The notes beneath the pieces were generated by a model that was not told the DNA's origin, ran no database searches, and saw only the letters and a program-made list of their open reading frames with translations. Below are positions 1 to 64,000 of a stretch of 64,000 nt of DNA, piece by piece. A program made the position numbers and the translations under genes. This DNA is from Sphingomonas carotinifaciens. Lineage in GTDB: Bacteria > Pseudomonadota > Alphaproteobacteria > Sphingomonadales > Sphingomonadaceae. How positions within the stretch are numbered: the stretch's first letter is position 1; every line of letters starts with the position of its first letter. Where the stretch lies: assembly GCF_009789535.1 (NCBI RefSeq), contig NZ_WSUT01000006.1, positions 1 through 64,000 of the forward strand, read 5' to 3'.

Positions 1-1
1 G

Positions 2-877
2 GTGCTGGCCGTGTTCGATGTCGCGACCCACGCGCAGGTCGGACAGGTGGCACAGCCAAGCCCGTTCTGTCCCAATATTGCCGCGACGCCGGACGGCAAG
101 CAGGTGTGGTTCACGCTGAAGGACATCGGCAAGACGGTCGCATTCGATGCGAGACCACCCTTCGCGATCCTGAAGGTGCTGGATACCGGGCCGATCACCA
201 ACCATGTCAACTTCGCCCGCACGGCCAAGGGGCAGTTCGCCTATGTGACGGTCGGCGGAGAGAATGCGGTGAAGGTGTTCCGCACATCCGACTTCGCGCC
301 CGTCGCCACCATCCCGGTCGGCAAGATGCCGCACGGTGTCTGGCCATCGGGCGACGGCCGGCGCATCTACGTCGGGCTGGAGAATGCCGATGAGCTCGCC
401 GCGATCGACACCGCTGGCAACACGGTCGTTGCCACCGTGCCGGTCGGACAGGCACCGCAGGCGATCGCCTATGTGTCGAACGCAGTTCCGACAGGCCCCG
501 GCACCGACAATCTCCAGCCGCTCGGCACGGCCGGCAAGGCGTTGCATCTGACCATGGGGCCGATCGGCGGCAAAGGTACAGCAAGCAGCATCACCCTCTT
601 CGACCAGGGCATCATTCAGGTCGTGCAAAGTGCCGTTACCGGTTTGCAGCCCAAAAAGCCTTACATGCTCGTGCTGACCGCCAATGCGGACGGCAGTGGT
701 GCGGTAGAGCCGCTTGCGAACTTCATGAGCAACCCGGCAGGTGCGGCGATCGTCAACGCATCGGGTCCGATCCGGCAGATCGTTCAGGGCAGCACCGCGA
801 CGCCCCGCCGCTTTCTGGCGGTGGCGGAGGTGGTGAACGGCGCGCCTGGACGCATCGTGCAGGTGCAGCGCGACTGA
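2..877 (+). CDS. YVTN beta-propeller (YncE-like) protein, 5' end missing
   Basis: The reading frame is open from the window edge, so the N-terminus, including any signal peptide, is cut off. About 290 residues remain. Residues 1-160 contain repeated blades of the YVTN/NHL type (short repeats with VATIPVGKMPHGV and VVATVPVGQAPQAI), usual in periplasmic or secreted beta-propellers. The last ~120 residues, beginning near LQPLGTAGKALHL, form a different domain that I do not recognise. The stop codon is one base before the sigma-factor ATG, so the gene is probably first in an operon with the ECF sigma and anti-sigma genes. The substrate is unknown. Confidence 0.75.
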   Translation: MLAVFDVATHAQVGQVAQPSPFCPNIAATPDGKQVWFTLKDIGKTVAFDARPPFAILKVLDTGPITNHVNFARTAKGQFAYVTVGGENAVKVFRTSDFAPVATIPVGKMPHGVWPSGDGRRIYVGLENADELAAIDTAGNTVVATVPVGQAPQAIAYVSNAVPTGPGTDNLQPLGTAGKALHLTMGPIGGKGTASSITLFDQGIIQVVQSAVTGLQPKKPYMLVLTANADGSGAVEPLANFMSNPAGAAIVNASGPIRQIVQGSTATPRRFLAVAEVVNGAPGRIVQVQRD

Positions 878-878
878 A

Positions 879-1388
879 ATGGACCCTCTTGCCGCCGCGA
901 TCGAACCCCTGATCCCCGGCCTGCGCCGCTATGCCCGGTCGTGGCTGCGCGATCGGGCGATGGCGGACGACGTGGTGCAGGATTGCCTCGAGCGCGCGGT
1001 CGGGCGATGGCGACAGCGGCGCGGGGTGGAGGTTCGCCCATGGGTCTACGCGATCCTGCACAATCTGTTGGTCGACCATCAGCGGCAGCGTAGCCGGCGA
1101 GGCACAGCGGTTCCGCTCCACCTCGTGGACGACACCGCGCTCGGCCGTCCGGCCGATCAGGACACAGGCCTGCACCACCGCGACCTGCTGCGCGCGCTTG
1201 ATGCGTTGCCTGAAGAGCAGCGAACGGTGCTGCTCCTCGTATCGGTCGAGGGTCTGCCCTATGCGGAGGTCGCTGCCGTCGTCGGCGTGCCGCTGGGCAC
1301 GGTGATGTCGCGCATATCGCGGGGGCGCGACCGTCTGGCGACACTCCTCCGGGAGGGTGAACGGCCGCGATTGAGGAGCGTGCAATGA
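879..1388 (+). CDS. ECF-family RNA polymerase sigma factor
   Basis: This 169-residue protein has the two-domain ECF layout. Region 2 is near residues 12-75 (YARSWLRDRAMADDVVQDCLE, then RPWVYAILHNLLVDHQRQ). Region 4 is near residues 110-158 (LDALPEEQRTVLLLV, then YAEVAAVVGVPLGTVMSRISRGR), a typical helix-turn-helix. It directs RNA polymerase to a small gene set under control of an anti-sigma factor. Its stop overlaps the start of the next gene (ATGA), and that gene encodes a membrane anti-sigma factor, so the pair is translationally coupled. Targets cannot be read from the sequence; the upstream beta-propeller gene is in the same operon. Confidence 0.9.
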   Translation: MDPLAAAIEPLIPGLRRYARSWLRDRAMADDVVQDCLERAVGRWRQRRGVEVRPWVYAILHNLLVDHQRQRSRRGTAVPLHLVDDTALGRPADQDTGLHHRDLLRALDALPEEQRTVLLLVSVEGLPYAEVAAVVGVPLGTVMSRISRGRDRLATLLREGERPRLRSVQ

Positions 1389-2155
1389 CCAGCCCGATCG
1401 GCGAGGACGATCTGGCCGCATGGATCGATGGCAGGTTGTCGCCCGAGCGGCAGCGCCTGGTTGACGCCTACCTTAAAGGCCAGCCGGATCTGCATGCCCG
1501 TTTGCGGGAGCAGGCGGAGCAGGCGCGAGCCCTCGCATCCCTGTTCACCACGATCGCGGACGAACCCATTCCGGCGACGATGCGCGTGGCAGCGATCAGG
1601 GGACGGCAAAGGCAACCGCGTTGGCAACTCGCCATTGCCGCGTCACTTCTGCTGGCGTTGGGGTTTGGCGGGGGCTGGTCGAGCGCGCGGTGGAGCGGTG
1701 AACCCCGCGCGGGCATCGCGGCGCTGGCCAACGAGGCGAGTGACAATTTCCGTGTCTATGCCGCCGACCGGATACGACCGGCGGAAATCGGCCCCGACCA
1801 GCGCGCCATGCTGATCCGGTGGACCTCCGCCCGACTGGGTGAGCGCGTCACCATCCCGGACCTCAGCACAGCCGGCTATCGCTATGGCGGGGGGCGATTG
1901 GTCGCGACGCCTCACGGCCCTGCGGCACTGCTCCTCTACGACGGACCGCAAGCGTCGAAACTCGCGGTGCTGACGAGGCCTATGCAGATCGACAAGACCG
2001 CGAGCATGACCAGCACGTCCAGCGGGACCATGGGCCGGGTCACATGGGCGGTTGATGGGATCGGCTATAGTGTGGTGGGCGAGCGACCCGCGGCCGAGTT
2101 GCATCCGATCGCCGACGAGGTCCGGCGCCAGGCCGATGCGGCGCTGGTGTCCTGA
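1385..2155 (+). CDS. Transmembrane anti-sigma factor
   Basis: This 256-residue protein starts inside the end of the sigma gene. The N-terminal cytoplasmic part (residues 1-80) begins MTSPIGEDDLAAWIDGRL, the usual opening of zinc-less anti-sigma factors (IDGRLSPERQRLVDAYL). One membrane segment lies near residues 80-98 (LAIAASLLLALGFGGGW). A periplasmic domain of ~155 residues follows; it holds no motif I recognise. It is inferred to hold the upstream ECF sigma factor at the membrane. It ends 50 bases before the convergent mgtC-like gene. Confidence 0.8.
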   Translation: MTSPIGEDDLAAWIDGRLSPERQRLVDAYLKGQPDLHARLREQAEQARALASLFTTIADEPIPATMRVAAIRGRQRQPRWQLAIAASLLLALGFGGGWSSARWSGEPRAGIAALANEASDNFRVYAADRIRPAEIGPDQRAMLIRWTSARLGERVTIPDLSTAGYRYGGGRLVATPHGPAALLLYDGPQASKLAVLTRPMQIDKTASMTSTSSGTMGRVTWAVDGIGYSVVGERPAAELHPIADEVRRQADAALVS

Positions 2156-2206
2156 TTGCACCTTGCCGCTTCCCGACGCCGACAGGCACCGGGCGATCCA
2201 GCGGGA

Positions 2207-2719
2207 TCACGGCTTGCGCTCGACGTCCTTCCTGTCGGCCTCGGCCGGCGTCCGGCGAGCCCGCTCGCGGATGCGGCGTTCCAGCGGCGCACCGACGAAC
2301 AGGACGAGCATTGCAAGGCTCACCCCGCCGATGATGAGCGGCCACACTGCCAACCCCGCTGCCGCGCCGATCGTGGCCGTCACCCAGATGCACGCGGCGG
2401 TCGCCAATCCATGCACTTCCTGACCCTGGCCGACCCGCAGCACCGCGCCGGCACCGATGAAACCGACGCCTGTCAGAATGCCCTGCATCGCCCGCCCTGC
2501 GGCGTCGGCGTTTACATTTGGCAGGCCACTATGCACGACCGCCTGCACGGCGATGCAGCTCGCCAGACCGACCAGACCCAGCGTTCGCAAGCCCATGATC
2601 TGCCGGTTCTCGCGCGAGCGTTCCCAGCCGAGCACCATCCCGGCCGCGGTCGCCACCACCAGCCGCCCGATCGCATCGATCCAGAAGCCGATGTCCGATG
2701 CCGCTGACGCTTCGATCAT
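2207..2719 (-). CDS. MgtC/SapB-family membrane protein
   Basis: The protein of about 170 residues, taken from the ATG at 2719, carries the MgtC signature: an N-terminal membrane part with LGWERSRENRQIMGLRTLGLVGLAS, then GILTGVGFIGAGAVLRVG and GLATAACIWVTATIGAAAGL. The family consists of inner-membrane proteins linked to Mg2+ limitation and acid survival. The open frame extends further upstream, but the ATG at 2719 overlaps the stop of the sulfite-oxidase-like gene (ATGA), which fits translational coupling, and the upstream residues look like out-of-frame sequence. The pairing with a molybdenum enzyme is unusual and its meaning is unknown. Confidence 0.8.
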   Translation of the reverse strand: MIEASAASDIGFWIDAIGRLVVATAAGMVLGWERSRENRQIMGLRTLGLVGLASCIAVQAVVHSGLPNVNADAAGRAMQGILTGVGFIGAGAVLRVGQGQEVHGLATAACIWVTATIGAAAGLAVWPLIIGGVSLAMLVLFVGAPLERRIRERARRTPAEADRKDVERKP

Positions 2720-3783
2720 TCGACCAGCACGTGGACGTGATGCCAGGCGGTGCACAGATATCCGGCGAAGTTCCACATCGTGTCCGGCCGTTCGGGCTGT
2801 CCCTGTCCAGCCCCGTCGAAGGCGCGCACGACAAGGTGCTGGCGACCTTTGGCAAGCGTGGCGTCGAGGGTCCAGCGCCGCCAACCCCAGTGCGTCTCCG
2901 GATCATCGGCGAACGTCGCCTGTTGCCACTCGCGACCACCGTTTACCGACACTTCGACCCGAGAGACGCGGCGATCATAGGCGATGGCATAGCCCTCGAT
3001 CCGCACCTCCCCGGCCGGCAGGCTTTCGCCAGAGCCGGGCACGCAGATCGCGGCGTTGAGCGGCATGGCATTGATGGTCAGACCCCGGCTCCAGTCGACG
3101 GTGTCGCCCGTCACATCGGCGGGAAACAGCTTGTAGTCGTGCGCCTGGATCGGTGCGTCGGAAGGCATGTCTCGCACCTCGATCCGTGTCAGCCATTTGG
3201 CGCTGCGCACGCCGGCATAGCCCGGCACCACCATGCGGAGCGGTGCGCCGTGTTCGGGCGTCAGCGGCTCGCCGTTCATCGCCCAGACGAGGAGGACGTC
3301 GGGCTGCCGCGCCTTGCTCATGGCGATCGATACCCCGAACAAGGCTTCCTCGCCCTCCACGTCCACCTCGTCCGCGCCGGTGAACGCCACGAACAGGTCG
3401 GACGCATCAGGTGCGCCGACCGCATCGAGCACATCGGCCAGGCGTACGCCGGTCCACTCTGCATTGCCGATCGCGCCGACATCCCAAGGATCACCCGACG
3501 TTTTTCCGACCTGCTGGAGGTCAGTGCGCCGGTTGCCGGCGCACTGGAGAACTGCCGTCACCGTCCGCGTGGGGAACGTAGCTTTCAGTTCCTCTACCGA
3601 GAAAGAGCGGCTCGCCATGCCCGTCCCGCTCACCTCGATCCGATGATTGGCGGGCAGATCCGGCACTGGCCCGTGGCTGCGCACGTAGAACAGCGCCTGC
3701 GGCGTCAGGAACCGCTCGATCAACGCACTGGGCGTCGGCTCGGCGTTGTAGGGATCGGATTTGCGCTCGATCATATCGGTCAT
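2716..3783 (-). CDS. Sulfite oxidase-family molybdopterin enzyme
   Basis: This 355-residue protein has an oxidoreductase Moco-binding domain (about residues 40-220) with the molybdenum-ligating cysteine in LQCAGNRR (Cys81), and a C-terminal Mo-co dimerisation domain (about 230-350, with VEVSVNGGREWQQATF). No signal peptide is visible, so it seems cytoplasmic, unlike the Tat-exported paralogue at 6040. It is expected to transfer oxygen atoms, with sulfite the likely substrate given the neighbouring sulfite genes. It is transcribed divergently from the LysR gene and coupled to mgtC. Confidence 0.85.
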   Translation of the reverse strand: MTDMIERKSDPYNAEPTPSALIERFLTPQALFYVRSHGPVPDLPANHRIEVSGTGMASRSFSVEELKATFPTRTVTAVLQCAGNRRTDLQQVGKTSGDPWDVGAIGNAEWTGVRLADVLDAVGAPDASDLFVAFTGADEVDVEGEEALFGVSIAMSKARQPDVLLVWAMNGEPLTPEHGAPLRMVVPGYAGVRSAKWLTRIEVRDMPSDAPIQAHDYKLFPADVTGDTVDWSRGLTINAMPLNAAICVPGSGESLPAGEVRIEGYAIAYDRRVSRVEVSVNGGREWQQATFADDPETHWGWRRWTLDATLAKGRQHLVVRAFDGAGQGQPERPDTMWNFAGYLCTAWHHVHVLVE

Positions 3784-3929
3784 GGACGAACAAACGCCGC
3801 AAGCGCGCGGATCGCTTCAAGTCTTCAAGACCATCACAGACGAAAGGCTGCCGATCGTTCCGATATCCAGATTGGAATGAGCAGATCAAACGGTTGGTCG
3901 TATCGATCAGATTGCGCGATATAAGCTGC

Positions 3930-4802
3930 ATGACCCTGGAGCAGCTCAGAATCTTCGTCGGTGTCGCCGAGCGCGAACACGTTACAAAGGCAGCGGAGGT
4001 GCTGAACGTCACGCAGTCTGCTGCCTCCGGCGCGATTGCTGCCCTCGAAGCGCGCTACGGGGTTCCTCTGTTTCACCGCGTCGGGCGTGGCATCCAGCTG
4101 ACCGAAGCAGGCCGCGGCTTTCTGGAGGAAGCGCGCGCGGTGCTGGGGCGGGCAGCGCATGCCGAGACGATGCTGGCGGACTATGCCGGGCTTGCCCGTG
4201 GTTCATTGCGGATCGTCGCCAGCCAGACGATCGCGAGCTACTGGTTGCCGGCAAAGCTCGCCGCCTTCCACGAACGCCACCCGCAGATCGCGGTTGAGCT
4301 CGCGATCGACAACACCGAAGGTGCGGCAGCGCAGGTCCTGAGCGGCGCGGCGGAACTCGGCTTTGTCGAGGGCGAGGTGGACGAACCGGCACTCGCCCAC
4401 TGGACTGTCGGGCGTGATCCGATGGTGCTGGTCGGCCGCGAGGACGCCGAACGTGTCGACGAGGCCTGGCTGCGCACTGAACGCTGGATCGTCCGTGAGC
4501 TGGGATCCGGTACGCGCTCGACCTTCGAGGACGTGCTGCGAACGCGCGGGTTTGATCCGGCCCAGCTGACGATAGCGATGACGCTGCCGTCCAACGAGGC
4601 GGTGCGTACCGCGGTCGAGGCCGGTGCCGGCGTTGCCGTCTTGTCGCGATTGGTCGTAGCTCGTGCGCTCAAGGCCGGTGACCTTGTCGAGCTGCCGCTC
4701 GGGCTGCCCGACCGCGCCTTTCACGCGCTGCGCCACAAGGAACGCTATCGCACCCGCGCGGCCGACGCGCTGACGGACCTCATCAAGGAGCAGGTCGCAT
4801 GA
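3930..4802 (+). CDS. LysR-family transcriptional regulator (CysB/CbbR-like)
   Basis: The product is about 290 residues. The N-terminal winged helix (residues 1-60) contains AAEVLNVTQSAASGAIAALE and VPLFHRVGRG, and the C-terminal half is the periplasmic-binding-like effector domain (LRIVASQTIASYWLPAKLAAF). I chose the internal ATG at 3930 because MTLEQLRIF is the standard opening of the family; the longer frame adds residues without a match. It sits between divergent sulfite genes and overlaps the exporter gene by ATGA, so it is probably the local regulator that senses sulfite or a related anion. Confidence 0.88.
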   Translation: MTLEQLRIFVGVAEREHVTKAAEVLNVTQSAASGAIAALEARYGVPLFHRVGRGIQLTEAGRGFLEEARAVLGRAAHAETMLADYAGLARGSLRIVASQTIASYWLPAKLAAFHERHPQIAVELAIDNTEGAAAQVLSGAAELGFVEGEVDEPALAHWTVGRDPMVLVGREDAERVDEAWLRTERWIVRELGSGTRSTFEDVLRTRGFDPAQLTIAMTLPSNEAVRTAVEAGAGVAVLSRLVVARALKAGDLVELPLGLPDRAFHALRHKERYRTRAADALTDLIKEQVA

Positions 4803-5950
4803 CTGCCGACACGCACTCCGTTCTGAGCGGCCTCAAGCCGCTCAGCCGGCTCGATCATCCCCGCGAGATGATCCGTCAGTTCACGCCCAACTGGTTCGCC
4901 GCGACGATGGGCACGGGCATCCTTGCCCTCGCGCTGCCGCAGGTGCCCGGCATCGGGCCTTCGCTTAAACCCGTCGGCGAGGTGTTGTGGTTCTTCAATA
5001 TCGCACTCTTCGCGCTGTTCGCCGGCCTTTATGGTGCGCGCTGGGCGATGTTCGGGCACGAGGCGCGGCGCATCTTCGGGCATAACACCGTGTCGATGTT
5101 CATCGGCACCATCCCGATGGGCCTCGCGACGATCATCAACGGCTGCCTCGCCTTCGGCATCGCACGGTTCGGGAATGGCATCGTACCGGTCGCACACGTC
5201 CTGTGGTGGATCGACGTCGCCATGTCGCTCGCCTGTGGCGTCCTGATCCCGTACATGATGTTCACCCGTCACGAGCACAGCCTGGACGGCATGACCGCGG
5301 TATGGCTGCTGCCGGTCGTCGCTGCCGAAGTGGCGGGCGCCAACGGCGGGCTGCTCGCGCCGCATCTGACCGATCCTCACGCGCAGCTAGTCACGCTTGC
5401 AACCTCCTATGTGCTGTGGGCCTATTCGGTGCCGGTCGCGTTCGGCATCCTCGCCATCCTCATCCTGCGCATGGCGCTCCACAAGCTGCCGCATGAGAGC
5501 ATGGCGGCATCTTCCTGGCTGGCGCTGGGACCGATCGGCACGGGTGCTCTGGGCATGCTGGTGCTCGGGGCGGACGCGCCGGCGATCCTCGCGGCGCACG
5601 GGCTGGCCGGTGTCGGTACCGTCGCGGAAGGGATCGGCGTTGTGGCCGGACTCTGCCTGTGGGGCTTCGGCCTGTGGTGGCTGGCGCTCGCGACGCTCAT
5701 CACCATCCGCTACTGGCGCGCCGGCGTCCCGTTCAACCTGGGCTGGTGGGGCTATACCTTTCCGCTCGGCGTCTACACCGTCGCCACCTTCCGCCTAGGC
5801 ACGACGCTGAACCTCGGTTTCTTCGGTTTCGTCGGCACGGTGCTGACAGTCGCGCTTGCGGCGATGTGGCTGCTCGTCGGCGCCAAGACGCTGGCCGGCG
5901 CATGGCGCGGCAACCTGTTCGTCTCACCCTGCATCGCCACCCCGAACTGA
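4799..5950 (+). CDS. TDT/SLAC1-family transporter, probable sulfite exporter
   Basis: This 383-residue protein has about ten hydrophobic segments. Features of the tellurite-resistance/dicarboxylate transporter family (TehA, Mae1, Ssu1, plant SLAC1) include the opening FTPNWFAATMGTGILALALP and a late WWGYTFPLGVYTVATFRLG. In fungi, members such as Ssu1 export sulfite. Here the gene lies between a LysR regulator and a sulfite dehydrogenase pair, so export of sulfite is the best guess, though it is an inference from position. It overlaps the LysR gene by four bases. Confidence 0.82.
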   Translation: MTADTHSVLSGLKPLSRLDHPREMIRQFTPNWFAATMGTGILALALPQVPGIGPSLKPVGEVLWFFNIALFALFAGLYGARWAMFGHEARRIFGHNTVSMFIGTIPMGLATIINGCLAFGIARFGNGIVPVAHVLWWIDVAMSLACGVLIPYMMFTRHEHSLDGMTAVWLLPVVAAEVAGANGGLLAPHLTDPHAQLVTLATSYVLWAYSVPVAFGILAILILRMALHKLPHESMAASSWLALGPIGTGALGMLVLGADAPAILAAHGLAGVGTVAEGIGVVAGLCLWGFGLWWLALATLITIRYWRAGVPFNLGWWGYTFPLGVYTVATFRLGTTLNLGFFGFVGTVLTVALAAMWLLVGAKTLAGAWRGNLFVSPCIATPN

Positions 5951-6039
5951 TCCGCCATGATGATCGGATCAGTCGGTCCGATCACTTGCGAAACGCCCCT
6001 TCGATCCGCCAGCGTGGCTGGCCACAGGAGAGCCTTGTC

Positions 6040-7275
6040 ATGGACAATTTCGACGCCGGACTGGCGAGTGAGACCAGCCGTCGCCGCTTTCTCAGGCATG
6101 CCGCGCTCGGTACCGCCGGCCTTGCCGCCGCGCCGGCACTGGCGCAGCAGCTCGTCGACCTGAAGCTGCCTGGCGGCAATGCCGAACGGCCGATGACCAG
6201 CGCCTTTCCCGGCAAGGGCAGCATGATCCTCCAGCGTGTCCATCCGCCCTTGCTAGAAACGCCGATGGACGTGTTCGACAAGTCGGTGTTCACGCCCAAC
6301 GACCAGTTCTTCGTCCGCTGGCACTGGGCCGACATCCCGACCTCGATCGATGTCGAGACTTTCCGCCTCAACGTCTTCGGCCACGTCAATCGGCCGCTGT
6401 CGATCAGCCTCGCTCAGCTGCTGCGCCTTCCACGGGTCGAGATGGCGGCGGTGAACCAGTGCTCGGGCAACAGCCGCGGGCTGTTCCAGCCGCGCGTCGC
6501 CGGCGCGCAATGGGGCAATGGCGCGATGGGCAACGCCAAGTGGCTCGGCGTTCGCCTGCGCGACGTGCTCGACCTCGCCGGGGTCAAGGCAGGCGCGGTG
6601 CAGGTGCGCTTCGGCGCTCTCGATCAGCCGGTCGTGGCGGGCGCTCCTGACTTCGAGAAGGCACTCGACATCGACCATGCCCGCGACGGCGAGGTCATGA
6701 TCGCCTTCGGCATGAACGGCGAGCAACTGCCGCTCCTCAACGGCTTTCCCTGCCGGCTGATCGTGCCGGGCTGGTACTCGACCTATTGGGTCAAGATGCT
6801 GAACGCGATCGAGGTACTGCCCGGCCCTGACGACCAGTATTGGATGGCCAAGGCCTACAAGATCCCCGCGACACCCGGCGCGAATGTCGCGCCCGGTGCC
6901 AAGGACTTCCCGACCGTACCGATCAATCGCATGATCCCGCGTAGCTGGATGACCAGCCTGCCCGATGGTCAGGCGATCGCCTATGAAGCGTCGATCCCGG
7001 TCGGCGGCATCGCAATGGGCGGCGATTGCGGCGTCGCCAAGGTCGATGTGTCGTCGGACGGTGGCCGCACCTGGTACAGGACGACGCTCGGAGCGGACGA
7101 GGGCAGGTACAGCTTCCGGCGCTGGGACGGGCGGGTGCCGCTGAGACGCGGGCCTAACCCCATCATGGTGCGCTGCTGGAACACCAACGGTGTCGCTCAG
7201 CCGATGAAGCCGATCTGGAATCCCGGCGGGTTCATGCGCGGCAACATTGAAACCACCACCATCATCGCGGCCTGA
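6040..7275 (+). CDS. sorA: Sulfite dehydrogenase molybdopterin subunit (SorA/SoxC-like), Tat-exported
   Basis: The 411-residue protein opens with a twin-arginine signal (SRRRFLRHAALGTAGLAAAPALA). The Moco domain holds the ligating cysteine in NQCSGNSRG (about Cys141) and GMNGEQLPLLNGFPCRLIVPG, with a C-terminal dimerisation domain (VDVSSDGGRTWYRTTLG). It should oxidise sulfite to sulfate in the periplasm and pass electrons to the cytochrome encoded 14 bases downstream, as in SorAB systems. The open frame begins upstream at 5659, but that portion overlaps the exporter gene; the ATG at 6040 follows AGGAGAG and starts just before the Tat motif. Confidence 0.88.
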   Translation: MDNFDAGLASETSRRRFLRHAALGTAGLAAAPALAQQLVDLKLPGGNAERPMTSAFPGKGSMILQRVHPPLLETPMDVFDKSVFTPNDQFFVRWHWADIPTSIDVETFRLNVFGHVNRPLSISLAQLLRLPRVEMAAVNQCSGNSRGLFQPRVAGAQWGNGAMGNAKWLGVRLRDVLDLAGVKAGAVQVRFGALDQPVVAGAPDFEKALDIDHARDGEVMIAFGMNGEQLPLLNGFPCRLIVPGWYSTYWVKMLNAIEVLPGPDDQYWMAKAYKIPATPGANVAPGAKDFPTVPINRMIPRSWMTSLPDGQAIAYEASIPVGGIAMGGDCGVAKVDVSSDGGRTWYRTTLGADEGRYSFRRWDGRVPLRRGPNPIMVRCWNTNGVAQPMKPIWNPGGFMRGNIETTTIIAA

Positions 7276-7289
7276 GGAGCGAGCAAATC

Positions 7290-7772
7290 ATGAAGACTCC
7301 GTCTCCCGGCATGATGGCTGCTGGCCTGATCGGCCTGACCGGCATCATCCTCGTCTCGATCGGCGCGCCGAGCAGCCGCAAGGCGCCCGTTCCGATCTCC
7401 GAGATGTCTGAGCCGGCACCGGCCGCCAGCGTGTCAGCGCGCGGCTTCTCGCTTGCCTCGACCAGCGTCGACCTGCCGGCCGACGACGCGACCTACCCCG
7501 ACGGTCCGCACGCCGACGTCATCAATGCCAATTGCACCTCGTGCCACTCAGCCAGCATGGCGCTGACCCAGCCTGCGCTATCGGCGGATCAGTGGAAGGC
7601 GACCGTCACCAAGATGCGTGAGGTGTATAAGGCGCCAGTGGCCGAGAAGGACGTCGATGCGATCGTTGCTTATCTCACCGCTATGCCGAGCCAGAAGGTG
7701 GCACCCGCGACCGGCAAGGCGCAGGACCCGGACCCCAAAGTGGCTCCTGATGTCTCAGGTGGAACCGGCTAA
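7290..7772 (+). CDS. sorB: Monohaem c-type cytochrome, sulfite dehydrogenase subunit (SorB-like)
   Basis: This 160-residue protein has an N-terminal hydrophobic export or anchor segment (residues 10-26) and one haem-binding motif CTSCH (Cys82, Cys85, His86) in NANCTSCHSASMAL. Several Met residues downstream could be the sixth ligand. Size, single haem and position straight after the molybdopterin gene match the cytochrome subunit of SorAB sulfite dehydrogenases. A GAGGAGCGA ribosome-binding site lies between the two genes. Confidence 0.82.
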   Translation: MKTPSPGMMAAGLIGLTGIILVSIGAPSSRKAPVPISEMSEPAPAASVSARGFSLASTSVDLPADDATYPDGPHADVINANCTSCHSASMALTQPALSADQWKATVTKMREVYKAPVAEKDVDAIVAYLTAMPSQKVAPATGKAQDPDPKVAPDVSGGTG

Positions 7773-7940
7773 CCGATCTACTTCCATAATCCCGAAATAC
7801 CATCCTAATGGGATAGGACCGCAGAGCCTTGGGGTGTCATTCCGCCCCTGCCCGTACCGTCCACTGGCGCGCCATTCTCCAACATCCCCATCTCCGACCG
7901 GGACGACGAGGAGCCTGCTGTACGTTGCATTAGCCTCTCA

Positions 7941-8471
7941 TCAGGTTCCAGCCAGCCCCTTCAGAATTAGTGACAGTCGGTGTTCAAGCGCGTCCTTCTG
8001 CGACGCCTGTCGATCCAGCCGCCAGTCCGATCCCGCCATCCGGCAAGCCACCATCACATCGTAGCCAGTGACGTCTTGACGGATCAGGCCAAGCGCTTGA
8101 GCGCGCTCGAGTGACGGGGCGATGACCGCGATGATCTTGTCGCCATTGCTTTCCGCTTCGGCGTATTCAGGCAGTTCCGGCATGGCGAGCAGATAGCGAT
8201 CGTAGATGGTCGTCATGTCGGTCAGCATACGCAGAAAGGCGAGTGGGGCGATGTCCGGCACCGCCAGCGCTTTCGCCATCTCCTCGAGCTCGAGGTCGAG
8301 CACCGCGATGTGCAGCTTCGCGCGATCGGGAAAATGCCGGTAGAAGGTCGCGCGCGTCACGCCGGCCGTGGCACAGATTGCCTCGATCGATGCCGTGCCC
8401 CCCGCTTCCTGCATGGCCAAGCGACCAGCGTGCAGCAGGCGCAGATAGTTCGTCTCGGCATCACGTCTCAT
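7941..8471 (-). CDS. TetR-family transcriptional regulator
   Basis: The 176-residue protein has an N-terminal helix-turn-helix (about residues 24-50: SIEAICATAGVTRATFYRHFPDR), the TetR signature. The helical ligand domain follows. It is the last gene of the EmrAB-type efflux operon, 30 bases after the glycine-rich lipoprotein gene, so it probably represses this operon and is itself carried on the transcript. Its ligand is unknown. The 168 bases between this gene and the sorB end hold no gene that I can see. Confidence 0.88.
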   Translation of the reverse strand: MRRDAETNYLRLLHAGRLAMQEAGGTASIEAICATAGVTRATFYRHFPDRAKLHIAVLDLELEEMAKALAVPDIAPLAFLRMLTDMTTIYDRYLLAMPELPEYAEAESNGDKIIAVIAPSLERAQALGLIRQDVTGYDVMVACRMAGSDWRLDRQASQKDALEHRLSLILKGLAGT

Positions 8472-8501
8472 GGCGTTCTGGTCCCCGGTGCGGTTCGCGG
8501 A

Positions 8502-8957
8502 TCAACCGCCGCCCGATCCGCCGCCCGTGCCGGCACCCGCACCGGAGGTGCCGCCCTGTCCGCTCATGCCGCCTTGCCCGCCCATCGCACCGCCCGAGGG
8601 GGCGGACTGCAATCCTGCTGGCGGGACGCTGCCCGACGTCGCGGCCCCACCGCCGCCTTGCGCCCCCGATACGAGGCCACCCCCGGACGTTCCGCCCTGC
8701 TGTGGCGCTGCCTCACTGCCAGCGCCCGCAGCACCAGCCGCCCCGCCGACCGCGCCGTTCGCGGAGGAAGACATCGCCGACCCGCCGCCGGAGCCCGTGC
8801 CGCCCGGCCCGCTGCCCGCTGCGTAGGTCGTTGCCAGTTCGGCATGGGTCGGGATGGTCTGCCCCTTGGGTTCATCGTCCAGGGGATCCGAGCACCCGCT
8901 GGCGAGCAACAGCGCCAGCACCGACCCGCCCGAAAGCATCCACGTTCGTCCGGTCAT
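8502..8957 (-). CDS. Glycine/serine-rich lipoprotein of unknown function
   Basis: This 151-residue protein has a lipoprotein signal with lipobox LLLASGC (Cys22), then about 25 ordinary residues. About 100 residues of low-complexity Gly/Ser/Ala/Gln follow (for example GGQGGMSGQGGTSGAGAG). The ATG overlaps the end of the outer-membrane factor gene (ATGA), so it belongs to the efflux operon. No domain is recognised. The composition suggests a flexible surface or periplasmic tether; that is inference. Confidence 0.7.
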   Translation of the reverse strand: MTGRTWMLSGGSVLALLLASGCSDPLDDEPKGQTIPTHAELATTYAAGSGPGGTGSGGGSAMSSSANGAVGGAAGAAGAGSEAAPQQGGTSGGGLVSGAQGGGGAATSGSVPPAGLQSAPSGGAMGGQGGMSGQGGTSGAGAGTGGGSGGG

Positions 8958-10435
8958 GCGCCTTTCTCCCGTTCAACGGCCGGCACGACGCGCCAGCCTC
9001 CGCCGAGCGCCTTTTGCAACCCGATCCAGTCCACCGTCACCTGTGCCCGCGCATTGGCGGTGAGCGTCTCGGCTTCGGCGAGATCGCGCTCGGCCGTCAG
9101 CAGGTCGAGCAGGCCGACCAGTCCGGCGCGATATTGTTCCTCCAGCACCGTTCGCGCACGTCGACGTCGCTCCACGGTGCGTTCCGCCAGTACCAGCCGT
9201 TCGCGGTTACGCGTCGATGCGACGAGTCCGTCCTCGACTTCGCGGAACGCGCCCAGCACCGCCGAGCGGTAGCGCGCCAGCGCCTCGTCGACATTGGCGC
9301 GCTGGCGCTCGACCTCGGCGCGACGCCGCCCGCCGTCGAAGATCGGCGCGGTGAGGTTCGCGCCCAGCGAGAACAGCGTGCTCGCCCATTCCAGCAGCCC
9401 GCCGGTGCGTATGCCGCCATAGGAAGCATTGAGCGACAGGCTGGGATAAAGGTCGCGCACCGCGCCCGCTTCCGAATGGGTGGCGGCGGCCAGCTCGCGC
9501 TCGGCCCGGCGGATGTCGGGGCGGCGCAGCAGCAGCTCGGACGGCATGCCCGTCGCTACAGTGGCGCTGGCGGGAATGGGCCTGACCGGGGAGAGGGTGT
9601 CGCGCAGCGCCGCCGGCTCGCGCGCGGCCAACACTGCCAGCCGCTGCGCCGCCTGTGTTTCCTGCATCCGGAGCTGTGGAATCTGCGCCTCGATGCCGAG
9701 CACTTGCGCGTCGGTCCGCGCGGTGTCCGCCTCCGTCACAAGCCCGGCGCGCTCCTGCTCGCGGGCCAGCGCCTGCGTGCGGCGGGCGATCGCCAGGTTG
9801 CGGTCCAGCACCGCGAGCCGCGCCTGGACCTCGCGAACGACCAGATAGTCGCGCGCGACCTCGGCGGCGAGGCTGGTGCGGACGTCCTCGATGTCGAAGC
9901 CTGCCGCGGCGACCCGTGCATCTTCCGCCCGGGTGCGGGCGCGATTTGCGCCGAACAGATCTACCTCCCAACTCGCGTCGAAGCTCGCCTGGTAGAGTTC
10001 GAAGGCGGAGCCCGGGATATCGTCGATGCCCAGGGTGTCCGTCGATCCGCCCGCACCGCCGCCCCCGGCCTCGCCGAGATTCAGTTTGGCGCTGCCGCTG
10101 CCGGTCTGCTGCCGCTGCGCCGCGCCGGTGCCGTCGAGCGTAGGCAAGCCCGCTGCGCGGGTCACGCCGCGCTGCGCGCGCGCGCGGCGCAACCGGGCCC
10201 GGGCGGCGTCGAGGTCGAGGTTGCGCGCCAGCGTGTCAGCGACAAGCGCGTCGAGCGTCGGATCGCCGAGCTGGATCCACCAACGCTCCAGCGCCCCTTC
10301 CGCGATCGCGGCGGGCAGCGGCGCGTTGGCGTAGGGGCGCGCCAGCGCCGTGATAGGGGTGGGCTCGGCATAGCGCGGGCCGGTGGCGCAGGCCGCCAGC
10401 GTTAGCAGCGGCAGCAGCATGATCGTACGGTTCAT
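8954..10435 (-). CDS. Outer-membrane efflux lipoprotein (NodT/OprM family)
   Basis: The product is 493 residues. It opens MNRTIMLLPLLTLAACATGP, a lipoprotein signal with Cys16 as the modified residue, and contains two outer-membrane efflux repeats (coiled-coil helices around residues 60-260 and 280-480) with LLLRRPDIRRAERELAAAT and NLTAPIFDGGRRRAEVE, both typical of NodT. The open frame runs on upstream, but the ATG at 10435 overlaps the transporter stop (ATGA) and starts the signal peptide. It forms the outer-membrane duct for the MFS pump. Confidence 0.9.
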   Translation of the reverse strand: MNRTIMLLPLLTLAACATGPRYAEPTPITALARPYANAPLPAAIAEGALERWWIQLGDPTLDALVADTLARNLDLDAARARLRRARAQRGVTRAAGLPTLDGTGAAQRQQTGSGSAKLNLGEAGGGGAGGSTDTLGIDDIPGSAFELYQASFDASWEVDLFGANRARTRAEDARVAAAGFDIEDVRTSLAAEVARDYLVVREVQARLAVLDRNLAIARRTQALAREQERAGLVTEADTARTDAQVLGIEAQIPQLRMQETQAAQRLAVLAAREPAALRDTLSPVRPIPASATVATGMPSELLLRRPDIRRAERELAAATHSEAGAVRDLYPSLSLNASYGGIRTGGLLEWASTLFSLGANLTAPIFDGGRRRAEVERQRANVDEALARYRSAVLGAFREVEDGLVASTRNRERLVLAERTVERRRRARTVLEEQYRAGLVGLLDLLTAERDLAEAETLTANARAQVTVDWIGLQKALGGGWRVVPAVEREKGA

Positions 10436-11967
10436 GCTTCCTGATCCTCCGGGCTCGGCTTGCCCTTCAGGAAGAAGAGCAGGGGCAGGCAGGCGGCGAT
10501 GGCGCACGCGATGATGAAGAACACGCCCTGGAAGGACAGCACCGCGGCCTGCGTGTCGATCGCCTGGCTGAACGATTCCGCGGAACCGTACTGCCGCAGT
10601 GCCTGCTGGTATTCGTCGCGCCAAGGCGAGGCGTAGGGGACCAGCTGCTCGCGATAGCTCTGCTGCCCCCGCTCCAGCATCGTGACGGCGAGCGCGGTCC
10701 CAACCGATCCCCCCATGTTCACGGCGATGGCCATGAACGTCCCGGCCTGTTCGCGCAGCTTGCCCGGCACGCCGATATAGCTCTGGCTCTGGAGCGGTGT
10801 GTAGATCAGCCCCACACCCAGCTGCTGCGCGATGCTGAAGCAGACGATCTGCGAGAAGCTGAGGTCGGGATAGATGTGGCTCGACAGATACATGCCGATG
10901 CCGACCGAAACGAAGCCGACGCCGACGAGATGACGGGTGGCGACCTTGCCGGTCAGGAAGCCGGTGACCGGCAGCAGGAACAGCACGGGCAACGCGCCCA
11001 GGCCGAGCACCAGCCCGGCGGTGGTGGAGTTGTAGCCGAGCTGCTGTTGCAAGAGCAGCGGCACGATCGCCGGCGTACCGAACAGGGTGGCACCGGTCAC
11101 GAAGATCAGGACCACGGCGATCGCGGGATTGCGGTTCTTGAACAATCGGAACTTCACCACCGGATCGCGCGCCAGCATCTCCCAGATCGGCCAGAGCAGC
11201 AGGCAGGTTATGCCGATCACCGTCGCCCAGAGGATGGAGGACGTGGCGAACCAGTCGTTCGTCTGACCCCGGTCGAGCACGTAGGAGATCGAGGCGAGCC
11301 CCACCGCGCCGAGAAGGAAGCCGAACCAGTCGAGACGCAGGCCCTTGGCGCGACGCTTCCTGGTCGCGTTGCGAACGGCGGGAGGATCGTTGAGCAGCAG
11401 GATGCAGCCGGTCACGGCAGCGATCCCGGTGGGTACGTTGAGCCAGAAGATCCAGTGCCACGACGCGTTCTCGGCCACCCAGCCGCCATAGACGGGGCCG
11501 ATCGCCGGCCCGAGTACCACCGCCATGCCGTAGAGCGCGAACCCCAGTCCGCGCTGTTCGGCCGGCAGCGTGTCGGCGATGATCGAACTCTCGCTCGCCG
11601 CGTTTCCGGCCGCCGCCATGCCTTGGAGGATGCGGAAGAAGATCAGGCTCTCGATGCTCCACGCCATGGCGCACAGCGCCGAGGCGATCGTGAACGCCGC
11701 GACGCAGCAGATGTAGAACGGCTTGCGCCCGAAATAGAGCGACGCCCAGCCTGACAGCGGCAGGATCGCGGCCTGCGCCACCAGATAGCCGGTCAGGATG
11801 GTGTCGCTGGACTCGGGCGAGGAGGCGAGGTTGCCCGCGATGGTGTTCAGCGCGACCGCGAGCCCGGTCGAGTTCATCGTCTCGAAGAGGGTGCCGAAAC
11901 TGACGATCCCGGCGATCAGCAGCGGCGGGACGCCGGGCTTGGCCGCCGAACGGGGCGTGGCGCTCAC
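10432..11967 (-). CDS. DHA2-family (EmrB/QacA) MFS drug exporter
   Basis: This 511-residue protein has about 14 hydrophobic segments, as in the DHA2 family. Motifs include LVAQAAILPLSGWASLYFGRKPFY (motif A) and LGPAIGPVYGGWVAENASWHWIFWLNVP (motif C region), almost diagnostic of EmrB. It exports hydrophobic drugs or organic ions using the proton gradient, together with the adaptor and outer-membrane protein of the same operon. Both ends overlap neighbouring genes by four bases. Confidence 0.92.
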   Translation of the reverse strand: MSATPRSAAKPGVPPLLIAGIVSFGTLFETMNSTGLAVALNTIAGNLASSPESSDTILTGYLVAQAAILPLSGWASLYFGRKPFYICCVAAFTIASALCAMAWSIESLIFFRILQGMAAAGNAASESSIIADTLPAEQRGLGFALYGMAVVLGPAIGPVYGGWVAENASWHWIFWLNVPTGIAAVTGCILLLNDPPAVRNATRKRRAKGLRLDWFGFLLGAVGLASISYVLDRGQTNDWFATSSILWATVIGITCLLLWPIWEMLARDPVVKFRLFKNRNPAIAVVLIFVTGATLFGTPAIVPLLLQQQLGYNSTTAGLVLGLGALPVLFLLPVTGFLTGKVATRHLVGVGFVSVGIGMYLSSHIYPDLSFSQIVCFSIAQQLGVGLIYTPLQSQSYIGVPGKLREQAGTFMAIAVNMGGSVGTALAVTMLERGQQSYREQLVPYASPWRDEYQQALRQYGSAESFSQAIDTQAAVLSFQGVFFIIACAIAACLPLLFFLKGKPSPEDQEA

Positions 11968-13253
11968 GGCATCACCTTGACGCTCGCCGTCACCGACAGG
12001 CCGGGAACGATGTCGGCGTTGGCGGGGAAGTCGCGGAACGCATCGTCGCGGAAGCGGATCTTGACCGGCACCCGCTGCACCGTCTTCACCCAGTTGCCGG
12101 TCGCGTTCTGCGGCGGCAGCGCGGAGAACTGAGCGCCGGAACCGGCCTGGAAGCTGTCGACGTAGCCCGCCAGTTTGAAACCCGAGAAGGCCGATATCGT
12201 CAGCTCCACCGCCTGACCGCGACGCATCAGGCGCAGCTGATCCTCCTTGAAGTTCGCCTCCACCCAGCGCGCCGGGCCGACGATCGCGGCGAGCGGCTGG
12301 CCGGGCGACAGGTAATCGCCCGGCTCGATGTCGAACTGTGTCACCCGGCCGGCGATCGGAGCGACCACCGTCGCGTCGCCGCGACGCAGCCGCGCGTTGG
12401 CCAGGTTGGCCTCCGCCTGCCGGACACGCGCCCGGGCGGCGACGATATTCGCCTCCGCCTGACCGATGCCTGCCGCTTGCGCGCGGACCGTCTCGTCGGC
12501 GGCGCGCGCGGTCTCGAGCGCTGATCGGGATGATGCGAGCGCGCGGTCGCGTTGCTGCTCGGCGACGGCACCCTGAGACAGCGAAGCGTAGCGACGGTAT
12601 TCGCGGTCGGCCGCAACCGCTTCCGCGTCGCGCGCGCGGGCGGTGGCACCTGCCTGGCGGACCTGCGCACGGGCGGACACAAGCGCCGCCTGCGCCTGAA
12701 GCACCGCGGCACGCGCGCTTTCGACCTCCGCCTCCGCCTGCCGCAGCGCGACCTCATAGCTGCCGACGCTGATCGCGGCGAGCGGCTGTCCCGCCCTGAC
12801 AAGCTGGTTGTCGACGACGAACACGCGGGTCACGTTGCCGGACACACCGGGGGACAGTCGTGCGATGGGGCCGCGAATATAGGCGTTGTCAGTCGACTGC
12901 CACTTGCGCGCTTCCAGCCACCACAACACAGCGCCGATGATGGCCAACACCAGCAGGACAAGTACGGCAATCGCGATCAGCTTGTGCTTCGGCTCATCCA
13001 GCCAGGCGCTGGCCTTTTCCTTGGCCGATCGATCGTCTTCGTCGTCGTCCTGATCGCCGTCGCCATCCTCGGCGTCGTCGTTCTCGCCATCCTTTTTCTT
13101 GTCGGCGTCGTCGTCGCGATCCGCTTCGGAGTCACCCGAGGTGTCATCATCCGACGCGTTGCGCTTTCCATCGGCATCCTCCTGGACTTCCGAACCGGAC
13201 TCACTCGGCTGTTTCTGTTCGCGATCGCTGGTCGCGCTGTGATCTTCACTCAA
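11964..13253 (-). CDS. EmrA/HlyD-family membrane fusion protein with long acidic N-terminus
   Basis: The core shows a single membrane helix (LIAIAVLVLLVLAIIGAVLWW), then the HlyD barrel-sandwich and coiled-coil domain (STDNAYIRGPIARLSPGVSGNV, later VVAPIAGRVTQFDIEPGDYL). It bridges the inner-membrane pump and the outer-membrane duct. Ahead of the helix lie about 75 cytoplasmic residues that are extremely acidic (runs of Asp/Glu), which is unusual. There is no in-frame ATG at the 5' end. I chose the TTG at 13253 because GAGGGGG lies five bases upstream; a TTG at 13340 would add 29 residues. First gene of the efflux operon. Confidence 0.82.
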   Translation of the reverse strand: MSEDHSATSDREQKQPSESGSEVQEDADGKRNASDDDTSGDSEADRDDDADKKKDGENDDAEDGDGDQDDDEDDRSAKEKASAWLDEPKHKLIAIAVLVLLVLAIIGAVLWWLEARKWQSTDNAYIRGPIARLSPGVSGNVTRVFVVDNQLVRAGQPLAAISVGSYEVALRQAEAEVESARAAVLQAQAALVSARAQVRQAGATARARDAEAVAADREYRRYASLSQGAVAEQQRDRALASSRSALETARAADETVRAQAAGIGQAEANIVAARARVRQAEANLANARLRRGDATVVAPIAGRVTQFDIEPGDYLSPGQPLAAIVGPARWVEANFKEDQLRLMRRGQAVELTISAFSGFKLAGYVDSFQAGSGAQFSALPPQNATGNWVKTVQRVPVKIRFRDDAFRDFPANADIVPGLSVTASVKVMP

Positions 13254-13504
13254 CCATGCCCCCTCTGCCAGCCCGGCTCCCCATGGCCCCTCTAAAACGA
13301 GACAATGGTGTGCGTTTGCGACGTAACTCTCCGCAGGCAATTCTGCTCCAGGCTAATTCAATTTTTTGAAGCGCGTGACACACGGGCGTGAGCAGCATCG
13401 CGCATCTTAGGTGCCGTTGAAGGCCTGCTTGGGCGCCAGCAGTCAAAGCGAAGTTAGCGATCAACGGCTTTTTCAACAGCCACGATCGTTTGATGGACAG
13501 GCCA

Positions 13505-14392
13505 TCAATCGTCGTGTTCGACGAAGGATGGGGGGTAGCCTCGCGCCATCATGGCAAAGCTCGGATCGCCTTCGCTATGGACCGCAAGCACGTTCTGCGC
13601 GGGCAACGGCTGAGTGGTGTAAAGGTCGAAGCCTCCACTGTCCGGGACGCAGCCAAGCATCCTGCCATATGCTGCGACAACCGCTTGGGCGGCATCGTAG
13701 GCGTGGCGGGAATACGAAAGAGGTATGGCAACCTCCAACACGCGTGCGCGTCCGATACGCTTCAATATCGTCTGCAAGCTCTCGTCTTGCTGCCAGAAAT
13801 AGGCGGCTTCTCCGCCCCAACTTTCTACCAGTAGCTCCACGCCGCCATCGTCGACACTATGAGGGTACGATACCGCCCAAAACTTGCCCGAGCGGGAAGC
13901 CCGCTGATCGCTTTGATAGGGACTGTCGGCAAACAGCTTATCAGCGATCTCCGCGCTGAAGCTACCGGCCTCGACCTCTGCGTCTAGCCGCGCGCGAAAG
14001 TTGGCAAGGCTGGACGGATAGATGCCGTCGCTGCGTATAATCTCGACTTCCCGATCAGTCATGCGGGTGTAGTGCCAAGCGCGGATCGTGCGCAGCTCCA
14101 TGAGCGGCATGACGATATACTCTTTTACCCGAATGAACATGCTCGCGAAGGCGTTCTCGGGGTAAGCTCCGGTGTGGTCGGAAGCCTCACGCTCAAGCCA
14201 TTGTCGCCTGTCGGTCGACATATAATCCCGGATCAGGTCGGCATAGGCGTCGAGTTTACCGCGTAGCTCGGCGTCGAATGTTTCGACGTTCCAGACATCA
14301 ATGATCGCATCGGGCAGGGTCATGCTCATGCAGTCGTGTAATCGGGTTTCGACCCGCTCCGCGATACCGGGGTCCGGTGAGAGGCTGGTCAA
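13505..14392 (-). CDS. Hypothetical protein, possible ADP-ribosyltransferase-like fold
   Basis: This 295-residue protein has no signal peptide or membrane segment. I do not recognise a named family. The stretch WHYTRMTDREVEIIRSDGIYPSS (residues ~105-127) follows the pattern H-Y/F-T-x(3-6)-E-x3-I-x3-G seen at the start of ADP-ribosyltransferase-like domains such as DarT, which is suggestive only. Base composition is a little less GC-rich than its neighbours, consistent with an insertion between the efflux and copper blocks. It is a single-gene unit, divergent from the copper genes across a 26-bp palindrome. Confidence 0.6.
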   Translation of the reverse strand: MTSLSPDPGIAERVETRLHDCMSMTLPDAIIDVWNVETFDAELRGKLDAYADLIRDYMSTDRRQWLEREASDHTGAYPENAFASMFIRVKEYIVMPLMELRTIRAWHYTRMTDREVEIIRSDGIYPSSLANFRARLDAEVEAGSFSAEIADKLFADSPYQSDQRASRSGKFWAVSYPHSVDDGGVELLVESWGGEAAYFWQQDESLQTILKRIGRARVLEVAIPLSYSRHAYDAAQAVVAAYGRMLGCVPDSGGFDLYTTQPLPAQNVLAVHSEGDPSFAMMARGYPPSFVEHDD

Positions 14393-14416
14393 AAACGTAC
14401 GCTAAGCTCGGCGACC

Positions 14417-14442
14417 GTCCCGATTGGGATCCCAATTGGGAC
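14417..14442. promoter_or_regulatory. 26-bp near-perfect palindrome, candidate operator
   Basis: The two 13-base halves are GTCCCGATTGGGA and TCCCAATTGGGAC; they are complementary except at one pair. The site lies between divergent genes (25 bases upstream of the gene ending at 13505, 80 bases upstream of the one starting at 14523), where an operator would be expected. The binding protein is not identified. Confidence 0.5.
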
Positions 14443-14522
14443 GCTCGACGGCGTGCCAACGGATTGGGGTCCGTTAGCGTATATCTGGGTCCGTTCTATG
14501 TACCGCCCCCTAGAAGGGCCGC

Positions 14523-14855
14523 ATGAGCTTCGGCCGCCTCGCCCGCACACTCGCTCTGCTCCTGCTGGGCGCGATGCTGTTCGTGCGGATGGGCCCAATG
14601 TGCGAGGCCATCGCGCAGGCTGCTCCGCCTGCGGAGGCGCATGCCGGAATGGCCGATTGCGATCGAGCGCCGCCCACGCCCGTGAAAAAGGCCCCTTCGG
14701 TGGACTGCGTAGGAGCCTGCATCGCAACGGCCCTCGACGTTCACACGTCTCCCGCGCCGCAGCTCGCCGTGCGGACGGATCCGCCCGCACCCGAGCCTCA
14801 TGCCCTTGTTGGTCGCTCGGGCGGTCCTGCACCGCCACCTCCTCGAACCGCCTGA
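14523..14855 (+). CDS. Small exported protein of a copper locus, unknown function
   Basis: The 110-residue protein has a hydrophobic N-terminal segment (RTLALLLLGAMLFVRMG), then a Pro-rich tail with three Cys (CEAIA, DCDRA, DCVGAC region) and several His. It resembles short signal-bearing hypotheticals often found next to copper genes, but no family is certain. It lies 45 bases upstream of the Cys-rich peptide gene and probably shares its transcript. Confidence 0.55.
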   Translation: MSFGRLARTLALLLLGAMLFVRMGPMCEAIAQAAPPAEAHAGMADCDRAPPTPVKKAPSVDCVGACIATALDVHTSPAPQLAVRTDPPAPEPHALVGRSGGPAPPPPRTA

Positions 14856-14900
14856 TCGACGTGGATTCCGATCAATCAGTGCGTTTGAGGAAAATTACAC

Positions 14901-15122
14901 ATGAAGACCATCAAGTTCATCGGCGCGGCTATCGCGCTCGCGCTCGTTCCCGCCACGGCCTTTGCCGCCGCTGACTGCTGCGCGGGGAAGGAGTGCTGCA
15001 AGGATGGCGCCGACTGCTGCAAGGACAAGGACGGCGCGAAGAAGGATTGCTGCGCCGACATGAAGGACATGAAGCACGGCGAGCACGCCGGTCACGACAT
15101 GTCGGGCATGCAGAAGAAGTAA
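14901..15122 (+). CDS. Small exported Cys-rich copper-binding protein
   Basis: This 73-residue protein has a signal peptide (MKTIKFIGAAIALALVPATAFA), then a mature part of about 50 residues with four CC pairs (DCCAGKECC, DCCKDKD, DCCADM) and a Met/His tail ending HAGHDMSGMQ. The tail motif recurs three times in CopB (17480-18685). The layout is that of a periplasmic metallothionein-like metal trap. A GAGGAAAA ribosome-binding site precedes the ATG. A strong terminator follows eight bases after the stop. Confidence 0.75.
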   Translation: MKTIKFIGAAIALALVPATAFAAADCCAGKECCKDGADCCKDKDGAKKDCCADMKDMKHGEHAGHDMSGMQKK

Positions 15123-15129
15123 GCTGGGA

Positions 15130-15155
15130 GGGGAGGCGTTCGCGCCTCCCCTTTT
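15130..15155 (+). terminator. Rho-independent terminator
   Basis: GGGGAGGCG, a TTCG loop and CGCCTCCCC form a nine-base-pair stem followed by TTTT. It ends the 14523-15122 transcript. It touches the stop codon of the convergent DUF411 gene, so it may also serve that one. Confidence 0.85.
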
Positions 15156-15595
15156 CAATGGCGGGCGAACACCCTGCGGCCGCTCGGCCCGAACGCGATC
15201 ACGTCATAGGCCTGGGCCTTCATGCCCGGCATTTCCATGCCCGGTGAGCCCATCGGCATCCCGGCGACCGCGAGGCCGGTGACGCCCTTCGGATGCGTGG
15301 CCAAGGCGCGCTTCATGTCGGCAATCGGAACGTGCCCTTCGAAGGTCATGCCGTCGATAATGGCAGTGTGACAGGAGGCGAGGTCTTGAGGCACGCCGCG
15401 TGCCTTCATGAACGCCGGCCGGTTCGCATCGTCGACGACGCGGACGGCGCGGCCGAACTGCTCCTTCACCTGCTGCGCCCATTTCTCGCAACAGGGGCAA
15501 CCCGGGTCGCGATGCATCAGGACGGGACCCGCGGCGAGAGCCCCCGCAGGGGTAGCGCACGCCAGCGCGGCGGCGAGAAGGCGAAAGCGATCCAT
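15155..15595 (-). CDS. DUF411 periplasmic metal-binding protein
   Basis: The 146-residue protein has a signal peptide (residues 1-22) and the DUF411 core: DPGCPCCEKW (Cys33, 35, 36), VPQDLASCHTAI, GHVPIADMKRAL and GLAVAGMPMGSPGMEMPG. This family accompanies copper resistance genes and is thought to bind Cu(I) with the CPCC motif. The frame is open upstream, but the ATG at 15595 begins the signal peptide. It follows the DUF305 gene by 59 bases on the same strand, and may share its sigma-dependent promoter. Confidence 0.85.
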   Translation of the reverse strand: MDRFRLLAAALACATPAGALAAGPVLMHRDPGCPCCEKWAQQVKEQFGRAVRVVDDANRPAFMKARGVPQDLASCHTAIIDGMTFEGHVPIADMKRALATHPKGVTGLAVAGMPMGSPGMEMPGMKAQAYDVIAFGPSGRRVFARH

Positions 15596-15654
15596 ATCTG
15601 AGTTCCCGGGTGGCCATCCCCCCGCACGGTGACGGGGGGAGGGACGGTAGTCGA

Positions 15655-16029
15655 TTACTGGGCGCTCTTGCCATGCGCCCGCAGCCAGGCGTTCAACTCG
15701 CCGATCTCGCGGGTCTGCTCTGCGATCGTCTTGGTGGCCATCTGGCGAACCTTGGGGTCCTTGGTCTCGCGAAGCACGATACGCGACATGGCGATGCCGC
15801 CACGGTGGTGCTCGACCATCTTGCGGACCCACGTCTCGGTGGCATCGGCACCCATCGCCGACATCATCTTCTGATGCATGTCCATCTCGGCCTGCGGGTA
15901 CGGGTTCGCCGGCGTCGGCCGCATCATCTGCCCGTGGTTCATGCCGGAATGGTCCATGCCCTGCATCTGGGCGACCGCGGGAGCCGCGCCGAGGGCGGTC
16001 GCGACGGCCATAATCATCATCTTCTTCAT
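15655..16029 (-). CDS. DUF305 exported protein
   Basis: This 124-residue protein has a signal peptide (MKKMMIMAVATALGAAPAVA), a Met/His-rich linker (MDHSGMNHGQMM) and the DUF305 helical core with the pattern MVEHHRGGIAMSR and EIGELNAWL. DUF305 proteins are common in copper loci, and the paired histidines are presumed metal ligands. The ECF-type site at 16068-16093 lies about 40 bases upstream of the ATG. Confidence 0.85.
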   Translation of the reverse strand: MKKMMIMAVATALGAAPAVAQMQGMDHSGMNHGQMMRPTPANPYPQAEMDMHQKMMSAMGADATETWVRKMVEHHRGGIAMSRIVLRETKDPKVRQMATKTIAEQTREIGELNAWLRAHGKSAQ

Positions 16030-16067
16030 CGTGTCGCTCCTGCGTCAAAACTCCCGCTCAACAGGGA

Positions 16068-16093
16068 TACGGGCTCAAACCGATTAGCCCTCA
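16068..16093 (-). promoter_or_regulatory. Putative ECF sigma promoter for DUF305 (and DUF411)
   Basis: On the minus strand TGAGGG (16093-16088), a spacer of 16 bases and CGTA (16071-16068), followed by TCCC. The same two boxes at the same spacing precede the cnrY-like operon, copA, copC and the DUF326 gene. Read directly from the sequence; promoter activity is inferred. Confidence 0.75.
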
Positions 16094-16104
16094 AGCGATG
16101 TTGC

Positions 16105-16704
16105 TCAGCGGATCGGCTGAAGCGTGTTGACGCCGACGCTCTCGTCGGTTTCGGGGGGCGGAGGAGGCACCTGCTTGTCGCGATAGGAGGGGAGGTCGGG
16201 CGCATTGTCGGGCGTGGGGTGCGCCTCAAGCCGGGCGATGTAGCGCTTCATCTGCGCGATCTCGCGGACCTGAGCGTCGATGATCCCGTCCGCGAGTTTC
16301 CGCACCTCGGGGTCTTTGATGTGAGCGCGCTCGCTGGTCATGATCGCGATCGAGTGATGCGGGATCATCGCCTTCATATAAGCAACGTCTCCGACCGTCT
16401 CCTGGCTGCGGACAAGCCACAAGGCACCGGCGAACACCGCGATCGAGGCCGCCACGATGCCGAGATTGGCCCGTCGGTCGGGATACATGCCCCACATGAA
16501 GCCGATCATGATGAGCGCCATCACGGCGCCCATGACGATCGCCATCCACGTCCGGGTCTGACTGTATTCGACATGGGCGAGCGCGTAAGTGTTGAGGTAC
16601 ATGAGCCCGAACATCACGACCGTCGACGTCGCGATCATCGCGGCGAAGCGCCCGTAGCTCATCCCCATACCGCCCTGTTTGGAGCCGGGGTCGTCGTGGT
16701 TCAT
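16105..16704 (-). CDS. DUF305 membrane protein
   Basis: This 199-residue protein has three hydrophobic segments (FAAMIATSTVVMFGLMYLN, MAIVMGAVMALIMIGFMWG, LGIVAASIAVFAGALWLV), then a DUF305 domain with MKAMIPHHSIAIMTSERA and EIAQMKRYIARLE, and a Pro-rich tail. It is the membrane-anchored version of the neighbouring DUF305 protein. The ATG at 16704 follows GGAGAG. The sigma-type site 16741-16766 lies ~40 bases upstream, inside the end of the PepSY gene. Confidence 0.82.
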   Translation of the reverse strand: MNHDDPGSKQGGMGMSYGRFAAMIATSTVVMFGLMYLNTYALAHVEYSQTRTWMAIVMGAVMALIMIGFMWGMYPDRRANLGIVAASIAVFAGALWLVRSQETVGDVAYMKAMIPHHSIAIMTSERAHIKDPEVRKLADGIIDAQVREIAQMKRYIARLEAHPTPDNAPDLPSYRDKQVPPPPPETDESVGVNTLQPIR

Positions 16705-16740
16705 GATGCGCTCTCCTGTGCGGCCCCACCCACTGAAGGA

Positions 16741-16766
16741 TACGCAGCTCTCTAGCGGACCCCTTG
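16741..16766 (-). promoter_or_regulatory. Putative ECF sigma promoter (weaker -35) for membrane DUF305 gene
   Basis: On the minus strand CAAGGG, exactly 16 bases, then CGTATCC. The -10 box matches the other five sites of the copper island; the -35 box matches at AGGG only. The sequence after CGTA (TCCTTCAGTGGGTGGGG) resembles that after the DUF326 promoter (CTCCTCAGTGGGCGGGG). Confidence 0.6.
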
Positions 16767-17483
16767 AGCTTTTCTGCGACGTCGACGGGGCCAGCGCATG
16801 AAGAGCAGGATCGCCCCGGCGACAGCGAACACGAGTCCGCCCGCTGCGAAAGCGTTGAGCCACGGCGTGTTGAACCGCTCGTGCTCGGTCCAATCCATGA
16901 TGTGAAGCCCCCAGAAGAAGTCGTAGAGCCGCCACGTGCCGGTCCGGACCGATGTCAGCCGCCCCGTCTCGGCGCCCACGTAGATGCGGGTCCCGTCGTC
17001 ATCGGCGAAGGAAGCACGCCAGGCGGGGAGGGCACCGCGGTACTCGGTGCTGAGGCGCTCGATCCGCTCGACGACGGGCGCCGAACCAGTTTCGCCGCGA
17101 TACGCCTGCCTTGCGATCAGCGCTGCGGCCGGGCCGTCGACCGGGGGCAGCGGCTTTGCGGTGCGGGCGTCCAGCAAACGCACCTTGCCGTCGCCGAGCT
17201 GGGCTTCGACGATCGGCCGCCCCAGCAGCATCCGGTGCTGGAGCTGACGCACCGGCGCTCCGGCCGATGCGAGAAGGGCAGGGACGGGCGCGAAATCCTG
17301 AGTGGCGATCAGGGCCGGTTCGACGTTCCGGTCGATCCGGTGATCGCCATGCACGGTGTCGATCGGCAGCAGGCTCATGACGAGCCCGCTGGTGAACCAG
17401 ACGATCGCCTGCGCCCCGATCAGGAGCGCAAGCCAGCGGTGAACCTTGCTTGCCCCGACATGGAGGCGGAGCCGCGGGCTCAG
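16752..17483 (-). CDS. PepSY-domain membrane protein, probable CTG start
   Basis: The first ATG (17378) would give only 208 residues and cut off the first membrane helix. Reading upstream in frame gives LHVGASKVHRWLALLIG and AQAIVWFTSGLVMSLLPID, the normal opening of PepSY-TM proteins near copper genes. No ATG, GTG or TTG exists there. The CTG at 17483 overlaps the copB stop as CTGA, and GAGGA lies seven bases before it, so I take CTG as the start (243 residues). A second helix lies near the end (FAAGGLVFAVAGAILLF) before a basic tail. It is third in the copA-copB transcript. Function is unknown; PepSY proteins are often linked to metal reduction or uptake. Confidence 0.7.
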   Translation of the reverse strand: MSPRLRLHVGASKVHRWLALLIGAQAIVWFTSGLVMSLLPIDTVHGDHRIDRNVEPALIATQDFAPVPALLASAGAPVRQLQHRMLLGRPIVEAQLGDGKVRLLDARTAKPLPPVDGPAAALIARQAYRGETGSAPVVERIERLSTEYRGALPAWRASFADDDGTRIYVGAETGRLTSVRTGTWRLYDFFWGLHIMDWTEHERFNTPWLNAFAAGGLVFAVAGAILLFMRWPRRRRRKAQGVR

Positions 17484-18685
17484 AACCAGGTCCTCACGCC
17501 CGCGACGAAGCTGAAGCCGCCCGTATTGTCACCGCGTGCGCGGGTGAAGCGCGCGGTGTCGCCGAACTGCCGCTCCCACGACACGCCGATGTAGGGCGCG
17601 AACTCGCGCCGGCCCTCGTAGCGAAGCCGAAGCCCGGCCTCGAGGTCCGTGAGCCCGGAGCCGGTGCCGGTTTCGGGCACGTCCTGCGCGGAGAAATTGG
17701 CCTCCACCCTAGGCTGGAGCACGAACCAGTTGGTGATGCGCTGGTCGTAATAGCCCTCCGCACGGCCAAGCACGTCGCCCTTGTCGGAGAGGAACAATGC
17801 GCCCTCCACCTCGAACCAACCGGGGGCCAGCCCCTCGATCCCTACCGTCGCGTAGGTGCGCGAGGGGTTGGGCTTGAAGTCGTAGCGAACGCCCGCCTGA
17901 AGGTTCCAGTATGGATCGAGCGCGCGGCTGTAGAGCGCCTGCACCTCGGCCTGTTCGAGCGGCTTGCCGAACGTGCCTTCGCCCTCGCTCTTTAGCGTAA
18001 AGCGATTGATGTCGCCCCCGATCCAGGCCTCGCCATCCCAGCGATAGCCGTCGCCACCCTTGCGAGCCTGATATTCGGCGAGATTGAAGAGGATCTGATA
18101 GACGGTCATTCCGCCATGCTCGCGGCGTAGATCGTTCTCGCGCGAGCTGGCCATGGCGTCCGCGCCCCAGAAACGATCGGCGAGGTGGTCCCCGGCTGGA
18201 GCGGGAGCGGGCTTGTTGCCGGGGGGAAGGTCGGTTCCGACCTTGGCAGCGGGCTGATCGCCGGGCATCGCCATGCCCGGCATCGTGCTCATGTCGTGGC
18301 CGGCATGCGGGTCCTGCCCCGCACCTGTCGATGCTGCCATGCCCGGCATAGCAGACATATCGTGCCCGGCGTGCGGGTTCTGGGTGGGCGCAGCCTGCTG
18401 CTGACCGCTCATATCCATTCCCTGCATCCCGCTCATGTCATGCCCGGCATGAGGGTCGGCAGCCTGCGTCTTCGCCGGTTGCGCGCGACGCGGCGCGGTG
18501 CGTCGGACGGGAGCCTTACGCTTAGTCGCGGACTTGGCCGCGGCTTTCGCCTTCGGCTTGGCGGCCGGCTTTGCCGGCATCGTCATGCCCGGCATGTTGT
18601 GCATGGAATGGTCCATGGTCTGCCCGAATGCGGGTGTCGCAAGGCCGAGCGGCGCCATACCGGCGAGGAGGAGCGACCGGATCAC
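17480..18685 (-). CDS. copB: CopB outer-membrane copper resistance protein
   Basis: The ~401-residue protein starts at GTG 18685, which overlaps the copA stop (GTGA). It has a signal peptide (IRSLLLAGMAPLGLATPAFGQ) and a Lys/Ala/Pro-rich region. Next come three copies of a Met/His block of the form PHAGHDMSxMxGM, then the CopB beta-barrel domain (HGGMTVYQILFNLAEYQ, VQALYSRALDPYWNLQAGVRYDF), ending in the terminal aromatic residue expected of an outer-membrane protein (VRTWF). The Met/His blocks are presumed Cu(I) ligands. It acts with CopA in the outer envelope. Confidence 0.92.
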   Translation of the reverse strand: MIRSLLLAGMAPLGLATPAFGQTMDHSMHNMPGMTMPAKPAAKPKAKAAAKSATKRKAPVRRTAPRRAQPAKTQAADPHAGHDMSGMQGMDMSGQQQAAPTQNPHAGHDMSAMPGMAASTGAGQDPHAGHDMSTMPGMAMPGDQPAAKVGTDLPPGNKPAPAPAGDHLADRFWGADAMASSRENDLRREHGGMTVYQILFNLAEYQARKGGDGYRWDGEAWIGGDINRFTLKSEGEGTFGKPLEQAEVQALYSRALDPYWNLQAGVRYDFKPNPSRTYATVGIEGLAPGWFEVEGALFLSDKGDVLGRAEGYYDQRITNWFVLQPRVEANFSAQDVPETGTGSGLTDLEAGLRLRYEGRREFAPYIGVSWERQFGDTARFTRARGDNTGGFSFVAGVRTWF

Positions 18686-20652
18686 GCCGCGGCCTCCCCG
18701 GCCTTGCGGACCTGGACAACGCGCATCATGCCCGCGTGCATGTGGTAGAGCATGTGGCAGTGGAAGGCCCAGTCGCCTTCCTCGCCGGTCACGTCCCAGC
18801 TCACCGTGCCTCCCGGCTGCACCAGCACCGTATGCTTTCGGGGGGCATAGGCGCCCTTGCCGGTCACCAGGTCGAAGAAGTGGCCGTGGATGTGGATCGG
18901 ATGTCCCATCATCGTGTCGTTGATGAGCGTCACCCGTACCCGCTCGCCGTGAAGCAGCGTGATCGGGTCGGGGTTCTCCGACAGCTTCTCGCCGTCGAAG
19001 CCCCACATATAGCGCTCCATGTTGCCGGTGAGGTGGAGCTTGATCTCCCGCTCCGGTGCGCGTGTGTCCGGGTTGCGGTCGAGCGCCATCAGGTCGCGAT
19101 AGGTGAGAACGCGATGCCCGACATTCTCCAGCCCCTGCCCGGGATCGCCGGTCCGATCGACCGGCATCGGCGAGATGGTCTGCACGCCCGGTCCCTTTTT
19201 AACCTCGGGGGCATTGCTGAAATCGCGCATGGAATGGCTCATGCCGCCCATGTCCATCCCGCCCATCTGATCGCCGTTCATCGCCGGCATCGTGCCGGAG
19301 CCATGGTCCATACCGGCCATGGCGCCGCCCTGAGCCTGGCCGTGGTCCATGCCTGCCATGCCGCCTGCCGCGGTGCCGGCCGCGCCGTGGTTCATTTGGG
19401 AATGATCCATACCCGCCATCGCGCCGGTGCCCGCGCCATGCCCCATCGCAGCATGGTCCATGCCGGACATCGAACCCGCAGCGCCGCCCATGGCGCCATG
19501 ATTCATGCCGCCGTGGTCCATCGTGCCATGATCCATGCCGCCCATGCCCATGTCCTTCATGGTCGCGAGCGGGCGCTTGCGGAGCGGGGGCACCTCGGCC
19601 GCCATGCCCTCGCGCGGAGCGAGCGTCGCGCGGGCCATGCCGGAGCGATCGATGCTCTCACCGACCAGCGTATAGGCGCGCAGGTCGGGCGGGGTGACGA
19701 TCGCGTCATAGGTCTCGGCCGGGCCGAACTGGAACTCGTCGATCTCGACCGGGCGCACGTTCAAGCCGTCGGCCGCGACGATCGTCATCGGCAGGCCCGG
19801 AATGCGGACGTTGAAGGTGGTCATCGACGAGGCGTTGATGAAGCGCAGCCGCACCCGCTCGCCGGGGCGGAATAGCGCGGTCCAATTGTCCTTGGGGCCG
19901 TAGCCGTTGACCAGGTAGGTGTAGACCGAGCCCGTGACGTCGGCGACGTCGGCGGGGTCCATCCGCATCTTGCCCCACTCCAACCGCTCTTTCAGCGACT
20001 GATCCTTGCCGGCGAGAAGCCCGGCCAGGGTCTGGCGCTGGCGGTTGAAGTAGCCCGACTCCTTCTTCAACCGATCGAAGAGGTAGTGCGGGTGGTGGAA
20101 GCTGTGGTCGGACAGCACGATCACGTGCTCCCGGTCGAACTTCACCGGATCGGGGTTCTTCGGGTCGATCAGGATCGGGCCGTAATGCCCCTCCTGCTCC
20201 TGAAGCCCCGAATGGCTATGGTACCAGTAGGTGCCGCTCTGGATGATCGGGAACTCGTAGGTGAACGTCGATCGCGCCGGAATGCCGGGGAAGGCGATCC
20301 CGGGAACCCCGTCCATCTGGAAGGGGAGAAGCAGCCCGTGCCAGTGGATCGAGGTTTCCTCGTCGAGCTCATTGACGACGTGGAGGCGGACGTTCTGCCC
20401 CTCGCGCAAGCGGATGAGCGGAGCGGGCACGGTGCCGTTGATGCCGATGGCGTGGCTCTGCCGCCCGTCGATCATCATCATCTGATGCGCGACCTTGAGC
20501 GTGATGTCCTCGCCCGACACCGTGGGCAACGGCTTGGCGATGCCGGCCGAGACGGGCTGTGCCCATGCCGGCATATAGGCCGACAAGGCGAGGCCGCCGC
20601 CTGCCAGACTGGCACCGCGCAGCACCTGGCGGCGGTCGAGAACGCGCGACAT
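18682..20652 (-). CDS. copA: CopA multicopper oxidase
   Basis: This 656-residue protein opens with a Tat signal (DRRQVLRGASLAGGGLALS). Copper ligands are visible in IHWHGLLLPFQMDGVPG (His103, His105), TYWYHSHSGLQ (His145, His147), HPIHIHGHFF and HCHMLYHMHAGMM. Between the second and third cupredoxin domains lies a ~110-residue region with repeated MDH, GGM and MNHG motifs, longer than usual, probably a Cu(I) store. It oxidises Cu(I) in the periplasm. The gene starts 66 bases from the sigma gene end and has its own sigma-type promoter site. Confidence 0.95.
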   Translation of the reverse strand: MSRVLDRRQVLRGASLAGGGLALSAYMPAWAQPVSAGIAKPLPTVSGEDITLKVAHQMMMIDGRQSHAIGINGTVPAPLIRLREGQNVRLHVVNELDEETSIHWHGLLLPFQMDGVPGIAFPGIPARSTFTYEFPIIQSGTYWYHSHSGLQEQEGHYGPILIDPKNPDPVKFDREHVIVLSDHSFHHPHYLFDRLKKESGYFNRQRQTLAGLLAGKDQSLKERLEWGKMRMDPADVADVTGSVYTYLVNGYGPKDNWTALFRPGERVRLRFINASSMTTFNVRIPGLPMTIVAADGLNVRPVEIDEFQFGPAETYDAIVTPPDLRAYTLVGESIDRSGMARATLAPREGMAAEVPPLRKRPLATMKDMGMGGMDHGTMDHGGMNHGAMGGAAGSMSGMDHAAMGHGAGTGAMAGMDHSQMNHGAAGTAAGGMAGMDHGQAQGGAMAGMDHGSGTMPAMNGDQMGGMDMGGMSHSMRDFSNAPEVKKGPGVQTISPMPVDRTGDPGQGLENVGHRVLTYRDLMALDRNPDTRAPEREIKLHLTGNMERYMWGFDGEKLSENPDPITLLHGERVRVTLINDTMMGHPIHIHGHFFDLVTGKGAYAPRKHTVLVQPGGTVSWDVTGEEGDWAFHCHMLYHMHAGMMRVVQVRKAGEAAA

Positions 20653-20695
20653 GCAAGCTCCTAAGAATGGGGCCGTGAAGGGCCGTCGACCCTTC

Positions 20696-20721
20696 TACGC
20701 GGCCGATCTGTCCAACCCTCA
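20696..20721 (-). promoter_or_regulatory. Putative ECF sigma promoter of copA operon
   Basis: On the minus strand TGAGGG (20721-20716), 16 bases, CGTA (20699-20696), followed by GAAGGGT. Box sequences and spacing are identical to those before copC; the seven bases after CGTA are identical too. The -35 box overlaps the last three bases of the sigma gene. Confidence 0.8.
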
Positions 20722-21288
20722 GCGGTTCCCTAGTTTTTCGAGCAGCCGCGCCCGCGCGCGATAAAGGCGAGTTTCCACCGCCTTCTGGCTGATCCCCAGC
20801 ACCTCGGCCGTTTCGGCCTGGCTCAGCCCTTCGATCGTCCGAAGTACCAGAGGCTCCTTCAGGTTAGCCGGCAGGGTCGAGATGGCGCGCGTCACGCGGT
20901 CGAGTTCCTGCCGATCGCCGGCTGCGTCGTCGATCGGCACCTGTTCGTCGACGATGCTCTGGACCTGTTCGTCGTTCGGCAGCGCGAACGACAGAAACCG
21001 GCGCACGGCACGCTTACGCGCCCAATCGCGGCATTTGTTGACGGCGATGGTCGTTAGCCACGCCTGCATCGATCGGTTGGGGTCGTAGCGCGACAAGGCC
21101 TGATGCGCGGCCACAAACGCTTCCTGCGTCACGTCCAGCGCTTCGTCGGCATCGCCGAGGAAGGCGCGCGAAAGCCGGAACATCGGCTGCCGATAGCGTC
21201 GCACGATCTCGGCGAAAGCGGCTTGTCGGCCGGCGATGCTGAGCGTCGCCAGTTCGCCATCCGACAGCGCGGTCCAATCGAGGCTCAC
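20719..21288 (-). CDS. ECF sigma factor, CnrH-like
   Basis: This 189-residue protein has region 2 near residues 18-90 (FAEIVRRYRQPMFRLSRAFL, DEALDVTQEAFVAAHQAL, WLTTIAVNKCRDWARKRAVRRFL) and region 4 near 125-185 (LPANLKEPLVLRTIEGLSQAETAEVLGISQKAVETRLYRAR). The start overlaps the sensor gene stop (ATGA). Order and coupling (anti-sigma, periplasmic sensor, sigma) reproduce cnrYXH of Cupriavidus. I infer that it recognises TGAGGG-N16-CGTA, which occurs before its own operon and the copper genes around it. Confidence 0.88.
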   Translation of the reverse strand: MSLDWTALSDGELATLSIAGRQAAFAEIVRRYRQPMFRLSRAFLGDADEALDVTQEAFVAAHQALSRYDPNRSMQAWLTTIAVNKCRDWARKRAVRRFLSFALPNDEQVQSIVDEQVPIDDAAGDRQELDRVTRAISTLPANLKEPLVLRTIEGLSQAETAEVLGISQKAVETRLYRARARLLEKLGNR

Positions 21289-21725
21289 CCCTGGCCGTCG
21301 GTGAGCGCCTTCACCACCGCGTCATCGAATTGAGAGGTCTGATCGGGCCGGAGAAGCTGACGCATGGCGAAGATGTGCGCCAGCGTCGCCTTCTGCAGCT
21401 CGCCCATCGCGGCATGGCTCTGGTCGACCGCGGCGGCCACTCGCGGACCATTGCCGTGCTCGGCCTCGATCGCCTCGGCAAGGCGGGCATTGGCGGCACG
21501 CATCTCCAGCTCGAGGGCGCGGCGTTGCACCGCGAACCGGTCTTCGAGCACCTTCAATCGGACCTGCTGGTCGCCATCGAGCGCGAGCTTGTGGTGCAGC
21601 ACCTCGTGGAGCGCCGCACCGGGTTGCTTGGGCTGCGGCAGCAGCGCGCGCCCGATAAAGACACCACCAATCGCTGCCAGGAAGGCGAGCAAGGCGCACA
21701 GGACAACCCGCTTGGTCGAGGTCAT
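21285..21725 (-). CDS. CnrX-like periplasmic metal sensor
   Basis: This 146-residue protein has an N-terminal membrane anchor (VVLCALLAFLAAIGGVFIG) and a helical periplasmic domain. The residues His40, His44, Glu61, His117 and Met121 lie at the same relative positions as the metal ligands of CnrX (His42, His46, Glu63, His119, Met123), all shifted by two. It should bind a metal in the periplasm and relieve the anti-sigma factor. It overlaps both neighbours by four bases. The metal is Ni/Co in CnrX; the regulon here is copper, so specificity may differ. Confidence 0.82.
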   Translation of the reverse strand: MTSTKRVVLCALLAFLAAIGGVFIGRALLPQPKQPGAALHEVLHHKLALDGDQQVRLKVLEDRFAVQRRALELEMRAANARLAEAIEAEHGNGPRVAAAVDQSHAAMGELQKATLAHIFAMRQLLRPDQTSQFDDAVVKALTDGQG

Positions 21726-21994
21726 GGCTCGCCGATCAGCAACGCGGAAGGAGCGAGGGGGGAGGCTCCGCCGAGCGGCGCGAGCGAGACGGCAGGGCTT
21801 GCCGTCGCGGGCAGCTCGGCACCGACGATCCCGACACCGAGCGCCGCGGCGGTTATCACACCGATCCCGAGCCCGGCTCCGCGCACGGCGGGGCGGCTGC
21901 CGATCCGTCTGAGGACTTGGTCCTCGATACCCTCCAAAGCGGCCGGGGCGGGTGCGCCCGCTAGTCGCGCCAATGCTCTGTCTAGATCGTCCAT
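21722..21994 (-). CDS. CnrY-like small anti-sigma factor
   Basis: The ~90-residue protein has a short cytoplasmic part (MDDLDRALARLAGAPAPAALEGIEDQVLRRI), one membrane segment (GAGLGIGVITAAALGVGIVG) and a short periplasmic tail. This is the plan of CnrY, which sequesters its sigma factor with an N-terminal helix. I chose ATG 21994, eight bases after GGAG; a GTG at 22003 is possible. First gene of the sensor/sigma operon and the target of the promoter site 22024-22049. Confidence 0.72.
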   Translation of the reverse strand: MDDLDRALARLAGAPAPAALEGIEDQVLRRIGSRPAVRGAGLGIGVITAAALGVGIVGAELPATASPAVSLAPLGGASPLAPSALLIGEP

Positions 21995-22023
21995 GCTTTC
22001 CACTCCACCCCTCTATCATCGGA

Positions 22024-22049
22024 TACGCATCGCTGCCCATCATCCCTCA
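22024..22049 (-). promoter_or_regulatory. Putative ECF sigma promoter of the cnrYXH-like operon
   Basis: On the minus strand TGAGGG (22049-22044), 16 bases, CGTA (22027-22024), followed by TCCGAT. This implies autoregulation. Its -35 box faces the -35 box of copC across eight bases, giving CCCTCA-N8-TGAGGG. Confidence 0.8.
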
Positions 22050-22057
22050 ACCGCCGG

Positions 22058-22083
22058 TGAGGGGTCGGGCAGCGCGCCGCGTA
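22058..22083 (+). promoter_or_regulatory. Putative ECF sigma promoter of copCD
   Basis: TGAGGG (22058-22063), 16 bases, CGTA (22080-22083), then GAAGGGT, about 31 bases before the copC ATG. Confidence 0.8.
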
Positions 22084-22114
22084 GAAGGGTGCACGAACCT
22101 CGTCGGAGTACCCC

Positions 22115-22486
22115 ATGCGTAGTCTCGCCCTTCCTGCCGCCCTCACTCTCCTGAGCCTCGCCAGTGCGGCGCAGGCTCACCCGAAGCTCGTTGTGGCCTC
22201 ACCCGCGCCCAACGCGACCGTTGCCAAGCCCGCGCGTGTCGCTTTGCAGTTCAGCGAGAGGCTGATGCCGAAATTCTCCGGTGCGGACTTGATGATGACG
22301 GGCCATGGCGGCACCACGCACCCACCGATGAAGGTTGCAACCACCACCCAGGTTGCACCCGATGGCCGAACGCTGGTCGTGGTGCCCAAGTCGCCGCTCG
22401 GCGCGGGCCGCTACAGCGTCGCATGGCACGTCGTCTCGGCCGACACGCATCGGGTGTCGGGCAACTTCGCCTTCGCGGTGAAGTAA
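22115..22486 (+). CDS. copC: CopC periplasmic copper-binding protein
   Basis: The 123-residue protein has a signal peptide ending AQA, so that the mature protein would start with His (HPKLVVASP), the N-terminal Cu(II) ligand of CopC. The later DTHRVSG supplies the conserved Asp and His ligands. The beta-barrel shows VALQFSERLMPKFSGADL and GAGRYSVAWHVVSADTH. It carries copper to CopD, whose gene starts one base after the copC stop. Confidence 0.93.
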   Translation: MRSLALPAALTLLSLASAAQAHPKLVVASPAPNATVAKPARVALQFSERLMPKFSGADLMMTGHGGTTHPPMKVATTTQVAPDGRTLVVVPKSPLGAGRYSVAWHVVSADTHRVSGNFAFAVK

Positions 22487-22487
22487 G

Positions 22488-23417
22488 GTGGATGCCGACT
22501 GGCCGTTGATCGGGGTCCGCTTCGCGCTTTATGCGACGTTGAGCGGGCTGTTCGGCCTGTCGGCGTTCAGCCTCTACGGGCTCAAGGCCGGGGAGCGCGC
22601 AGACGCACTCGCCTTGCGCCCTTGGCTGGTGGGGACCGGGCTGCTCGGCCTTCTGTTTTCAGGCATTGCGCTCGTCCTGCTCGCCGCGGCAATGGCTGGA
22701 GCGCCGCCGTGGCCGATCGATCGGGAAGCGATCGGAATGCTGATCACCGGCTCCGCGACGGGCACGGCGTGGGAAGCGCGCATGGTCGCGCTGATTGTGG
22801 CCGTGATCGCCGCGCTGATCGCGGCAGGACGTACCGCGCCGCTCGGCATGGTGGCGCTCGCGGCGGGCATTGCGCTCGCGACGCTCGCCTGGACAGGCCA
22901 TGGCGCGATGGATGAGGGCGCGACGGGCTGGGTCCATCTGCTGGCCGATATTCTGCATCTGTTGGCGGCCGGAGCCTGGGTCGGCGCACTGCTCGGGTTG
23001 ACGCTGCTCGTGGTGCGACCGGCAGTTCGCGTCGACGTCGCGCATCTCAGACTGACCCACCGGGCGTTGCACGGCTTCGGTCTGGTCGGCACGCTCGTGG
23101 TCGGCACGATCGTTGTGACGGGCCTGGTCAATGGCTGGCTGCTGGTCGGTGCCGGCAATTTACCGAGACTTCTGACCACCCTTTACGGCCAGCTCCTCCT
23201 CGCCAAGCTGGTACTGTTCGGCGCGATGCTGGGGCTGGCCTCCCTCAATCGTTTCCGGCTGACGCCGGTTTTCGAGCGCTCGGTTGCCGCGGGCGATCAT
23301 CGGGCCGCGCTTGGTGCTCTGTGGCGCAGCCTCGCGATCGAGGCGAGCTGTGCCGTCACGATCCTGGCGCTGGTCGCCTGGCTGGGGATGCTCGAGCCCC
23401 CCGCAACGGCGATGTGA
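22488..23417 (+). CDS. copD: CopD inner-membrane copper protein
   Basis: The 309-residue protein has about eight hydrophobic segments and the CopD features: ATLAWTGHGAMDEGATGWVHLLADILHLLAAGAWVGALLG (conserved His residues in membrane helices) and FGLVGTLVVGTIVVTGLVNGWLLVG. The start is GTG, one base after copC, so the two are coupled. With CopC it is thought to move copper across the inner membrane. Confidence 0.9.
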   Translation: MDADWPLIGVRFALYATLSGLFGLSAFSLYGLKAGERADALALRPWLVGTGLLGLLFSGIALVLLAAAMAGAPPWPIDREAIGMLITGSATGTAWEARMVALIVAVIAALIAAGRTAPLGMVALAAGIALATLAWTGHGAMDEGATGWVHLLADILHLLAAGAWVGALLGLTLLVVRPAVRVDVAHLRLTHRALHGFGLVGTLVVGTIVVTGLVNGWLLVGAGNLPRLLTTLYGQLLLAKLVLFGAMLGLASLNRFRLTPVFERSVAAGDHRAALGALWRSLAIEASCAVTILALVAWLGMLEPPATAM

Positions 23418-23453
23418 GGAGCGGGCGGCAGATCGCCACCCGCCCGTCACCGA

Positions 23454-23789
23454 TCAGGCGGCCATCTTCTCGCATGCGTCGGCACAACGCTCGCACGCGG
23501 CGACGCACTCTTCCATGCCGTCGAGCCCCCGGCAGCTCTCCGCGCAAGCCCGGCAGATCTGAGCGCAGATGCCGCATACGACCTTATGCTGGTCGGACCC
23601 GCGGGCCATGAAGTCGAGTGAGGTGGCGCAAATCTGCGCGCAGTCGAGCATGATCTTGATGTGGTCGGGCGCGGCATGTGCGCCGCCCACCTGAAGGCAA
23701 TGCTGCGTGGTCATCGAAAGGCAGGTGACGTGACAGTGGTGACAGGCGTCCATGCAAGCCTGCATCTCCGCGCTCATCTGATGGTGCAT
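23454..23789 (-). CDS. Four-helix copper-storage protein (DUF326/Csp-like)
   Basis: This 111-residue protein has no signal peptide and 16 Cys residues spaced along helices as CxxxC and CxxC (MDACHHCHVTC, CGICAQICRACAESC, CVAACERCADAC). This matches DUF326 and the cytosolic Csp3-type copper-storage proteins, which bind many Cu(I) inside a four-helix bundle. It would buffer cytoplasmic Cu(I). The promoter site at 23827-23852 lies ~38 bases upstream. Confidence 0.85.
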   Translation of the reverse strand: MHHQMSAEMQACMDACHHCHVTCLSMTTQHCLQVGGAHAAPDHIKIMLDCAQICATSLDFMARGSDQHKVVCGICAQICRACAESCRGLDGMEECVAACERCADACEKMAA

Positions 23790-23826
23790 CGGTCATTCTC
23801 CGCGTGAGCCCCCGCCCACTGAGGAG

Positions 23827-23852
23827 TACGCACGGCGCCGGCTCGTCCCTCA
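23827..23852 (-). promoter_or_regulatory. Putative ECF sigma promoter of the DUF326 gene
   Basis: On the minus strand TGAGGG (23852-23847), 16 bases, CGTA (23830-23827), then CTCCTCAGTGGG. Matches the other copper-island sites. Confidence 0.78.
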
Positions 23853-23863
23853 GCCGGGTGCCT

Positions 23864-24106
23864 TCATTCGTCACCTTTAGCCTGATCCTTCATCGGCTTC
23901 GGCGCAGGCCCCCGCTTCACTGTTTCACGCCAGGGCCGCGTAGGAGACGGAAGGGCGACCCGCAGCGCAGCCGCCCTCCCTCGAACGCCATCCATCGTTC
24001 TACCCATCTCCCTCGCGATCGTCGCCAAGGGCTGCCGCGCGGCAATTCGCTGGCGAAGCTCCGCGTCGGCTTCTTCCGTCCAGCGCCGCGGCTTCCTTAT
24101 CGTCAC
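23864..24106 (-). CDS. Small basic protein with SANT/GcrA-like helix-turn-helix
   Basis: An open frame of 80 residues from GTG 24106, seven bases after the cation transporter stop. The core RRWTEEADAELRQRIAARQ, PLATIAREMGRTMDGVRGRAAAL has the W-x-E-x-L ... IA-x-x-x-G-R-T pattern of SANT/Myb or GcrA-type DNA-binding helices, and a basic Pro/Lys tail follows. It may be the last gene of the Czc operon. No family is certain. Confidence 0.5.
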   Translation of the reverse strand: MTIRKPRRWTEEADAELRQRIAARQPLATIAREMGRTMDGVRGRAAALRVALPSPTRPWRETVKRGPAPKPMKDQAKGDE

Positions 24107-24113
24107 CGCACGC

Positions 24114-25031
24114 TCACGGGTGCAGGTGCCCGGTATCCTCGCACTGCTCAGCCGCGGCCTCGGTCTGGATCGTACAATGCTCGATCCCGAACCGACTATG
24201 GAGCATGTCCGCAACCGACTTCCTGATCGCATCGGCGTCAGCACCCTCGGCAAGCGTGACGTGTGCGGTGCAGTTGATGTCGTCCGAGGCCATCGACCAG
24301 ACATGGAGGTCGTGGACGCCAGCCACGCCGGACAGGCCGGCGATGCCGGCACGCAACTCGGGCAGCTTGATCCCTCCAGGAACGCCCTCGAGCAACACGT
24401 TGGTCGTGTCCCGGAGCAGCACCCATGTTCGGGGCAGCACCCATAAGCCGATCCCCACCGCGACGATCGGATCGACCCACGTCCAACCGGTGAACCGGAT
24501 CGCGAGCGCACCCGCGATCACGCCTACCGACCCGATCATGTCGGCCCAGACCTCAAGGTAGGCGCCCTTGACGTTCATACTCGCATCCTTGCCCGACGTG
24601 AGCAGCTTCATGGATATGAGGTTCACCACCAGGCCGATCGCGGCGACGATCATCATCCCGGTCGACTGGACCGCCTCGGGCTGGCGGAAGCGCTGCACCG
24701 CCTCCACCAGCACGTAGATCGCCACACCGAAGAGCAGCAGGGCGTTGAAAGCAGCGGCCAGGATCTCGAACCGCTTATAGCCGAACGTCCGCTTGTCGTC
24801 GGCCGGCTTCTGTCCGAACCGGATCGCGAGCAGCGCAATCACCAGTGCTGCCACGTCTGTCAGCATATGAGCTGCGTCAGATAGAAGCGCGAGGCTGTTG
24901 AAGACGAACGCACCAACAACCTCGGCAACCAGATAGGCGGTCGTGAGCGCCAGCGCCCAGCTCAGCATCTGGGCATTCGCGCCAGCGGTGTGGTCGTGGG
25001 CATGCCCCCCATGGTCATGGCCTGCGCTCAT
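24114..25031 (-). CDS. czcD: CDF-family cation efflux protein (CzcD-like)
   Basis: This 305-residue protein opens with a His-rich tail (HDHGGHAHDH), and has six membrane helices with the metal-site motifs SLALLSDAAHMLTDVAAL and YLEVWADMIGSVGV (HxxxD and DxxxD-type sites), and a C-terminal cytoplasmic domain with HDLHVWSMASDDINCTAHV. It exports Zn2+, Co2+ or Cd2+ from the cytoplasm. It overlaps the preceding transporter gene by four bases and is near the end of the Czc operon. Confidence 0.9.
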   Translation of the reverse strand: MSAGHDHGGHAHDHTAGANAQMLSWALALTTAYLVAEVVGAFVFNSLALLSDAAHMLTDVAALVIALLAIRFGQKPADDKRTFGYKRFEILAAAFNALLLFGVAIYVLVEAVQRFRQPEAVQSTGMMIVAAIGLVVNLISMKLLTSGKDASMNVKGAYLEVWADMIGSVGVIAGALAIRFTGWTWVDPIVAVGIGLWVLPRTWVLLRDTTNVLLEGVPGGIKLPELRAGIAGLSGVAGVHDLHVWSMASDDINCTAHVTLAEGADADAIRKSVADMLHSRFGIEHCTIQTEAAAEQCEDTGHLHP

Positions 25032-25636
25032 TGATTGGCTCCTTTCGTGCCCGCGTCCGAGCGAGCGTCTCGCAGGATTTCGAGGCCGCCTTTCACCGCG
25101 ATAGCGGCAACAGCGATGCCGACGATAAGGTCAGGCCAGTTCTGGCCCGTCCAAACGACGATCACGCCGGCTAGAATGATGCCCCCATTGGACACGAAGT
25201 CGTTGAGGCTGAAGGTTGTCGCAGCGCGCATATTCACATCGGGCTCGCGCAATCGCTTCAACAGCCACAAGCAAAGCCCGTTAACGACCGCCGCGATGAT
25301 CGCCATCCCGATCATAGTGGGGCCGATCGGCTCGCTTCCCGAGAAATAGCGCCGCCCGGCATCGAGCAGCACACCCGCGGCAAAGAGCAGCAGCAGGATG
25401 CCCGATGTCACCGCGGCCCCCCGCTTCCACGCCTGTGAGCGCGAGAGGGCAAGCAAGCTGATGATGTAGACGATGCCATCGGAGGCGTTGTCCAAGCCGT
25501 TTGCGATCAGGGCGCTGGAATCCGCCATGACGCCGGACACCCCGAAGCCTGCCGCCAGGCCCAGATTGAGCAACAGGACTATCCAAAGCGTCCGGCGCTT
25601 CTCGGCCGTGTCGAGGTCGAAGCTCTCTTCGCTCAT
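25028..25636 (-). CDS. Short CDF-like cation transporter
   Basis: This 202-residue protein has five to six membrane segments with SSALIANGLDNASDGIVYI and SLNDFVSNGGIILAG, the two conserved acidic sites of CDF transporters, but it ends soon after the last helix and lacks the cytoplasmic C-terminal domain. It overlaps czcA by four bases. Similar short forms occur in Czc operons. Substrate is inferred as Zn/Co/Cd. Confidence 0.82.
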   Translation of the reverse strand: MSEESFDLDTAEKRRTLWIVLLLNLGLAAGFGVSGVMADSSALIANGLDNASDGIVYIISLLALSRSQAWKRGAAVTSGILLLLFAAGVLLDAGRRYFSGSEPIGPTMIGMAIIAAVVNGLCLWLLKRLREPDVNMRAATTFSLNDFVSNGGIILAGVIVVWTGQNWPDLIVGIAVAAIAVKGGLEILRDARSDAGTKGANQ

Positions 25637-28600
25637 GCCGGCACCTTCTCGTCAGGAGCGGCAGTTTGCCGATCGCTTTCCGGGACCGGCAGCTCTCGGC
25701 TGCCGAAACGGGCATAGAGCGTCGGCAGCACGAACAATGTGAGCAGCGTCGCGGATATGAGGCCGCCAATAACCACGGTTGCGAGCGGTTTTTGCACCTC
25801 GGCGCCCGCTCCATGTCCCAGCGCCATCGGTACGAAACCGAGTGAAGCCACAAGCGCAGTCATCGCGACAGGCCTGAGCCGGGCCAGCGCGCCTCGATGC
25901 GCCGCAGCCGCGCGATCCATGCCATCGCGCATCAGGTCATGGATGGACGTCACCATGACCAACCCGTTGAGAACTGCGATGCCGGATAGCGCAATGAAGC
26001 CGACGGCCGCGGAAATGGAGAAGGGCATCCCGCGCAGCACAAGCGCGAGCACCCCTCCCACCAGCGCCAGAGGGACGCCGGTGAACACAATCAGCGCATC
26101 CCGAACGGAGCCGAGCGCCCCGTAGAGCAGCAGCATGATGACCACGAAACAGATCGGCACCACGATAGCGAGCCGGTCCCGAGCGGACGCAAGGTTCTCG
26201 AACTGGCCTCCCCATTCGAGGTACGTCCCTGCCGGCAGCTTTACCTGAGCGTCGATTGCCGCCCGGGCATCGGCAACGACGCCCGCCACGTCGCGGTCAC
26301 GGACGTTCGCCTGCACCACCACGCGCCGCTTTCCGTTCTCCCGGCTGATCTGGTTGGGACCATCGACGACAGCGATATCGGCGACGGTCGACAGCGGTAC
26401 GAAGCCACCACCGGCAGTCGGTACCGGCACCTGAGCGACCGCCGTGAGGTCCGAGCGCGAGCTTTCGGCCATTCGGATCATGACGGGAAAGCGGCGATCC
26501 CCCTCAAAGATCATGCCAGCCTGCCGACCACCGATCGCTGCGGCAACCGTGTCCTGCACGTCGCCGGCGGTTACGCCGACGCGCGACATGGCGGTGCGGT
26601 TCGGCCGGATATCGAGCATCGGCAGGCCCTCGGTCTGTTCGACCCGCACGTCTGCGGCACCCCGGGTCCGGCGAAGGATACCGGCGATCCGGTCCGCGGT
26701 CGCATTCATCTCGCCAAAATCGTCGCCGAACACCTTGATGGCGATGTCGCCGCGCACGCCCGCGATCAGCTCGTTGAACCGCATCTGGATCGGCTGGGTG
26801 ATCTCGTAGGCGTTGCCGGGGAGGGTGGAGAGACGCTTCTCCAGACGCTCCACAAGCTCTTCCTTGGAGAGACCTGGATCGGGCCACTGCGCCTTCGGCT
26901 TCAGGATAACGAAGGTGTCCGTGGCGTTCGCTGGCATCGGGTCCGATGCGATCTCGGAGGTGCCCGTGCGCGAGAAGGCGAAGCGGACCTCCGGCACCTT
27001 GGCCAACGCCTTCTCGACCTGGAACTGCATCGCCTGGCTTTGGTCGACCGACGTGCCCGGGATCCGCACGGCCTGGACGAGGATATTGCCCTCGTCGAGC
27101 TGCGGCAGGAACTCCTGCCCCAAGGTGGTGAAGGCGACACCGGCGAGCGCCAAAGCGCCGACCGCAATGCCGATGGTGAGCGTCGGGCGACGCATCGCCC
27201 CATCGAGCCCCGGCTCGTAGCGCTGTCGAAGGAACGTCACGGCCCGGCTTTCCTTCTCCTCCACCCGCTTGCTGAGCCAAATGGCGATCGCCGCGGGCAC
27301 AAAGGTCAGCGACAGGATGAAGGCGAACACGAGTGCGATGATGACGGTGAGCGCCATTGGCTCGAACATCTTGCCCTCGACACCGGTGAAGGTCAGCAAG
27401 GGCGCATAGACCAGGATGATGATCGCCTGCCCGTAAACGGACGGACGGATCATCTCGCGGGCGGACGCGGCGACCAGCCCGAGCCGCTGTTCCATCGTCA
27501 GTTCGCCGTCCCGGCCATGCTGGGCTTCGGCAAGGCGCCGCAATGCGTTCTCGACGATGATGACGGCACCGTCCACGATCAGGCCGAAGTCGAGCGCGCC
27601 GAGGCTCATCAGATTGGCCGAAACGCCCGCCTCCAACATGCCGATGCTGGTGAGCAGCATCGTGATCGGGATGACGAGAGCCGCGATCAGCGCCGCCCGG
27701 AAGTTGCCGAGCAAGGCGAACAGGACGACGATGACCAACAGCGCGCCTTCGGCGAGATTGCGGGCGACCGTCGATATGGTGGAGTTCACCAGCTCGGTGC
27801 GGTTCATCACCGGTTTCACGACAACGTCGACCGGCAGCGAGCGGCCGATCTGGGTCAGCCGTTCGGCGACCCCGGTCGAGACGGTACGGCTGTTCTCGCC
27901 GATCCGCATGACGGCGGTCCCGACGACCACCTCATGGCCGTTTTCGGACGCGGAGCCCATGCGCAGAGCCTGGCCGGTCCGAACTGTTGCGATCTGGTTG
28001 AGCAGGATCGGCACACCCTCGCGGGTGGCGACGACGGTTCGGGCAAGCTCGTCGGCGTTGCGCACGCGCCCGTCGGAGCGGACAGAGAGCCCTTCGCCGT
28101 TACGGTTGACGACACCGGCGCCGGCGCTGGTGTTGTTGCGCTCCAGCGCCGTGGTGAGATCCTGCAGCGTCAGCCGCATTGCGGCCATGCGCTGCACGTC
28201 GGGGACGACGAGATATTCCTTGGTGTACCCGCCAAGGGAGTCGACCCCCGCCAGTCCCTCCGTGCTCTTGAGCTGCGGCGTGACGATCCAGTCCTGGACA
28301 GTGCGCAGGTAGGTGGCCTTGTCGGCCTCGCTGACGAGGTGATCGCCTTCCGGCGTGATGTAGCTGCCGTCGCGTTGCAGACCGGGCTCACCGTTGCGGT
28401 GATGGACCTGATCCAGTTCACGGTACTCGACCGTCCACATGAAGATGTCGCCGAGCCCGGTCGCGATCGGCCCCATTTCAGGGTTTACGCCCTCGGGAAG
28501 GTCTTCCTCCGCAGTCCGCAGCCGCTCCGCCACCTGCTGACGGGCGAAGTAGATATCGGTCTTCTCGGTGAAGACGGCCGTGACCTGGGCGAAGCCGTTG

Positions 28601-28860
28601 CGGCTGAGTGAACGGGTATATTCGAGGCCAGGGATGCCGGCGAGCGCGGTTTCGACCGTGAACGCGACCTGTTTCTCGATCTGGTCGGGGGAAAGGGCAG
28701 GGGCGACGACGTTGATCTGCACCTGGTTATTGGTGATGTCGGGAACGGCGTCGATCGGGAGTTGGCGCAGCGCGCCTATCCCGAGCAGCGCAGCGGCGAC
28801 GGTGAGAAGCAGGACTAGCCAACGCTTCTCGACGGAGAGGGTGACGATGCGACCGATCAT
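25633..28860 (-). CDS. czcA: CzcA/CusA-type heavy-metal RND pump
   Basis: The 1075-residue protein has the HME-RND plan of 12 membrane helices and two large periplasmic loops. The proton-relay motif is DFGLIVDGAVIIVEN with Asp424, Asp430 and Glu437, equal to Asp402, Asp408 and Glu415 of CzcA; the DFG-x-x-x-D form indicates divalent Zn/Co/Cd rather than Cu/Ag. It exports metal from periplasm or cytoplasm with CzcB and CzcC. It lies three bases from czcB. Confidence 0.94.
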   Translation of the reverse strand: MIGRIVTLSVEKRWLVLLLTVAAALLGIGALRQLPIDAVPDITNNQVQINVVAPALSPDQIEKQVAFTVETALAGIPGLEYTRSLSRNGFAQVTAVFTEKTDIYFARQQVAERLRTAEEDLPEGVNPEMGPIATGLGDIFMWTVEYRELDQVHHRNGEPGLQRDGSYITPEGDHLVSEADKATYLRTVQDWIVTPQLKSTEGLAGVDSLGGYTKEYLVVPDVQRMAAMRLTLQDLTTALERNNTSAGAGVVNRNGEGLSVRSDGRVRNADELARTVVATREGVPILLNQIATVRTGQALRMGSASENGHEVVVGTAVMRIGENSRTVSTGVAERLTQIGRSLPVDVVVKPVMNRTELVNSTISTVARNLAEGALLVIVVLFALLGNFRAALIAALVIPITMLLTSIGMLEAGVSANLMSLGALDFGLIVDGAVIIVENALRRLAEAQHGRDGELTMEQRLGLVAASAREMIRPSVYGQAIIILVYAPLLTFTGVEGKMFEPMALTVIIALVFAFILSLTFVPAAIAIWLSKRVEEKESRAVTFLRQRYEPGLDGAMRRPTLTIGIAVGALALAGVAFTTLGQEFLPQLDEGNILVQAVRIPGTSVDQSQAMQFQVEKALAKVPEVRFAFSRTGTSEIASDPMPANATDTFVILKPKAQWPDPGLSKEELVERLEKRLSTLPGNAYEITQPIQMRFNELIAGVRGDIAIKVFGDDFGEMNATADRIAGILRRTRGAADVRVEQTEGLPMLDIRPNRTAMSRVGVTAGDVQDTVAAAIGGRQAGMIFEGDRRFPVMIRMAESSRSDLTAVAQVPVPTAGGGFVPLSTVADIAVVDGPNQISRENGKRRVVVQANVRDRDVAGVVADARAAIDAQVKLPAGTYLEWGGQFENLASARDRLAIVVPICFVVIMLLLYGALGSVRDALIVFTGVPLALVGGVLALVLRGMPFSISAAVGFIALSGIAVLNGLVMVTSIHDLMRDGMDRAAAAHRGALARLRPVAMTALVASLGFVPMALGHGAGAEVQKPLATVVIGGLISATLLTLFVLPTLYARFGSRELPVPESDRQTAAPDEKVPA

Positions 28861-28863
28861 GGT

Positions 28864-30036
28864 TCAGTCCTCGTCCCCGCCTTCGCCCTTGCCGAGTTCG
28901 GCTTTGAGCGTGAAGCTGTTGGTGGAGGCGATCCGCTCCGAACCGGTCAGCCCGGACGTCACGACGACCTGGCCGCCGTTGGTGCGCCCCAATGTCACCG
29001 GCGTTGCCCGAAAGCCGGTCGGGGTCCGCACGAAGACGAACGACTTGTCCTCGATCATCTGGACCGCAGCCGACGGCACGGCGACGGTACGGTCGCCGGT
29101 TGCCGGAACCAGGATGGAAACATTGACCGTCTCGCCAACGCGCCAAGTGCTGCCGCCATTGTCGAGGGTGACGATCACCGGCACCAAGCGCGTCGTCTCG
29201 TCCAGAATGGGCGAGACGAACGTGACGCGCCCTTCCTGACGGCGCCCCGCCGCTGTTACCTCGACGCGGGCACCGGGCTTCACCCGGCCCGCATCGCTGG
29301 GCACCAGCGAGGTCGCAACCGTGATCTTGGAAAGGTTGGCGACCCGGAAAAGCTCGGCGTCGGCTGCAACGGTCTGCCCGAGCGTAGCCGAGCGCGCGAT
29401 GACCTGACCGGCGATTGGTGAGCGCACTGCGATGCGGTTGAGCGCACCGCCCCCGCTGCCGGTCGCGGACAATTGCTGCTGCGCTAGGCGAAGCGCGATG
29501 CTGGCTTCGGTCGCGGCGGTCCGCGCCGCGACAAGATCCTGTTCCGGCGAGACGCGCTCGGCGAACAGGCGCTGCTCACGACGAAGGTTCGTTTGCGCGA
29601 GGGCGGCACGCGCGCGAGCGGCCTCCACCTCTGCCTTGAGGGAGGCTGCTTCGCGGCTCTCGATAACGGCGAGCGGATCGCCGCGACCGACAGGCTGGCC
29701 GAGATTGCGGGTCAGCGAGACGAGCCGCCCGCCCACCGATGCCGATACCACCTGCACGCCTTGCGGATCGCCTTCGATCGTTGCCGAAAGCTCGATCGCA
29801 CCAGCCTCCCCGCCGACCGTTGGCCGCGTGACCTCGATCCCGGCGTCCGCGATCTGCTGCGCGGAGAGGATGACGGCATCCTTTGGACCTTCTTTGGCCT
29901 CGCTGGCCTCGGCACCTTCGGCCTTCTCGGCTCCGACCTTCTCGCCGGCTTCACCGCCGCTGCCGGTCCCGCCGCATCCCGCAAGGATGAGGGCCAGCGT
30001 CACGGGCGCCAGCGCCCGCTTGATGTTCTTCGTCAT
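28864..30036 (-). CDS. czcB: CzcB-type membrane fusion protein
   Basis: This 390-residue protein has a lipoprotein-like signal (LALILAGCGGTG), a Glu/Ala-rich linker, a CzcB barrel (DAVILSAQQIADAGIEVTRP, GGRLVSLTRNLGQPVGRGDPL), a helical hairpin and beta domains (VRSPIAGQVIARSATLGQTV). It links CzcA to the outer-membrane channel. It lacks the His-rich N-terminal region of the classical CzcB. It overlaps czcC by four bases. Confidence 0.92.
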   Translation of the reverse strand: MTKNIKRALAPVTLALILAGCGGTGSGGEAGEKVGAEKAEGAEASEAKEGPKDAVILSAQQIADAGIEVTRPTVGGEAGAIELSATIEGDPQGVQVVSASVGGRLVSLTRNLGQPVGRGDPLAVIESREAASLKAEVEAARARAALAQTNLRREQRLFAERVSPEQDLVAARTAATEASIALRLAQQQLSATGSGGGALNRIAVRSPIAGQVIARSATLGQTVAADAELFRVANLSKITVATSLVPSDAGRVKPGARVEVTAAGRRQEGRVTFVSPILDETTRLVPVIVTLDNGGSTWRVGETVNVSILVPATGDRTVAVPSAAVQMIEDKSFVFVRTPTGFRATPVTLGRTNGGQVVVTSGLTGSERIASTNSFTLKAELGKGEGGDED

Positions 30037-31298
30037 TGATTGTTTTCCTCAGGAGAGGGCGCGGCGGCAACGAGCCGTTCCAGGCGTGCCTTTGCGTCAT
30101 GATAGGTGGCGAGCGCGTCGATCGCGGCGGTGCGCGTCTCGGACAGGGTCCGCTCGGCATCGAGCAAGTCGAGCTGGCCGAACTTGCCCTCGCGGTAGCC
30201 GATCCGGGCGATGCGCGCAGCCTCGGCAGCCGACGCCAGCACCGGACCGCTCGCATTGCGTGCGGACGTGGCGGCGTTCGCCACCTCCGCCTGGGCGTTC
30301 GCGATGTCCTGCGCCGCGTCCAGCTCGGCGGCACGCCGCAGGGCCTGCGCCTGGTCGCTCTGGGCGCGCGCCTGGGCGATGGCGGCTTTGCCGTTGTTGA
30401 AGACGGGAAATGGGATGGAGACCCCGAACACCGCGGCGACGTCGTTGGTAGCCTCGAGCCGTCGTGCGCTGGCGCTCAACGTCACATCGGGAATGCGCTG
30501 CGATCGGGCGAGCCGGACCTGTGCCTCGGCCGTCGTCGCGTCGGCACGGGCGGCCGCCAGTGCCAGCGTACCACCGGGTTCGATCGGCCGTGCCGGTCCA
30601 AAGCCCTCAACACGATCATACCATGCGAGGTCGAGCGGCCCGGTCACGGGCTGGCCGATCCGACGCGCGAGATTGTCCCGCGCCACCTCGGCAAGCCGCT
30701 GGGCACGTTCCACCGCCGTCTCTGCGTTGATACGCAGCACATCGGCACGCTGCTGTTCGAGCGGTGACGCACGCCCCGCCTGCACGCGGACACCGGCTGC
30801 GCGGAGCGCCTCCCGGGCGATACCGGCCTGTTCGCGAGCTGTGACGAGGCGGCGTTCGGCCGATGCTGCCTGAATGTAGAGCTGGGTGACGGCGAGCCGG
30901 AGGTCGGCCTCGGCCAGCGCCGTTCCGATCCGCGCCCGATTGCCGATCGCCTCTGCGACCGCGATCCGGGCCGACCTCTTGCCGCCCAACTCGATCGGGA
31001 GCGCCAAGCCTGCAGTCGTCTCCGCACTGCGGAGGCCACGATATTGGCCGCTGCCGGCGATGTTCTCGGTTTCGGCAACGATCGACGGGTTGGGGCGATA
31101 GCCGGCGACGGTCCGGCCCGCCTCGGCCGCCCTGACCCCTGCTGTGGCGGCTTCGAGACTGGGCGCGGTTGCGCCGGCGAGCGCCAGCGCCCGCTCCAGC
31201 GTGAGCGGGGGACTGGTCGATGCCGGCTCAGATGATTGCGCGTGCGCGATCGACGCGCACGACGCCACGGCCAATAAGGCCGCAATGAAACGGGACAT
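30033..31298 (-). CDS. czcC: CzcC-type outer-membrane efflux channel
   Basis: The 421-residue protein has a signal peptide (ALLAVASCASIAHA) and two outer-membrane efflux repeats with long helices (LTLERALALAGATAPSLEAA, YREGKFGQLDLLDAERTLSE). It is a TolC-fold trimer forming the outer-membrane exit. It lies 63 bases after the small exported protein gene. Confidence 0.92.
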   Translation of the reverse strand: MSRFIAALLAVASCASIAHAQSSEPASTSPPLTLERALALAGATAPSLEAATAGVRAAEAGRTVAGYRPNPSIVAETENIAGSGQYRGLRSAETTAGLALPIELGGKRSARIAVAEAIGNRARIGTALAEADLRLAVTQLYIQAASAERRLVTAREQAGIAREALRAAGVRVQAGRASPLEQQRADVLRINAETAVERAQRLAEVARDNLARRIGQPVTGPLDLAWYDRVEGFGPARPIEPGGTLALAAARADATTAEAQVRLARSQRIPDVTLSASARRLEATNDVAAVFGVSIPFPVFNNGKAAIAQARAQSDQAQALRRAAELDAAQDIANAQAEVANAATSARNASGPVLASAAEAARIARIGYREGKFGQLDLLDAERTLSETRTAAIDALATYHDAKARLERLVAAAPSPEENNQ

Positions 31299-31361
31299 GG
31301 TGACGAACTCCTGACGAACCTGGATTGCCGCGCGGGAAGCTCCCGGCGGATTAGGCGCTTG

Positions 31362-31697
31362 TCAGGCTTGGGGAGGTCGCAGAGCTGGGTCCGATGACAT
31401 CCGTGCCATCGGGTCGTCGCTCCACGCGGCAGGCGCCATGGGCAGCCCGCTCACGGAGGCGACACGACCAGCCTCGAACGGAACACCGATATGATGGCCG
31501 TGGCAGCTGCCATGATGGTGCGGGTAGGACTTGTCGGCATCGGCCGGCACCTGGTCCCCGTCGCCATCGCTATGTTCAAGCGAGCTGGCAGCGGCCGTAT
31601 CGACGCATCTCACGCCTTCGGTCGCATGCGCGACCGATCCCAGCCCAAGCGACAGCACGAGCATGAGACAGAGGAACAAGGCGGAAAGCCGATGCAT
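31362..31697 (-). CDS. Small exported His/Cys protein of the Czc operon
   Basis: From ATG 31697 the protein has 111 residues with a signal peptide (LSALFLCLMLVLSLGLGSVAHA). The mature part contains CVDTA, a His cluster (HHHGSCHGHH) and Met-rich C-terminus. ATG 31730 would add 11 residues and overlap the transporter gene. It looks like a periplasmic metal-binding helper (as CzcI or CzcE are in other systems), but no family is certain. Confidence 0.65.
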   Translation of the reverse strand: MHRLSALFLCLMLVLSLGLGSVAHATEGVRCVDTAAASSLEHSDGDGDQVPADADKSYPHHHGSCHGHHIGVPFEAGRVASVSGLPMAPAAWSDDPMARMSSDPALRPPQA

Positions 31698-31716
31698 CGG
31701 CCTTCGCCTTAGCAGC

Positions 31717-32379
31717 TTAGCGAACGCCATGTAACGGCTGCCTGTAAGTGGAAGGGGCAGGCGTGGAAGCGTATCGCAGTTCGGCCCGCGCCTGTCGCAT
31801 GATCTGGAATCCACCCGACAGACCGAGCACGGCCATCAACGCGGCCACCACTAGATCGGGCCACGCGCTGTTCAGCCCGAAGACGCCGCCTGCGGCCAGC
31901 ACCACGGCGACATTGCCGATCGCATCGTTGCGCGAGCAGATCCACACCGAACGCATGTTCGCGTCCCCGCTGCGGAAGCGATACAGCATCACCGCGACCA
32001 CGGCATTCGCGATCAGCGCCGCAATCCCCACGACGCCTATGACCTCGGCATGGGGCACAGCGCCGTGGAGCGCACCCCACCCCGCCGCGAGCAGAACATA
32101 GAGCCCGAGCAGGGCAAGCGTCGCTCCCTTCAGCATCGCTGCGCGCGCGCGCCAGGCTATCGCCATTCCGGCGACACCAAGGCTGATGGCGTAATTGGCG
32201 GCGTCACCGAAGAAGTCGAGCGCGTCGGCCTGGAGCGCTTTCGACCCGCCCGTGATCCCTGCGACGATCTCGATTGCGAACATACCGCCATTGATCGCGA
32301 GCGCGATCCACAGCGCGCGCCGCCACTTCGGGTCGTTGAGGGTGCCCGCCTTATCAGACGCGCAGCTCGTGCAGGCCAT
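31717..32379 (-). CDS. Cation transporter of the CDF type with Cys-rich N-terminus
   Basis: The 220-residue protein opens MACTSCASDKAG and has five to six membrane helices. Acidic site motifs are ALQADALDFFGDAANYAISL and WICSRNDAIGNVAVVLA. No C-terminal cytoplasmic domain is present. It is the first gene of the Czc operon, directly after the MerR-type operator. The N-terminal cysteines may bind the incoming metal. Confidence 0.85.
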   Translation of the reverse strand: MACTSCASDKAGTLNDPKWRRALWIALAINGGMFAIEIVAGITGGSKALQADALDFFGDAANYAISLGVAGMAIAWRARAAMLKGATLALLGLYVLLAAGWGALHGAVPHAEVIGVVGIAALIANAVVAVMLYRFRSGDANMRSVWICSRNDAIGNVAVVLAAGGVFGLNSAWPDLVVAALMAVLGLSGGFQIMRQARAELRYASTPAPSTYRQPLHGVR

Positions 32380-32410
32380 TTCGCCACCTCGATAGAATCG
32401 ATCTGGCAGC

Positions 32411-32442
32411 CTATATGCACCCTCTAGTCGCTAGAGGGTCAA
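32411..32442 (-). promoter_or_regulatory. MerR-type operator/promoter of the Czc operon
   Basis: A perfect dyad ACCCTCTAG-TCG-CTAGAGGGT at 32419-32439 lies between -35 TTGACC (32442-32437) and -10 ATATAG (32416-32411) on the minus strand. The 20-base spacer is the overlong spacing needed by ZntR/CadR/PbrR regulators, and the dyad resembles known CadR/PbrR operators. It overlaps the region just upstream of the merR start. Confidence 0.85.
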
Positions 32443-32447
32443 GCACT

Positions 32448-32879
32448 GTGTCTGAGAAACTGACGATCGGGAAGCTGGCCTCGGCGACGGGCACAAAGGT
32501 CGAGACGATCCGCTATTACGAGCAGATCGGCTTGCTGCCGGCACCAGCGCGGTCGGCCGGAAATTACCGGACCTACGAGGGCGAGCATCTGCGGCGCCTG
32601 TCCTTCATCCGTCGGGCGCGCGATCTCGGCTTCTCGATCGACCAGGTCCGGGAGTTGATGGCGCTCGCCGATCGTCGCGAACAATCCTGCATGGCCGTGG
32701 ACGTGATCGCCAACCAACATCGGGATGCGATCACGCGGAAGATCGCCGACCTGACGGCGCTCGCGGGCGAGCTGGACGTGCTGATCGACTCCTGTAGCCG
32801 CAACACCGTGGCCGACTGCAGGATCATCGAAGCCTTGGGTCCCAGCGCGGAGGTCGAGGAGTTCCCGGTGGCTCGCTAG
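32448..32879 (+). CDS. MerR-family metal regulator (CadR/ZntR/PbrR type)
   Basis: From GTG 32448 the protein has 143 residues: winged helix (LTIGKLASATGTKVETIRYYEQIGLLP), NYRTYEGEHLRRLSFIRRARDLGFSIDQVREL, then a dimerisation helix and metal-binding cysteines Cys81, Cys116 and Cys124, which match the positions in ZntR and CadR. An upstream ATG at 32415 lies inside the promoter, so GTG is favoured. It should activate the divergent Czc operon on binding Zn, Cd or Pb. Confidence 0.88.
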   Translation: MSEKLTIGKLASATGTKVETIRYYEQIGLLPAPARSAGNYRTYEGEHLRRLSFIRRARDLGFSIDQVRELMALADRREQSCMAVDVIANQHRDAITRKIADLTALAGELDVLIDSCSRNTVADCRIIEALGPSAEVEEFPVAR

Positions 32880-32911
32880 GCGAAGTCGATCGGATCGGTA
32901 TATCTGAGGTC

Positions 32912-33544
32912 ATGTGCAACCGCGCTCGCATGTCGAATGAGCCCGAAACCCTATGGGGATCGGCCGCGAAGCTGTTTAGCGAGCGGCCCCGCGACAACCG
33001 GTTTGACCCGCGCGAGCTGCGCCCCAAGAGCCGCAACTATGTCATCCGCGAACAGGGCGGGGAGCGAGCCTGGGACGTGATGACCTGGGACGTGCTCGGC
33101 GGGAAGGCGGCGTGGCCGATGACCAACGTGCGCCAGCTCGGCCTCCCGCAATGGCGCAGGCTGGCAGAGAAGCCGGAGAACCGCTGTCTGGTGCCGTTGA
33201 CCGAGTTCTGCGAGTTCACGCCTGACAAGCACGATCTGGGCGACGGCAAACCGCCGCTGAAAGGGGAGATGTGGTTCGGCGTGACCGACCAGCCTGTATT
33301 CGCCGTCGCGGGCTTCTGGCAGCGTGTCGAGGGCGGGAACGGCTTTACGATGGTGACGTGTGACCCCAACACGCTCGTCGCGCCGATCCACCCGAAGGCG
33401 ATGATTACGATCCTCGAACCTGAGGACATCGATACCTGGTTGCGCGGTAGCTATGACGAGATCGTCGCGCTGCAGAAGCCCTATGACCCCGCCAAGATGA
33501 CGGTGAGGGGACCAGTCTTCCCGACCCGACGCCCCGAACGCTAG
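32912..33544 (+). CDS. SOS response-associated peptidase (SRAP, YedK/HMCES family)
   Basis: The 210-residue protein starts MCN with the catalytic Cys2, and carries PLTEFCEFTPD (Glu), GFTMVTCDPN and PIHPKAMITIL (His), the conserved SRAP residues. YedK/HMCES crosslinks to abasic sites in single-stranded DNA. Plasmid-borne copies are common and may protect transferred single strands. Confidence 0.92.
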   Translation: MCNRARMSNEPETLWGSAAKLFSERPRDNRFDPRELRPKSRNYVIREQGGERAWDVMTWDVLGGKAAWPMTNVRQLGLPQWRRLAEKPENRCLVPLTEFCEFTPDKHDLGDGKPPLKGEMWFGVTDQPVFAVAGFWQRVEGGNGFTMVTCDPNTLVAPIHPKAMITILEPEDIDTWLRGSYDEIVALQKPYDPAKMTVRGPVFPTRRPER

Positions 33545-33556
33545 GCGAAGCCTAGC
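33540..33556. terminator. Short hairpin between convergent genes
   Basis: GCTAGGC-GAA-GCCTAGC spans the stop codons of the SRAP and Fic genes. A seven-base-pair stem without a T run, so a weak or bidirectional terminator at best. Confidence 0.4.
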
Positions 33557-34844
33557 GGCTCCGATCCTTCCCGCGATCCGGGGGCGGTGTACCCGGTGAG
33601 GAAGGCGGGGCGGACGCCCCTTCGAGCGCGGCCCCGATCTTGATCCGGTCGGCGACAAGCTGGCGAGTGGATTCCCCGACCGTGTTGACCATGCGCGCGC
33701 TTTCGCCGCGCTCGCGCGCCTTCTGCATGGCGTCGTCGACGATCGTCTGGGCGGGCGCGAGACGTGGGTCGGCGTGGTTCTTCTCGGCCGTGTTCTTCAG
33801 GAACAGCTCGGCGAGCCGCTCCTGGCCTGGCGAAGCCCCAGGCGGCAGGATCGGCCGCTCCAGCGAGCGAACGGCGCGCTGGAGCTGCGCTGGCTGCTGC
33901 GAATTGATCTGGACGCCGAGAGCCGCGCCGATCTCGCGGACGCGCTCAAGCGGAGTCTGCTGCGGGGTGATGACCGCATCGACCTGACGCACGCCAAGAT
34001 AGGTGAGAAGGTGTGACTGGTAGATCGGGCCTTTGGCGTGGCGGACATAGGCCAGCTCGGTGCGGGCGTTGGCGATGACCGGGGAGGGGGCGCCTTCTCG
34101 AATGAGGCTGCGTAGCCGGTCGGCCGCCTGCTGGCGGGCGGCCGGGAGATAGCGATCCAGTTCCTCGCGGGCCTTGGTCAGCGTCACCCGGTAGCGCTGC
34201 CCTTCGGGCGGCGCACGTTGAGGCAGCAAGGCTATCCCGGCGGGACCGATCCGCGCTTCGGGCGCAAGGTCGCGACGGATCGCCGCCTCGGCGAGCACCG
34301 CGGCCATAGGCCGATGATCGCCGGTGAGGAAGCCATGCCGGGACGCGTCCATCCACGCGGTCTTGTCGATCGAGGCGATCCTGATGGGATGGCCGGCATC
34401 GCGGGCGAGCTGCGCCGCGTGGTGGCGCATCGTCCGCCCGTTTCCCTCGCGGAAAGGGTGGATGGCATTGATCTCGTTGATGTGGTTGCCGAGCCGGTCG
34501 AAAAACTCGTCGCGGGCGAGGCCCTTCAGCGCATCGCCCGCCCGCGTATCGGCAAACCGCTTATCGAGCTCGCGCGCGATGTAAGGCACGTGCGCGAAAC
34601 TGGAGCCGCCCTTGGCGATATTGACGGTGCGATCCTGACCCGCCCAGTCGTAAAGGTCCTGGAAGAGGTGCCGATGTAGGGCGCGATAGCCGTCCGTCGT
34701 CGCTGGAAAGGTGAGGCGCGCGGCTTCTGCGCCGCGCGCCAAGGTCAACCTCCGCTCGGCCTCCATGAGGGTCTTGTCGTCCGTGATCCCAAGCCGGTTC
34801 CGGAGCGTGTCGGTCCCCGGATAGGTGTAGGGATCGTCTGCCAA
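33552..34844 (-). CDS. Fic-domain toxin/AMP-transferase (VbhT-like)
   Basis: The 430-residue protein has a Fic domain in residues 45-190 with HPFREGNGR at 129-137, the complete active-site motif, and the flap region TVNIAKGGSSFAHVPYIA. Such proteins transfer AMP to target proteins. The C-terminal ~240 residues (helical, many Ala/Arg) are not a domain I can name; in Bartonella VbhT the matching position is a secretion-signal BID domain. The antitoxin gene lies two bases upstream, as in VbhA-VbhT. Confidence 0.88.
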   Translation of the reverse strand: MADDPYTYPGTDTLRNRLGITDDKTLMEAERRLTLARGAEAARLTFPATTDGYRALHRHLFQDLYDWAGQDRTVNIAKGGSSFAHVPYIARELDKRFADTRAGDALKGLARDEFFDRLGNHINEINAIHPFREGNGRTMRHHAAQLARDAGHPIRIASIDKTAWMDASRHGFLTGDHRPMAAVLAEAAIRRDLAPEARIGPAGIALLPQRAPPEGQRYRVTLTKAREELDRYLPAARQQAADRLRSLIREGAPSPVIANARTELAYVRHAKGPIYQSHLLTYLGVRQVDAVITPQQTPLERVREIGAALGVQINSQQPAQLQRAVRSLERPILPPGASPGQERLAELFLKNTAEKNHADPRLAPAQTIVDDAMQKARERGESARMVNTVGESTRQLVADRIKIGAALEGASAPPSSPGTPPPDRGKDRSR

Positions 34845-34846
34845 GG

Positions 34847-35104
34847 TCAGGCCGCGATCTGGTGGGTTCCTGGCTTGTAGAGGCCGAGGATGATGGACGG
34901 CATGAGCGAAGGGGGAACACCCTCATCGAGCATCATGGCGAACATGGCATCCTCGTCGCCGGTCGGCGTCATGTCCTCGATGACGAGGTTGGCGCGCGCC
35001 TCTGCTACGTCCTCGCGCCAGAGCGCGATCTGCTCGGGGGTGCCACGCTCAAAGTCCATGGAGCGGATGCGCTCGCGCAGCGTGTCGAGATTGATCTGGG
35101 CCAT
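34847..35104 (-). CDS. VbhA-like antitoxin of the Fic toxin
   Basis: This 85-residue helical protein contains ARANLVIEDMTPTGDEDAMFAMMLDEG, which aligns with the VbhA antitoxin helix. The inhibitory motif S/T-x3-E-G/N appears here as N39-LVI-E43-D44, so the glutamate is kept and the flanking residues differ. It is immediately upstream of the Fic gene on the same strand. Confidence 0.7.
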   Translation of the reverse strand: MAQINLDTLRERIRSMDFERGTPEQIALWREDVAEARANLVIEDMTPTGDEDAMFAMMLDEGVPPSLMPSIILGLYKPGTHQIAA

Positions 35105-35190
35105 CGCGTCATCCTTTCGCCGTTAACCCTACGCGCTCCCCCGCGATTTCTCAACAAATCACGTTGGCGCAGGTCCGTTTCGGCACGGTT

Positions 35191-35216
35191 GATCCGCGCT
35201 CAATCGAGCGCGGATC
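35191..35216 (-). terminator. Hairpin after the DUF3768 gene
   Basis: GATCCGCGCTC, loop AATC, GAGCGCGGATC: an 11-base-pair stem 16 bases downstream of the DUF3768 stop. There is no clear T run. Confidence 0.55.
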
Positions 35217-35231
35217 GCTACGCCACAGGCG

Positions 35232-35618
35232 TTAGTATTCGCTGGCCAGCATGATCGTCAGCACCCGTTTAGTCTGCTCGGGATTCCACGGAGCGTCACT
35301 GCCGTAGGTGAGGCTCGTGTCGTAGCAGTCGATCTTCCAGAACACCGTCTGCACAACCGCCTTTGCATCGTCCGGACGGTCCTGCGTCCACGCGCCGGTT
35401 GCGAGCTTATAGATCGCGCCGAAATCGTGCTCGCCATGAGGGTCGTTGTTGCCATCGAACTTCGTGAACCGGGTGATCGCGACCAACGCGGCGAAACGGT
35501 CCAGCTCGGGGAGGGCCTGGAATCCCATCGTAACGTTGGCGAGGCTCGCGAGGCCAGGGTGGGTACGCGCCGCATCGTTGAGACGCCGGATGGTGTCGAT
35601 CTGCTCGGGAGTCGGCAT
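35232..35618 (-). CDS. DUF3768 protein
   Basis: The 128-residue protein shows the DUF3768 pattern: IRRLNDAART, VTMGFQAL, FDGNNDPHGEHDFG, FWKIDCYD and TKRVLTIMLASEY. The family is common on alphaproteobacterial plasmids and its function is unknown. An AAGGAGG ribosome-binding site precedes the ATG, and repeat A (35641-35867) starts 22 bases upstream. Confidence 0.88.
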   Translation of the reverse strand: MPTPEQIDTIRRLNDAARTHPGLASLANVTMGFQALPELDRFAALVAITRFTKFDGNNDPHGEHDFGAIYKLATGAWTQDRPDDAKAVVQTVFWKIDCYDTSLTYGSDAPWNPEQTKRVLTIMLASEY

Positions 35619-35640
35619 GGGTGATCCTCCTTGTTGGCAT

Positions 35641-35867
35641 GGGCCGCAAGGCCGTTCGGCCTCACGGCCCTGCCTGTCCGGCGAGGACGGGATGGGGAGG
35701 GGAACGAGAATCTTGGTAAGCTGGCGCGGGCGAGCCGCCCTAGCGCGGCCGGCACCGACGGGGCCGGGCGCCGCGCTTGGCGGCTTACACGGGCGGCAAG
35801 ATTGTCGTTCGGGAACGAAAGGGCGGCGCCCTTGGCGTTCCCCGGCGCGGGTCGCCCCGCGCCAGAC
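35641..35867 (-). repeat. Repeat A: hairpin-rich leader element (copy 1 of 3)
   Basis: About 230 bases shared with 42543-42776 and 45132-45366. Common blocks are TCCGGCGAGGA, GGGATGGGGAGGG, CCGCCCTAGCGCGGCC and TTCGGGAACGAAAGGGC. Three hairpins: GGCCG-TT-CGGCC inside GGGCC/GGCCC; a long stem CCGCC-AGCGCGG paired with CCGCGCT-GGCGG; and GGGAAC-AAGGGC paired with GCCCTT-GTTCCC. It is 22 bases upstream of the DUF3768 gene and fills most of the gap to the plus-strand gene at 35910. Confidence 0.85.
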
Positions 35868-35909
35868 AAACGGATAAGGTTCGGGAGGGGACTTCGGGGG
35901 GAAGCGCGA

Positions 35910-36569
35910 ATGTCGAACTGGGCGGAGCGGGCGTCGGCGTCGTTGCTACCGCTCAGCCGCGCGAGCACCCTTGGCGCCGCGCTCAAGGAGTGGACCTATA
36001 CGGGGCGCTTCTTCGACCTCGAAGCGGCGGACGGCACCTGCGAGCTGTGCGGGCAGCAGGAGCTTCGCTACCATTTCGAGATCGAGAACGACGGCACGTC
36101 CGCGTCGTTGCTGGTCGGCTCCGAGTGCATCAAGCGCTTCGAGATCGCCGGCATTGACGAGCAAGGGCGACGGCTCGATGCACGCGATACGGGAAAGCTG
36201 GTGGACCGTCACCGCCGCGGCCTGGTGGAGGACGCGCGCAAGCAACGCGTCATGACCGCGCTGCTCAAGCTCGGTCGCAAGGCACCCGACTTCGACGCGC
36301 AGAACTTCATCGCCTTCGTCGACGACAAAGGTGCGTTCACCCCCAACCAGGTGGCGATGATCTTCTGGCGGCTCGGCTCGGCCGGGGTGGAGTATCGCCC
36401 GGCCGACTGGAAGGTGCGGCTGCGCCGCGACAGCGATATCGGCCAGCTCCGAACGATGAAGCCGGCCGCTTTCAAGCGAGTCATGGCGGCGCTCACCGCG
36501 GCGCAGCGGCGCCGGATCGACGAAATCGAGGCTCGCTTAGCTCAGTATGGGCAGCGCTGGCGCGAGTGA
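35910..36569 (+). CDS. Hypothetical plasmid protein with a possible zinc ribbon
   Basis: The 219-residue protein has CELCGQQELRYHFEIEN (Cys44, Cys47) and LLVGSECIKRFE (Cys73), possibly a small zinc-binding module, followed by a helical region (VVEDARKQR-like, RRIDEIEARLAQYG). The ATG at 35910 was chosen because the longer open frame reads through repeat A. Family not recognised. It sits divergent from DUF3768. Confidence 0.65.
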   Translation: MSNWAERASASLLPLSRASTLGAALKEWTYTGRFFDLEAADGTCELCGQQELRYHFEIENDGTSASLLVGSECIKRFEIAGIDEQGRRLDARDTGKLVDRHRRGLVEDARKQRVMTALLKLGRKAPDFDAQNFIAFVDDKGAFTPNQVAMIFWRLGSAGVEYRPADWKVRLRRDSDIGQLRTMKPAAFKRVMAALTAAQRRRIDEIEARLAQYGQRWRE

Positions 36570-36638
36570 TGTGCCGCCCGCGGTGCGGACCGTGATTTTC
36601 TGCTTTCGTTCCGCTCGGCCCTGACTCATAGAATCGTC

Positions 36639-37121
36639 ATGCCGATCATGCCGGAACATCGCTGGCTGTACCCGATCGACTGGCCCGAGCTGTCCAGGCT
36701 GATCCGGTTCGGCCGCGCTAAAGGCCGCTGCGAGCATTGCCGACGGCCGCACGGTGCGCGCGTCTTCCATCTTGGCGATGGTCGCTGGTGGGATGCCGAT
36801 CGCCGACAGTGGCGCGACGGGCGGGGACGGCGCATCCGTGTCGTCGGGGCAGACGTCGCCGCGATCGTCCGGCTCACGCGGGTGTATATCGCCTGCGCGC
36901 ACCTCAATCACGACCCGACCGACAATGCGCCGCGCAATCTCGCCGCGCTCTGCCAGCGCTGCCACATGATCCACGACGCGGCCGAGCATCGCCGGCGCCG
37001 GTGGTACAACGCCTATCGCAGGCGTGCGCTGGGCGATCTTTTGGCTCTGCTCGATGGGCTGCCGACGATCGGGGCGAGGCAGGGTGTGCCACGTGGCACA
37101 CCTGCGCGTCACACCGCCTAA
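36639..37121 (+). CDS. HNH endonuclease-like protein
   Basis: The 160-residue protein has a zinc site made of CEHC (Cys31, Cys34) and LCQRCHMIHD (Cys105, Cys108), with the nuclease core ACAHLNHDPTDNAPRNLAAL (His88, Asn90, His91). This is the arrangement of HNH proteins on phages and plasmids. The last 15 codons contain the parS-like palindrome at 37085. The role is unknown. Confidence 0.78.
   Translation: MPIMPEHRWLYPIDWPELSRLIRFGRAKGRCEHCRRPHGARVFHLGDGRWWDADRRQWRDGRGRRIRVVGADVAAIVRLTRVYIACAHLNHDPTDNAPRNLAALCQRCHMIHDAAEHRRRRWYNAYRRRALGDLLALLDGLPTIGARQGVPRGTPARHTA
37085..37100. repeat. parS-like palindrome, site 1
   Basis: TGTGCCACGTGGCACA, a perfect 16-base palindrome. It shares the TGT..CACGTG..ACA frame of chromosomal parS (TGTTTCACGTGAAACA). 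Located in the 3' end of the HNH gene, 94 bases before arsR. Confidence 0.7.
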
Positions 37122-37171
37122 GCCCCCCATTCACTCGAACCGCGGTAAGGGAGAAGGCCTATCGCTCTTTG

Positions 37172-37195
37172 ATATATCTGCTATGCTGGATATAT
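37172..37195. promoter_or_regulatory. Inverted repeat upstream of arsR, probable ArsR operator
   Basis: ATATATC, ten bases, GATATAT. It overlaps the arsR ATG (37194) and the likely -10 region (TATGCT), as expected for an autoregulatory ArsR site. Confidence 0.65.
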
Positions 37196-37526
37196 GGAAA
37201 ACGAGTTAGCGATCGCGGCACTGGGGGCGTTGGCGCAGGGCACGCGCCTCGACGTGTTTCGTCTGCTGGTGCGGCACGAGCCTGACGGGTTGGCTGCAGG
37301 CGAGATCGCCCGCCGGCTGGATGTGCCGCAGAACACGATGTCGGCGCACCTTGGTATTCTGGCCCGTGCCGGCCTCGTTCGCTCCGAACGGCACAGCCGG
37401 TCGATCATCTACCGCGCCGACCTCGACGGGCTGCGCGCGCTAACGCTGTTCCTCGTCAAGGATTGCTGTGCCGGCAACGCCGAATTGTGCGGGCCGCTCA
37501 TCGCCGAACTCGCTCCCTGCTGCTGA
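37194..37526 (+). CDS. arsR: ArsR-family arsenic-responsive repressor
   Basis: The 110-residue protein has a winged helix (AAGEIARRLDVPQNTMSAHLGILARAGLVRSERHSRSIIY) and a C-terminal cysteine set KDCCAGNAELCG (Cys91, Cys92, Cys99), close to the As(III) site of Acidithiobacillus ArsR rather than the CVC type of E. coli. First gene of arsR-arsC-acr3-arsN-arsH. Almost no leader separates the operator from the ATG. Confidence 0.9.
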   Translation: MENELAIAALGALAQGTRLDVFRLLVRHEPDGLAAGEIARRLDVPQNTMSAHLGILARAGLVRSERHSRSIIYRADLDGLRALTLFLVKDCCAGNAELCGPLIAELAPCC

Positions 37527-37537
37527 AAGGACGCCCC

Positions 37538-37981
37538 ATGAGCCGGACTGACTCGGTCGTCGACATCGTCATCTACCACAATCCCGAGTGCGGCACGTCG
37601 CGCAACGCGCTCACCATGATCCGCAATGCCGGCATCGAGCCGCACGTGGTCGAATATCTGAAGACCCCGCCGTCGCGCGCGCTGCTGGTCGAGCTGATTG
37701 AGCGGGCGGGCATCTCGCCGCGCGAGCTGCTGCGCGAGAAAGGCACGCCCTATGCGGAGCTGGGGCTCGGCGACACCACACTGTCCGACGAGGCGCTGGT
37801 GGACGCGATGATGGCGCACCCGATCCTCATCAACCGCCCGCTGGTCGTCTCACCCTTGGCCGTGAAGCTCTGCCGCCCGTCCGAAGCCGTCCTCGATCTG
37901 TTGCCGAGCGGGCAGCTCGGCGCGTTCGCCAAGGAGGACGGCGAACAGGTGGTGGACGCGTCCGGCGAGCGGGTCGGCTGA
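37538..37981 (+). CDS. arsC: ArsC arsenate reductase, glutaredoxin-coupled type
   Basis: The 147-residue protein has VIYHNPECGTSRNAL with catalytic Cys18, GTPYAELGL and LINRPLVVSPLAVKLCRPSEAVLDLL, the signature of the E. coli plasmid R773-type enzyme. It reduces arsenate to arsenite using glutathione and glutaredoxin. I chose ATG 37538; the longer frame overlaps arsR. Confidence 0.93.
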   Translation: MSRTDSVVDIVIYHNPECGTSRNALTMIRNAGIEPHVVEYLKTPPSRALLVELIERAGISPRELLREKGTPYAELGLGDTTLSDEALVDAMMAHPILINRPLVVSPLAVKLCRPSEAVLDLLPSGQLGAFAKEDGEQVVDASGERVG

Positions 37982-37985
37982 GCCC

Positions 37986-39065
37986 ATGTCGACGATCGCC
38001 CCTGTCGCCGGACCTGCGCCGGCGCGCGCCGGCATCGGCACCTTCGAGCGCTACCTGACGCTCTGGGTGGCGCTCTGCATCGTTGCCGGCATCGGCTTGG
38101 GGCACCTTTTGCCCGGCCTGTTCGCGCGCGTTGCCTCGGCCGAGGTAGCGCGCGTCAACCTCATCGTCGCGGTGCTGATCTGGCTGATGATCGTACCGAT
38201 GCTGCTCAAGATCGACTTCGGCGCGCTCGGGTCGGTCCGCCAGCATTGGAAGGGGGTGGGCGTCACACTGTTCATCAACTGGGCGGTGAAGCCCTTCTCG
38301 ATGGCAGCGCTTGGCACATTGTTCATCGGTTGGCTGTTCGCGCCGCTTCTGCCCGCAGGGGAGGGGCCGTCCTACATCGCTGGCCTGATCCTGCTCGCTG
38401 CGGCACCGTGCACGGCCATGGTGTTCGTGTGGTCGAACCTGTGCGAGGGCGAGCCGACCTACACGCTGTCCCAGGTCGCGCTGAACGACGTCATCATGGT
38501 GTTCCTGTTCGCGCCGCTCGTCGGGCTGCTGCTCGGCGTCGCTTCGGTGACGGTGCCGTGGGACACGCTGCTGATCTCGGTGATGCTCTACATCGTCGTG
38601 CCAGTCATCGCCGCCCAGCTCGTGCGCCGTGTCGTGCTGACGAACGGCGGACAAGCCGCGCTCGACCGGCTGCTCGGTCGCTTGGGGCCGGTGTCGCTCG
38701 TCTCGCTGCTGGCGACGCTCGTCCTGCTGTTCGGCTTCCAGGGTGAGGCGATCGTGGCGCAGCCGTTGGTGATCGCACTGCTTGCGGTGCCGATCCTCAT
38801 CCAAGTCTATTTCAATGCAGGTCTAGCCTACTGGCTCTCGCGCCGCTTCGGCGTTGCCTGGTGCGTGGCGGCGCCTGCGGCGCTGATCGGCGCATCCAAC
38901 TTCTTCGAATTGGCCGTGGCGGCCGCGATCTCGCTGTTCGGGCTCAAGTCGGGCGCGGCGCTGGCCACGGTCGTCGGCGTGCTGGTCGAGGTGCCCGTGA
39001 TGCTGTCGGTCGTCTCGATCGTGAAAGCATCCCGGGGCTGGTACGAGCGCGGGGCGCACGCATGA
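37986..39065 (+). CDS. acr3: ACR3 arsenite efflux pump
   Basis: This 359-residue membrane protein has ten helices. It carries the ACR3 features MLLKIDFGAL, NWAVKPFSMA and AAAPCTAMVFVWSNLCEG, with the essential Cys142 in the fourth helix, and a late NFFELAVAAAISLFG. It exports As(III) with the proton gradient. It starts four bases after arsC and overlaps the acetyltransferase gene (ATGA). Confidence 0.95.
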   Translation: MSTIAPVAGPAPARAGIGTFERYLTLWVALCIVAGIGLGHLLPGLFARVASAEVARVNLIVAVLIWLMIVPMLLKIDFGALGSVRQHWKGVGVTLFINWAVKPFSMAALGTLFIGWLFAPLLPAGEGPSYIAGLILLAAAPCTAMVFVWSNLCEGEPTYTLSQVALNDVIMVFLFAPLVGLLLGVASVTVPWDTLLISVMLYIVVPVIAAQLVRRVVLTNGGQAALDRLLGRLGPVSLVSLLATLVLLFGFQGEAIVAQPLVIALLAVPILIQVYFNAGLAYWLSRRFGVAWCVAAPAALIGASNFFELAVAAAISLFGLKSGAALATVVGVLVEVPVMLSVVSIVKASRGWYERGAHA

Positions 39066-39499
39066 CCGGCCTCCGCGTCACGTGTCTCGCGCCGGGCGAG
39101 CTGGATGATCTGGCCGGCGCGCTGGCAGCCGCCAAGCTGCCGACCGCCGATCTCGCCGAACCCGGCCGCGCCTTCGTCCGCTTCGACGACGACGCTGGGT
39201 TGGTCGGGTTCGGCGGGATCGAGGGCGAAGGGTCGGACCGCCTGCTCCGCTCGCTGGTGGTCTTGGCCGATCGCCGGGGCGCCGGCATCGGCGGTGCGAT
39301 GCTGGCGCTGCTTGAGGGCGAGGCGCGCCGGCTCGGCGCCGAGCGGCTCCACCTTCTGACCGACACCGCGGCGCCATTTTTCCGGGTGAACGGCTATGCA
39401 GAGGCCGATCGCGCTGCGGCGCCGCCTGCGGTTGCCGCCTCGCGCGAGTTCACCGCGCTCTGCCCGGCGTCGGCCACCTTTCTCGTGAAAGCTCTTTGA
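39062..39499 (+). CDS. GNAT acetyltransferase, ArsN2-like
   Basis: The 145-residue protein has the acetyl-CoA loop [11 protein letters not shown] (about 70-80), [17 protein letters not shown] before it and [16 protein letters not shown] after it. Short GNAT proteins named ArsN in ars operons are known or suspected to acetylate arsenic-containing compounds; the substrate here is not shown. The longer open frame upstream overlaps acr3. Confidence 0.85.
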
Positions 39500-40254
39500 T
39501 GCCGCTTCGTACGCTCACCGATCCCGACCTCCTGCCGGCACTCGATCCAGCCTATATCCGCGCGCGGCCCGCCACAGGGCTCGGGCCGCTTGATCCGGCA
39601 CCTCGGATACTCCTGCTCTACGGCAGCTTGCGTGAGCGCTCCTTCTCGCGGCTCGCCACGGAGGAAGCGGCACGCCTGCTGCAGTTATTCGGCGCGGAAA
39701 CGCGGATCTTCGATCCCTCGACACTGCCGCTCCCCGACCAAGTGGCCGGAGACGATCACCCGGCCGTCCATGAGCTGCGCGAACTGGCGCTGTGGTCCGA
39801 GGGCCAAGTCTGGTGCAGCCCGGAACGTCACGGCCAGATCACCGGCATCATGAAAGCGCAGATCGATCACCTGCCGCTCGAGATGAAGGGCATGCGCCCG
39901 ACCCAGGGCCGTACGCTCGCGGTGATGCAGGTGTCTGGCGGATCGCAGTCGTTCAACGCCGTCAACACGCTGCGGCTGCTCGGCCGCTGGATGCGGATGT
40001 TCACGATCCCGAACCAGTCGTCGGTCGCGATGGCCTACAAGGAGTTCGACGAGACCGGACGCATGAAGCCGTCGAGCTATTATGACCGCATCGTCGACGT
40101 GATGGAGGAGCTGGTCCGCTTCACGGTCCTGCTACGGCCACACGCGACGCAGCTCGTAGAACGCTACTCGGAGCGCAAACAGGCCGGCGTGCCGGTCGAC
40201 ACGACGACGGACCTGTCGAGCATCGCGACCGCGCCACAAGGCCGCTGGCGGTGA
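39499..40254 (+). CDS. arsH: ArsH NADPH-dependent FMN reductase
   Basis: The ~251-residue protein has the flavodoxin-like FMN site [17 protein letters not shown] (about residues 41-57), the ArsH motif [21 protein letters not shown] and [21 protein letters not shown]. It oxidises methylated or organoarsenicals and gives organoarsenical resistance. The start ATG at 39499 overlaps the previous stop by one base. Confidence 0.93.
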
Positions 40255-40288
40255 GCCGCACCACCCGATCGGCAAGGAAGTCGCCACG

Positions 40289-40317
40289 GCGCCGCCCGAC
40301 CTCGTGTCGGGCGGCGC
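40289..40317 (+). terminator. Hairpin after arsH
   Basis: GCGCCGCCCGAC, loop of five, GTCGGGCGGCGC: a 12-base-pair GC stem 35 bases after the arsH stop. No U run. A second hairpin of similar strength follows near 40338-40371. Confidence 0.55.
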
Positions 40318-40408
40318 GACGCGGACCTGAAAGGGCAGCCGGCGCGCCAGCCCGCCAGGGCTGGCGCGCCGGGGCGACGGGCCGCCTTGCGCTCGTCAGG
40401 AGAGGAAA

Positions 40409-40434
40409 GGGGGTCCGATTATCACCGGACCCCC
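40409..40434 (-). terminator. Terminator of the ParB-like gene
   Basis: GGGGGTCCG and CGGACCCCC pair across eight bases, followed on the minus strand by CTTTCC. It lies 12 bases after the stop of the ParB-like gene. Confidence 0.65.
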
Positions 40435-40445
40435 AGCTTTGCTGT

Positions 40446-42284
40446 TCAGGCCGTTTCCTCGTCGATCATGCCCTCCTGCTCGCTGCCGTTCTCGTCCATG
40501 TCGGCGTCGCATTCCTCCGGCTCGCGCTCCGCTCGGTCAAAGGCACCGATCCGCAGCGGGGCGGGAAGCCAATGGGCGGGCAACCGCTCGGACACGTTCA
40601 CGGCAAGGTCCGCCTTCTTCTTGATGGTGGCGCAATTCTCGGCACTCGACGCGCCCACTTCCTCGCGCAACAGGTCGATCATCGCAGCACGGCGCATCTT
40701 GTCGAACAGGCCGATGGGGGCGGTCCAGCGCGACGCGATGTTCACGCCGCTCGCGCGCACGATCTGCTCGAATTGGTGGTGGCGCTGGCCGGGGGAGCCG
40801 CCCGCGAACACCGTGCCGTCCACCGTCATCGCGACAAGCCCGGCCAGCAACGCCATCTTGTCGTCGCTGCCCATGGCACGGATCGCCTCGAACCGGCCTT
40901 CGGCGGGAATGGCGGCGAAACGGGTCGCCATCATGTCCTCCACGGCAAGAACGTCGCTCGTCGCCATCAACTCTTGCGCCACGTCGGTCGCGACGGCCTT
41001 GGCCTGAACCTCGATCGCCATCTGGTGGCTGTGCGCGCCGTGGAGCAACTGGCCCGCGAGGCTGTCGAGCACGATGTCGAGTGCCAGCGCCGGGTCGGCC
41101 GCGACCGCCTCCTGCACGACCCGTGTCTTAATGCGCGTGAGGTCGGCGAACAGGCTGTTGCTGTAAAGCGGGACGGGACCGTCGTGGTTCGCCTTCGGTT
41201 TCGGCTCGGCCTTGGCGCGGTAGAAGCTCTTGCCCAGTGATCCGTCATGCGACACCCAAAGGGCCACGCCGCCCACCGCAACCTGCTCGCGATTAAAGGC
41301 GCGCAAGCCTTCGGTGATCGCGTCGCGCTCGTCCGATAGCGGGTCGATCCGCTCGCTGTCCTCGCCCTCGGCCTCTGCGATGGCCTCGATCTCGGCGTCG
41401 ATCGCGGTAAGCCTCGTCGCCTCGTCGTGGGTCGGCTCGCGCGTCGCCGGGTACATGCTGCCCTTCATATAGAGGTCGTAAGGGCGTTCGAGCGCCGCAC
41501 GGACTTCGTGCCACCCGATAGCGCGATACTCGTCCGCGAGTGCGTCCAGCTTCTCTTCTGCCAGTTCTCGCACAAGCTCGGGATCGTCCGCAAAGCCTTC
41601 GGCCCCTTGGCTGAACAGGTCGACCGTGATCGTACCGCCTTTGGCCTCGTAAGCCTCCCGCCCGACGAACAGGAACGGGCCGCTGGTGGTGTCCACCTTC
41701 TCGGTGGTGAGCATCCGGCGGATAGTGTGCGCGTGGCCGTTCGCGGCCTTCCAGACCTTCATCTGCTGGCTGTGATCGTCGGTGAGGGTGAGCGCACGTG
41801 CGGCCTCAAGGCTCAACTGATCCTTGGCGATCAGGTCGATCAGCGCCGGGGCAAGCGCAGACAGGCGGAGCATCTTGTAGACGAAGCTGACCGCCTGACC
41901 GAACCGGGCCGCAATCTCCTCGGCGTCCATGCCCGTGTCGCGGAGCGCGGCGAAGGCGCGGATGCTGTCGGCAGGGTGCATGTCCTCGCGCTGGAAATTC
42001 TCGGCGAGCGACAGTTCGATGGCTTCTTCCTTGGTCCGCAACTCAACCGGGAAGGTGTCGCTGCTTTTGATCCGCTTGCGCTTCACCAAGATTTTGAGCG
42101 CGCGGTAACGCCGCCCTCCGGCAAAAACCCACAACAGCCCCTCGTCCTCATAGGCGACAAGGTTCTGCAACAGCCCGTGCGCTTCGATGTCGTCGGCCAT
42201 CGCCTCGACGGCGGACGGCTTCACGCGGCGCTGGTTGAGCGGGGAAAGGCGAAGCTGGGCGAGCTTGGGATGGATGATAGCCAT
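40446..42284 (-). CDS. Long ParB/Spo0J-like DNA-binding protein (YubM-like)
   Basis: The 612-residue protein has an N-terminal ParB domain (residues ~10-105: LSPLNQRRVKPSAVEAMADDIEAHGLLQNLVAYE, FAGGRRYRALKILV, ELSLAENFQREDMHPAD), then a helix-turn-helix (DAEEIAARFGQAVSFVYKMLRLSALAP). The remaining ~430 residues are helical and end in a very acidic tail. Length and plan resemble the ParB-like proteins of plasmid leading regions (YubM of F) more than true partition ParB, and no parA is in view. The first 184 codons of the open frame lie in repeat B and were excluded. Confidence 0.85.
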   Translation of the reverse strand: MAIIHPKLAQLRLSPLNQRRVKPSAVEAMADDIEAHGLLQNLVAYEDEGLLWVFAGGRRYRALKILVKRKRIKSSDTFPVELRTKEEAIELSLAENFQREDMHPADSIRAFAALRDTGMDAEEIAARFGQAVSFVYKMLRLSALAPALIDLIAKDQLSLEAARALTLTDDHSQQMKVWKAANGHAHTIRRMLTTEKVDTTSGPFLFVGREAYEAKGGTITVDLFSQGAEGFADDPELVRELAEEKLDALADEYRAIGWHEVRAALERPYDLYMKGSMYPATREPTHDEATRLTAIDAEIEAIAEAEGEDSERIDPLSDERDAITEGLRAFNREQVAVGGVALWVSHDGSLGKSFYRAKAEPKPKANHDGPVPLYSNSLFADLTRIKTRVVQEAVAADPALALDIVLDSLAGQLLHGAHSHQMAIEVQAKAVATDVAQELMATSDVLAVEDMMATRFAAIPAEGRFEAIRAMGSDDKMALLAGLVAMTVDGTVFAGGSPGQRHHQFEQIVRASGVNIASRWTAPIGLFDKMRRAAMIDLLREEVGASSAENCATIKKKADLAVNVSERLPAHWLPAPLRIGAFDRAEREPEECDADMDENGSEQEGMIDEETA

Positions 42285-42325
42285 GATGATGCTCCGTGAT
42301 CTGGATGGATTTGACTGGGAGGGGG

Positions 42326-42517
42326 TCAGCCTTCGAGGCTCGCGAGTTCGTCGAACTCGGCCGAGGCGCGCTTCGCGCTGCCGCCTGCGTAGGTGACGCC
42401 GGTGCGCGGATAGAAGAACACGCGCTCGCCCTTGCGGTACGGGGTGCCGTCGGCGCTGGTGCCGGGGGACTTCGCGCGCTTCCAATAGGGATCGCCGGTG
42501 TATCGGGTGTAAGCCAT
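42326..42517 (-). CDS. Small basic plasmid protein
   Basis: This 63-residue protein (MAYTRYTGDPYWKRAKSPG..., ending AEFDELASLEG) is rich in Tyr, Lys, Arg and Gly; RKGERVFFYPRTG looks like a beta strand pair. The start follows AGAAGGAGAAAGG, a strong ribosome-binding site, and repeat B lies 26 bases upstream. It is 41 bases before the ParB-like gene, probably on one transcript. No known family. Confidence 0.7.
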   Translation of the reverse strand: MAYTRYTGDPYWKRAKSPGTSADGTPYRKGERVFFYPRTGVTYAGGSAKRASAEFDELASLEG

Positions 42518-42542
42518 TGTCCTTTCTCCTTCTTTCGAGGCG

Positions 42543-42776
42543 CAGCCGGTTGCCGCTGCAACCGGGTCTGCCTCTCCGGCGAGGAGCGGGATGGGGAGGG
42601 AGGAGCGAAATCGATGGCCTGGCGCGGGCAGGCCGCCCTAGCGCGGCCGGCGCCCCACAAGGGCGCCGGGTGCCGCGCTCGGCGGACCACACGGGGCTGT
42701 CGATTTTGCTTCGGGAACGAAAGGGCAGCAGCCCTTGGTGTTCCCCGCGCCAGCGGGCCTCCGGGGGAGGGCCGCG
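42543..42776 (-). repeat. Repeat B: hairpin-rich leader element (copy 2 of 3)
   Basis: Same blocks as repeat A. Its first hairpin is CCGGTTGC-CGCT-GCAACCGG, different in sequence from that of copies A and C but in the same place. The second is CCGCC-AGCGCGG-GGCGCCC paired with GGGCGCC-CCGCGCT-GGCGG around CACAA, and the third GGGAAC/GTTCCC. The rest of the 519-base gap (42777-43036) holds a parS-like site and no gene that I can see. Confidence 0.85.
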
Positions 42777-42819
42777 GTGCCCTGCCAGCGACGTCCGCGC
42801 CGCTGGGCGCGGCCATAGG

Positions 42820-42835
42820 TGTGCCACGTGGTACA
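42820..42835. repeat. parS-like palindrome, site 2
   Basis: TGTGCCACGTGGTACA, one mismatch from the perfect form. Between repeat B and the plus-strand gene at 43037. Confidence 0.65.
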
Positions 42836-43036
42836 CCTTACGCGAGGATCGTCACCCGCTCAGGGCCGAGACGCCGGCACGGTGGCTCGGTCGGCGCAAC
42901 GCGCCGATAGAGCCGTGCCCGGCAGGGTCGCGCCCGACCGGGATCGTTGCCCCGAAAAGCGCTTTGCACTGGGCAGGTTGCTCAGCAAAACAGCGCGCTG
43001 CCCTTGGACGGGTGGGAACTGACCAGGCGAGAACGA

Positions 43037-43675
43037 ATGACCCCGATCGAGAGGATCTATTTTACATCGCGGATCATCCACGGCGATTTGAGTTCGGCAG
43101 ATGGTGAACTGTCAGGTCAGCTCGGTCCTGCGGGCACGTGGGTTCCGTTCATCAAAACGGCCCTGATGGCGCTCGGGAACCTTGCCGATTTGGAAGGACT
43201 GATGCGCTTCATATACCGGGACGCACCAGAACTCGCCGACCAGATGAAAGCGATCGACGCCGACCTTCAGTTTGCGAAATACCTCCGCAATGTCTTCGGG
43301 GGTCATCTCAACGAGGCGCTGATCGCCAAAGCCTATGAGTGGCGGCCCGAGCTGCGGATGCTCCCCGATATTCGCGAGCTGAACGGCACCGTGATGCTCA
43401 ACGTGTTTGTGCTCGAGACAGCGATCAACACCTATGTCGCGCAGGATGGCCACCACGGCATGTTCTCATCCGAAACGGATCTCGTGTACCCGCCCGATAT
43501 GGAGCGGTTCTGCACATGGCTTTCCACCACAGTTCGGGCCGCCATTCGGATTTGCGACATGCTCGGCGAAATTACCCATGCCTCAGTGACGCCGCTGGGC
43601 GAGCAAGCCGATATGTTCGAGGCGTACAAGGCTGCCGGGCTGACCGCCTTCGCTCGGATCAGGAAGGGCCGGTAA
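43037..43675 (+). CDS. Hypothetical protein, possibly HEPN-like
   Basis: The 212-residue protein from ATG 43037 is mainly helical. It contains YLRNVFGGHLNEAL, an R-x5-H arrangement as in HEPN domains, and a Met/Leu-rich middle. No signal or membrane segment. A longer open frame starts at 42947 but has no better support. Family not recognised. Confidence 0.6.
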   Translation: MTPIERIYFTSRIIHGDLSSADGELSGQLGPAGTWVPFIKTALMALGNLADLEGLMRFIYRDAPELADQMKAIDADLQFAKYLRNVFGGHLNEALIAKAYEWRPELRMLPDIRELNGTVMLNVFVLETAINTYVAQDGHHGMFSSETDLVYPPDMERFCTWLSTTVRAAIRICDMLGEITHASVTPLGEQADMFEAYKAAGLTAFARIRKGR

Positions 43676-43766
43676 GGCTCGCTCACCCTGTGCTGCGCGT
43701 CGCGAGACGACAAGAAAGGGCGCGCGCCGGTGCCGCGAAGCGAAGCCGGCGCGCGCGCATAGGAGC

Positions 43767-43793
43767 CTGGAGCGACCCTCGGGGTCGCTCCAG
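43767..43793. terminator. Strong hairpin between convergent genes
   Basis: CTGGAGCGACCC and GGGTCGCTCCAG pair over 12 bases with a TCG loop. It lies between the stops at 43675 (plus) and 43802 (minus). A second GC-rich hairpin precedes it near 43720-43757. Confidence 0.65.
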
Positions 43794-43801
43794 ACCGTTC
43801 C

Positions 43802-43996
43802 CTAGTCGGCGTCACCATCGTTGATGGCATCGCACGCGGCTTGGCAGGCTTCGCGGCTGCCATAGGGGCCGATATGCGGGGTGTTGTTGTCGTCGACGCC
43901 CCACCAGCCCTTGTCGACATGCCGCCCGCTGTCCCGCATCAACGAGCGGGTCCCGCCACCAATGTGGATCGGATCGAGTGTACCTTTGATCGACAT
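43802..43996 (-). CDS. Small hypothetical protein
   Basis: This 64-residue protein reads MSIKGTLDPIHIGGGTRSLM, then GWWGVDDNNTPHIGPYGSREACQAACDAINDGDAD. The CQAAC and PYGSREAC pattern resembles short plasmid proteins with a calcium-like or Cys pair motif, but no family is known to me. A GAAGGACGAA ribosome-binding site precedes it. Confidence 0.6.
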   Translation of the reverse strand: MSIKGTLDPIHIGGGTRSLMRDSGRHVDKGWWGVDDNNTPHIGPYGSREACQAACDAINDGDAD

Positions 43997-44195
43997 ATGC
44001 TTCGTCCTTCTATGCCCGTGATTGGGCGCACAGAACCGCGCGAGACCCGCGAATTGGGCGTCGCTCTACCGACCGAAAGCATCCGGTCGGCGCGGTTCGA
44101 TGATTGATTTACAAGTGTCGATTTCGCGCACGCCCGGGACGGTCGGGAGAACAGGAACGCGGCCCGTTTCACGAAAGATCGGGGCCGCGTATCCA

Positions 44196-45110
44196 TCACG
44201 CTGCGACCGACATCGCCGCGTTGCTCATCCGGCTGAGCAGCCAGTCCGCGGCGGCCTGCGCTTGCGTCGCGGCGGTGAAGATGCACCGTTTGTCGTTGCG
44301 GAGCGCCTGCAGCCAGCTCGCCAGATAGGCCGCGTGATCTTCCCGGTCGTGGAGCTTGATGCCGATCGCGCCGCTGACGAATGCCGCACCCAGCTCGGCC
44401 ACCAGTTCCTCGCGGGCGTAATCCTCCCGCTTCGTGGAAATGAGGGTGGGGCGGGCGAGCCGGTCCACGTGGCCGGTTGCGTGGCAAAGCTCATGGGCAA
44501 GCGTCGAATAATAGTCGTCCCCGGTGTGGAAGTCGGCGAACTCGGGCATGACGACGTGATCGCCGCTCGGCTGATAATAAGGCTGCGATCCGTGGTGCCG
44601 GACGGTGACGGGAACGCGGGCAAAGAGGGTGTCCAACTCCGCGTCGCGTTCGTGGGGATTGGTCGCGGTGAGGATCGGCGCGGGGGCCGGATACTTCGCC
44701 TCGATGCCGTCGATCTGCTCGGCATTGAAGACGGTGTAGCGCTTGAGGAATGCTACCTGCCGCTTGCCATCGTCGCTGGCTTCTCCGCCCCTGTCGGCGT
44801 CCACCTCGATCGTGTTGGCATAAACGACGGTTGAGCCCTTCTCGCCCTTGCGGACGCACCCGCCGAGCGCGAGCGCCTGCTTGAAGGTCAGCCAATGCGG
44901 CGAGGCATAGCCCTTTGTCATGGCCGCTACCCAAAGGGTCAGGACGTTGATGCCGCGATAGGGAACGCCGGTCGAGCGCAGCGGGATGTTGGGGGCGGTG
45001 CTGCCGTTCCACGATTTCGACCAAGGCCGGGTGCCCGCCTCGATCATGGCGATCATCTGGTCGGTGATCTCTTGGTAGATGTCAGCTCGGTTGTCGGTGA
45101 TCCGTGCCAT
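44196..45110 (-). CDS. ardC: ArdC-family antirestriction protein
   Basis: The 304-residue protein has an N-terminal single-strand-DNA-binding domain (residues 5-130: IYQEITDQMIAMIEAG, NGSTAPNIPLRSTGVPYRGINVLTLW) and a C-terminal zinc-metalloprotease-like domain with HELCHATGH (206-214) and the downstream EELVAELGAAF. ArdC blocks restriction and protects incoming single-stranded plasmid DNA. The ATG at 45110 follows AAGGAAGAG; repeat C starts 22 bases upstream. The ORF upstream of it is not coding. Confidence 0.92.
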   Translation of the reverse strand: MARITDNRADIYQEITDQMIAMIEAGTRPWSKSWNGSTAPNIPLRSTGVPYRGINVLTLWVAAMTKGYASPHWLTFKQALALGGCVRKGEKGSTVVYANTIEVDADRGGEASDDGKRQVAFLKRYTVFNAEQIDGIEAKYPAPAPILTATNPHERDAELDTLFARVPVTVRHHGSQPYYQPSGDHVVMPEFADFHTGDDYYSTLAHELCHATGHVDRLARPTLISTKREDYAREELVAELGAAFVSGAIGIKLHDREDHAAYLASWLQALRNDKRCIFTAATQAQAAADWLLSRMSNAAMSVAA

Positions 45111-45131
45111 GGTCTCTTCCTTTCCCTCGAG

Positions 45132-45366
45132 GCTGAAAGCCGGTCGCAACAGCAACCGGCTCTGCCTTTCCGGCGAGGAACGGGATGGGGAGGGAGGGCG
45201 AGAATCTGGTCCCTGGCGCGGGCGAGCCGCCCTAGCGCGGCCGACGCCCCGAAGGGCTTCGGGTGCCGCGCTTGGCGGATTACACGGGGGGCCTGATTGT
45301 CGTTCGGGAACGAAAGGGCAGCCGCCCTTGGTGTTCCCCGCGCCGGCGGGCCTCCGGGGGAGGGCT
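45132..45366 (-). repeat. Repeat C: hairpin-rich leader element (copy 3 of 3)
   Basis: Shares the blocks of A and B. First hairpin GCCGGT/ACCGGC (45139-45144 and 45155-45160); second CCGCC-AGCGCGG paired with CCGCGCT-GGCGG around CGAA; third GGGAAC-AAGGGC paired with GCCCTT-GTTCCC (45306-45338). It lies 22 bases upstream of ardC. The remaining gap to 45495 contains no gene I can support. Confidence 0.85.
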
Positions 45367-45495
45367 GCGGCGCCGGCGAGCCTGTGCCGGGCCAACGGCC
45401 CGTCCTTTGCCGCATGGCATAGTCTTGGCAGCGGGCGTGCTTTGCGCGATCTGTTGATGGATGATCGGCACAACGCCGTGACGGAGCGACAGCGC

Positions 45496-45771
45496 GTGAC
45501 CAGCATTCGGATCCTGCACCGCGACCCAACCGGCAAGGTCTTTGACGGGGGCGTCGAGTATGGGGTGGAGCAGTTTGCCGGCCAGGTGCCCGCGATCGGC
45601 GACACGATCCTCGATCCCGGCGTGATCGCGGGTCAGGATCGGAACGATCCGCAAAATCGGTCGATCTGGACGGTCGTCGGCCGTGTGTTCAACCCGAGGG
45701 ACCGGGAAGACACGGTGGCACTGATCGTGGAGAGTCGGGACGGCAACCTCGCCGACGAAGCCTTCGCGTGA
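45496..45771 (+). CDS. Hypothetical protein, 91 residues
   Basis: From GTG 45496 the protein reads MTSIRILHRDPTGKVFDGGVEYG..., a small beta-rich domain with IGDTILDPGVIAGQDRND and VGRVFNPRDREDTVALIVE. GGAG lies eight bases before the GTG; an ATG at 45457 would add 13 residues. No known family. After it, 255 bases (45772-46027) hold GC-rich inverted repeats and no gene. Confidence 0.6.
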   Translation: MTSIRILHRDPTGKVFDGGVEYGVEQFAGQVPAIGDTILDPGVIAGQDRNDPQNRSIWTVVGRVFNPRDREDTVALIVESRDGNLADEAFA

Positions 45772-46027
45772 AATTCACGGCCGAGGGGGAGGTCGTTGCG
45801 GCTCCCCCCTGCGGTTACTCGGTTGATACGCCATGGGTATGCCCTGAGTGACGTCTACATGGGCACTGGCTATACTTTGCAGGGCCGCTGCGGCTCCCGG
45901 CCGGAGCCCTGAGAGGCGCCCCCCCGGGCGCCCTTGGCGCCTCACGGGGGCGGCGCTGGGGGCTCCCCCTCAAACTTGAACCCCCTACGCGCGAGGGGCA
46001 TATCCGCCGGGAGAAAGGAATAGCCCC

Positions 46028-46513
46028 ATGGCGGCCAAGAAGCAAACTGACAGCAGCTCCGATCTGCGAACGAACGAGAAGAAGTGGACCAAGCCGCTGA
46101 TGGATGCGGGTTGGACGGCGCTGCCGAGCGTCATCATCGAGAACCAGCGTCAGCTTGGTCTCGAACCGCTCGATCTCAACATCGTGCTGTATCTGGCGAG
46201 CAAATGGTGGACGGCGGAAGGGAAACCTTACCCGTCCAAAAGCACCATGGCGCAAGCCATGAACGTCCACCCGCGTACGATCCAGAAGCACATCGCGAGT
46301 CTGGAGGCTGCCGGATACATCCGGCGCGAAGAGCGCCGGACCGACCAGGGGAGCCGGACGAACATCTACCATCTCGACGGACTGATCGAGGCGGCCAAAC
46401 CCTTTGCGGATGAGAAGCTCGCGGAAATCAAGGAGAAGTCCGAGATCAAGAAGATCCGCCAGAACCGAAAAGGGGCTCCCAAGCTGCGCCTGGTCAAGGA
46501 TGATGACGCGTGA
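46028..46513 (+). CDS. Helix-turn-helix DNA-binding protein
   Basis: The 161-residue protein has an HTH of the plasmid-replication or HTH_36 type (LYLASKWWTAEGKPYPSKSTMAQAMNVHPRTIQKHIASLEAAGYIRREER). The C-terminal part is basic and helical. The start ATG follows GAGAAAGGAA. It overlaps the PemK-like gene by four bases (GTGA), so they form one unit. It could be the regulator, or stand in for an antitoxin. Confidence 0.82.
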   Translation: MAAKKQTDSSSDLRTNEKKWTKPLMDAGWTALPSVIIENQRQLGLEPLDLNIVLYLASKWWTAEGKPYPSKSTMAQAMNVHPRTIQKHIASLEAAGYIRREERRTDQGSRTNIYHLDGLIEAAKPFADEKLAEIKEKSEIKKIRQNRKGAPKLRLVKDDDA

Positions 46514-46944
46514 ACGCGCATGTCCAGCAGCCGCCGCCCTATGTGCCCCCGCGGGTGACGTCGGCACCGAGCATCCGGCAGCTCTATTGGTGCGACTTCC
46601 CGCAGGACGCGCAGCTTCCGGAGTTCTGGAAGCGGCGGCCTGTGGTGATCGTTTCGTTCAAGAACACGCTGCACGGCGCCGTCACGGTCGTCCCCTGCTC
46701 GACGCAGGCGCAGCCGGGCAACAAGTGGGCTTTCCCGTTGCAGACAACGATCGACGGTCGGGCAGCGTTCGCGATCTGCGACAAGCTCACGACGGTTGCG
46801 GTTAGCCGACTCCTCCCGGACAAGGGCGGCATCGCGCGGATGCCCGTGCCCGAGTTCGATGACATGCTGCGCCTGGTGCTGAAATGGCTACCGGTGCCCT
46901 CGGCACCGGTAACGCAGGGAGAGGCTCCGCCCCCCGCGGCTTAA
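46510..46944 (+). CDS. PemK/MazF-like toxin
   Basis: The 144-residue protein has the PemK/MazF fold pattern: IRQLYWCDFPQDAQLPEFWKRRPVVIVSFK, AVTVVPCSTQ and VCDKLTTVAVSRL (here ICDKLTTVAVSRL). Such proteins cut mRNA. It starts with GTG in the end of the HTH gene. No classical PemI/MazE antitoxin is next to it. Confidence 0.78.
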   Translation: MNAHVQQPPPYVPPRVTSAPSIRQLYWCDFPQDAQLPEFWKRRPVVIVSFKNTLHGAVTVVPCSTQAQPGNKWAFPLQTTIDGRAAFAICDKLTTVAVSRLLPDKGGIARMPVPEFDDMLRLVLKWLPVPSAPVTQGEAPPPAA

Positions 46945-47063
46945 GGGCCGCCCGCCCCCTGTCAGATTTTAGTTGAATCCTAACTGATCGGTTTCTACAT
47001 GGGGAGCACTCGCGGCCTCCCCCTGTGGGAGTGTCCGTTTCCCGAGAGGGAACTAAACGGCCA

Positions 47064-47086
47064 GGGCCGCCTCAAAAGGGCGGCCC
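47064..47086 (+). terminator. Terminator after the pemK-like gene
   Basis: GGGCCGCC, loop TCAAAA, GGGCGGCCC, then TTGGTTT. An eight- to nine-base-pair stem. It lies about 120 bases after the stop at 46944. Confidence 0.65.
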
Positions 47087-47111
47087 TTGGTTTATCTGTC
47101 GCGGGTCGAGA

Positions 47112-47127
47112 TGTGCCACGTAGCGCA
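47112..47127. repeat. parS-like palindrome, site 3 (degenerate)
   Basis: TGTGCCACGTAGCGCA, two differences from the perfect form on the right arm. Located 26 bases downstream of the terminator and 28 bases before the end of the convergent gene at 47155. Confidence 0.5.
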
Positions 47128-47154
47128 CCCTTCCGAAGCTCCGAATAGCGATGC

Positions 47155-48135
47155 CTAGAACGGCACATCATCGTCCGTGTCCCACGTGGGTTGCGGGGCG
47201 GGGAGGGCGCCTTTGGGAAGCGGGAGATTGTTAACGACGAACAGGTTGAGGATGTCATCCCGGTCCATGAACATGACCTGGGACCGCTTGCTGGCGTCGA
47301 GCTTGTTGCCGATCCAGTTGCGGGCCTGCTTCGTGATCTCGCCTCCGGCAACGATGAAGGTGTGATCCACCAGCACGCGGCGGCTCAGCTCGGGGTCGAA
47401 AATCTCGTGGCCGAGCATCATCGACACCTGGTTGTGGATCTCGGCGACGTTGCTGGTGCTGACACCCGCGGCGTCGAGCTTCCCCTTCTTGGCCTGGATG
47501 CCGAAGTAGAGGACGTGCAGGGTCGGCAGGGTGTATTTCATCCAGACGTCTTTGCCGTATTCCAGCGCCTTGTCCTTGTGTCCGGCTGCAGTGATCCGGT
47601 GAAAGCCAAGCTGGCGGAATAGGGGAAGCAACACCTCATCGATCAGCTCGTCTTCCGAACAGCGGCCGAGAAAGGCGAGGAGCTGGTCGCGCCGCTCCAG
47701 CTCTGACGGCGTGAAAGGACGGTGCGGGTTCGCCATCTGCGCAACGGTATTGGTCGCGATGTGCTTGATCTGGGCGTTGCCGTGATCGTCGTAGAACGCT
47801 TCCCAGCCTTCACGGGCAAGGGTGGTATTGAGGGCAGCAAGCGCCAGATTACGCTGCGCGTCGTCGTTGTCGACGCTTTCGGCGCGATCCAGCAACCGTC
47901 GGACCAACCGGACAAAGGCATCGGGCATGGCGGTCGAGGACGCGTGCGGCATGGCGAGGATCTCTTCGACCCGCTCTGCCGCCCAGGCCGCGCGCGTTTC
48001 GCCGCGATGGACGAACTCGAGGTCGCAATCCTCGAAGAATTCAGTGATGTATTTACTCGACCGCCGGTGGAAGTGCGGCACATCGCCCACCACCATCTGA
48101 CCCAGCTCACGTAGGTTGCGCGGTTTCCACTTCAT
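47155..48135 (-). CDS. Hypothetical protein, possible restriction-endonuclease-like fold
   Basis: The 326-residue protein (ATG 48135) has helical N-terminal two thirds. Near residues 200-235 is YGKDVWMKYTLPTLHVLYFGIQAKKGKLD, which fits a PD-(D/E)xK core (Asp, then Q-x-K after a beta strand). A Pro-rich acidic tail ends DDDVPF. Mrr-like nuclease is one reading; no family is certain. Confidence 0.6.
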   Translation of the reverse strand: MKWKPRNLRELGQMVVGDVPHFHRRSSKYITEFFEDCDLEFVHRGETRAAWAAERVEEILAMPHASSTAMPDAFVRLVRRLLDRAESVDNDDAQRNLALAALNTTLAREGWEAFYDDHGNAQIKHIATNTVAQMANPHRPFTPSELERRDQLLAFLGRCSEDELIDEVLLPLFRQLGFHRITAAGHKDKALEYGKDVWMKYTLPTLHVLYFGIQAKKGKLDAAGVSTSNVAEIHNQVSMMLGHEIFDPELSRRVLVDHTFIVAGGEITKQARNWIGNKLDASKRSQVMFMDRDDILNLFVVNNLPLPKGALPAPQPTWDTDDDVPF

Positions 48136-48222
48136 CCCATCAACATAGCCGATGGCGAGCAGATCACGAGCGGAAGAAGGGCGACGCGCGCTTCTCCGAT
48201 CACTGCGGGCACTGCGGCCCAC

Positions 48223-48480
48223 TCACCAGAGCTTGCGGCTCACGATTGAGCCAGCGGGAACCTGAGTGTAGCCATATTCCCGCTTGTATTCGCGCGCGGC
48301 GATCTCGGCGTTGTTCCTGGCCGGCTCACCCGGCACGAAACAGTTGATGTGTCGTTTGCCGCCCTCCTGCGCGTCGACGACGGGCTTCGACCAAGGGTCG
48401 TCGTCCATCATCGGGCCTTCAACCGAGAAGGTGTGATTGTCGTGGTCAGCGACGATCAGGACGAAGGGTTCGATCAGCAT
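48223..48480 (-). CDS. Small hypothetical protein
   Basis: This 85-residue protein reads MLIEPFVLIVADHDNHTFSVEGPMMDDD..., with INCFVPGEPARNN. The open frame runs on to 48546 but crosses the parS-like site, so ATG 48480 is taken. No known family. Confidence 0.55.
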   Translation of the reverse strand: MLIEPFVLIVADHDNHTFSVEGPMMDDDPWSKPVVDAQEGGKRHINCFVPGEPARNNAEIAAREYKREYGYTQVPAGSIVSRKLW

Positions 48481-48529
48481 GACAGGCTCCAGCACGAATA
48501 GTATGTGCGATGTAGGGGGCGGTGGAAGG

Positions 48530-48545
48530 TGTGCCACGTGGCACA
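48530..48545. repeat. parS-like palindrome, site 4
   Basis: TGTGCCACGTGGCACA, perfect. Located 50 bases upstream of the gene at 48480 and 26 bases after the end of the gene at 48571, in a true intergenic position. Confidence 0.7.
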
Positions 48546-48570
48546 CCTCCCGGGATCGGCATCTCGGGCG

Positions 48571-49290
48571 TCAGGGTCGGCGAAACCATGATCGTCGCTT
48601 AGCGGGCGCATCCCAGTCGAAATCAATGGCAATCTGGCCTTCTGGGCGGAAGATGGTGACTCCGGACACTGCCCGGGTCGAGTTCTGGATGACGTGGTTC
48701 CAGAGGTCGCCGGTCGCGACGTCAGGCGCGGGAATGTGGAAGTAGCCGGTCAGGATCACCGTGTCGTCGGGGGCGGGCTGGCAACCTGTCAGCGCCAGGA
48801 ACATGGGCAAGTCGAAGCTGAGCGCAGTTGCGGTATCGTCAACCTGAATGATGCCGCTTCGCGGCTGACGATCAGCGAACACGACGGCGGGGAGGGGATG
48901 ACGGAGGCAAAGTCTTCCGGTTCGCTCGATCGGCTCGTTGCTCGTGAACGAGGGCGCCTTGGCGAGCGGCTGCGTGTCGATGGCCACGGCGCTCGGGGAG
49001 CGGCCGGTCTGCCGATCTTCGAGAAACACCGGACCGATCATGTTCTGCTCGTCGCGGGCAAACTCAAATGCTTCGAGCGACACCGCTCTAAGGACACGAC
49101 GAGCTTCGTCATCGGGCAGCAAGGTTAGCGGGTATTCCCGCCACAAATCGTTGTCGACGGGATGCTCGAGAAGGCAACGTCCTTCGGTTGCCAAGACACG
49201 TTCGTTGGCCTTGGCGACGCCAATATCCTCCGCCATGCGCCAGAACATCTCGGCCGCGAGATTATGGATGGTGGCCTTGTCGAATTGCAT
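48571..49290 (-). CDS. Hypothetical protein, 239 residues
   Basis: ATG 49290 follows GGGAGAGG. The protein opens MQFDKATIHNLAAEMFWRMAEDIGV, with a C-terminal section ending FDWDAPAKRRSWFRRP. It has no membrane segments. No family is recognised. Confidence 0.6.
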   Translation of the reverse strand: MQFDKATIHNLAAEMFWRMAEDIGVAKANERVLATEGRCLLEHPVDNDLWREYPLTLLPDDEARRVLRAVSLEAFEFARDEQNMIGPVFLEDRQTGRSPSAVAIDTQPLAKAPSFTSNEPIERTGRLCLRHPLPAVVFADRQPRSGIIQVDDTATALSFDLPMFLALTGCQPAPDDTVILTGYFHIPAPDVATGDLWNHVIQNSTRAVSGVTIFRPEGQIAIDFDWDAPAKRRSWFRRP

Positions 49291-49437
49291 CAATCCTCTC
49301 CCTTCGACCATCATACTGCGCCTGTGAAAGCGGTCCGCATCAGCCTAGCGATCGTTACCCGAGGGCGGAAACCTCTAGGAGTTCTGGGACGCGTCGGCAC
49401 GGTGTGGCGTAGAGCGCGGGCCAAAGGCAGGCCCGGC

Positions 49438-50037
49438 CTATTTGTTGATCGTCCCGACCTCGCACCCTGACGGAACCGTCGCGCGCTGTATCGCAAGCTG
49501 ACGCATCCCTTCGTAGTCGATCCCCCACAGGCCCACGCGCTGCGCTGCGGCCTTCTGCATCAAGTCGACATACGCACCGCCCGAGAACAACCGATAGTCC
49601 ACGGCATAGCCTTGTGCGACCATCGTTGCGCCGACACTCGCCTTATTTGCGGGAAACCGACAGGCGAGATTCAAGCGACCATAGCTCCACGGATCGGTCC
49701 GACACTGTTTCTCTCGCCTCAACCCATAGTCGAACATCGAGATTGAACAAATCAGCCCACCGTCGCGCGCAGACAAGCGCTGCAAGGCATCCGTAGCGAT
49801 AGCCTTTAGCTCTGGCCGGTCGTCGTCCGGCGCATCGATACCCACGATACGTACTCGGCCGTTGGGAAAGTCCACCGTGTCGCCATCGATAACTCTCGGA
49901 TTCGGAGAATCGAGCCGCGTTTTCACTGCCTCGGCGAACTGCTCTTTGTTGTGCGAGATTGAATAGATCGCGACGATGACGAATGTCACGCCCATCATCC
50001 ATTTCTGACCGCGCGGACCTTTCGCGATCAACCTCAT
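49438..50037 (-). CDS. Membrane-anchored staphylococcal-nuclease-like protein
   Basis: The 199-residue protein has an N-terminal membrane segment (MMGVTFVIVAIYSI), then an SNase domain with PRVIDGDTVDFPNGRVRIVGIDAPDDDRPE and GLWGIDYEGM. The opening Asp/Arg motifs agree with SNase; the ligand Arg/Glu pair is partly recognisable. It probably degrades nucleic acid outside the inner membrane. It overlaps the Toprim gene by four bases. Confidence 0.8.
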   Translation of the reverse strand: MRLIAKGPRGQKWMMGVTFVIVAIYSISHNKEQFAEAVKTRLDSPNPRVIDGDTVDFPNGRVRIVGIDAPDDDRPELKAIATDALQRLSARDGGLICSISMFDYGLRREKQCRTDPWSYGRLNLACRFPANKASVGATMVAQGYAVDYRLFSGGAYVDLMQKAAAQRVGLWGIDYEGMRQLAIQRATVPSGCEVGTINK

Positions 50038-50912
50038 ATCGCACGTATCTCGCGCAAGAGGTCGTTCCAGTCTCCCGCATGGGGCGGCGGCTTGACGACG
50101 AGCTGGCGGCCATTGGCCGTCAGGTGCGAGGCGGCGCGGTCGATAGCCCGAGCCGCCTCGCTTCCATGCTGGCTGTAGATGACGACGGTATGGACGCTCT
50201 CAGGAACCGTGACGGCCTGATACCGCTCGATGCCGAGGACGGGCCATACCGAATGCCCGGCACCGAGCATGTTCATGACGCTCGCCGCGTCCTCCACGCC
50301 TTCGGCGAGACGCAAGATGCCATCGACGGGGATGCCGCCCCATCGCACCGCTCCGGTGCCGGGATTGCCGAGCATCCGTTTGGGCTCTGGCATGTCAGCC
50401 TTGCCCCGGCCGTCGGGGCTCAACCAAGTGCGATGGATGGCGATCACACCGGTGTCATCCTCGATCGGCACGATCAGCGCCGGGGCATACGCCTTCGCCG
50501 CTCCGGAGCCGCATTGGCAGCGAGGATCGTAGCGCGCGACCACGCTCTCCGGCACGATCGCGCGCGAGCGCAAGTAGCGATCGGCGAGCGTGCCCGGAAA
50601 AGGTTCGGCGTGCCGCCACACCGCCAGTGCGACCTTGTTGAGGTCGCCCCCACCGTCCTGCCGCTGGCCCGGGTCATGGCCGACCGGCGCGAGGATCTTG
50701 CCGGAACGAAGCGCGGCCATGATCGCCTCGGCCGTGCAGCCGGCAAAGCAATGGAAGAGGACCGCGCGTTCCCCCACTCGGATCGACAGGCTGGCGGTGC
50801 CATCGGCATGGGCCGGGCATTGGCACATGGCCGACTTGCCCTGCCATCTGCCGCCGAGCTGCCGGACAATACGCTCGGCCTGCTCTTCGATCGTCCCGAG
50901 TCCTCGGCTCAC
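50034..50912 (-). CDS. Toprim/primase-like protein
   Basis: The 292-residue protein (GTG 50912, overlapping the HTH gene by four bases) has an N-terminal zinc-finger-like part (AMCQCPAHADGTASLSIR, VLFHCFAGC; Cys30, Cys32, His35, Cys55, Cys59) and a Toprim domain (GILRLAEGVEDAASVMNMLG, VHTVVIYSQHGSEAARAI). This is the plan of plasmid primases and DUF7146 proteins. It may prime the transferred strand in the recipient. Confidence 0.8.
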   Translation of the reverse strand: MSRGLGTIEEQAERIVRQLGGRWQGKSAMCQCPAHADGTASLSIRVGERAVLFHCFAGCTAEAIMAALRSGKILAPVGHDPGQRQDGGGDLNKVALAVWRHAEPFPGTLADRYLRSRAIVPESVVARYDPRCQCGSGAAKAYAPALIVPIEDDTGVIAIHRTWLSPDGRGKADMPEPKRMLGNPGTGAVRWGGIPVDGILRLAEGVEDAASVMNMLGAGHSVWPVLGIERYQAVTVPESVHTVVIYSQHGSEAARAIDRAASHLTANGRQLVVKPPPHAGDWNDLLREIRAI

Positions 50913-51373
50913 CGGCTCAATCCTCCCATCAGCTCTACCAGATGGTCGAGCCATGCTTCGACGGCCGTGCGGAGCGATGGCTGCATGACCACGAGCGTCG
51001 AACGCGCGTCGGTCTGATCGGCTTTGCGGATGAAATAGCCGCGAGCCTCCAGATCCTCGAGATGCCGCAAGGCGGTGGTAACGGATTTGCCGCTTGCTGC
51101 GCACAATCCCGTGACATTGATGGTCTGCCCTCCTTCGGTCGCCACGTAGAGTTCGAGGATCATGTCCCAGCGCGGCTCCCCGAACCTGATGCCGCCGAAG
51201 TGTTCCCGGCGCTGGTGCCGACTGGTAAGGATCGCGCGGGCGAGCGCTAGATAGGAGGGGGCAAGCGATACCACTTCGGCCTCCGGGCTCGCACGGAGGG
51301 ACTCCGCGATCGTCGCACGAGGCAGGCGGACCATGACGTCGATCAATTCCGATTGTTCTGCGTCTCCTGCCAT
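50909..51373 (-). CDS. MarR-like winged-helix regulator
   Basis: The 154-residue protein (ATG 51373) has a winged helix: RWDMILELYVATEGGQTINVTGLCAASGKSVTTALRHLEDLEARGYFIRKADQTDARSTLV. This is the MarR or plasmid HTH type with a DxR turn. It overlaps the membrane-protein gene upstream by 31 bases. Possibly controls this operon. Confidence 0.8.
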   Translation of the reverse strand: MAGDAEQSELIDVMVRLPRATIAESLRASPEAEVVSLAPSYLALARAILTSRHQRREHFGGIRFGEPRWDMILELYVATEGGQTINVTGLCAASGKSVTTALRHLEDLEARGYFIRKADQTDARSTLVVMQPSLRTAVEAWLDHLVELMGGLSR

Positions 51374-51825
51374 TGCACCCTGGCCCCATGTTTGACCACC
51401 GGGTCGGCATCGTGTGGCAGCCTGTACGTTCCCAGCGCGAGCGCGCCGAGGGCGAGATAGGCGTAGGCACCGAGCCCGGTGTGATAGGCGAAAAGTTCGA
51501 TACGCGGCAGCAGGGCGCCGGCGACGCTCATCAGCAGATTGGAAAGAGCGAAGCCGCACGCCCAGATCGGCCAGAACCGGGTGGTCGTGACCGCCAACCA
51601 GAAGAAGCCGACTGCTACCGCGATATCGATCATGAGAATGGACAGGGCTGCGGGAAGCCACGCGGATGCAAACGCCACTCGCATCATCATCGTGACGAGC
51701 CACGCCGCTAAGCTGATCGCCGCACCTAAGCGTTCGGGTCTTCCACCGCACGCGAAAGCGTAGCCACAGATCCCAAGCATCGCAGCCCAGAACGAAAAGA
51801 TTGTGATCGCCGTTGTGATCTGCAT
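51343..51825 (-). CDS. Small membrane protein
   Basis: The 160-residue protein has four to five hydrophobic segments (TIFSFWAAMLGICGYAFACG, LAAWLVTMMMRVAFASAWL, IDIAVAVGFFWLAV, YAYLALGALALGTY). No family is recognised. It is in the middle of the operon 49438-52661. Confidence 0.65.
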   Translation of the reverse strand: MQITTAITIFSFWAAMLGICGYAFACGGRPERLGAAISLAAWLVTMMMRVAFASAWLPAALSILMIDIAVAVGFFWLAVTTTRFWPIWACGFALSNLLMSVAGALLPRIELFAYHTGLGAYAYLALGALALGTYRLPHDADPVVKHGARVQWQETQNNRN

Positions 51826-51843
51826 CCGCTTATCTTCCGCAGC

Positions 51844-52191
51844 TCATCCGCTTAAGCAGCCACAAACCCGGTCGGCTGCTCGGTATGGCTGCTCGGCTTG
51901 GGTAGCCCTTCGCCCCAGCATTTCTCGTCCAAGCCCAGGTCGCGGCCAACCTTCTCGGCAGAGAGGTGCGCGCATTGCCATCTGGCCCTGGCTCTCAGTA
52001 AGTGCGGCCAGCGCCCCAACGGTAGCCTTGACCGTGCCGTGCGTCATCGCAGCCGACAGGCCATGCGCTACCCCAGCATCCAGCGTCGAAACGAGGAATT
52101 GGGCCGTATCGCGCGTGGCGATGCTAATCGAGTATTCGGCGCGACGCAGCTCGTCGGCAATAACACGGCTTGTCTCGGCGAGGTTGGGCAT
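51844..52191 (-). CDS. Hypothetical protein, 115 residues
   Basis: The protein from ATG 52191 reads MPNLAETSRVIADELRRAEYSISIATRDTAQFLVSTLDAG.... It is a helical protein of unknown function, probably a chaperone-like or stability factor of the operon. ATG was chosen because the longer frame has no start signal. Confidence 0.55.
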   Translation of the reverse strand: MPNLAETSRVIADELRRAEYSISIATRDTAQFLVSTLDAGVAHGLSAAMTHGTVKATVGALAALTESQGQMAMRAPLCREGWPRPGLGREMLGRRATQAEQPYRAADRVCGCLSG

Positions 52192-52223
52192 TTGGCAATC
52201 TCCAGTCGACGCATTCGCGTCGA

Positions 52224-52661
52224 TCACGTTGGCTTCATGCCGAGCATGAGGGTCAGCGCGACGATCACCATCGCCCCAACAGTCAAGCCAATCGGGGTGA
52301 CGATCGCGATGATCGCGCCCCATGCTAGTACCTGTTGCCAGCTCAGTGTGTTCGCCGGTGCCTCATCGGTCGGCACTGGCATGGGAAGCGGCCAAATCGC
52401 GGGTCGGGGAGGGGGAATGTTTGCAGGGGAGGAAGATTCTACCCCTGCCTCGTGCTGCGCGAACAGACGCGCCGCCTCGAACCGGCTGGCAGCACCGATG
52501 ATGTTTTTCGCCAACATCAACTGCTTGTCGACGACGCGGGAGCTGGTGCCGAGCAGGTGAGCGATCTCGTGGGATTTGCGATGCTCGAAGACGTGTCGGA
52601 GGCATTCACATTGTCGGTCGGTCAATTTGCTGAACCGATCGACCGATCCTTCCTGCCCCAT
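52224..52661 (-). CDS. Membrane-anchored LuxR-type HTH protein
   Basis: The 145-residue protein starts at ATG 52661, eight bases after AAGGAG. It has a LuxR/GerE HTH (SKLTDRQCECLRHVFEHRKSHEIAHLLGTSSRVVDKQLMLAKNII), a Pro-rich linker and a C-terminal membrane segment (VLAWGAIIAIVTPIGLTVGAMVIVALTLMLG). It could regulate conjugation genes from the membrane; that is inference. Confidence 0.75.
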   Translation of the reverse strand: MGQEGSVDRFSKLTDRQCECLRHVFEHRKSHEIAHLLGTSSRVVDKQLMLAKNIIGAASRFEAARLFAQHEAGVESSSPANIPPPRPAIWPLPMPVPTDEAPANTLSWQQVLAWGAIIAIVTPIGLTVGAMVIVALTLMLGMKPT

Positions 52662-52747
52662 CGTGTACGTCTCCTTCTGACCGCCAACATGGATTACTAT
52701 AGGTTCGGAAAGAAACGGTTCCATTCCTACAGACAATAGGAGCCGAC

Positions 52748-52909
52748 ATGGCTCAATCTCATGTCGAAGGCTCGCGACCCGGTCACTGGCTGATGGTGCG
52801 CGAGCCGCGCTGGACACACCGCGCCAAGACTGACACTCCTTCATCGAAGCACCGCCAGCGAAATCAGCCAAAATCACTTTGTCGAGGAACCGAATGGAGC
52901 TGGGTCTGA
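52748..52909 (+). CDS. Possible small protein, 53 residues
   Basis: AATAGGAGCCGAC precedes the ATG, an ideal ribosome-binding site, and the frame runs 53 codons (MAQSHVEGSRPGHWLMVREPRW...). It overlaps the next gene by 16 bases. No homology is known and the length is short, so coding is uncertain. Confidence 0.4.
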   Translation: MAQSHVEGSRPGHWLMVREPRWTHRAKTDTPSSKHRQRNQPKSLCRGTEWSWV

Positions 52910-53181
52910 TCCTAGAGCGGGAGCTGACAACCTTGCGCCCGATGAATGGAACGCTAACAGACGTGCATATCTGCCAGCGCCATGATGGATGCTGGCACAT
53001 CAATGTTCGCTTGAGCTGGCGAGGGGCCACGCTATTTCACGTCGGTCTGTACGATAAGAAGAAGGTCCGTGTGTATAAGCGGCTCCGGTCCGCAGTCCGA
53101 CATGTCATCACCGCCTATGGCTATGATGCGATGATCGCAGTCCATCCTTACAAAGGAATGGTCAGCGCCGACCACTTCTGA
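52894..53181 (+). CDS. Hypothetical protein, 95 residues
   Basis: This protein reads MELGLILERELTTLRPMNGTLTDVHICQRHDGCWHINVRLSWRG..., a small beta-sheet type with a basic middle (YDKKKVRVYKRL). No family recognised. It lies between the LuxR-like operon and virB. Confidence 0.6.
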   Translation: MELGLILERELTTLRPMNGTLTDVHICQRHDGCWHINVRLSWRGATLFHVGLYDKKKVRVYKRLRSAVRHVITAYGYDAMIAVHPYKGMVSADHF

Positions 53182-53360
53182 CCATCGCAACGCCTCGGTA
53201 TTGGAGCGATATAGCTCCATCTTGCTGCCTATGATCACAGGTTGAGCCCCTTTATTAATCATCTCGCAAGAGGTGATAATATGCGAAATCGCTGCCTTGC
53301 CTCGTATGGGGCATCGGCGTCGGTAGCGTCGCCCCCCCGCGATCGATGCTGGGGATGGCG

Positions 53361-54038
53361 ATGACCATCCCGCCCGCCGTCATCGTGGGCCTCGCCGCAC
53401 AATGCTCTCCAGGCGTTGCGCCGGCGACGATCGCGGCCATCGTCCAGACCGAGAGTCAGGGCAATGAACTAGCGATCAACGTCAACGGCCTCGGCCGAAA
53501 GGTCGCGTTGCCGACGAGCGTCGCGCAAGCGGTCGCGGTCGCGCGCGCCTATGTGGCGCAAGGCTATTCGGTCGATCTCGGCTTAGGCCAAATCAACTCG
53601 CGCAACATGAAAAAGCTTGGGTTGACCTGGGACAACGTATTCGACCCCTGCACGAACCTCGCTGCGGCCGGGGCTGTGCTGGCCGGAAACTACCACAGGG
53701 TCAGCGCCGGGCTTCATCCCCAACGCGCGCTTCGCATCGCGCTATCCATGTATAACACCGGGTCGCAGTCGCGCGGCTTCGCCAACGGCTATGTCAGGAA
53801 GGTGGTCGGGAATGCCGGCTACTCCGACGGCATTCAGCCCGTGGCGGTGAAGCTCGGCGCGCTCGCGACCGATGCCAGCGAACCGGGGAGCGCGGCATCG
53901 CAGCTCGCGGACCTGGTTGCCGAGAACACGTCCGCTGAGGGGCAGGCTCGTGCCGCCCCAACCCCACCGCCGCCATCGTGGGACGTGTTCGCGACGGCGG
54001 CATACGCGCGGGCTCGCGCAGAAGGAGAAGACCGATGA
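53361..54038 (+). CDS. virB1: VirB1-type lytic transglycosylase
   Basis: The ~225-residue protein (ATG 53361, six bases after GGGG; ATGs at 53346 and 53355 are alternatives) has the SLT domain: APATIAAIVQTESQGNELAIN with catalytic Glu31, and SVDLGLGQINSRNMKKLGL, ALSMYNTGSQSRGFANGYV. It opens the peptidoglycan for the secretion channel. It overlaps virB2 by four bases. Confidence 0.88.
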   Translation: MTIPPAVIVGLAAQCSPGVAPATIAAIVQTESQGNELAINVNGLGRKVALPTSVAQAVAVARAYVAQGYSVDLGLGQINSRNMKKLGLTWDNVFDPCTNLAAAGAVLAGNYHRVSAGLHPQRALRIALSMYNTGSQSRGFANGYVRKVVGNAGYSDGIQPVAVKLGALATDASEPGSAASQLADLVAENTSAEGQARAAPTPPPPSWDVFATAAYARARAEGEDR

Positions 54039-54400
54039 ACGTAGGATCGATCGGCGCACCCGCGCTCAGCCTTCGCTCGCGCGTGACGGCTCGCATTAAC
54101 GCAATGACGGCGTGGCAACGCAAAGTGGGACGTCTCCTGACCCTGTTCGGAATCGTAGCGCTGACGTCGCTGTTCTCAGCTGATCCAGCGTTTGCGCAGA
54201 CGAACTTAGAGAGTTTCGGGCAGTCTGTGTTGAATCTTCTAAGTAATGGTCTGTTGCGCACACTTGCTATTATCGCCCTTATTGCGGTTGGTGTTGGTTG
54301 GTTACGAGGACGTGTCAACACTGAGGCTTTGGTCACTGTCATAATTGGCATCGCAATCATGTTCTCGGCGCCGTGGATCGTCGACCAACTTGGTGGCTAA
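54035..54400 (+). CDS. virB2: VirB2-type pilin (TrbC family)
   Basis: The 121-residue protein has a long signal part ending FSADPAFAQ and two hydrophobic helices (LRTLAIIALIAVGVGWLRG, TEALVTVIIGIAIMFSAPWIVDQL), the pilin plan. ATG 54035 overlaps the virB1 stop. From about 54190 to 54360 the DNA is visibly more AT-rich than all neighbours (many TTT, AAT and TTA codons). Confidence 0.85.
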   Translation: MNVGSIGAPALSLRSRVTARINAMTAWQRKVGRLLTLFGIVALTSLFSADPAFAQTNLESFGQSVLNLLSNGLLRTLAIIALIAVGVGWLRGRVNTEALVTVIIGIAIMFSAPWIVDQLGG

Positions 54401-54458
54401 TCTCCCGATTTTGGGCCTTTCGCCTACCTGCCCTGCTCCTAATCCGTAGGTCCGTCGT

Positions 54459-54803
54459 ATGAGCGATGAACAGGAAGCTTTAGTGCGTAATACGTTGTTC
54501 TTGGCAGTGACGCGGCCTGCGCTTTTTGCGGGCGTCCCGATCGAGGCAGCCGTGGTAATTCTTCTTACCTCGGTTATCACCCTGATCGGAACGGCGAATC
54601 CGATTTATGGAGGGGTCGTCGCTGCCGTGATGTTCGGCATATCGCGCCTTGTGGTGCGGCACGACGTCAATGCCTTCCGCCTCATCTTCCTGTGGGGCCG
54701 CACAAAGTCGGCCAACCGCAACCGCGGGTTCTGGGGCGGGTCGAGCTACACGCCGCTTCCCCTCAAAGGAATCAACCGCAAGGGGTTCGGCCGCAATGGC
54801 TAA
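54459..54803 (+). CDS. virB3: VirB3-type inner-membrane protein
   Basis: The 114-residue protein has an N-terminal pair of hydrophobic segments (FLAVTRPALFAGVPIEAAVVILLTSVITLIG, GGVVAAVMFGISRLVV) and a basic C-terminus (GRTKSANRNRGFWGGSSYTPLPL). It belongs to the VirB3/TrbD family. Its last codons overlap the virB4 start by eight bases. Confidence 0.87.
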   Translation: MSDEQEALVRNTLFLAVTRPALFAGVPIEAAVVILLTSVITLIGTANPIYGGVVAAVMFGISRLVVRHDVNAFRLIFLWGRTKSANRNRGFWGGSSYTPLPLKGINRKGFGRNG

Positions 54804-57186
54804 GGCAAACCGCCTGTCCGAACAGGTCCCGTTGAAAGTAGCCCTCAAGGAAGTGCTGCCGACCAAGTTCCTGCCGTATGCGCGACACGTGACAGATGAA
54901 ATAGTCGCGCTCGATTCCAGCGCAATCATGCTAACATTCGAGCTGCAGGGCCGCGCATTCGAGACGGCCGATGTGCGCGACCTCAACGATTGGCACGCGA
55001 AGCTGAACGTCATGCTCCGCAACTTGCATGACGATCGCCTGTCGATCTGGACACATCTGATCCGGTCGAGGGTCGAGCAATATCCCGGCGGCAACTTCCG
55101 GTCGCGGTTCGCTCGCGATCTCGATGCAGCGTACTTCGCCCGCATGAATCGCGAGCGGATGTTCATCAACCGCTTCTTCGTGACGCTGGTCCTACGCCCC
55201 TCGATCCACGGCGGCGACAAGCTCGTCCAGCTCTTCAAGAACAAGGCGCGCGCGAACGCCGAAGCCGATACGATCGATATCGATCTGCTGGAGGCATTGG
55301 AGGACAAGGCACGCGATTTCGAGCGCCTGATGGATCGTCTCGAACCACGCCGTCTCGGCATCTACGGTCATAACGGCATCAAGTTCTCCGAGACGATGGA
55401 AGTCGCGGAAATGGTGATGACGGGGCGGCATCGCCGTGTGCCCGTCATCCGGGGTCACCTGGGGAGCGCGCTGTATCGCCAACGGGTCATCTTCGGCGGT
55501 GAGACGGTCGAGGTCCGCGACGCCGATCGGAGTGCTTTCGGGGGCATCTTCGGCATCCGCGAGTACCCCGCCTTCACGACGCCGCGCCAATTCGAATCCC
55601 TGCTGGCGGTCGATTTCAGCTTTGTGCTGACGCAATCCTTCACCTTCCTCGGCCGCGCCGCGGCCTCCGAGCGGTTCCGGCTGCGGCAAAAGCAGATGGA
55701 GAACGCAGAGGATCGGGCCGTCAGTCAGATGCTCGATCTGGTCGATGCGGCGGACGATCTCATGTCCAACCGCTTCGTCCTAGGCGATCACCATTTCACG
55801 CTCGCCGTCTACGCGGAATCGCTCAAGGGGCTGCGCGACAATATGTCGGTCGCGCGCGCTGCACTGGCCGATACTGGCATGGTCGCGGCGCGAGAGGGCG
55901 CGGCGCTCGAAGCCGCCTATTGGAGCCAGCTCGTCGGCAATTTTGCATGGCGGGCGCGGCCGGCGCCGATCACGTCGCTCAACTTCGCGGCGTTCTCGCC
56001 CTTCCACACCTATCCGGCCGGGCTCCCGTCAGGCAATCATTGGGGCGACGCGATTGCGCTGATGAAGACGAGTGCGCGGAGTCCATATTTCTTCAGCTTT
56101 CACAAGCGCGATATCGGTCACACCCTGATCGTTGGGCCTACGGGCGGCGGCAAGACGGTCATCGTCAACTTCCTCATGGCGCAAGCCGAGAAGACGGGCG
56201 CGCGCCAAATCTTCATCGACAAGGATCGGGGCGCTCAAATCTTCGTGCTGGCATCCGGCGGCACGTATCTGACGCTCACGAACGGCGCGCCAACGGGGTT
56301 CGCCCCGTTCAAGGCGCTCGAAGACACGCCGGAGGATCGCGCCTGGCTGTCGTTGTTCGTCCGTCAGCTCGTCAAGTCAGAGGGGCGGCCGATCACGGTC
56401 CAGGAAGAGCGGCTGATAGACGAGGGGATCGCAGCGACGATGCGGCTTCCCGTCGAACACCGATCGTTCGATGCGCTGCGCTCGGTCCTCGGCATGGCGG
56501 ATTCGGGCGGTATCGGTGCGCGGCTCGAGAAGTGGACTTCGCGCGGGTCGATGGGTTGGGTCTTCGACAACCCATCCGACGAGCTAACGCTCGACGCGCG
56601 GTTCATCGGCTTCGACATGACGGATTTTCTCGACAATGCCGAGATCCGCGTGCCGTTGATGCTGTACCTGTTCCACCGGATCGACAAGCTGCTGACCGGC
56701 GAGCGCACGATCATCGCCATAGACGAGTTCTGGAAGGCGCTACAGGACGAGGCGTTCCGCGGCTTCGCACAAGACGGCCTCAAGACCTTCCGTAAGCGCA
56801 ACGCCATGATGGTGTTCGCCACGCAGTCGCCGGCGGACGCGCTCAAGAGCGATATAGCCCATTCGATCCTCGAACAGGTCGCGACGCAAATCATGCTGCC
56901 GAACCCAAGAGGATCGCGGCGCGATTACGTCGAGGGGTTCTCCCTCACCGACGCCGAATATCAGCTCATCCGGGAGGAGCTTTCGCCGGAATCGCGCAAG
57001 TTCCTGGTCAAGCAGGGGCACGACAGCGTGGTTGTCGAGCTGGACCTGACCGGCCTTGATAACGAGTTGGCGGTCCTGTCGGGACGTGCCGAGACGACAC
57101 CGATCGCCGTCGAGACGGCCGCGGAGTTCGGCCCCGACCCGGCCGCCTGGCTACCGATTTTCCACACCCGTCGTCGCCCAAGCTGA
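54796..57186 (+). CDS. virB4: VirB4-type secretion ATPase
   Basis: The 796-residue protein has the CagE/TrbE/VirB domain and a Walker A motif GPTGGGKT (about 447-454), with a Walker B in IIAIDEFWKAL and KRNAMMVFATQSPADAL. It powers pilus assembly and substrate transport. ATG 54796 is chosen; the longer frame lies in virB3. Confidence 0.94.
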   Translation: MAKANRLSEQVPLKVALKEVLPTKFLPYARHVTDEIVALDSSAIMLTFELQGRAFETADVRDLNDWHAKLNVMLRNLHDDRLSIWTHLIRSRVEQYPGGNFRSRFARDLDAAYFARMNRERMFINRFFVTLVLRPSIHGGDKLVQLFKNKARANAEADTIDIDLLEALEDKARDFERLMDRLEPRRLGIYGHNGIKFSETMEVAEMVMTGRHRRVPVIRGHLGSALYRQRVIFGGETVEVRDADRSAFGGIFGIREYPAFTTPRQFESLLAVDFSFVLTQSFTFLGRAAASERFRLRQKQMENAEDRAVSQMLDLVDAADDLMSNRFVLGDHHFTLAVYAESLKGLRDNMSVARAALADTGMVAAREGAALEAAYWSQLVGNFAWRARPAPITSLNFAAFSPFHTYPAGLPSGNHWGDAIALMKTSARSPYFFSFHKRDIGHTLIVGPTGGGKTVIVNFLMAQAEKTGARQIFIDKDRGAQIFVLASGGTYLTLTNGAPTGFAPFKALEDTPEDRAWLSLFVRQLVKSEGRPITVQEERLIDEGIAATMRLPVEHRSFDALRSVLGMADSGGIGARLEKWTSRGSMGWVFDNPSDELTLDARFIGFDMTDFLDNAEIRVPLMLYLFHRIDKLLTGERTIIAIDEFWKALQDEAFRGFAQDGLKTFRKRNAMMVFATQSPADALKSDIAHSILEQVATQIMLPNPRGSRRDYVEGFSLTDAEYQLIREELSPESRKFLVKQGHDSVVVELDLTGLDNELAVLSGRAETTPIAVETAAEFGPDPAAWLPIFHTRRRPS

Positions 57187-57200
57187 AGGAGGAAAAGGAC

Positions 57201-57938
57201 ATGCGTAGCGTGAGATTTACCGCCCGACTGTTGGTAGTTGCTGCCCTGCTAAGCGCCAGCACCGCCCATGCGCAGCTCGGGGGCATCGTCTTCGATCCTC
57301 GGGCTTTGGCGCAACAGTTGAAGTCGTTCGAGCAGATGCGTCAGCAGGTGATCGCGGCGAAGGCGCAAGTCGATCAAGGCTTGCAGCAAATCCAGCAGGC
57401 AAAGCAGCTATACCAAAGCGTCAACGATGCGACCGACATCAGCAACATCGCCAACGGTCTGAAGAGCGACGCGCTGCGCACCAGCAACGTGTCCTCGTCT
57501 AGCCTTGACGGATACGCGAACGGCAACCTCGACGTGGTAGGCGGCCTCCGCGGAAAGGCGAACGACGTCTATCAGGACTTGATCGGCCGTGTACCGGCGA
57601 ACGCGAGCGCTGCGAGCCGCACGGCCGCGGAGCAGGGCGCGCGCGAGGCCGCGGTGACGACTGGGCTGGCCGGCAACGTCGGCGACTCCGTGACGAGCCG
57701 TAGGCAGGGATTGGAAGAGCTGCGGACCCGCTTAGCCACGGCAACAACGGCATCGGAACGCGCCGATATGTCGGCCCGGCTCCAGCTCGAACAAGCGCAG
57801 ATGATGAACGATCAGATGGCGCTGAACGCGATCGAGATACAGCGTCGCGCGAAGGCCGAAGCGTCCTATCGACGTAGCCTCACTTCCAACCAATCCGAGA
57901 TTGCCAAGCTCCGTGCGGAAGCCGGGATTGCGCCATGA
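57201..57938 (+). CDS. virB5: VirB5-type pilus protein (TrbJ family)
   Basis: The 245-residue protein has a signal peptide (TARLLVVAALLSASTAHA), then long coiled-coil helices (ARALAQQLKSFEQMRQQVIAAKAQVDQGLQQIQQAKQLYQSVND and further heptads). It is the minor pilus subunit. GGAGGAAAAGGAC precedes the ATG, and it overlaps eexN by four bases. Confidence 0.88.
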   Translation: MRSVRFTARLLVVAALLSASTAHAQLGGIVFDPRALAQQLKSFEQMRQQVIAAKAQVDQGLQQIQQAKQLYQSVNDATDISNIANGLKSDALRTSNVSSSSLDGYANGNLDVVGGLRGKANDVYQDLIGRVPANASAASRTAAEQGAREAAVTTGLAGNVGDSVTSRRQGLEELRTRLATATTASERADMSARLQLEQAQMMNDQMALNAIEIQRRAKAEASYRRSLTSNQSEIAKLRAEAGIAP

Positions 57939-58240
57939 CGAAAACCCCGTGGCTCGTGGTCGGGCTGTTTGCGCTGGCCGCGTGCGGCACGAAGAGCGAC
58001 GAGCCCGGCGATCCTGGGCTGCGGTCTGACATGCCAGTGCGGACTGTCGCCTACTACGTCGACCATCGAACCGAGCTGGCCGACATGGAACAGGTCTGCG
58101 CCGCGTGGCAGGCGTCGCAACGCCCCGTCGCGTCGTGGCCGGCGGTCGTTAGTGGCAACTGCAACAATGTGAACGCCGCCAAGACGTCGATCTCTAACCA
58201 ATCGGAAATTGACAAGCTTCGCAAAGAGGCTGGCGCGTAA
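57935..58240 (+). CDS. EexN-like entry-exclusion lipoprotein
   Basis: The 101-residue protein has a lipoprotein signal (MTKTPWLVVGLFALAACG, Cys17) and the pattern VRTVAYYVDHRTELADMEQVCAAWQ with C-terminal Cys (GNCNNVNAA). EexN lipoproteins in this position prevent transfer between cells with the same plasmid. It may also take the place of VirB7. Confidence 0.75.
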   Translation: MTKTPWLVVGLFALAACGTKSDEPGDPGLRSDMPVRTVAYYVDHRTELADMEQVCAAWQASQRPVASWPAVVSGNCNNVNAAKTSISNQSEIDKLRKEAGA

Positions 58241-58267
58241 TCGACGTAGAGCGGAGCGGGAGTGGCT

Positions 58268-59298
58268 ATGGGCGTCACGATCTACACCCAAATGTTCAAT
58301 CAGCTAGACGCCGCTCTAGCCGGGATCATCGCAGCATATGCGGGCGTCCTCGGCTGGATTTCCGGACCGCTCCGCGTCGGCGTAACTATCTACATCATCC
58401 TCTTGGGCTTCGCGATCTTGCGCGGGGCGGTCGAGTATCCGTTTCGCGAGTTTGTCTATCGTGGCTTCAAGCTCGCCGCACTCGTTTTCGCGGTGACGAC
58501 CTTGTACGGGGCCTCTGTCGGCCTGCTCGCGATGAACGGCCTGCCACGCGAAGTGGCACAAGCTGTCGGTGCTCAAGACGTCAACGGCCTCGGTGACTTC
58601 TTCGACAGTATCTTGCGCAGCGCGCTTCGCGCGATTGCCAGCATCAAAGAAATCGTCATGCGGCACACGCAGGAGGAGGGATATAATTTTGCTGGCATCC
58701 GAACAATTGGGATGAAATCATCGCCAGCGAGGTCATCAACATAGTAATTCTTCTCGCCGCACTGCTGGCGTCGGCGATCGGCTTCGCAATCACCGCGTTC
58801 GCGCTGTTCGCGCTGGCGCTGCTCGCAGCCATCGGGCCGCTCTTCGTCGCTGCGCTGCTGTTCGACTCCACACGATCATTCTTCTTCCAATGGCTCGGAA
58901 GCGTCGTGAATTACGTGATCCTTATCGCGTTCGCTCTTCTGGTCACGGTGTTCATCGCCAATTCGGCGGACGCCTTCATAGACGCGATCTCACAAGATGA
59001 CTCGCTCATGCTGGCGTCGCTCAAGGCGCTTGGATTCTACTGCCTGGGCTTTTTCTTCTTCCTACAGATACCGGGAATGGCCGCGGGCCTCGGCGGCGGT
59101 GGCGCGTCGCTGGCTACGCAGTTTGCCTTCGCCGCGACCGGGGGCTTCGTACCCGCGGCCGGACGCGCCCTTTCGTCTGTACCCGGTCGCGTTGCGACTG
59201 CGCCCGCTGCCATGGCGCGGGCGGCACAGCGTCGCTTTGGCGGCGGTGGCGGGGGTCGCGGTGATCGCGGCGGATCGCTCTACCGTGGTAATAATTAG
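58268..59298 (+). pseudogene. virB6: VirB6-type membrane channel protein, split by a frameshift
   Basis: The first frame (58268-58744) reads MGVTIYTQMFNQLDAALAGIIAAY, then TIYIILLGFAILRGAVEYPFREFVYRGFKLAALVFAVTTLY and ends after MRHTQEEGYNFAG. The rest continues one frame back: DEIIASEVINIVILLAALLASAIG, then AALLFDSTRSFFFQWLGSVVNYVILIAFALL and a Gly-rich tail. The second frame opens after the TAA at 58684-58686, so a one-base loss between about 58687 and 58744 would explain it. There are no clear slippery heptamers. Either the gene is broken or a base was lost in assembly; a T missing from AATTTTG is a candidate. Five or more hydrophobic segments fit VirB6/TrbL. Confidence 0.82.
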
Positions 59299-59308
59299 GA
59301 GCTATGGA

Positions 59309-59698
59309 ATGAAGCTCGGTTCAACCCTGGCCTTCATCGCCCTTGCGGCGATGGTCCCCACGATCCCCGCGAGCGCCGCGAAGAACGACAGGCTTGCCCG
59401 CTGTACGGGTAAGCGGCTTCGGCCGGCAAATCCCTACGGTACGGTGCTTCCCACTATCCCGGATCGGGGACTTACCCCGACCGAGCCAGGCGCCGCTGGG
59501 GGTGTGCCACGTGGCACACCTTCGCCGGGTGGAGCGTCGACGGCGCCAAGCCCCTCGCCAACGAGCCTCTTTCCTACGCCGTCGGGCGCGCCGGGGGCTG
59601 GCCCCACGTCGAGCCTCGGGAAGGTCCCGGCGATCAGCGCCCTCGGTTCGTCGCCCACCGCCAGCGCGGCCACTTCAACCTTCTATGCGAGCTGCTGA
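59309..59698 (+). CDS. Exported virB-cluster protein, function unknown
   Basis: The 129-residue protein has a signal peptide (MKLGSTLAFIALAAMVPTIPASA), a conserved-looking part (DRLARCTGKRLRPANPYGTVLPTIPDR), then a Pro/Ser/Gly/Thr-rich tail. It lies in the place of VirB7 between virB6 and virB8, but has no lipobox. The tail DNA holds the parS-like site 5, so part of the tail may have been set by that site. Confidence 0.65.
   Translation: MKLGSTLAFIALAAMVPTIPASAAKNDRLARCTGKRLRPANPYGTVLPTIPDRGLTPTEPGAAGGVPRGTPSPGGASTAPSPSPTSLFPTPSGAPGAGPTSSLGKVPAISALGSSPTASAATSTFYASC
59503..59518. repeat. parS-like palindrome, site 5
   Basis: TGTGCCACGTGGCACA, perfect, inside the coding sequence of the gene at 59309. 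Confidence 0.65.
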
Positions 59699-59700
59699 CG

Positions 59701-60393
59701 ATGGCGATCGGCGTCAAAGATACGAGCGAAGATCTCAAGAGCTACTTCGCAGAAGCGGAAAGCTGGGACCGCGACAGGTTTGTTGCGGCTGCTAGATCGC
59801 GCCGCATCGCCTGGATCGTGGCAGCGATTGCCATCGCGCTCGCCGTCGTCGCGGTCGGTGCGGTTATGGCTTTGACGCCGCTCAAGACGGTCGTCCCCTA
59901 TGTGGTGACGGTCGATCGCTCGACGGGCGCGACTGACGTTACCCAAGAGCTGCGCGGCGACAAGTCGATCACGTATGACGAGGCCATCCGAAAATACTTC
60001 CTCGCCGACTATGTGCGGACGCGGGAGGGTTGGATTCCGCAGGCTCGGGAAGAGTTCTTCCGCAAGGTGCTGGCGCTCTCGACGCGGGAGGAACAAGCGC
60101 GATGGACCGCCTTCTATAAGAAGGACAATCCTGACTCTCCGCAAAATCAGTTCGGGGCGAATGACGCCGTTTTCGTCGCTATTCGATCCGTGGCGTTCAT
60201 TTCTCCCAACGTCGCGCAAGTCCGGTTTGTGAAGCGCCTAGAACGCGACCAACAGGCGATCGAGACGCCGGCGATTGCCACCATCACTTTCGACGTGCTG
60301 TCCAAGCCCGAAACGGAGGCCGGACGCTACGCCAACCCGCTCGGTTTCCAGGTGCGATCCTACCGAGCTGATGCGGAGGTTGCGATACGATGA
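59701..60393 (+). CDS. virB8: VirB8-type inner-membrane protein
   Basis: The 230-residue protein has a short cytoplasmic part, one helix near residues 36-57 (IAWIVAAIAIALAVVAVGAVMAL), and a periplasmic NTF2-like domain (TPLKTVVPYVVTVDRSTGATDV, ATITFDVLSKPETEAGRYANPLGFQVRSYR). It is an assembly factor of the channel. It overlaps virB9 by four bases. Confidence 0.93.
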   Translation: MAIGVKDTSEDLKSYFAEAESWDRDRFVAAARSRRIAWIVAAIAIALAVVAVGAVMALTPLKTVVPYVVTVDRSTGATDVTQELRGDKSITYDEAIRKYFLADYVRTREGWIPQAREEFFRKVLALSTREEQARWTAFYKKDNPDSPQNQFGANDAVFVAIRSVAFISPNVAQVRFVKRLERDQQAIETPAIATITFDVLSKPETEAGRYANPLGFQVRSYRADAEVAIR

Positions 60394-61232
60394 AGAACTT
60401 TCTGCTCATCGCCGCGGCGATCGGCGCATTCATGCCGGGGGCCGCTCTGGCGGAACAGACGCCCCGCCAGCTGGGGCAGGATCAGCGTATCCGCGAGGTC
60501 AACTACACCGACGGCAACGTAATCCAGATCCGCAGCGGGTTTCGCACCGCGACGCAGATCGAGTTCGCTCCCGACGAGGTCATCAAGTTCGTCGCGATGG
60601 GAGACACGGTATCGTGGGAAGTCGCTCCGGCCGATAACTCACTGTTTGTCAAACCGCGCGAGCGCGCGGGCGTGACGAACCTGATCGTCGTCACGGAATT
60701 TCAGGGCGCCAAGCGCAACTATACGTTCGAGTTGACGGCCGTCGCCAGCGCCCGCTCGCCGGGGACCTTCTTCAAGGTGCGGCTGCGCTATCCAGAGTAT
60801 GAGGCAGCGCAACGCGCTCTCGCCGCACAACAAGCGCAGCTCCTTGCTGCGCTCGCGGCGCAGAACAGCGCGGTCAAGGTGGCGCTCGACCTGGGTGTTC
60901 TCGAAGGAAAGCGGAACCTCGATTACAAGGTCGAGGGAGCCTCGGAGCTTCAACCTTCCGAAGTCACCGATACCGGACAGTTCACGATCCTGCGCTTTCC
61001 CAATCAGCGCGAGATACCTGCGATCTTCACCGTCAACCCCGACGGTAGCGAGGCCACGGCCTCGTTCGACGTGCGCGACGAGTTCGTCGTCGTCCATGGC
61101 GTCTACAAGGAATTGCGCCTGCGCCGGGGAAAGGTGGTGCTGTGCATCTACAACGAAAGCCCGAGCTTCTACGGCCGCGATCCCAAGACGGACACGGCGT
61201 CGGAAGCGGTCGAGCGCACGACGGAGAACTGA
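60390..61232 (+). CDS. virB9: VirB9-type outer-membrane complex protein
   Basis: The 280-residue protein has a signal peptide (FLLIAAAIGAFMPGAALA) and the VirB9/CagX domain (REVNYTDGNVIQIRSGFRTATQIEFAPDEVIKF, LFVKPRERAGVTNLIVVTEFQGAKRNYTFEL, RFPNQREIPAIFTVNPDGSEA). It forms the outer core with VirB7 and VirB10. Confidence 0.94.
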   Translation: MKNFLLIAAAIGAFMPGAALAEQTPRQLGQDQRIREVNYTDGNVIQIRSGFRTATQIEFAPDEVIKFVAMGDTVSWEVAPADNSLFVKPRERAGVTNLIVVTEFQGAKRNYTFELTAVASARSPGTFFKVRLRYPEYEAAQRALAAQQAQLLAALAAQNSAVKVALDLGVLEGKRNLDYKVEGASELQPSEVTDTGQFTILRFPNQREIPAIFTVNPDGSEATASFDVRDEFVVVHGVYKELRLRRGKVVLCIYNESPSFYGRDPKTDTASEAVERTTEN

Positions 61233-61233
61233 C

Positions 61234-62430
61234 GTGTCCGATAAGCGATTCGACGTCGACGCGACCCCCGATGTGACGGAGATTGATCGCGCTCCCCCTG
61301 CGGCCGATCGCCCGAACCGCATTCCGTCACTGAACGCCGTCCAATGGGACAACAAGAAGATGGTCGTGGGTGCGGCGCTGGCCGGTGCGGTCGTGTTCGG
61401 CGTGCTGTCGCTCGTTTCCGGGTCGGGCGGCGACAACAAGGCCCTGGAGGCGAGGAAGGCCCCTCCCCCCGCTGCGGAAGCGCCTTACGATCCCAATTCC
61501 GTCATCGCGCCGACGCTCGCGACAGCGCCCCGCGATCGTAATGCGCCGGTCCAGCTCACGGGGGAACAGGTGCCAGCAATCGGCCCTGATGGTCAGCCGA
61601 TCACTCCCTATCGGTCGGCGGGAGGGCAGCAGCAGAGCCGCGACGTTAGCGAAGCGGAGCGGCGTGCCAACGAAGCCCGGGAGCTGCGCGACAATGCGCG
61701 GCGATCGACGCTGATCGCCTACATTGGCGACCAGGCCGCCAGGCGCGTGCTCGGAGACGTCGCCGGTGCCGGCAACCCGCAAGGTGATGGCGAAAATGCG
61801 CCGTCCAGGACCAGTCTCGACAACCTCAAGCAGACCTCGGCGATCGGGACTGCCACGGCGCGCATGATCGGCGACCGCAACTATCTCGTCACAGCGGGCG
61901 CCATCATCCCGTGCACGCTCCAGACCGCGATGGATAGCAGCGTGCCGGGCTACACGACCTGCATCATCCCTCGGGATGTTTATTCGGACAACGGCCGCGT
62001 CGTGCTGCTCGAGAAAGGCACGCGCGTCTTCGGCGAGTACCAGGGTGGGTTGCAGCGCGGCCAAAATCGCCTCTTCACGATGTGGACGCGGGCGGTCACG
62101 CCCCGCGGCGTCGCGATCGACATCGGCTCGCCGGCATCGGACCCGCTCGGTCGTGCCGGCGTCACCGGGAAGATCGATCGGTTCTTCTGGCAGCGGTTCG
62201 GCGCCGCAATGCTGTTCAGCGTGCTTGATGCGGCCGGGCAAATCGCCGGCCAAGCCGTCAGCCCGCAGGGCTCGACGGTGTTCCGCACTCCCGGCGACAC
62301 GACATCGCAGATCCTCAACGACACGCAGCAAATCCGCCCGATCGTGCGCGTCAATCAAGGGACCGAGATGGCGATAACCGTCGCCAAGGATTTCGACTTC
62401 TCGCAGGTCTATGGACTCGGCCTGAAATGA
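61234..62430 (+). CDS. virB10: VirB10-type core complex protein
   Basis: The ~398-residue protein (GTG 61234) has a cytoplasmic tail, one helix near residues 43-62, a Pro-rich periplasmic linker and the TrbI/VirB10 barrel (YLVTAGAIIPCTLQTAMDSSVPGYTTCIIPRDVYSDNGRVVLLEKGTRVFGEY). It spans both membranes. It overlaps virB11 by four bases. Confidence 0.93.
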   Translation: MSDKRFDVDATPDVTEIDRAPPAADRPNRIPSLNAVQWDNKKMVVGAALAGAVVFGVLSLVSGSGGDNKALEARKAPPPAAEAPYDPNSVIAPTLATAPRDRNAPVQLTGEQVPAIGPDGQPITPYRSAGGQQQSRDVSEAERRANEARELRDNARRSTLIAYIGDQAARRVLGDVAGAGNPQGDGENAPSRTSLDNLKQTSAIGTATARMIGDRNYLVTAGAIIPCTLQTAMDSSVPGYTTCIIPRDVYSDNGRVVLLEKGTRVFGEYQGGLQRGQNRLFTMWTRAVTPRGVAIDIGSPASDPLGRAGVTGKIDRFFWQRFGAAMLFSVLDAAGQIAGQAVSPQGSTVFRTPGDTTSQILNDTQQIRPIVRVNQGTEMAITVAKDFDFSQVYGLGLK

Positions 62431-63437
62431 ACGCGCCGTTCCGCAACACGGCGATCCTCGATCACGCTGTTCGCCCGCTGCGCCAGTATCTGGATGACGA
62501 TGGTGTAACCGAAGTCGTCATCAACGAACCGACTATCGTCGGCGTCGAGCGGCATGGAGGGTGGACCTGGGAGCATGAGGGCGATCTGACGCTCGATGCC
62601 CTCAACCAACTGGCCAGGGCCGCAGCCGCGTTCACCTCTCAGGACGTGACGCGCGAGAATCCGATCTGCTCGACGATCTTTCCCACCGGCGAGCGCGTCC
62701 AGCTCGTGCTTCCGCCCGTCGTGCCCGACGGCACCGTGTCGATCACGGTTCGAAAGCCATCCACGAAGACGATGACGATGGCCGATTTCGAGGCAAGCGG
62801 CCTGTTCGCGGAGACGAAGGTCGCCACCAAACGGGTCAGCCCGGTTGAAGAACGCCTGCTCGGCCTCCTCAATACCGGGAAGCATGTCGAGTTTTTCGAG
62901 CTGGCGGTGCGCAGCCGGCTCAACATCCTGATCTCCGGCGCCACGGGCTCGGGCAAGACGACGTTCTCGAAGGGGCTTATCAAGCTAATCCCGGAGAACG
63001 AGCGGCTGCTGACGATCGAGGACACGCGCGAGCTGGTGGTGCCTCACAAGAACGTCGTGCATATGATCTACAGCAAGGACGGCACCGGCACCGCCAAAGT
63101 GACGGCGAAGGAGCTGCTGGAAAGCGCGCTGCGCATGCGGCCCGATCGCATCCTGCTCCAGGAGCTGCGTGACGGGACCGCGTTCTTTTACCTTCGCAAC
63201 GTTAACAGCGGTCACCCCGGCTCGATCACGACGATACATGCGGACTCGGCCGAGCTGGCATTCGAGCAACTGACGCTGCTGGTGAAGGAAAGCGAGGGCG
63301 GCGCGGACCTGGCGCGAGAGGACATACGTTCGCTGCTCAAAATCCTCGTCGACGTCGTGGTTCAGATGAAGAAGGTCGACGGCAAGTTCCGGATGACCGA
63401 GATCTACTATGATCCGGCGGGGCGTCATGCCGCCTAA
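62427..63437 (+). CDS. virB11: VirB11-type secretion ATPase
   Basis: The 336-residue protein has Walker A SGATGSGKTT (about 170-179), the Asp box LLTIEDTRELV, Walker B LLQELRDGTAFFYL and the His box GHPGSITTIHADSAELAFEQL. It is the hexameric ATPase of the system. It overlaps virD4 by 11 bases. Confidence 0.95.
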   Translation: MNAPFRNTAILDHAVRPLRQYLDDDGVTEVVINEPTIVGVERHGGWTWEHEGDLTLDALNQLARAAAAFTSQDVTRENPICSTIFPTGERVQLVLPPVVPDGTVSITVRKPSTKTMTMADFEASGLFAETKVATKRVSPVEERLLGLLNTGKHVEFFELAVRSRLNILISGATGSGKTTFSKGLIKLIPENERLLTIEDTRELVVPHKNVVHMIYSKDGTGTAKVTAKELLESALRMRPDRILLQELRDGTAFFYLRNVNSGHPGSITTIHADSAELAFEQLTLLVKESEGGADLAREDIRSLLKILVDVVVQMKKVDGKFRMTEIYYDPAGRHAA

Positions 63438-64000
63438 GAAAGGCACGATCCTCGCGCTCGGCATCCCGGCCGGGATCGTCGTGGCCTTCCTCATCACGTC
63501 GGTTGTCGCGTGGGTCTACCTCGGGCTTCCCAGCGCAAAGTTCGACATATTCAAGATGCCGGCGTTCTTCTGGTACTATCGGCACGACCCGGTGGTGCTG
63601 AAGGCTCTCGCCGGGGGGACGCTGATCGGCGCCATCATCGCCGGCCTGATGCTGTGGTGGGTGGCGAAGCAAAAACCGCCCCTTCACGGCGCAGCCCGCT
63701 TCGCAAAGGAAGGCGAAATCCGCCGCGCCGGCTTCCGCGCCAATGACGGCATCGTCCTCGGTAAAAAGAGCGGCAAGTTCCTGACGTTTGGCGGCAGCGA
63801 ACATTGCATCGTCGAGGCCCCCACCCGCTCCGGCAAAGGCGTCGGTATCGTCATCCCGAACCTCCTGTCGTGGCAGGATTCGGTCCTCGTCCTCGATGTG
63901 AAGCGGGAGAATTGGGGCGCCACAGCCGGCTTCCGAAAGCGATACGGGCAGGCGGTTTACCTGTTCAACCCCACTGATCCGGAAGGGCGGACCGCCCGCT
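63427..64000 (+). CDS. virD4: VirD4/TraG-type coupling protein, 3' end outside the window
   Basis: The 191 residues seen have two membrane helices (ILALGIPAGIVVAFLITSVVAWVYL, VLKALAGGTLIGAIIAGLMLWWV) and the Walker A motif APTRSGKG near residues 130-138, then LVLDVKRENW. The coupling protein brings the relaxase-DNA complex to the channel. The gene continues past the window edge. Confidence 0.92.
   Translation, partial: MPPKKGTILALGIPAGIVVAFLITSVVAWVYLGLPSAKFDIFKMPAFFWYYRHDPVVLKALAGGTLIGAIIAGLMLWWVAKQKPPLHGAARFAKEGEIRRAGFRANDGIVLGKKSGKFLTFGGSEHCIVEAPTRSGKGVGIVIPNLLSWQDSVLVLDVKRENWGATAGFRKRYGQAVYLFNPTDPEGRTAR

Follow-up and report, generated by a model that had tools for sequence, protein, structure and literature searches.

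A probable CnrYXH-like sigma factor circuit controlling copper detoxification genes in Sphingomonas carotinifaciens

The copper island of Sphingomonas carotinifaciens is probably driven by a CnrYXH-like switch that is wired to copper detoxification through promoters of the form TGAGGG-N16-CGTA. The analysis covered a window, meaning the whole 64-kb stretch of DNA under study, and the 4.09-Mb genome. Five exact matches to the motif were found in the window, compared with a mean of 0.04 and a maximum of 1 in dinucleotide shuffles (n=100), and they lie exactly where an earlier note on this DNA had placed them; the weaker site CAAGGG-N16-CGTA that it had described was likewise recovered (Table 1). 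All six sites are oriented correctly and located 20–43 nt upstream of copper-island genes, in agreement with the promoter placement claimed in that note. The gap between CGTA and the start codon is 38 bases for the periplasmic DUF305 gene (DUF305a), 43 for copA, 31 for copC, 37 for the DUF326 gene and 20 for the anti-sigma candidate (29 with the likelier start ATG 21994). For the membrane DUF305 gene it is 36 bases from ATG 16704, which was taken as the start, the open reading frame listing also giving a longer frame. The first three bases of the site before copA are the stop codon of the sigma gene. Allowing up to two mismatches yielded matches in the window at chance level (46 found vs 46.1 expected), indicating that only the near-exact form is informative, and two-mismatch scanning of the window was therefore dropped.

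Table 1. Promoter-like sites and genes of the copper island, in window coordinates. Fractions give the relatives in which a site was present before the gene in question.
Feature	Position	Strand	Remarks
DUF411 protein	15155..15595	-	PF04214
Periplasmic DUF305 protein	15655..16029	-	PF03713; NF049983 (CopM model) below cut-off
Site before periplasmic DUF305 gene	16068..16093	-	exact match; 26/28
Membrane DUF305 protein	16105..16704	-	PF03713
Weaker site before membrane DUF305 gene	16741..16766	-	CAAGGG-N16-CGTA; 23/38
Membrane ORF after copB	16752..17378	-	no Pfam match; conserved beside copB; 0/60
copB	17480..18688	-	start near 18685; PF05275; no site before copB; 0/67
copA, CopA-type multicopper oxidase	18682..20652	-	TIGR01480 over cut-off
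Site before copA	20696..20721	-	exact match; 77/77
CnrH-type ECF sigma factor	20719..21288	-	GTG start, 189 aa
CnrX-type periplasmic metal sensor	21285..21725	-	PF13801; ligands H/H/E/H/M kept
Anti-sigma candidate	21722..22003	-	GTG start, 93 aa; likelier start ATG 21994, 90 aa
Site before anti-sigma/sensor/sigma operon	22024..22049	-	TGAGGG-N16-CGTA; 71/72
Site before copCD, divergent from anti-sigma site	22058..22083	+	exact match; 63/65
copC	22115..22486	+	NF033814 over cut-off
copD	22488..23417	+	NF033808 over cut-off; 0/65
Cys/His-rich DUF326 protein, copper-storage-like	23454..23789	-	PF03860; TIGR04401 (Csp1 model) far below cut-off
Site before DUF326 gene	23827..23852	-	exact match; 38/38

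Genes of the island were identified by family model searches, which returned PF03713 twice, TIGR01480, CopB, CopC, CopD, a weak match to DUF326, PF13801 (Metal_resist) and an ECF sigma factor. Judging from the spacing, the DUF411 gene is probably in the same operon as the periplasmic DUF305 gene. The ECF sigma, sensor and anti-sigma genes that had been noted in the middle of the island lie in an operon preceded by its own promoter-like site, which suggests autoregulation of these genes. The sigma factor had been proposed to be of the CnrH type, and its best match among solved structures was indeed CnrH (4cxf, E 4.9e-28), with 40% identity over 172 aa; the label for such CnrH-like sigmas is, we assume, ECF20. 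In a phylogenetic tree of sigma factors, CnrH paired with that of a locus from another class (L252), outside the sphingomonad sigmas. The sensor gene overlaps both neighbours by 4 bases and its product had NccX and CnrX as best matches. The five ligand positions of CnrX, which we take to be H42, H46, E63, H119 and M123, were kept in all 118 rows of a sensor alignment. The anti-sigma candidate has a single hydrophobic stretch and the C-terminal end SALLIGEP, and had no Pfam match. Its description as CnrY-like was borne out by place, size and last residues, but not by alignment, as BLASTP against CnrY gave an E value of 0.077 covering the last 20 residues and hhalign a probability of 0.3.

Across 80 related loci, the two boxes occurred 296 times at a spacer of 16, compared with 0–3 occurrences for each of the 17 other spacers scanned. 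Many of these loci are near-copies, with 168 distinct 68-mers among 294 sites; the spacer sequence itself is nearly free (136 distinct spacers). The heads of the copA, copC, anti-sigma and DUF326 operons carried a site in all, or all but one or two, of the relatives (Table 1), and sites were also present upstream of a heavy-metal P-type ATPase gene and a DUF411 gene, while none preceded any scored copB, copD, sensor, sigma or czc gene (for the linked czc genes, 0/22 czcA, 0/11 czcB and 0/13 czcD). The sites point towards the gene at narrow distances, with medians of 20–44 nt. The layout was the same at 37–59% sigma identity, and box and spacer variants of one locus agreed with each other more closely than in any of 5000 shuffles. 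A spacer of 17 bases was found in the relatives L250, L252 and L253, the last of these having five N17 sites and two N15 matches. A scan of viral contigs found no relative. Among 199 genomes of the family, the mean number of exact sites was 4.69 with the sigma gene vs 1.06 without it (reversed control, 1.89 vs 1.69).

Exceptions occurred in both directions. At most one exact site was present in 8 of the 84 sigma-carrying genomes; the neighbourhoods of seven contained copper genes plus a site or variant, and the eighth, L167, has another ECF and no copper genes. Variants were TGAGTG-N16-CGTA before the anti-sigma gene and copA with TCAGGG-N16-CGTA before copC in L168, and TGAGGC-N16-CGTA upstream of copA in L173; L160 and L177 also carry sites. 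Conversely, at least three exact sites were present in 14 of the 115 genomes without the sigma gene, and their positions were inspected in two of these. In G153 all nine sites were scattered. In G040 a divergent pair lies between copC and an anti-sigma-like frame, with seven other sites scattered, and a sensor search gave no match; this genome, the one of the two whose sites include a pair beside copper genes, fits loss of the system, given the anti-sigma-like frame next to the pair and the missing sensor match. Sensor searches in five more of these 14 genomes (G037, G120, G125, G150 and G185) gave no match.

A scan of the whole S. carotinifaciens genome with the exact motif returned six matches, comprising the five island sites and C5:1132810. 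This last match, the only one outside the island, lies within a repeated GGGGAGAGGGATTGAGGG element and was set aside for that reason. The looser pattern YRAGGG-N16-CGTA had 14 genome matches (6 within the island, 8 outside it) compared with 23 for its reversed control, and the loose form alone thus proves nothing.

In the proposed mechanism, the membrane anti-sigma/sensor pair would keep the CnrH-type ECF sigma inactive until the sensor takes up metal (most likely copper in the periplasm) at the CnrX ligand set, upon which the sigma is released. RNA polymerase with this sigma would then read TGAGGG-N16-CGTA before the sigma operon, copA-copB, copCD, the DUF326 gene and the two DUF305 units, and regulator and detoxification genes would rise together. 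Recognition of the sites by the local sigma is very likely: the sites track the sigma gene, recur at operon heads and share the boxes of the cnr promoters, which supports, at the level of sequence comparison, the earlier suggestion of a copper regulon under a CnrH-type sigma. The target genes suggest copper as the signal, and release of the sigma by metal is presumed.

The same sigma-promoter circuit might instead serve a sensor that answers chiefly nickel/cobalt or several metals, with copper genes induced by general metal stress. The invariant ligand set would suit this, as CnrX is described as sensing Ni and Co through Met123 in the available text of PMC7689651. We nevertheless consider it unlikely, since the targets are copper genes and the linked czc genes lack sites. 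Residues adjoining the ligands also differ from CnrX, which has Glu at both positions 47 and 122, whereas His occupies 47 in 70/118 rows and Ala 122 in 104/118; moreover, C. metallidurans is reported to upregulate its cnr cluster in response to copper itself (PMC7563307).

It is very improbable that the sites are promoters read by another cellular sigma while the local one serves other targets. The sigma-negative genomes with at least three sites could be taken in this sense, but site number follows the sigma gene, variants agree within a locus, a site precedes the sigma's own operon, the same boxes are found at CnrH promoters, and G040 fits loss of the system. A motif common to several operons could in principle also be the operator of some repressor or activator, such as a MerR or response regulator, a reading to which we give hardly any credence: the motif is not palindromic, its two half-sites lie a constant 16 bases apart with nearly free sequence between them, and it is always oriented towards the gene within a narrow distance. 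The genome also had no CueR or CopS over cut-off, the best scores being 116 bits vs 147 for CueR and 172 bits vs 293 for CopS, by strict cut-offs that were each passed in 1 of 14 control genomes. The MerR gene of the window was rejected as CueR, being below cut-off and lying next to a cation-efflux gene that has an inverted repeat of its own.

The best reading is that a CnrYXH-like copper circuit is common in Sphingomonadaceae. We see an even chance that much of this family senses periplasmic copper by a CnrX-type sensor with the exact nickel/cobalt ligand set and has its main copper regulon under a CnrH-type sigma. If so, a single signalling module would have been adapted to different metals through changes around the ligand site, and each local sigma would have co-evolved with its promoter boxes and spacer. 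Accounts of copper control in bacteria usually centre on regulators of the one- and two-component kinds and name CorE as the copper ECF sigma (PMC10141476); control of an entire copper regulon by a conserved CnrYXH-like circuit would add another route. Sphingomonads would gain a clear candidate for their main copper switch, the choice of metal by CnrX-family sensors that share all five ligands becomes testable, and sigmas that occur naturally with matching promoters of 16- or 17-base spacing should be useful for studying how ECF sigmas fix promoter spacing.

As far as the available parts of the respective publications describe them, three copper-related ECF sigmas differ from the island system. 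CorE of Myxococcus xanthus is copper-responsive, as proposed here, and drives a multicopper oxidase and a copper ATPase, but senses copper by its own Cys-rich C-terminal domain, with no anti-sigma found (PMC10141476, PMC3107203); the island sigma has 189 aa with the region 4 match ending at 182, one Cys and no Cys-rich C-terminal extension. SigF-NrsF of the alphaproteobacterium Caulobacter crescentus is copper-induced and the mutant is copper-sensitive, but its regulon consists of DUF692/DUF2282 and MrsPQ-like genes instead of copABCD, and the available description mentions no CnrX-type sensor (PMC8224329). SigAb of Acinetobacter baumannii is also copper-induced with anti-sigma genes in its operon, but these lie downstream, the direct regulon is small and copper resistance genes are indirect targets (PMC12153292).

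The closest parallel is with the nickel/cobalt system CnrYXH of Cupriavidus metallidurans pMOL28, which shares the gene order anti-sigma, sensor, sigma, the sensor ligands and a sigma 40% identical to that of the island, with anti-sigmas of similar size and place whose sequences are not alignable. A sequence scan identified the pMOL28 cnr promoters as CAAGGG-N17-CGTA and CGAGGG-N17-CGTA, both of them reported to be CnrH-dependent (PMC9045368). The boxes CRAGGG and CGTA are thus common to both systems, where they stand ahead of the regulator operon as well as of the operon next to it, but the spacer is 17 bases in cnr and 16 in the island, and the cnr targets encode the CnrCBA efflux pump whereas those of the island are copper genes, the next operon being copA-copB.

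The five exact copies of TGAGGG-N16-CGTA that the earlier note had reported in the copper island were confirmed, with 0.04 expected in shuffled sequence, and the sixth site, in the CAAGGG form, is real and weaker than the exact five. The genome comprises 4.09 Mb in 7 contigs, one of which (C6; 80,237 bp) begins with the 64 kb of the window; elsewhere in the genome the exact pattern has one match, within a repeat. The concern raised in the earlier note, that many random matches would lie away from metal genes, was dispelled for the exact pattern; it applies to the loose form YRAGGG-N16-CGTA, which has 14 matches in the genome, 8 of them outside the island, with 23 for the reversed control.

On the minus strand the genes are ordered anti-sigma candidate, CnrX-type sensor, ECF sigma, copA, copB, a membrane ORF without Pfam match, membrane DUF305 (DUF305b), periplasmic DUF305 (DUF305a) and DUF411, with 4-base overlaps at the anti-sigma/sensor and sensor/sigma junctions. 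copCD runs in the opposite direction to the anti-sigma gene from a region common to both, and a DUF326 gene lies beyond it. The tabulated ATG is probably the anti-sigma start; it is preceded by AGGGGTGGAG and is consistent with the starts of relatives. The sigma stop codon doubles as the first half of the copA -35 box, at the same position in many relatives. A small secreted Cys-rich peptide gene without a TGAGGG-type site adjoins the island; in the related locus L176 a Cys/His-rich peptide has such a site ahead. Cation-efflux and MerR-family genes stand back to back elsewhere in the window, with the inverted repeat ACCCTCTAG-TCG-CTAGAGGGT; they are apparently a zinc/cadmium-type unit in their own right, not CueR.

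Positions of features in the window and in related loci
Feature	Record	Position	Strand
Secreted Cys-rich peptide	window	14901-15122	
Sigma stop codon	window	20719-20721	minus
Probable anti-sigma start (ATG)	window	21994	minus
Cation-efflux and MerR-family genes	window	31717-32879	
Inverted repeat	window	32419-32439	
Cys/His-rich peptide	L176	14634-14921	
Antisense match at sigma gene start	L042-L052	near 10024	minus
copCD with anti-sigma-like frame	G040, contig C31 (L213 / L227)	near 10.6 kb	

In L007-L086, the 80 top-ranking relatives of the sigma locus (1,522,035 bases), both boxes were found 296 times with a 16-base spacer and 0-3 times for each of the other spacer lengths from 8 to 25; many of these loci are near-copies, the 294 sites with full flanks reducing to 168 distinct 68-mers and 136 distinct spacers. 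Among the -35 variants tried, CAAGGG (90), CGAGGG (45) and TAAGGG (13) were commonest, and -10 variants were found 0-6 times each. T was preferred at the second position past the -35 box (77%), and G directly before CGTA (84%).

Scored per gene in the same 80 loci, YRAGGG-N16-CGTA preceded copA in 77/77 cases, copC in 63/65, the anti-sigma gene in 71/72, DUF326 in 38/38, DUF305a in 26/28, DUF305b in 23/38 and DUF411 in 1/19. No site was found ahead of copB (0/67), copD (0/65), the membrane ORF (0/60), the sensor (0/80), the sigma gene (0/80), czcA (0/22), czcB (0/11) or czcD (0/13). Among 444 relaxed sites were 101 (52 exact) that did not precede any gene of the types scored from the window. 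Of these 101, several lay ahead of genes for a heavy-metal P-type ATPase, glutaredoxin/MauE protein, DUF4396, DUF411, pyridine-nucleotide oxidoreductase or acyltransferase, as judged by a Pfam check of ten hand-picked proteins; others were within genes or had no convincing ORF. In the near-identical loci L042-L052, one clade, the sigma gene has an exact site in antisense orientation at its start, which may be either chance or an antisense promoter.

Sites and sigma gene also occurred together. Among 199 family genomes, the 84 with a sigma called at E <= 1e-20 (at least one, G008, counted through a different ECF) had a mean of 4.69 exact sites, whereas the 115 others had 1.06; the reversed pattern gave 1.89 and 1.69, respectively. 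At least three exact sites were present in 70/84 sigma genomes and 14/115 others. Seven genomes (G060, G130, G054, G102, G006, G162 and G176) carried a recurring TGAGGG-N16-CGTA with the almost fixed spacer nATTGCCTTTGAATTT, in some roughly 10-20 kb from the sigma gene; the near-constant spacer points to a conserved gene or some other element. In genome G040, in which no sensor match was found, two divergent sites accompany copCD and an anti-sigma-like frame; this locus may be a remnant after loss of sensor and sigma.

A further 40 loci from 37 family genomes, eight chosen because the genome had at most one site, had sigma identities of 37-59% (L167, 32%) and contained the exact pattern 94 times at N16 and 0-2 times for the other spacer lengths between 10 and 22. 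Where copA adjoined the sigma gene (32 loci), a YRAGGG site occupied the gap in 28 by script and in two that the script missed, the remaining two having one-base variants at N16; by script, the anti-sigma gene was preceded by a site in 30/40. Across nine more loci, seven from outside the family, the boxes change together: CGAGGG stands at all three N16 sites of L246 and at 4/5 in L251, and GGAGGG at three in L248, while L250 has N17 at both sigma-proximal sites and one N16 match farther away, and the copper locus L253 has five N17 sites, two N15 matches and no N16. For 68 representatives (182 sites), within-locus agreement exceeded all 5000 shuffles, which ignore relatedness between loci, both for the spacer (0.961 vs 0.896) and for the first -35 base (0.728 vs 0.584). 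Such coherence would be expected of sites that are selected by their own local sigma.

Named close matches of the sigma were nearly all Sphingomonas records. The system is common in the window's family and thin elsewhere in our samples, since the sigma was found at E <= 1e-25 in 5/289 genomes of the class, two of the window's genus, and 12/299 genomes of the phylum, five outside the family, gave a sensor match at E <= 1e-10. Sphingomonad-type loci filed under other genera, L007 and L074 (titled Arthrobacter sp. TPD3018), L063 (Mesorhizobium MAG) and L075 (Microvirga sp. SRT01), probably belong to wrongly named or mixed records, or were transferred recently; the L007 sigma is almost identical to that of the window.

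The five CnrX ligands were invariant in 118/118 sensor rows (the window and 117/120 loci, the gene being absent or cut in three); next to these ligands, position 47 was His in 70/118 and position 122 Ala in 104/118, both Glu in CnrX. CnrX detects Ni and Co by means of Met123 (PMC7689651), yet copper raises expression of the entire cnr cluster (PMC7563307). Copper as the signal of the window system is suggested by its target genes, which are copper genes.

The description of the sigma as CnrH-type held, CnrH being its best solved relative; those of the sensor are NccX and CnrX, and no homology could be detected between the anti-sigma and CnrY. In 49 kb of pMOL28, the only YRAGGG-N17-CGTA matches are CAAGGG before cnrY and CGAGGG before cnrC. 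According to PMC9045368, transcription of the two genes begins 24 and 25 nt ahead of them, leaving by our count on the sequence 8 nt after CGTA, and nickel-induced cnr expression is CnrH-dependent; by analogy with these promoters, window starts should lie ~9 nt after CGTA. Locus L252, which comes from a different class and has czc-type efflux genes next to it, carries the N17 form twice as well; it pairs with CnrH at 100/99 in a part of the tree subject to a long-branch warning. CorE is the copper ECF sigma named in a 2023 survey (PMC10141476); among the open-access titles and abstracts searched, none described a CnrH-type sigma over copper genes, and an earlier remark on copper-linked members is possible. 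The system is best read as a CnrYXH-like switch placed on copper genes.
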